From NCBI GenBank assembly GCA_022361135.1, contig JAKSBM010000761.1, positions 1 to 10,169 on the forward strand: 10,169 bases of DNA. The letters run 5' to 3'. Under the pieces are notes generated by a model, which searched no databases, was not told the origin of the DNA, and saw nothing but the letters and a program-made list of their open reading frames with translations. How positions within the stretch are numbered: position 1 is the stretch's first letter; the number at the start of each line of letters is the position of its first letter. Positions 1 to 10,169 of this stretch are shown one piece after another. Both the position numbers and the translations under genes were made by a program. This stretch comes from Desulfobacterales bacterium. Lineage in GTDB: Bacteria > Desulfobacterota > Desulfobacteria > Desulfobacterales > Desulfobacteraceae.

Positions 1-599
1 ACAATCGCAAGAGCGTGACCCTGATGCACAAGGGCAATATCATGAAATTCACCGAAGGGGGATTCCGGGAATGGGGCTATGAACTGGCCCGGGAGGAATT
101 TCCGGATCAGGTGATCACCGAGTCCCAGCTTTGGGATGAATTCAAGGGGGAACTTCCCCCGGGCAAGGTGGTGCTCAAGGATCGCATTGCCGACATGATT
201 TTTGCCGAAGTCCTCATCCATCCCGAGGACTTTGAGGTCATTGCATCCCCCAACCTCAACGGAGATTATATCTCCGATGCCCTGGCCGCCCAGGTGGGGG
301 GATTGGGCATTGCACCGGGGGCCAATGTGGGCCGGGAATGTGCTGTTTTTGAAGCCACCCACGGCACTGCTCCGGACATTGCCGGACAGGACAAGGCCAA
401 CCCCTGCTCCCTGATTCTTTCCGGGGCCATGATGATGGATCACCTGGGCTGGCAGGCCGTGGGCGATCGCATCCGCAAGGGCGTGGCCCAGGCATTGGCC
501 GCCGGCCGGGTCACATCTGATCTGGCCGGACAAATCGACGGAGGAGAAGCCGTTCCATGTTCCGAATTCGCCGAAATCCTCAAGGAGGCCGTGGCCTAA
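1..599 (+). CDS. icd: Isocitrate dehydrogenase, C-terminal half (partial, predicted NAD-dependent)
   Basis: TCA-cycle enzyme that oxidatively decarboxylates isocitrate to 2-oxoglutarate in the cytoplasm. The 5' end lies outside the window. The reading frame is open from base 3, and the visible ~198 residues match the last half of the ~416-residue E. coli type enzyme without large gaps. Visible active-site landmarks are HKGNIMKFTEG (catalytic Lys, E. coli K230), LKDRIAD (D283), NLNGDYISD (D307, D311) and FEATHGTAP (H339). NLNGDYISD separates it from 3-isopropylmalate and homoisocitrate dehydrogenases. The NADP-specifying residues of E. coli (K344, Y345, V351, Y391, R395) are here Asp, Ile, Ala, Ser and Gly (codons 375-380, 396-398, 516-518, 528-530). 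That pattern is known from NAD-using members and NAD-engineered variants. The stop is TAA at 597-599 and comF begins in or right after its end. Identity is very secure; coenzyme choice is a strong inference. Confidence 0.96.
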   Translation, partial: NRKSVTLMHKGNIMKFTEGGFREWGYELAREEFPDQVITESQLWDEFKGELPPGKVVLKDRIADMIFAEVLIHPEDFEVIASPNLNGDYISDALAAQVGGLGIAPGANVGRECAVFEATHGTAPDIAGQDKANPCSLILSGAMMMDHLGWQAVGDRIRKGVAQALAAGRVTSDLAGQIDGGEAVPCSEFAEILKEAVA

Positions 600-1336
600 A
601 CCGCCTCCTTAGCATGGGTCTCAACGCAGCCCGGTCCCTGGTCTTCCCTGGCCGGTGCCCGGGCTGCTTTGCATATGCCCCGGATTCGCCCCTCTGTCTC
701 CGATGCCGTGAAAATCTGGTCCCCTTTGAATCCCCCCATTGCACCCTTTGCGGTCATCTTTTCCCCCGGGGTGGGGGAGAAGATCATCTTTGCACCCAAT
801 GCCTGGAAGCACCCCCGCCCCTGGGGAAGGTCAGGGCTGCCTTTGCCTACCAGGGAATCCTTCGCACCCTTTTGCCCCGGTTCAAGTACAATGCCCGCCT
901 TTCACCGGTCCGCGCCTTTGAAAAAGCCCTTTTCCATGCCCATGAAACCCATTTCGGGGAAGAAGAGGTGATCATGCCCGTTCCCCTGCACATGAAAAAA
1001 CTGCGGAAACGGGGATTTAACCAGGCCTATCTTTTGATTCGCAGCTTTCCAGATTTTTTCCGGGAGAAATATGGGCAGGATCCCCCCTGGACCATTGATT
1101 TCACCGCCATGGAACGGCGTCGTCACACCCCACCCCAGACCGGTTCCCATGTCCAGGCCCGTCACCGGAATATGGCCGGTGCCTTCGGGGTCCGGGACAA
1201 GGCCGCGGTGGAAGGGCGTCGGGTCCTACTCATCGACGATGTCTACACCACCGGGGCCACCTGCCAGGAGGCCGGACGGGCTTTGCTCCAGGCCGGCGCC
1301 GACGGCGTGGATGCCCTGGTTTTGGCCCGGGCGTAA
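557..1336 (+). CDS. comF: ComF-family phosphoribosyltransferase-like protein
   Basis: Cytoplasmic ComF/GntX-family protein, linked in other bacteria to handling of incoming DNA during natural transformation; its biochemical activity is not well settled. With the 557 start it is 259 aa. An N-terminal zinc-ribbon-like region carries four Cys pairs: CPGC (34/37), CLRC (47/50), CTLC (62/65) and CTQC (79/82). A type I PRTase fold follows, with PVPLHMKKLRKRGFNQA (~141-157), RRHTPPQTG (~188-196) and the PRPP-binding loop VLLIDDVYTTGAT (~223-235). Two starts are possible. ATG 557 has GGAGGAG 10 nt upstream but overlaps icd by 43 nt. ATG 614 gives 240 aa and places the first Cys at residue 15, closer to usual family length, but lacks a well-spaced ribosome site. 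Function is confident, start is not. Co-transcription with icd is likely from the overlap. Confidence 0.93.
   Translation: MFRIRRNPQGGRGLNRLLSMGLNAARSLVFPGRCPGCFAYAPDSPLCLRCRENLVPFESPHCTLCGHLFPRGGGEDHLCTQCLEAPPPLGKVRAAFAYQGILRTLLPRFKYNARLSPVRAFEKALFHAHETHFGEEEVIMPVPLHMKKLRKRGFNQAYLLIRSFPDFFREKYGQDPPWTIDFTAMERRRHTPPQTGSHVQARHRNMAGAFGVRDKAAVEGRRVLLIDDVYTTGATCQEAGRALLQAGADGVDALVLARA
582..610 (+). repeat. Inverted repeat at the icd/comF junction
   Basis: AAGGAGGC (582-589) and GCCTCCTT (603-610) form a perfect 8-bp stem around a 13-nt loop that contains the icd stop codon. The left arm is a near-perfect Shine-Dalgarno sequence, so in RNA it would be paired. No T-run follows, so it is not a standard intrinsic terminator. 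It could pause or stabilise the icd transcript or affect comF translation. The structure is seen directly; its function is a guess. Confidence 0.5.
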
Positions 1337-1416
1337 ACGGCGAATTCTTGCTGAATCCTTCTTTATTCCATGGGGCTTTCGAAGGTCGCCCTTGGCGATG
1401 GCCGAGGAAAAAAACT

Positions 1417-1446
1417 TTGTACTTTGGCCCTGACCTTCTGTATAAT
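1417..1446 (+). promoter_or_regulatory. Candidate sigma70-type promoter, far upstream of the sigma gene
   Basis: A perfect -10 hexamer TATAAT (1441-1446) lies 18 nt after TTGTAC (1417-1422, first three positions match the -35 consensus). An A-run at ~1407-1414 could act as an UP element. Transcription would start near 1453, giving a ~465-nt leader before the sigma gene at 1919, or a separate small RNA. A 7-bp inverted repeat (GAAGGTC 1381-1387, GACCTTC 1432-1438) partly overlaps the promoter and could be incidental. Confidence 0.45.
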
Positions 1447-1611
1447 TCATATTTAGGCCGGGGCTTCATTAAGAACCGGTTCCATGCCATGGGCTCCTGA
1501 TTCAATCCCCAAAACCCCGTGGCAGTTTGCAGAGGAGTCCAAGGAAAGATCTGCAAATCAGAAGGTTTCGTTTTCCAATTTAAATTCATGCGAATTTCAA
1601 AGGTTGACCAT

Positions 1612-1628
1612 GGGATATTTCCATGGCC
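1612..1628 (+). repeat. 17-bp shared element, copy A
   Basis: GGGATATTTCCATGGCC occurs here and again, exactly, at 6821-6837 upstream of the caspase gene. In this copy it forms most of a hairpin: CCATGGGA (1608-1615) pairs with TTCCATGG (1619-1626) around a 3-nt loop. It lies ~290 nt upstream of the sigma gene. It could be an operator or an RNA control element; only the identity and symmetry are observed. Confidence 0.5.
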
Positions 1629-1873
1629 CCGGGGGGGCTGGTTTTTGTCCGCCGGGGTGTCAGGTTAAAAATAAATTTTCTTTTCACTTCCGATTTATGG
1701 CAGTACCACGGCCCTCGGTGGGCATATTTACAAGGGTGATTCCATCCATGGGCTTGGCTGGCGGACGCTAGGGAGCAATCGGCGAATTTTTTCAATCCAC
1801 GGGGAAATGGCGATTTATTCCGGGGAATGGCCGGGGAAAGCGGCCTCCTCCGGCTGGAAATCCAGGGAAAAAA

Positions 1874-1903
1874 TTGAAAAATAAAATCAAGCTTCGATAT
1901 AAG
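1874..1903 (+). promoter_or_regulatory. Candidate promoter immediately upstream of the sigma gene
   Basis: TTGAAA (1874-1879) and TATAAG (1898-1903), 18 nt apart, each match the sigma70 consensus at five of six positions. Transcription would start near 1910, only ~9 nt before ATG 1919, so the message would be almost leaderless and miss the weak GAGATAGG ribosome-site-like stretch (1903-1910). Either the gene is expressed nearly leaderless from here, or this is a chance match in AT-rich DNA and the 1417-1446 promoter is used. Confidence 0.35.
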
Positions 1904-1918
1904 AGATAGGTTCATTCC

Positions 1919-2641
1919 ATGACAGAAGACGAGAAGCATCTGGTTCGGACCATCGCGACCCAGGTCTATTACAGATATTGCCACGGCTCAAATTTCATTT
2001 CCATGAGTCGGGAGGGGGCGTATCACCATGGCATTGTGGGCTTTCTCACGGCCAAGAAAGCCTATCGGAAAGAGACCGGTGTTCCCTTTGAAAAATGGGC
2101 GGCCATCAAGATCAGGGGAGCCATCATTGATGAGTTGCGGAAACGGGGCATGATCCGGCTTCCCCAGGAAAAGCAACGGTTGATCCGGGAATACACCCAT
2201 GCCAAAACCTTCCTCCTCCAGCGGGGGGAGTCGGCCTCGGTGGCAGACATTGCCGAATTCCTGGAATGGAGCCCCAAGCAGGTCATGGATGTGGAATTTG
2301 CCTTTGTTTCCATCGTCTACATGGGGGATAACCCGGCCCTGGAACCGGCCGATGACCAGGATGCCGAGCATTGGGTGAACTCCCGGCAATTGGCGGCAAC
2401 GATGCAGAAGTGCCTGGACGGCATTGAAAACCCAAGGGAAAAATTCATCTTTGTCCACAGGGTTTGGAATGAGCATCTGGGCAAGGCCTCAGCCGCCGGG
2501 GCCAAACTGAAGCGGGTGACCTTGAAAACACTGGGGGATCAGTTTGGATGCAGTGTGGAGAAAATCCGGCAGCATGAGTTGGCTGCCAAGCGGCAAATGC
2601 GGGAGTGTTTGGAAAAAAACGACATTCAAGTGAGAGGATAG
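1919..2641 (+). CDS. RNA polymerase sigma factor, sigma28/SigB-like (group 3)
   Basis: A 240-residue alternative sigma factor that directs RNA polymerase to a promoter subset. Region 2 spans ~8-80: the helix GAYHHGIVGFLTAKKAYR, then VPFEKWAAIKIRGAIIDELRKRG, the hallmark of the FliA/SigB group (compare FETYA..RIRGAMLDELR). Region 3 spans ~84-130, with VADIAEFLEWSPKQV. Region 4 spans ~175-233 and holds the helix-turn-helix VTLKTLGDQFGCSVEKIRQHE (~200-220). Having region 3 and lacking region 1.1 sets it apart from ECF and housekeeping factors. No flagellar gene is nearby, so a FliA role is unlikely. It is the first gene of an operon: the ZAS-like gene begins 2 nt after its stop, the usual place for a cognate anti-sigma factor. 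Region 2.1/2.2 (residues ~15-35) is somewhat divergent. The family call is secure; the regulon is unknown. Confidence 0.92.
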   Translation: MTEDEKHLVRTIATQVYYRYCHGSNFISMSREGAYHHGIVGFLTAKKAYRKETGVPFEKWAAIKIRGAIIDELRKRGMIRLPQEKQRLIREYTHAKTFLLQRGESASVADIAEFLEWSPKQVMDVEFAFVSIVYMGDNPALEPADDQDAEHWVNSRQLAATMQKCLDGIENPREKFIFVHRVWNEHLGKASAAGAKLKRVTLKTLGDQFGCSVEKIRQHELAAKRQMRECLEKNDIQVRG

Positions 2642-2643
2642 GT

Positions 2644-3216
2644 ATGAATGGGATCAGTTTAGATGAGGCCGTGGGGATTTGGTTTGGGAGCCGTCCCCCG
2701 GAGGGAGACCATCTGGCCCTGGAGACCCTGGACCAACTTTCCCTTACGAATGGCATGGCCACGGCTCCGGAGGCGGCCTTGAACCATCTGGCCACCTGCA
2801 GGGTCTGCATGGAAAAATGGGAGTGTTTCACCCTGGCCCGGCAAAAAAAGCAAGGGATTGAGCCGGAAGGGGAAATCATGGTGTATGGGCAATTGAAGGC
2901 TGCGGCCTCGGAATCCGAGGGCGCTGAAAAACTCAAGAGCCATTGCGGCCGGTTTGTCCTGGGCATCAGCAGGGAGGAGGGGGATGCACCCTTACATGGA
3001 TTGGTTTCGGGCCTGATTACCCTGGATGTGGTTTCGGATCGTCCCTTGGTGGAGGGGCGCCGGGTCCGGGGCCGGGATGCCGCCGGATCCATTTTCATGG
3101 ACAGTCGTATTCGGCGGGGCAAGGCCGCCGTGGAAACCCAGGGGCTGGATCAATATGATTTTTCCACCTGGACCCTGGCCATTTCAACCCCATGCGACAC
3201 GGGGGACAATGGCTAG
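2644..3216 (+). CDS. Putative soluble ZAS-like anti-sigma factor
   Basis: A 190-residue protein with no signal peptide or membrane segment. ATG 2644 is chosen because it lies 2 nt after the sigma stop, preceded by GAGAGGATAGG; the frame is open further upstream, but that part lies inside the sigma gene. The notable motif is H48-L-A-T-C52-R-V-C55 (codons 2785-2808) within a helical N-terminal ~60 residues. HX3CX2C is the zinc-binding signature of ZAS anti-sigma factors such as RsrA and ChrR. The remainder (~90-185) looks beta-rich, is not recognised, and could be a sensor or protease-recognition domain. Position, spacing and motif together suggest it holds the upstream sigma factor inactive. 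ZAS proteins usually partner ECF sigmas, so pairing with a sigma28-type factor would be unusual. It could instead be a sigma-linked regulator or activator. It shares an 8-nt overlap with the protease gene. Confidence 0.6.
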   Translation: MNGISLDEAVGIWFGSRPPEGDHLALETLDQLSLTNGMATAPEAALNHLATCRVCMEKWECFTLARQKKQGIEPEGEIMVYGQLKAAASESEGAEKLKSHCGRFVLGISREEGDAPLHGLVSGLITLDVVSDRPLVEGRRVRGRDAAGSIFMDSRIRRGKAAVETQGLDQYDFSTWTLAISTPCDTGDNG

Positions 3217-4192
3217 AACCTGGATTCTTTTTGAGGATGGAAGCCGGTATGCCATAGCCTGTAGAATCCGGCCCAAGATTCCGGATACCCATGGCCATGT
3301 CTCCGCCTACATTGTCCCCACCCCCGACTCCGACGGTTTTGTCACCGCGGCGGAGCTGGGGGTGAATGCGGCCCATGACTGGTGCTGGAAGAATAAATTG
3401 ATTTCAGAACCGGTGTCGGCGATTTTTGCCCTGGAGGGGCTGGACGGTCAGAATTCCTCCTTTTCCGGCCAGAGCGGGGGGATGTGCTTTGCCATTGCCT
3501 TTGCCCGCCAATACCTCAACAGCGGGGGGCCGGACATTGCAGCCACCGGGGTCATCGACGGCCTGGACCGGGTGACCGCCGTGGGGGGGATTCGGGGGAA
3601 AATCCAGGCCGCCCGGGGGGTGTTGAAGGCGGGGGATTATTTTTTCTATCCCCGGGCCAACCACAGCGAATTGGGCCCCCTGGACCTGGAACCGTTGCGG
3701 CAGAGGCAGATCCATTGCCACGCCGTTGACAGCATCACCGAGCTCATGTCCCTCTTGTTTGCCTCGGATTCCCGCATGGTTCCCCCTGGGCAGCCTGTGA
3801 ATGGCTGCTTGCCTGAACCCGGGGGAATGGCCGCCATGGGCAGACGGCTTTCCTCCATGCTTATTCCCCTGGCCATGGGAGTGGTGTTTGCCCTGGCCTT
3901 TACCCTCTGGCCGGATAGAATTACCGAGGAAGGAGGGGGGATACATCATTCCGGCCCGGGTGCATTTCATTCCCACCCCCCGCCCGCCCCGCCCCAACTT
4001 CCCCAAAAAACTGCCCTTGCAGGGCCCCTTCCTTCCATCCAAATGGAAATCCCCCCCCCAGTGCCACAGCTTTCCCACCCCATTCCAAAATCCCAACCCC
4101 GGTCCCGGGTAACCCGTCTTCCCCGGGTTCCCACCGGGAATGATTCCCGGAAAAATATTCTCCTGACCCTTGCGGATAAAGGCTTTGATTGA
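3209..4192 (+). CDS. Membrane-tethered Lon-family (S16) serine protease, ATPase-less
   Basis: A 327-residue protein. Residues ~25-185 form a Lon-type S16 peptidase domain with a Ser-Lys dyad: nucleophile S89 in GQSGG (compare GPSAG in Lon) and K131 in VGGIRGKIQAA (compare IGGLKEKLLAA). The 42-residue Ser-Lys spacing is close to 43 in E. coli Lon. No AAA+ ATPase domain and no N-terminal signal are present. One hydrophobic helix (~214-234, after R212 R213) would place the protease in the cytoplasm and the C-terminus outside. The ~90-residue tail (~243-327) is rich in Pro, with PPP stretches, and could span the periplasm. Start ATG 3209 overlaps the ZAS-like gene stop (ATGGCTAG), implying translational coupling; an upstream in-frame ATG at 3026 lies inside that gene and is unlikely. 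A role in cutting the anti-sigma or sigma partner is inferred from operon position. Family call is strong; substrate unknown. Confidence 0.85.
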   Translation: MARTWILFEDGSRYAIACRIRPKIPDTHGHVSAYIVPTPDSDGFVTAAELGVNAAHDWCWKNKLISEPVSAIFALEGLDGQNSSFSGQSGGMCFAIAFARQYLNSGGPDIAATGVIDGLDRVTAVGGIRGKIQAARGVLKAGDYFFYPRANHSELGPLDLEPLRQRQIHCHAVDSITELMSLLFASDSRMVPPGQPVNGCLPEPGGMAAMGRRLSSMLIPLAMGVVFALAFTLWPDRITEEGGGIHHSGPGAFHSHPPPAPPQLPQKTALAGPLPSIQMEIPPPVPQLSHPIPKSQPRSRVTRLPRVPTGNDSRKNILLTLADKGFD

Positions 4193-4199
4193 TTCCTTT

Positions 4200-4228
4200 T
4201 TCCAACGATTGCCTTTGCCGTTCCAACG
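4200..4228 (+). repeat. Direct repeat TTCCAACG, 21-bp period
   Basis: TTCCAACG occurs at 4200-4207 and 4221-4228 in the 224-nt gap after the protease gene. The period of 21 bp equals two helical turns, as expected for two protein-binding half-sites on one DNA face. It lies ~190 nt upstream of the lipoprotein gene. It may be an operator or chance; a degenerate CATGG-containing relative of the 17-bp element follows near 4247-4261. Confidence 0.3.
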
Positions 4229-4348
4229 TGTTAATTTTCCTTAATCCGAATATTTCATGGCAATTTGTTCACCGGTTGGCGGGGTGAGGGAGGGGTAAAT
4301 CCATCCATTCCATCTTTGTTCCTTGCAGCCCCCCAAAAAATCATTTTG

Positions 4349-4375
4349 TGAAATGTCCGGGCCAAATGCCGTCTA
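4349..4375 (+). promoter_or_regulatory. Weak sigma28-like promoter candidate upstream of the DUF4384 lipoprotein
   Basis: TGAA (4349-4352), exactly 15 nt, then GCCGTCTA (4368-4375) resembles the sigma28 pattern TAAA-N15-GCCGATAA: three of four and five of eight positions match, including the GCCG core. It is of interest only because this locus encodes a sigma28-type factor. The start would be ~35 nt before ATG 4417. A TATGAT (4374-4379) overlapping it lacks a well-spaced -35 box. Confidence 0.25.
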
Positions 4376-4416
4376 TGATTTAAGTCGTTCCATCGATGAT
4401 ACCACGGGAGGCAAGG

Positions 4417-6528
4417 ATGAAGGGATTTGGAAGGCAGATCTGCTCGGGAATTCTCCTCATGGGGCTCTGCCTGGGCTGTGCCCTGCCTCCCCCGCCCCTT
4501 AAGGTGTCTTCCCATATTCCCATATCCCAGGTCTTTTCCGCCATGGTGGCCCAGATGCGCAGCCAATATGATTTCCGGGGGCGGTCGATCCAGGTGTCCG
4601 ACCCGGGCTTTTTCCAGCAGCAAACCTTGATGCATCTACCGTTTTCTTCCTTTTTAAATGCCGTTACCTCGGCCGAGTTGACCCGGCAGGGCGGGCGGGT
4701 GAGCCTCCAGGAAATGGGGGAGAATCCCCTGCGGCTGGTGGGCAGTTACCTGGTGGGGGAGGAGGCTGTTCTGGTCACCCTGCGGTTGCGACAAATGGGG
4801 CTGTCCTCGGGGCAGGATCTGGCCGTGGTTTCCCGGCAGCTCCCCCGGGAAATGCTGGCCCCTGCATGGTTTGTCCCCGGCCTGTCCGGGGTGGCCCATG
4901 CCCTGGTCCGGAAGTTGGAATTGGTCTACCAGGGTGGGGAATCCATTGCCGTCCAGGTCCGTCCCTTTTCTTCCGATGATCCCAGCCATGCCCAATGGGC
5001 CCTGGGGGAGGCCATGGAAAAATACCTCCGGGATGCCCTGGCAGCCTCATCCATTTTTAAACCCGGGAATGGGGGCCCTGTTTCCTCCCACGCCCTTCTA
5101 AGGGGGGCCTTTGTCCCATGGGGATCGGGCTGGATGTTCCATGCCGCCCTGGTCCGGACCGAAGATCAAGTTCCCCTGGCCGGTGCCGAGGTGTGGGCGC
5201 CGGATTCCACGGTCCCCGAGCAGATGCGGCAACCGGGTGTGCGTTCCCTGGAGGGCCTATGTCGGAAGCTGGTCCTGGGGCTTGAAATGGCCCCGGGGCA
5301 ATTCCAGGGGGAGAATTCCGTGGTTTTTATTCCTCCCTTGGCCTTCCATGACAGGGACCAATCCGTGGTGGGACCCTTGAACGGGGAACTGATTTCCCGT
5401 TTGAAGAAGGAAATTCCAATTGTTTTGGGACTATCCGTGGCAGAAACCTTCCCCCCCAAGGGGGCTTGGTTGCTGCGGGGAAGCTATGGACGGGAAGGGG
5501 AAAATTTACGGGTCTCCATGGAAATGGGAACACAGGTAGCCGGCCGGGGTGCACCGCTTTGGTTTCGTTCCCAGGCCTACCTGGGTAAGACCTTTTACCA
5601 ACCGGATTGGTTTCAAGCGGATCTGGACGGCCATTTGGACTACGCCATGGTTGGGCTGGAAAGGGCGGTGGAAAGAAATTCAGCCTTGTCCCCTCCCGTT
5701 TCGGTGGCGTTTCCAGGGGGGGAGGTCGATGGTTCCATGGCCCGGTATTTATATGGTCATTTTCAGGATCGTTTAGGGAGATCCCATGTGTTTACCCTGG
5801 ATTTCCCGGGGCCCAATCCCGGGGGGCCGACTCCGGTTCTGTTGGAAGATGGAGCTGCTGGGGTTGGATTTAACAGGGACTTCCAGGGGGACGTCTATTC
5901 CCTTCGGGTCCAACATCGGCAACGGGGACGTACCGGGGTGGACGTTGAAATCGGCCTGGTGGACGGCAATGGGCAGGTTCAGGCATCCAGCCGGACCACG
6001 GCCCCCTTGTCCCCCACGGAGATTGCCCTTTTAGGGCGGGAACAGGGAGGGATGTCGCCTTCCCCATCGCCGGGGGCGAATTTGGTTCTTTCCACCCAGA
6101 AGGGACGGGGCAATCCGTCCTTTTTCCAGGGGGAAGGAATCACTTTCTTTGTCCGATCCGACCAGGATCTTTTTCTCCAGCTCTTTAACCGGGATGCCAC
6201 CGGCAATGTGTATCGCATTTACCCCAACGGCCATGACAATGGAAGTCAGGGCATGGTGGCCCACCAGACCCTGGCCCTGCCCCAGGGGATCTTTGACCAG
6301 GGGTTTCAGTTCAAGGTGGGGGCTCCCCTGGGGGAAGAGCAGGTGGTTGCATTTGCCTCGGACGTTCCCCTCCCGGACATCCCCGGGGCAGATATCCTGG
6401 AATCCGGCATGCTGCGGGTGGGAAGAAACCTGGACGAGATTCAGGCCTGGTTTGAACATTATACCCGGGCCCGGGGCATCTCCCTGGCCGTGGACACCAT
6501 TTCCTTGACCACCCGGGAGCGGCCTTGA
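4417..6528 (+). CDS. Large DUF4384 lipoprotein with four repeated N-terminal modules
   Basis: 703 residues from ATG 4417, chosen over ATG 4396 because GGGAGG sits 5 nt upstream and the protein then begins with a signal peptide. K2 and R6 precede a hydrophobic stretch ending LCLGC, with Cys21 the likely lipidated residue; the lipobox is not ideal. The mature part repeats a module of a beta strand, a helix of G..L...L type, and a pair of strands around L-L-R-G-S/A-Y/F. Repeat landmarks are at ~105-145, 226-265, 352-395 and 494-535, with leading strands at ~179, ~301 and ~429. This resembles CsgG/FlgO-like envelope domains. Residues ~575-655 form a DUF4384 domain (FVRSDQDLFLQLFNRD, VYRIYPNG, GEEQVVAFAS), a family commonly found with caspase-like peptidases. 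It likely acts at the periplasm or outer membrane, perhaps as partner or ligand-binding arm of the downstream caspase. DUF4384 is secure; the repeat assignment is tentative. Confidence 0.82.
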   Translation: MKGFGRQICSGILLMGLCLGCALPPPPLKVSSHIPISQVFSAMVAQMRSQYDFRGRSIQVSDPGFFQQQTLMHLPFSSFLNAVTSAELTRQGGRVSLQEMGENPLRLVGSYLVGEEAVLVTLRLRQMGLSSGQDLAVVSRQLPREMLAPAWFVPGLSGVAHALVRKLELVYQGGESIAVQVRPFSSDDPSHAQWALGEAMEKYLRDALAASSIFKPGNGGPVSSHALLRGAFVPWGSGWMFHAALVRTEDQVPLAGAEVWAPDSTVPEQMRQPGVRSLEGLCRKLVLGLEMAPGQFQGENSVVFIPPLAFHDRDQSVVGPLNGELISRLKKEIPIVLGLSVAETFPPKGAWLLRGSYGREGENLRVSMEMGTQVAGRGAPLWFRSQAYLGKTFYQPDWFQADLDGHLDYAMVGLERAVERNSALSPPVSVAFPGGEVDGSMARYLYGHFQDRLGRSHVFTLDFPGPNPGGPTPVLLEDGAAGVGFNRDFQGDVYSLRVQHRQRGRTGVDVEIGLVDGNGQVQASSRTTAPLSPTEIALLGREQGGMSPSPSPGANLVLSTQKGRGNPSFFQGEGITFFVRSDQDLFLQLFNRDATGNVYRIYPNGHDNGSQGMVAHQTLALPQGIFDQGFQFKVGAPLGEEQVVAFASDVPLPDIPGADILESGMLRVGRNLDEIQAWFEHYTRARGISLAVDTISLTTRERP

Positions 6529-6549
6529 GTTCAATGGCCGTCTTTCCTT
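6520..6549 (+). terminator. Probable intrinsic terminator after the DUF4384 gene
   Basis: CGGCC (6520-6524) pairs with GGCCG (6536-6540), and the stem continues inward as TTG/CAA past one bulged T, closing on a short loop. A U-rich tract, TCTTTCCTT (6541-6549), follows directly. The stem overlaps the stop codon, which is common for compact terminators. It suggests the caspase gene has its own promoter in the gap that follows. Confidence 0.45.
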
Positions 6550-6663
6550 CCCGGGCAGGGCGCGTTTTCCACGGGCTTCAATCCCCTGGAATTAAAATAT
6601 TTCAAACAAAGCTTGATTCCTGATTGAATTCTTATAACATGTGCTAAACGCATCTGAAATCCG

Positions 6664-6684
6664 GGGATGAAATCAGCTCATCCC
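6664..6684 (+). repeat. 7-bp inverted repeat in the caspase upstream region
   Basis: GGGATGA (6664-6670) and TCATCCC (6678-6684) form a perfect stem with a 7-nt loop. No T-run follows, so it is not a terminator; it could be an operator or an RNA stem in the leader. Confidence 0.35.
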
Positions 6685-6820
6685 GTGTTGAGTTTCCTTG
6701 GTAAATTTAAAATTTCATCCAGTTCATTTTTCTTGTTTCCATTTGAATTCGGCAGTCTTCTCCAATTGAATCCGATAGTTCTGTTTTTCACGAAACATCC
6801 AGTACCGTCCTTCGGATATG

Positions 6821-6837
6821 GGGATATTTCCATGGCC
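6821..6837 (+). repeat. 17-bp shared element, copy B
   Basis: An exact second copy of GGGATATTTCCATGGCC (first at 1612-1628), ending 32 nt before the caspase ATG. Here the left arm is ATGGGGA rather than CCATGGGA, so the RNA hairpin is weaker (ATGGGG/TTTCCAT with G·U pairs) though still possible. Its closeness to the ribosome site would allow control of translation if transcribed. Confidence 0.5.
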
Positions 6838-6869
6838 GGGGCGGAATCCGATCAAAGGGGAAAAAGGTG

Positions 6870-8387
6870 ATGGGGAATCGTTGTGCAACGTGGGTGTTGG
6901 TATTGGTTCTGGCAGGGGCCTCGGTCCTTTGGGCTTCCCAGCCCCGGGTGGCCCTTGTGGTGGGAAATGCCCGGTATGGAAGCGGTGCATTGGCCAATCC
7001 GGAAAATGATGCCCGGGACATGGGTCAAGCACTGGAGGCCATTGGCTTTGATGTGATCCTGGGCCTGGACGTGGACCGGAAGGGGCTGCTGGAGATCGTG
7101 AGGGAATTCGGCCGAAGGCTTTCCCGGGTCCAGGGGGGCATCGGCCTCTTTTATTATGCCGGCCACGGGGTGCAGATCAATGGGGTCAATTACCTGGTAC
7201 CCGTGAATATCGACGCCCGGAATGCCTTGGATGCAGAATATGAGTCGGTGAAGGCCGCCCGGGTTCTGGGGACCATGGAAGCCGGGGGGACGGATTTGAA
7301 TGTGGTGGTGCTGGATGCCTGCCGGGACAATCCCTTTGTTCCGCGGTCCCGATCCCTTTCCCAGGGGCTGGGGGGGATGGCCGCCCCCGAGGGGACCCTC
7401 ATGGCCTATGCCACCAAGGCGGGCTTTGCCGCCGAGGATGGCTCAAACCAGCGGAACAGCCCCTATACAGAGGCCCTGCTTCGCCACATTCGAACCCCGG
7501 GGTTGGAGATCCGGGAGATGTTCAACCGGGTGGGCCTGGATGTGAAGGCCGGGACGGGTAATGCCCAAATTCCCTGGATTTCCAATGATCCCTTTCCGCC
7601 CTATTATTTGGCGGGTTCGTCCGGGGGGCCGGTTGATCCCCGGTCCGCTCCCGGGAAAGGGGCCGCCCTTGCTCCCTTTTCCAGCCATTCCAAGCGGATG
7701 TGGACGGAGCCCTTCACGGGCATGGAAATGGTCTGGGTGGACGGGGGCTGTTTTGACATGGGATCCACGGCCGGGGGGGAAGATGAAAGGCCGGTTCACC
7801 GGGTCTGCCTGGATGGGTTCTGGATGGGAAAGACCGAGGTGACCCAGGGGCAGTGGAATCGAATCATGGGCAGTTCACCCGCCCGGTTTCGGCAGGGGGA
7901 CGCCTATCCCGTGGTCCGGGTGAACTGGCACGATGTCCAAACCTATGTCCAGGAGTTGAACCGGATTTCCGGTCAATCATTTGTTCTCCCTTCCGAGGCA
8001 CAATGGGAATATGCCGCCCGGAGCCGGGGGCAGGCCCAGACCTTCAGCGGGGGGGAGGAGGTTGATCGTTTGGCCTGGTACGACGGCAATGCCGGCGGCT
8101 ATATCCACCCCGTGGCCACCAAGGCCCCCAATGGCCTCGGCCTCCATGACATGAGCGGGAATGTATGGGAATGGTGCGCCGATGTCTATGACAGCCAGGC
8201 CTATTCCCTCCATGGGGGGAAGAATCCCCTCCATATTTCCCCGTGGAATTCCCGGGTGATCCGGGGGGGCGGCTGGGACTGTGATCCTCCATGGGTGACG
8301 GCCACGGTCCGGGATGGCTTTAAGCCGGTGTACCAGGGAAATTACCTGGGGTTTCGCCTCTGCCTGCCCCGGTTGAATGGAATGTAA
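6870..8387 (+). CDS. Secreted caspase-like (C14) peptidase fused to an FGE-sulfatase-like domain
   Basis: 505 residues from ATG 6870; GTG 6867 is a one-codon longer alternative. A Sec signal peptide (hydrophobic core ~8-19, cleavage near WAS-QP at ~23) predicts periplasmic or surface location. Residues ~26-250 are a caspase/metacaspase-like C14 domain. It opens with VALVVGNARYGSGALANPENDA and carries catalytic His99 in FYYAGHG and Cys151 in VLDACRDNP, followed by LMAYATKAG and NSPYTEALL. A Gly/Pro-rich linker follows. Residues ~280-500 are an FGE-sulfatase (C-type-lectin-like) domain: MEMVWVDGGCFDMGS, GKTEVTQGQW, PVVRVNWHDV, LPSEAQWEYAAR, NGLGLHDMSGNVWEW and LGFRLCLP. Of the two active-site Cys of true formylglycine-generating enzymes, only the first position is kept (C471 in GGGWDC); the second is V476. 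The domain is therefore more likely a binding module than an oxidase. C14-FGE fusions are known in bacteria. Position next to a DUF4384 lipoprotein fits the family pattern. Confidence 0.93.
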   Translation: MGNRCATWVLVLVLAGASVLWASQPRVALVVGNARYGSGALANPENDARDMGQALEAIGFDVILGLDVDRKGLLEIVREFGRRLSRVQGGIGLFYYAGHGVQINGVNYLVPVNIDARNALDAEYESVKAARVLGTMEAGGTDLNVVVLDACRDNPFVPRSRSLSQGLGGMAAPEGTLMAYATKAGFAAEDGSNQRNSPYTEALLRHIRTPGLEIREMFNRVGLDVKAGTGNAQIPWISNDPFPPYYLAGSSGGPVDPRSAPGKGAALAPFSSHSKRMWTEPFTGMEMVWVDGGCFDMGSTAGGEDERPVHRVCLDGFWMGKTEVTQGQWNRIMGSSPARFRQGDAYPVVRVNWHDVQTYVQELNRISGQSFVLPSEAQWEYAARSRGQAQTFSGGEEVDRLAWYDGNAGGYIHPVATKAPNGLGLHDMSGNVWEWCADVYDSQAYSLHGGKNPLHISPWNSRVIRGGGWDCDPPWVTATVRDGFKPVYQGNYLGFRLCLPRLNGM

Positions 8388-8437
8388 GCTCGGCAGTCGG
8401 GTCGTGCCGTCGGTGGGAGTGGCGGGCTGATTTTTTT
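8387..8437 (+). terminator. Possible terminator after the caspase gene
   Basis: Seven T's (8431-8437) follow inverted repeats: AGCTCG (8387-8392) with CGGGCT (8423-8428, one G·U pair), and the alternative inner pair CGGCA (8391-8395) with TGCCG (8405-8409). The hairpin adjoining the T-run is not compact, so this is only a moderate candidate. Confidence 0.35.
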
Positions 8438-8480
8438 CCAGCTCCATGGCTTCCCGCTCCGGGCCGTTCCAGGGCAAAAT

Positions 8481-8527
8481 CCCCATTATTTTTTCCCTTC
8501 TTTTTTTGAAAAAAAATATTTTCCTTC
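8481..8527 (+). promoter_or_regulatory. A/T-tract block before the small lipoprotein gene
   Basis: Phased runs of T then A (TTATTTTTT, CTTTTTTTG, AAAAAAAATATTTT) lie 45-90 nt upstream of ATG 8570 in otherwise G/C-rich DNA. They contain TTGAAA (8506-8511) as a possible -35, but no good -10 at 16-18 nt. Such tracts typically bend DNA or act as UP elements, so a promoter for 8570 is plausible though not resolved. Confidence 0.3.
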
Positions 8528-8569
8528 GATCCTTAACTACAGGAAAGAATCCCTTTACCGGAGGAAAAT

Positions 8570-9109
8570 ATGAAAAAATTCCCTTTAAAATTTGGTTTGC
8601 TTCTCTCCTGTCTCTTCCTGGTGGTGGCCGGGCAGGGCTGCGTGCAGAAACATGCTTCCATCCCCCAAACCGGCCGACTGACCTGTGACCAGGCCGCAGC
8701 GGCAGACTCCGTGGCCCCCGAAGCCCTGGCCCACATTTTGGCCGAAGCCCGGCAAAATCCAGACATGGAAGGCTGCTGGACCCCTTTGATGAAACAGGCA
8801 TTGAACCGGGGCTGGACCCTTCCCATGGCCGATCTCACCCTGGCTATCCACCGGTTCAATCGCAGTGATTCCCCGGCCCTTTTTTCCGCAGCGGTTCACC
8901 AATACCTGGTGGGAATCGTAAACGGTAAGGCCGGATACGGTGCCCGGGAGAGACGGCTTTTGGCCGCCTACCTTCGGTTTGTCATTGAACATGCCCCGTC
9001 CAAACAGGATATCCGTCTGAAGCAGGCCCGACTCCTTTGCCTCCGCCTGGATTCGGAATTGTACCAGCGCTTTTTCGGGGTGAATTTCCTGGGGGCGGTG
9101 AATCCATGA
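8570..9109 (+). CDS. Small helical lipoprotein, unrecognised
   Basis: 179 residues from ATG 8570, with a strong ribosome site (CCGGAGGAAAAT). The N-terminus is a lipoprotein-like signal: MKK, a hydrophobic stretch ~9-20, then Cys24 after GQG; the lipobox is not ideal, and Cys14 (LLSC) is a less likely alternative. The mature part is predicted mostly helical from its Leu/Ala/Arg pattern and has further Cys at 39, 69 and 157. I do not recognise the family. Its stop overlaps a possible start of the next gene (ATGA at 9106-9109), so the two are almost surely co-translated. It could anchor or partner the secreted coiled-coil protein. Confidence 0.75.
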   Translation: MKKFPLKFGLLLSCLFLVVAGQGCVQKHASIPQTGRLTCDQAAAADSVAPEALAHILAEARQNPDMEGCWTPLMKQALNRGWTLPMADLTLAIHRFNRSDSPALFSAAVHQYLVGIVNGKAGYGARERRLLAAYLRFVIEHAPSKQDIRLKQARLLCLRLDSELYQRFFGVNFLGAVNP

Positions 9110-9126
9110 AAACAAGGAGAGAATAT

Positions 9127-10164
9127 ATGAATGGATTAAAGCAATGGATGGGGGTGGCCTGGGTCACTTTATTGATATGGGTTGCCCCGGTTTTGGCATC
9201 CCCCCTGGATACGGGGGACCGGGCCGTTGAAATCGCCAAGCGGGCCAGGGACCGAATTGAAAAAAGCGGGAGCCAGTTGAAATCCTCCTCCCACCAGATG
9301 TTTTCCCAGTTCGCGGAAAAAACCGGAGAACTCCAGGCCCTTATTGATACGCGGAAACGGTTGGAACAAGCCGGGATGTTGGATCCGGCCGATCCCATGG
9401 GCCAGGCCAGAAAGGTTCACATCAATGCCCGGATAATCCGGGAGGTGGGGGCTTTGAAACTCATCTGCGATGAAAATCTGGATCTGGTCCTGAATTCATT
9501 GGAGGGGTTTGACCGGGCCATTGCCGCCTCCGTAGCCGATACCCAGGCCACCCGCTCCATTAATTCCAATTATGAGTTGATCCTGAGGGAGTACAGGGAA
9601 AAGGAGCGGGAGCGGTTTGAAGGGGCGGCCACCCAGGCCGAAGCGCTTTTGGAGGAAATCCAGGGGGCGGATGCACCGGAGTTGAAGCGGCGGCTCACGG
9701 CCAAGTATGCCCGGATCCGGCAGCGGTTGGATCGCATTGAACAGCGGCGGATCCTCTACGAAGCCCGGCTCAAGGTGGCCGGGGTGAACCAGAAGATTTC
9801 CGGTATGATCCGGGAGAAAATCCGCCAGCAGGACATCCCCACCAAGTTTCGGACCATGCTCACCTCCCTCTATACCAATTTTGCCAAGGTGGTACCCGTG
9901 GCTGCAATCGGGGGGACAGATCTGGAAGCCGCCCTGGGGAAACTGGGGTTTTCCCAGATGTCCGAGCTCTCCACGACCTTGGATGTGATGACCGACGTGA
10001 ATGGGAAATTGTCCCAGGTCCTCAATGCCATGCTCTCCGATGTAACCCAGGGACTTGACGGGGTGAAAATTGTGGATGGGGAAGCGTTGAGCGACGGCGC
10101 CTTCAGCGCAGAAAAGGAAATGGAATACCTGTCCAAGCGGCGGGCCCAGTGGACCAAGGGGTAG
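9127..10164 (+). CDS. Secreted coiled-coil protein, unrecognised
   Basis: 345 residues from ATG 9127, chosen because AAGGAGAG lies 6 nt upstream. ATG 9106, which overlaps the preceding stop as ATGA, would add MKTRREY and is a serious alternative. A Sec signal peptide (hydrophobic ~8-23, cleavage near VLA-SP at ~24) predicts a periplasmic protein. The mature chain is almost wholly helical. Residues ~150-235 are rich in Arg/Glu with heptad-like spacing and suggest a coiled coil; a second helical part (~250-310) contains VPVAAIGGTDLEAALGKLGF. No enzyme motif, repeat or membrane segment after the signal is visible, and I do not recognise the family. Together with the upstream lipoprotein it resembles a periplasmic scaffold or tether pair. 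A ribosome-site motif right after its stop indicates the operon continues. Confidence 0.75.
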   Translation: MNGLKQWMGVAWVTLLIWVAPVLASPLDTGDRAVEIAKRARDRIEKSGSQLKSSSHQMFSQFAEKTGELQALIDTRKRLEQAGMLDPADPMGQARKVHINARIIREVGALKLICDENLDLVLNSLEGFDRAIAASVADTQATRSINSNYELILREYREKERERFEGAATQAEALLEEIQGADAPELKRRLTAKYARIRQRLDRIEQRRILYEARLKVAGVNQKISGMIREKIRQQDIPTKFRTMLTSLYTNFAKVVPVAAIGGTDLEAALGKLGFSQMSELSTTLDVMTDVNGKLSQVLNAMLSDVTQGLDGVKIVDGEALSDGAFSAEKEMEYLSKRRAQWTKG

Positions 10165-10169
10165 GGAGG
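10164..10169 (+). promoter_or_regulatory. Shine-Dalgarno-like motif at the window end
   Basis: GGGAGG follows the stop codon of the last gene with no gap, at the very edge of the window. It is a good ribosome site for a gene starting ~5-10 nt further on, so the operon probably continues downstream. Confidence 0.4.

Follow-up and report, generated by a model that had tools for sequence, protein, structure and literature searches.

A putative three-gene switch linking a Lon-type protease, a zinc-type anti-sigma and a sigma factor to cell-envelope genes

In a group of environmental bacteria, three genes form a conserved module that appears to act as a switch: they encode a sigma factor, an inhibitor of the zinc type and a Lon-like protease anchored in the membrane. 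We describe it here from a window of 10,169 nucleotides (the whole stretch of DNA that was analysed), in which a promoter motif found before the sigma gene recurs before a second operon. The module seems to activate its own operon together with a number of genes of the cell envelope.

The three-gene module

The sigma factor gene (1919..2641, + strand) is followed after a gap of 2 nt by the gene for a zinc-motif protein (2644..3216, +), which overlaps by 8 nt the gene for an S16-like, Lon-type protease (3209..4192, +); the tight operon described in an earlier note on this DNA is therefore real. Searching with the sigma protein reached further family members, and 17 loci (the window plus 16 genomes) were compared. 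One homologue carries the label Desulfobacula phenolica. The arrangement is more than chance, because the co-occurrence check that the note had proposed found the sigma, anti-sigma and Lon genes consecutive in 15 of these 17 loci, and in the other two the contig stops before sigma. Single-sequence searches with the Lon and anti-sigma proteins yielded one near-identical relative apiece, and a single-sequence Lon search of genome and viral contigs found no locus. In 20 genomes reached through their isocitrate-dehydrogenase loci, the Lon matches were all weak: 14 genomes had one at E up to 1, the best being 0.003. In the one of these that was inspected, L081, the frames look like a piece of a longer protein resembling Lon.

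The sigma protein matched Pfam sigma-70 regions 2, 3 and 4, with region 2 alone above cut-off, and its profile aligned with RpoS and FliA across regions 2–4, in agreement with the earlier reading of a non-ECF sigma factor. Its match to the FliA/WhiG model of NCBIfam, TIGR02479, scored 54.5 bits, below the family cut-off of 189.6.

The second protein had been noted for an HX3CX2C motif, which is present but belongs to a fuller, four-ligand motif, H-X24-H-X3-C-X2-C (H23-X24-H48-X3-C52-X2-C55 in the window protein). The full motif occurs in 15 of 17 loci (the window and 14 others); the second protein of L195 lacks it, and that of L194 is cut. An excerpt of PMC6432622 gives the same motif for zinc anti-sigma factors, and we infer that this protein holds the sigma factor as its anti-sigma. 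No match to it was found in Pfam or NCBIfam, nor any significant match in the PDB by fold or by profile. Its structure model is modest (mean pLDDT 69.5), with a helical N-terminus and a C-terminal beta domain, and no membrane segment was found in the 12 of 17 anti-sigmas tested (peak 19-residue hydropathy 0.48–1.15).

The window protease, of 327 amino acids, consists of a Lon domain (residues 1–185, with Ser89 and Lys131), one membrane helix (residues 214–236) and a low-confidence tail ending in GFD, with no AAA+ domain. Its Pfam Lon_C match is weak (E 0.012, below cut-off), and its Lon identity was confirmed by profile and by fold (Foldseek E 9.6e-10); the match to the SepM-family S16 protease model of NCBIfam was far below cut-off. 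The catalytic Ser–Lys pair of Lon is kept in all 17 loci and the end of the tail is conserved as GF[DE], while in two distant Lon proteins, L194 and L195, a DUF4384 domain is fused as the tail. In line with the note's claim, no SAVED domain appeared when the window protein and 8 relatives were scanned with Pfam.

Promoter motif and envelope neighbours

The motif GAAAA-N11-CTTCGAT precedes both the sigma gene (1876..1898, +; 43 nt before it) and the operon at 8570–10164 (8508..8530, +; 62 nt before its first gene). These are exact matches, and two such sites occurred in 0 of 200 shuffles of the window. The second copy has the best matrix score in the window (40.3); with a matrix built without the window, the site before the sigma gene scores 35.7 and the next window site 10.0. 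GAAA-N13-TTCGAT occurs 14 times, in 9 loci, against 0–2 occurrences for any other spacer length between 4 and 25. The motif stands before sigma in 11 of the 14 loci with the sigma start on the contig; its exact form is missing there in L109, L145 and L195, of which L109 has a near match.

Genome-wide, with the trailing A included, 20 of 24 exact sites were promoter-positioned in 14 module-bearing genomes, whereas in 21 genomes that lack the sigma factor none of the 8 sites was (p 5e-5). All 12 sites in five genomes left out of motif derivation were promoter-positioned (p 8e-6). When the trailing A is dropped, the share in the first 9 genomes falls to 12 of 25 sites, two of the 12 (L153 and L219) being doubtful; this set also takes in the sites used to derive the motif. 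On these genomic grounds, a link between the sigma factor and the GAAAA-N11-CTTCGAT promoter is well supported.

The second operon encodes LP179, a lipoprotein-like protein (8570..9109, +), and P345, a secreted protein (9127..10164, +; start picked by its ribosome-binding site). It is the best-conserved neighbour of the module, present in 8 of 17 loci, and of 86 family genomes searched, P345 was found in 3, each of which belongs to the 6 that have the sigma factor (p 2e-4). The feature first drawn at 1919..8387 stands, but it runs past 8387 to these genes, which carry the sigma gene's promoter motif. In some relatives the operon goes on to encode a lytic transglycosylase and a protein with a weak likeness to MotA/ExbB. 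All 3 of the aligned proteins of the latter kind matched MotA_ExbB below cut-off, a fourth candidate (L111:10321-10968) had no such match, and their alignment found nothing in the PDB. P0028 and the gene that follows Lon in L111 were at first read as SPOR-like, a reading dropped because neither had a Pfam match.

Between the two motif-led operons, and on the same strand as the earlier note had it, lie a gene for a lipoprotein-like secreted protein with a C-terminal DUF4384 (4417..6528, +; Pfam 2e-16; signal-like N-terminus) and one for a secreted caspase fused to an FGE-sulfatase domain (6867..8387, +; Peptidase_C14 2e-34, FGE-sulfatase 6e-42; His and Cys motifs present). The DUF4384 gene is present as noted, but its start is better placed at 4417, which a ribosome-binding site precedes. 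Neither gene has a motif of its own in the matrix scan of the window. The note's proposal of a pathway controlling an envelope caspase module is not supported in that form, the caspase being accessory: it was found in 4 of the 17 loci, although several loci are short contigs. The tie to DUF4384 is physical in the two Lon tail fusions, but the lipoprotein gene was not found near some modules. The note had held that its reading would fail if the module were conserved with no C14 or DUF4384 genes nearby; in part this is the case, because the stretches read in L189, L191 and L193 (7.4, 9.0 and 16.0 kb) contain no caspase or DUF4384-lipoprotein gene by HMM. DUF4384 lipoproteins and caspases are best seen as lineage-specific additions to the module.

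A proposed signalling route and its alternatives

We consider it reasonably probable that the module is a dedicated envelope-to-gene switch, in which an envelope signal activates the Lon domain, the anti-sigma is cut and the sigma factor is freed. At rest, the cytoplasmic zinc-type anti-sigma would hold the RpoS/FliA-type sigma, and the protease would be held by its one membrane helix, with the Lon domain in the cytoplasm and the C-terminal tail outside. The signal might be felt by the tail, by a partner bound to its GF[DE] end or by DUF4384 where fused, and would activate the Lon domain, possibly by clustering. The active domain would then cut the anti-sigma, and the released sigma would transcribe its own operon and, via the GAAAA-N11-CTTCGAT promoter, the envelope operon starting with LP179 and P345. 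More tentatively, with the chances a little under even, this may be a new kind of transmembrane receptor-protease, whose envelope-facing tail (GF[DE] end or DUF4384) gates an ATPase-free cytoplasmic Lon domain that cuts a soluble zinc anti-sigma. Its output would be an apparatus of the envelope that includes a lytic transglycosylase, a protein resembling a proton channel and, in certain lineages, a caspase located in the envelope.

An unlikely alternative is that the zinc protein itself senses the signal, as a redox sensor of the ChrR/RsrA type, and that Lon merely clears used anti-sigma or sigma or has another substrate. The zinc site is of the HHCC kind, described as oxidation-sensitive in the same excerpt of PMC6432622, and the host is by its isocitrate dehydrogenase a relative of the Desulfobacteraceae, both of which would suit such a sensor. 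However, wherever a locus is long enough to judge, Lon accompanies the sigma and anti-sigma genes, L195 retains Lon without the zinc motif, and the membrane anchor of Lon, with its conserved or DUF4384 tail, points to Lon as the signalling component.

It is still less probable that Lon chiefly processes envelope or secreted neighbour proteins and that the sigma pair is just co-transcribed. This would fit the membrane anchor, the envelope-type neighbours and a charge bias around the helix that does not favour an inside Lon domain in L189, L191, L192 and L193. Against it, of the 43 proteins with a helix found by scan, 36 have more lysine and arginine on its N-terminal than on its C-terminal side, placing the Lon domain inside; in the window protein the Lon domain precedes the helix and the strongest hydrophobic segment does not lie ahead of it; and the Lon gene overlaps the anti-sigma gene. 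These features suggest a cytoplasmic Lon domain and an external C-terminal tail.

It is very improbable that the module is a stand-alone relative of CalpL-CalpT-CalpS, the type III CRISPR defence system in which an excerpt of PMC11417357 describes the same three roles of Lon protease, anti-sigma and sigma. We rejected a CRISPR origin: SAVED is absent from the window protein and 8 relatives, the sigma is not ECF, PADLOC found no defence-system match among 7 window proteins, a direct-repeat search found no short-spaced repeats or CRISPR arrays in 6 loci, and no chain named CalpL is among the 51 sequences of the PDB that the Lon profile matched at E up to 10.

If the envelope-to-gene switch is real, Lon-driven sigma release would extend from CRISPR signalling to the cell envelope, DUF4384 could be tested as a sensor or partner on the envelope side, some bacterial caspases would be placed beside a defined regulon, and the fixed promoter motif would let that regulon be read in uncultured bacteria.

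Comparison with known systems

Among the literature matches listed, including the portions retrieved of PMC11417357, PMC10028731, PMC6432622 and PMC8999054, we found no description of the three-gene system. The H-X24-H-X3-C-X2-C motif is shared with the ZAS factors ChrR, RslA and RsrA (PMC6432622, in excerpt). Here, however, the beta domain has no significant match, where ChrR has a cupin-like domain, and the partner sigma is not ECF.

SepM-family S16 proteases act outside the membrane; the window protease resembles them as an AAA+-less, membrane-bound S16 protease but has its Lon domain predicted inside. It has both the fold and the Ser–Lys pair of the S16 Lon proteolytic domain and, unlike LonA, LonB and LonC, no AAA+ domain. 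In regulated proteolysis of the RseA/DegS/RseP type, the anti-sigma spans the membrane. The present module would likewise carry an envelope signal to a sigma factor through anti-sigma proteolysis, but here it is the protease that carries the membrane segment, and the anti-sigma has none.

In Csx29-Csx30-CASP-sigma, a CHAT protease is driven by Cas7-11 and RNA, and the sigma is ECF-like (PMC10028731, in excerpt); the likeness is that a protease cuts the inhibitor of a sigma factor, as Lon is proposed to do here. Closest in its parts is CalpL-CalpT-CalpS, where cA4 activates CalpL by way of SAVED and the sigma factor, CalpS, is of the ECF type (PMC11417357, in excerpt). Both encode a Lon-type domain, an anti-sigma and a sigma together, and both would release the sigma by proteolysis, but in the present module the protease lacks SAVED and is anchored in the membrane, the anti-sigma is of the zinc type, the sigma resembles RpoS and FliA, and the putative targets are envelope genes. 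It would work like CalpL-CalpT-CalpS, apparently without CRISPR, yet is not a member of that system.

A conserved three-gene module

The genes and spacing of the window agreed with those described in the earlier note. The genes for the sigma factor (1919–2641), the putative zinc-type anti-sigma protein (2644–3216) and the membrane Lon-type protease (3209–4192) were consecutive in 15 of 17 loci (the window and 16 genomes) searched with HMMs built from these loci; the contig ended ahead of sigma in relatives' loci L190 and L194, and the sigma gene of L192 was truncated. The nearest family had a sigma-factor relative in 6 of 86 genomes (E 1e-6), and the Lon profile matched 9 of 389 order-level genomes at E ≤ 3e-45, the following match lying at 4e-13. 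Weaker order-level matches, among those listed, seemed mostly to lie in frames of ~800 residues. A phylum sample gave 8 of 395 genomes at E 1e-16, one in common with the order set, for a total of 16 besides the window. The sigma and Lon counts are lower bounds because at most six candidates were scored per genome. The isocitrate dehydrogenase of the window shares 74% identity with its counterpart in a Desulfobacteraceae MAG.

The Lon protein (327 residues) comprises a Lon proteolytic domain, one membrane helix (214–236) and a low-confidence tail. In the domain model the first 18 ten-residue blocks all had mean pLDDT ≥70 (13 of them >90), and the domain matched Lon structures (best Foldseek E 9.6e-10; profile E 1.1e-9). 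Ser89 and Lys131 lie 42 residues apart in the window protein, and the Ser–Lys pair was kept in 17/17 loci. Of the 43 Lon proteins with a scan-detected helix, 36 carried more positive charges on its N-terminal side (fragment P0029 was left out of scoring; exceptions include L189, L191, L192 and L193), which predicts a cytoplasmic Lon domain for most homologues. The tail ended in GF[DE] in 34 of 44 sequences, a set including near-duplicates (for example, public protein P0003 and L109) as well as the fragments P0018 and P0029. A nine-C run lies within the tail coding sequence (4051–4059); P0001, a public protein near-identical to the window Lon, loses frame at about this point and with it the GFD end, a difference that may be either sequencing error or phase variation.

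The motif H-X24-H-X3-C-X2-C was present in 15 of 17 anti-sigma proteins, and is the one described for zinc-binding anti-sigma factors in PMC6432622. No membrane segment was detected in the 12 of 17 tested, and neither fold nor profile search gave assignable relatives of the C-terminal beta domain. The sigma profile could be aligned over regions 2–4 to both RpoS and FliA, so the factor is not ECF-like; the window protein scored far below the FliA/WhiG family cut-off.

A putative promoter motif and candidate regulon

The motif GAAAA-N11-CTTCGAT, first spotted in upstream sequences of the loci, occurred exactly at two window sites (1876–1898 and 8508–8530) against 0.01 expected, and 0 of 200 shuffles had two. 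A matrix of 29 non-window sites scored these at 35.7 and 40.3, respectively, and the next window site at 10.0; the best among 100 random sequences, scored solely at positions beginning with GAA, was 22.0. GAAA-N13-TTCGAT occurred 14 times in 9 loci (omitting L112, a near-duplicate of L111), while every other spacing from 4 to 25 gave 0–2 each. Fourteen loci have the sigma start on the contig; in 11 of them the motif lay upstream of sigma, and in L109, L145 and L195 it was absent.

LP179 (lipoprotein-like, 8570–9109) and the secreted P345 (9127–10164) form an envelope operon, and each was nearby in 8 of 17 loci (LP179 by HMMs; P345 including a copy beside L110 from a separate P345 search). Upstream of LP179 the exact motif was found in 7 of 8 (window, L109, L110, L144, L189, L191 and L193; not L107). 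P345 occurred in 3 of 86 family genomes, each sigma-bearing, and gave no match in the other three sigma-bearing ones.

Genome-wide, the exact motif had 25 matches in nine module-bearing genomes, including the sites used to derive it, and 23 in 21 family genomes without detected sigma. Five further genomes gave 12 matches to a form with a trailing A, introduced after loci from three of these five had been seen (in one, G536, a contig end left sigma unseen). By one fixed rule for all sets, 12/25, 1/23 and 12/12 were promoter-positioned. Two of the positives among the 25, L153 and L219, are doubtful, and L185, scored negative, lies inside an overlong frame followed by an envelope-like protein gene. 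Pooling 12/25 and 12/12 against 1/23 gave p 2e-6 but mixes two different patterns; with the trailing A throughout, the counts were 8/12, 0/8 and 12/12, or 20/24 with the module versus 0/8 without sigma (p 5e-5).

The 12 sites of the five further genomes preceded LP179 in 5/5 genomes, sigma once, a ~210-residue secreted protein at three, an ElbB-like gene at two and, at one (L205), a small frame reading as secreted, which is uncertain. The two genes that we take to be ElbB-like follow the motif in L197 (815–1471) and L199. Copies away from the locus (L187, 2208; L188, 2367) lay upstream of two genes, one for a glycine-zipper lipoprotein and the other for a small secreted protein. Relatives also carried a lytic transglycosylase (L144, L193 and L111; SLT E 1e-13 to 1e-27) and a weakly MotA/ExbB-like protein, with Pfam matches below cut-off in 3/3; a fourth candidate (L111) gave no match. 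In genome G037 (L183), the motif lay between a caspase gene and that of a 384-residue secreted protein; OmpA and a MotA/ExbB-like gene belong to the same cluster.

Caspase and DUF4384 neighbours, and known systems

The earlier note had tied the module to caspase and DUF4384 genes (in the window, 6867–8387 and 4417–6528), an association that held in part: within 10 kb of Lon in nine genomes, DUF4384 was present in four and C14 caspase in three, the others being without. Expected numbers were 0.06 (16 matches, ~50 Mb) and 0.07 (18 matches), assuming independent matches, though some are clustered. Across the 17 loci, caspase was nearby in four (window, L109, L110 and L145) and DUF4384-lipoprotein relatives in seven, the likeness in L111 and L112 covering part of the protein; of these two the Pfam scan covered L111, whose relative had no DUF4384 match. 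Missing neighbours mean little in several loci because those contigs are short.

In distant loci L194 and L195, DUF4384 lies in the Lon protein tail itself (E 3e-8 and 1e-7, above the Pfam cut-off), a fusion that links the window DUF4384 lipoprotein with the Lon protein. L195 (3206–8718) is a distant module version whose second protein lacks the zinc motif, with a TPR protein two genes beyond. Apart from the sigma locus, a second cluster in genome G076 (C1:2952114–2985790) holds 6/7 caspase and 6/7 DUF4384 matches of that genome.

Among the literature matches listed, none described this module; most subscription papers were outside the search, so this absence is no proof of novelty. By the roles of its parts, the module can be likened to CalpL–CalpT–CalpS as described in PMC11417357. 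SAVED, the sensor domain of CalpL, and ECF, the sigma class of CalpS, are features of that system, whereas the module has neither. By analogy, the module would work like CalpL–CalpT–CalpS yet appears to be no member of it.
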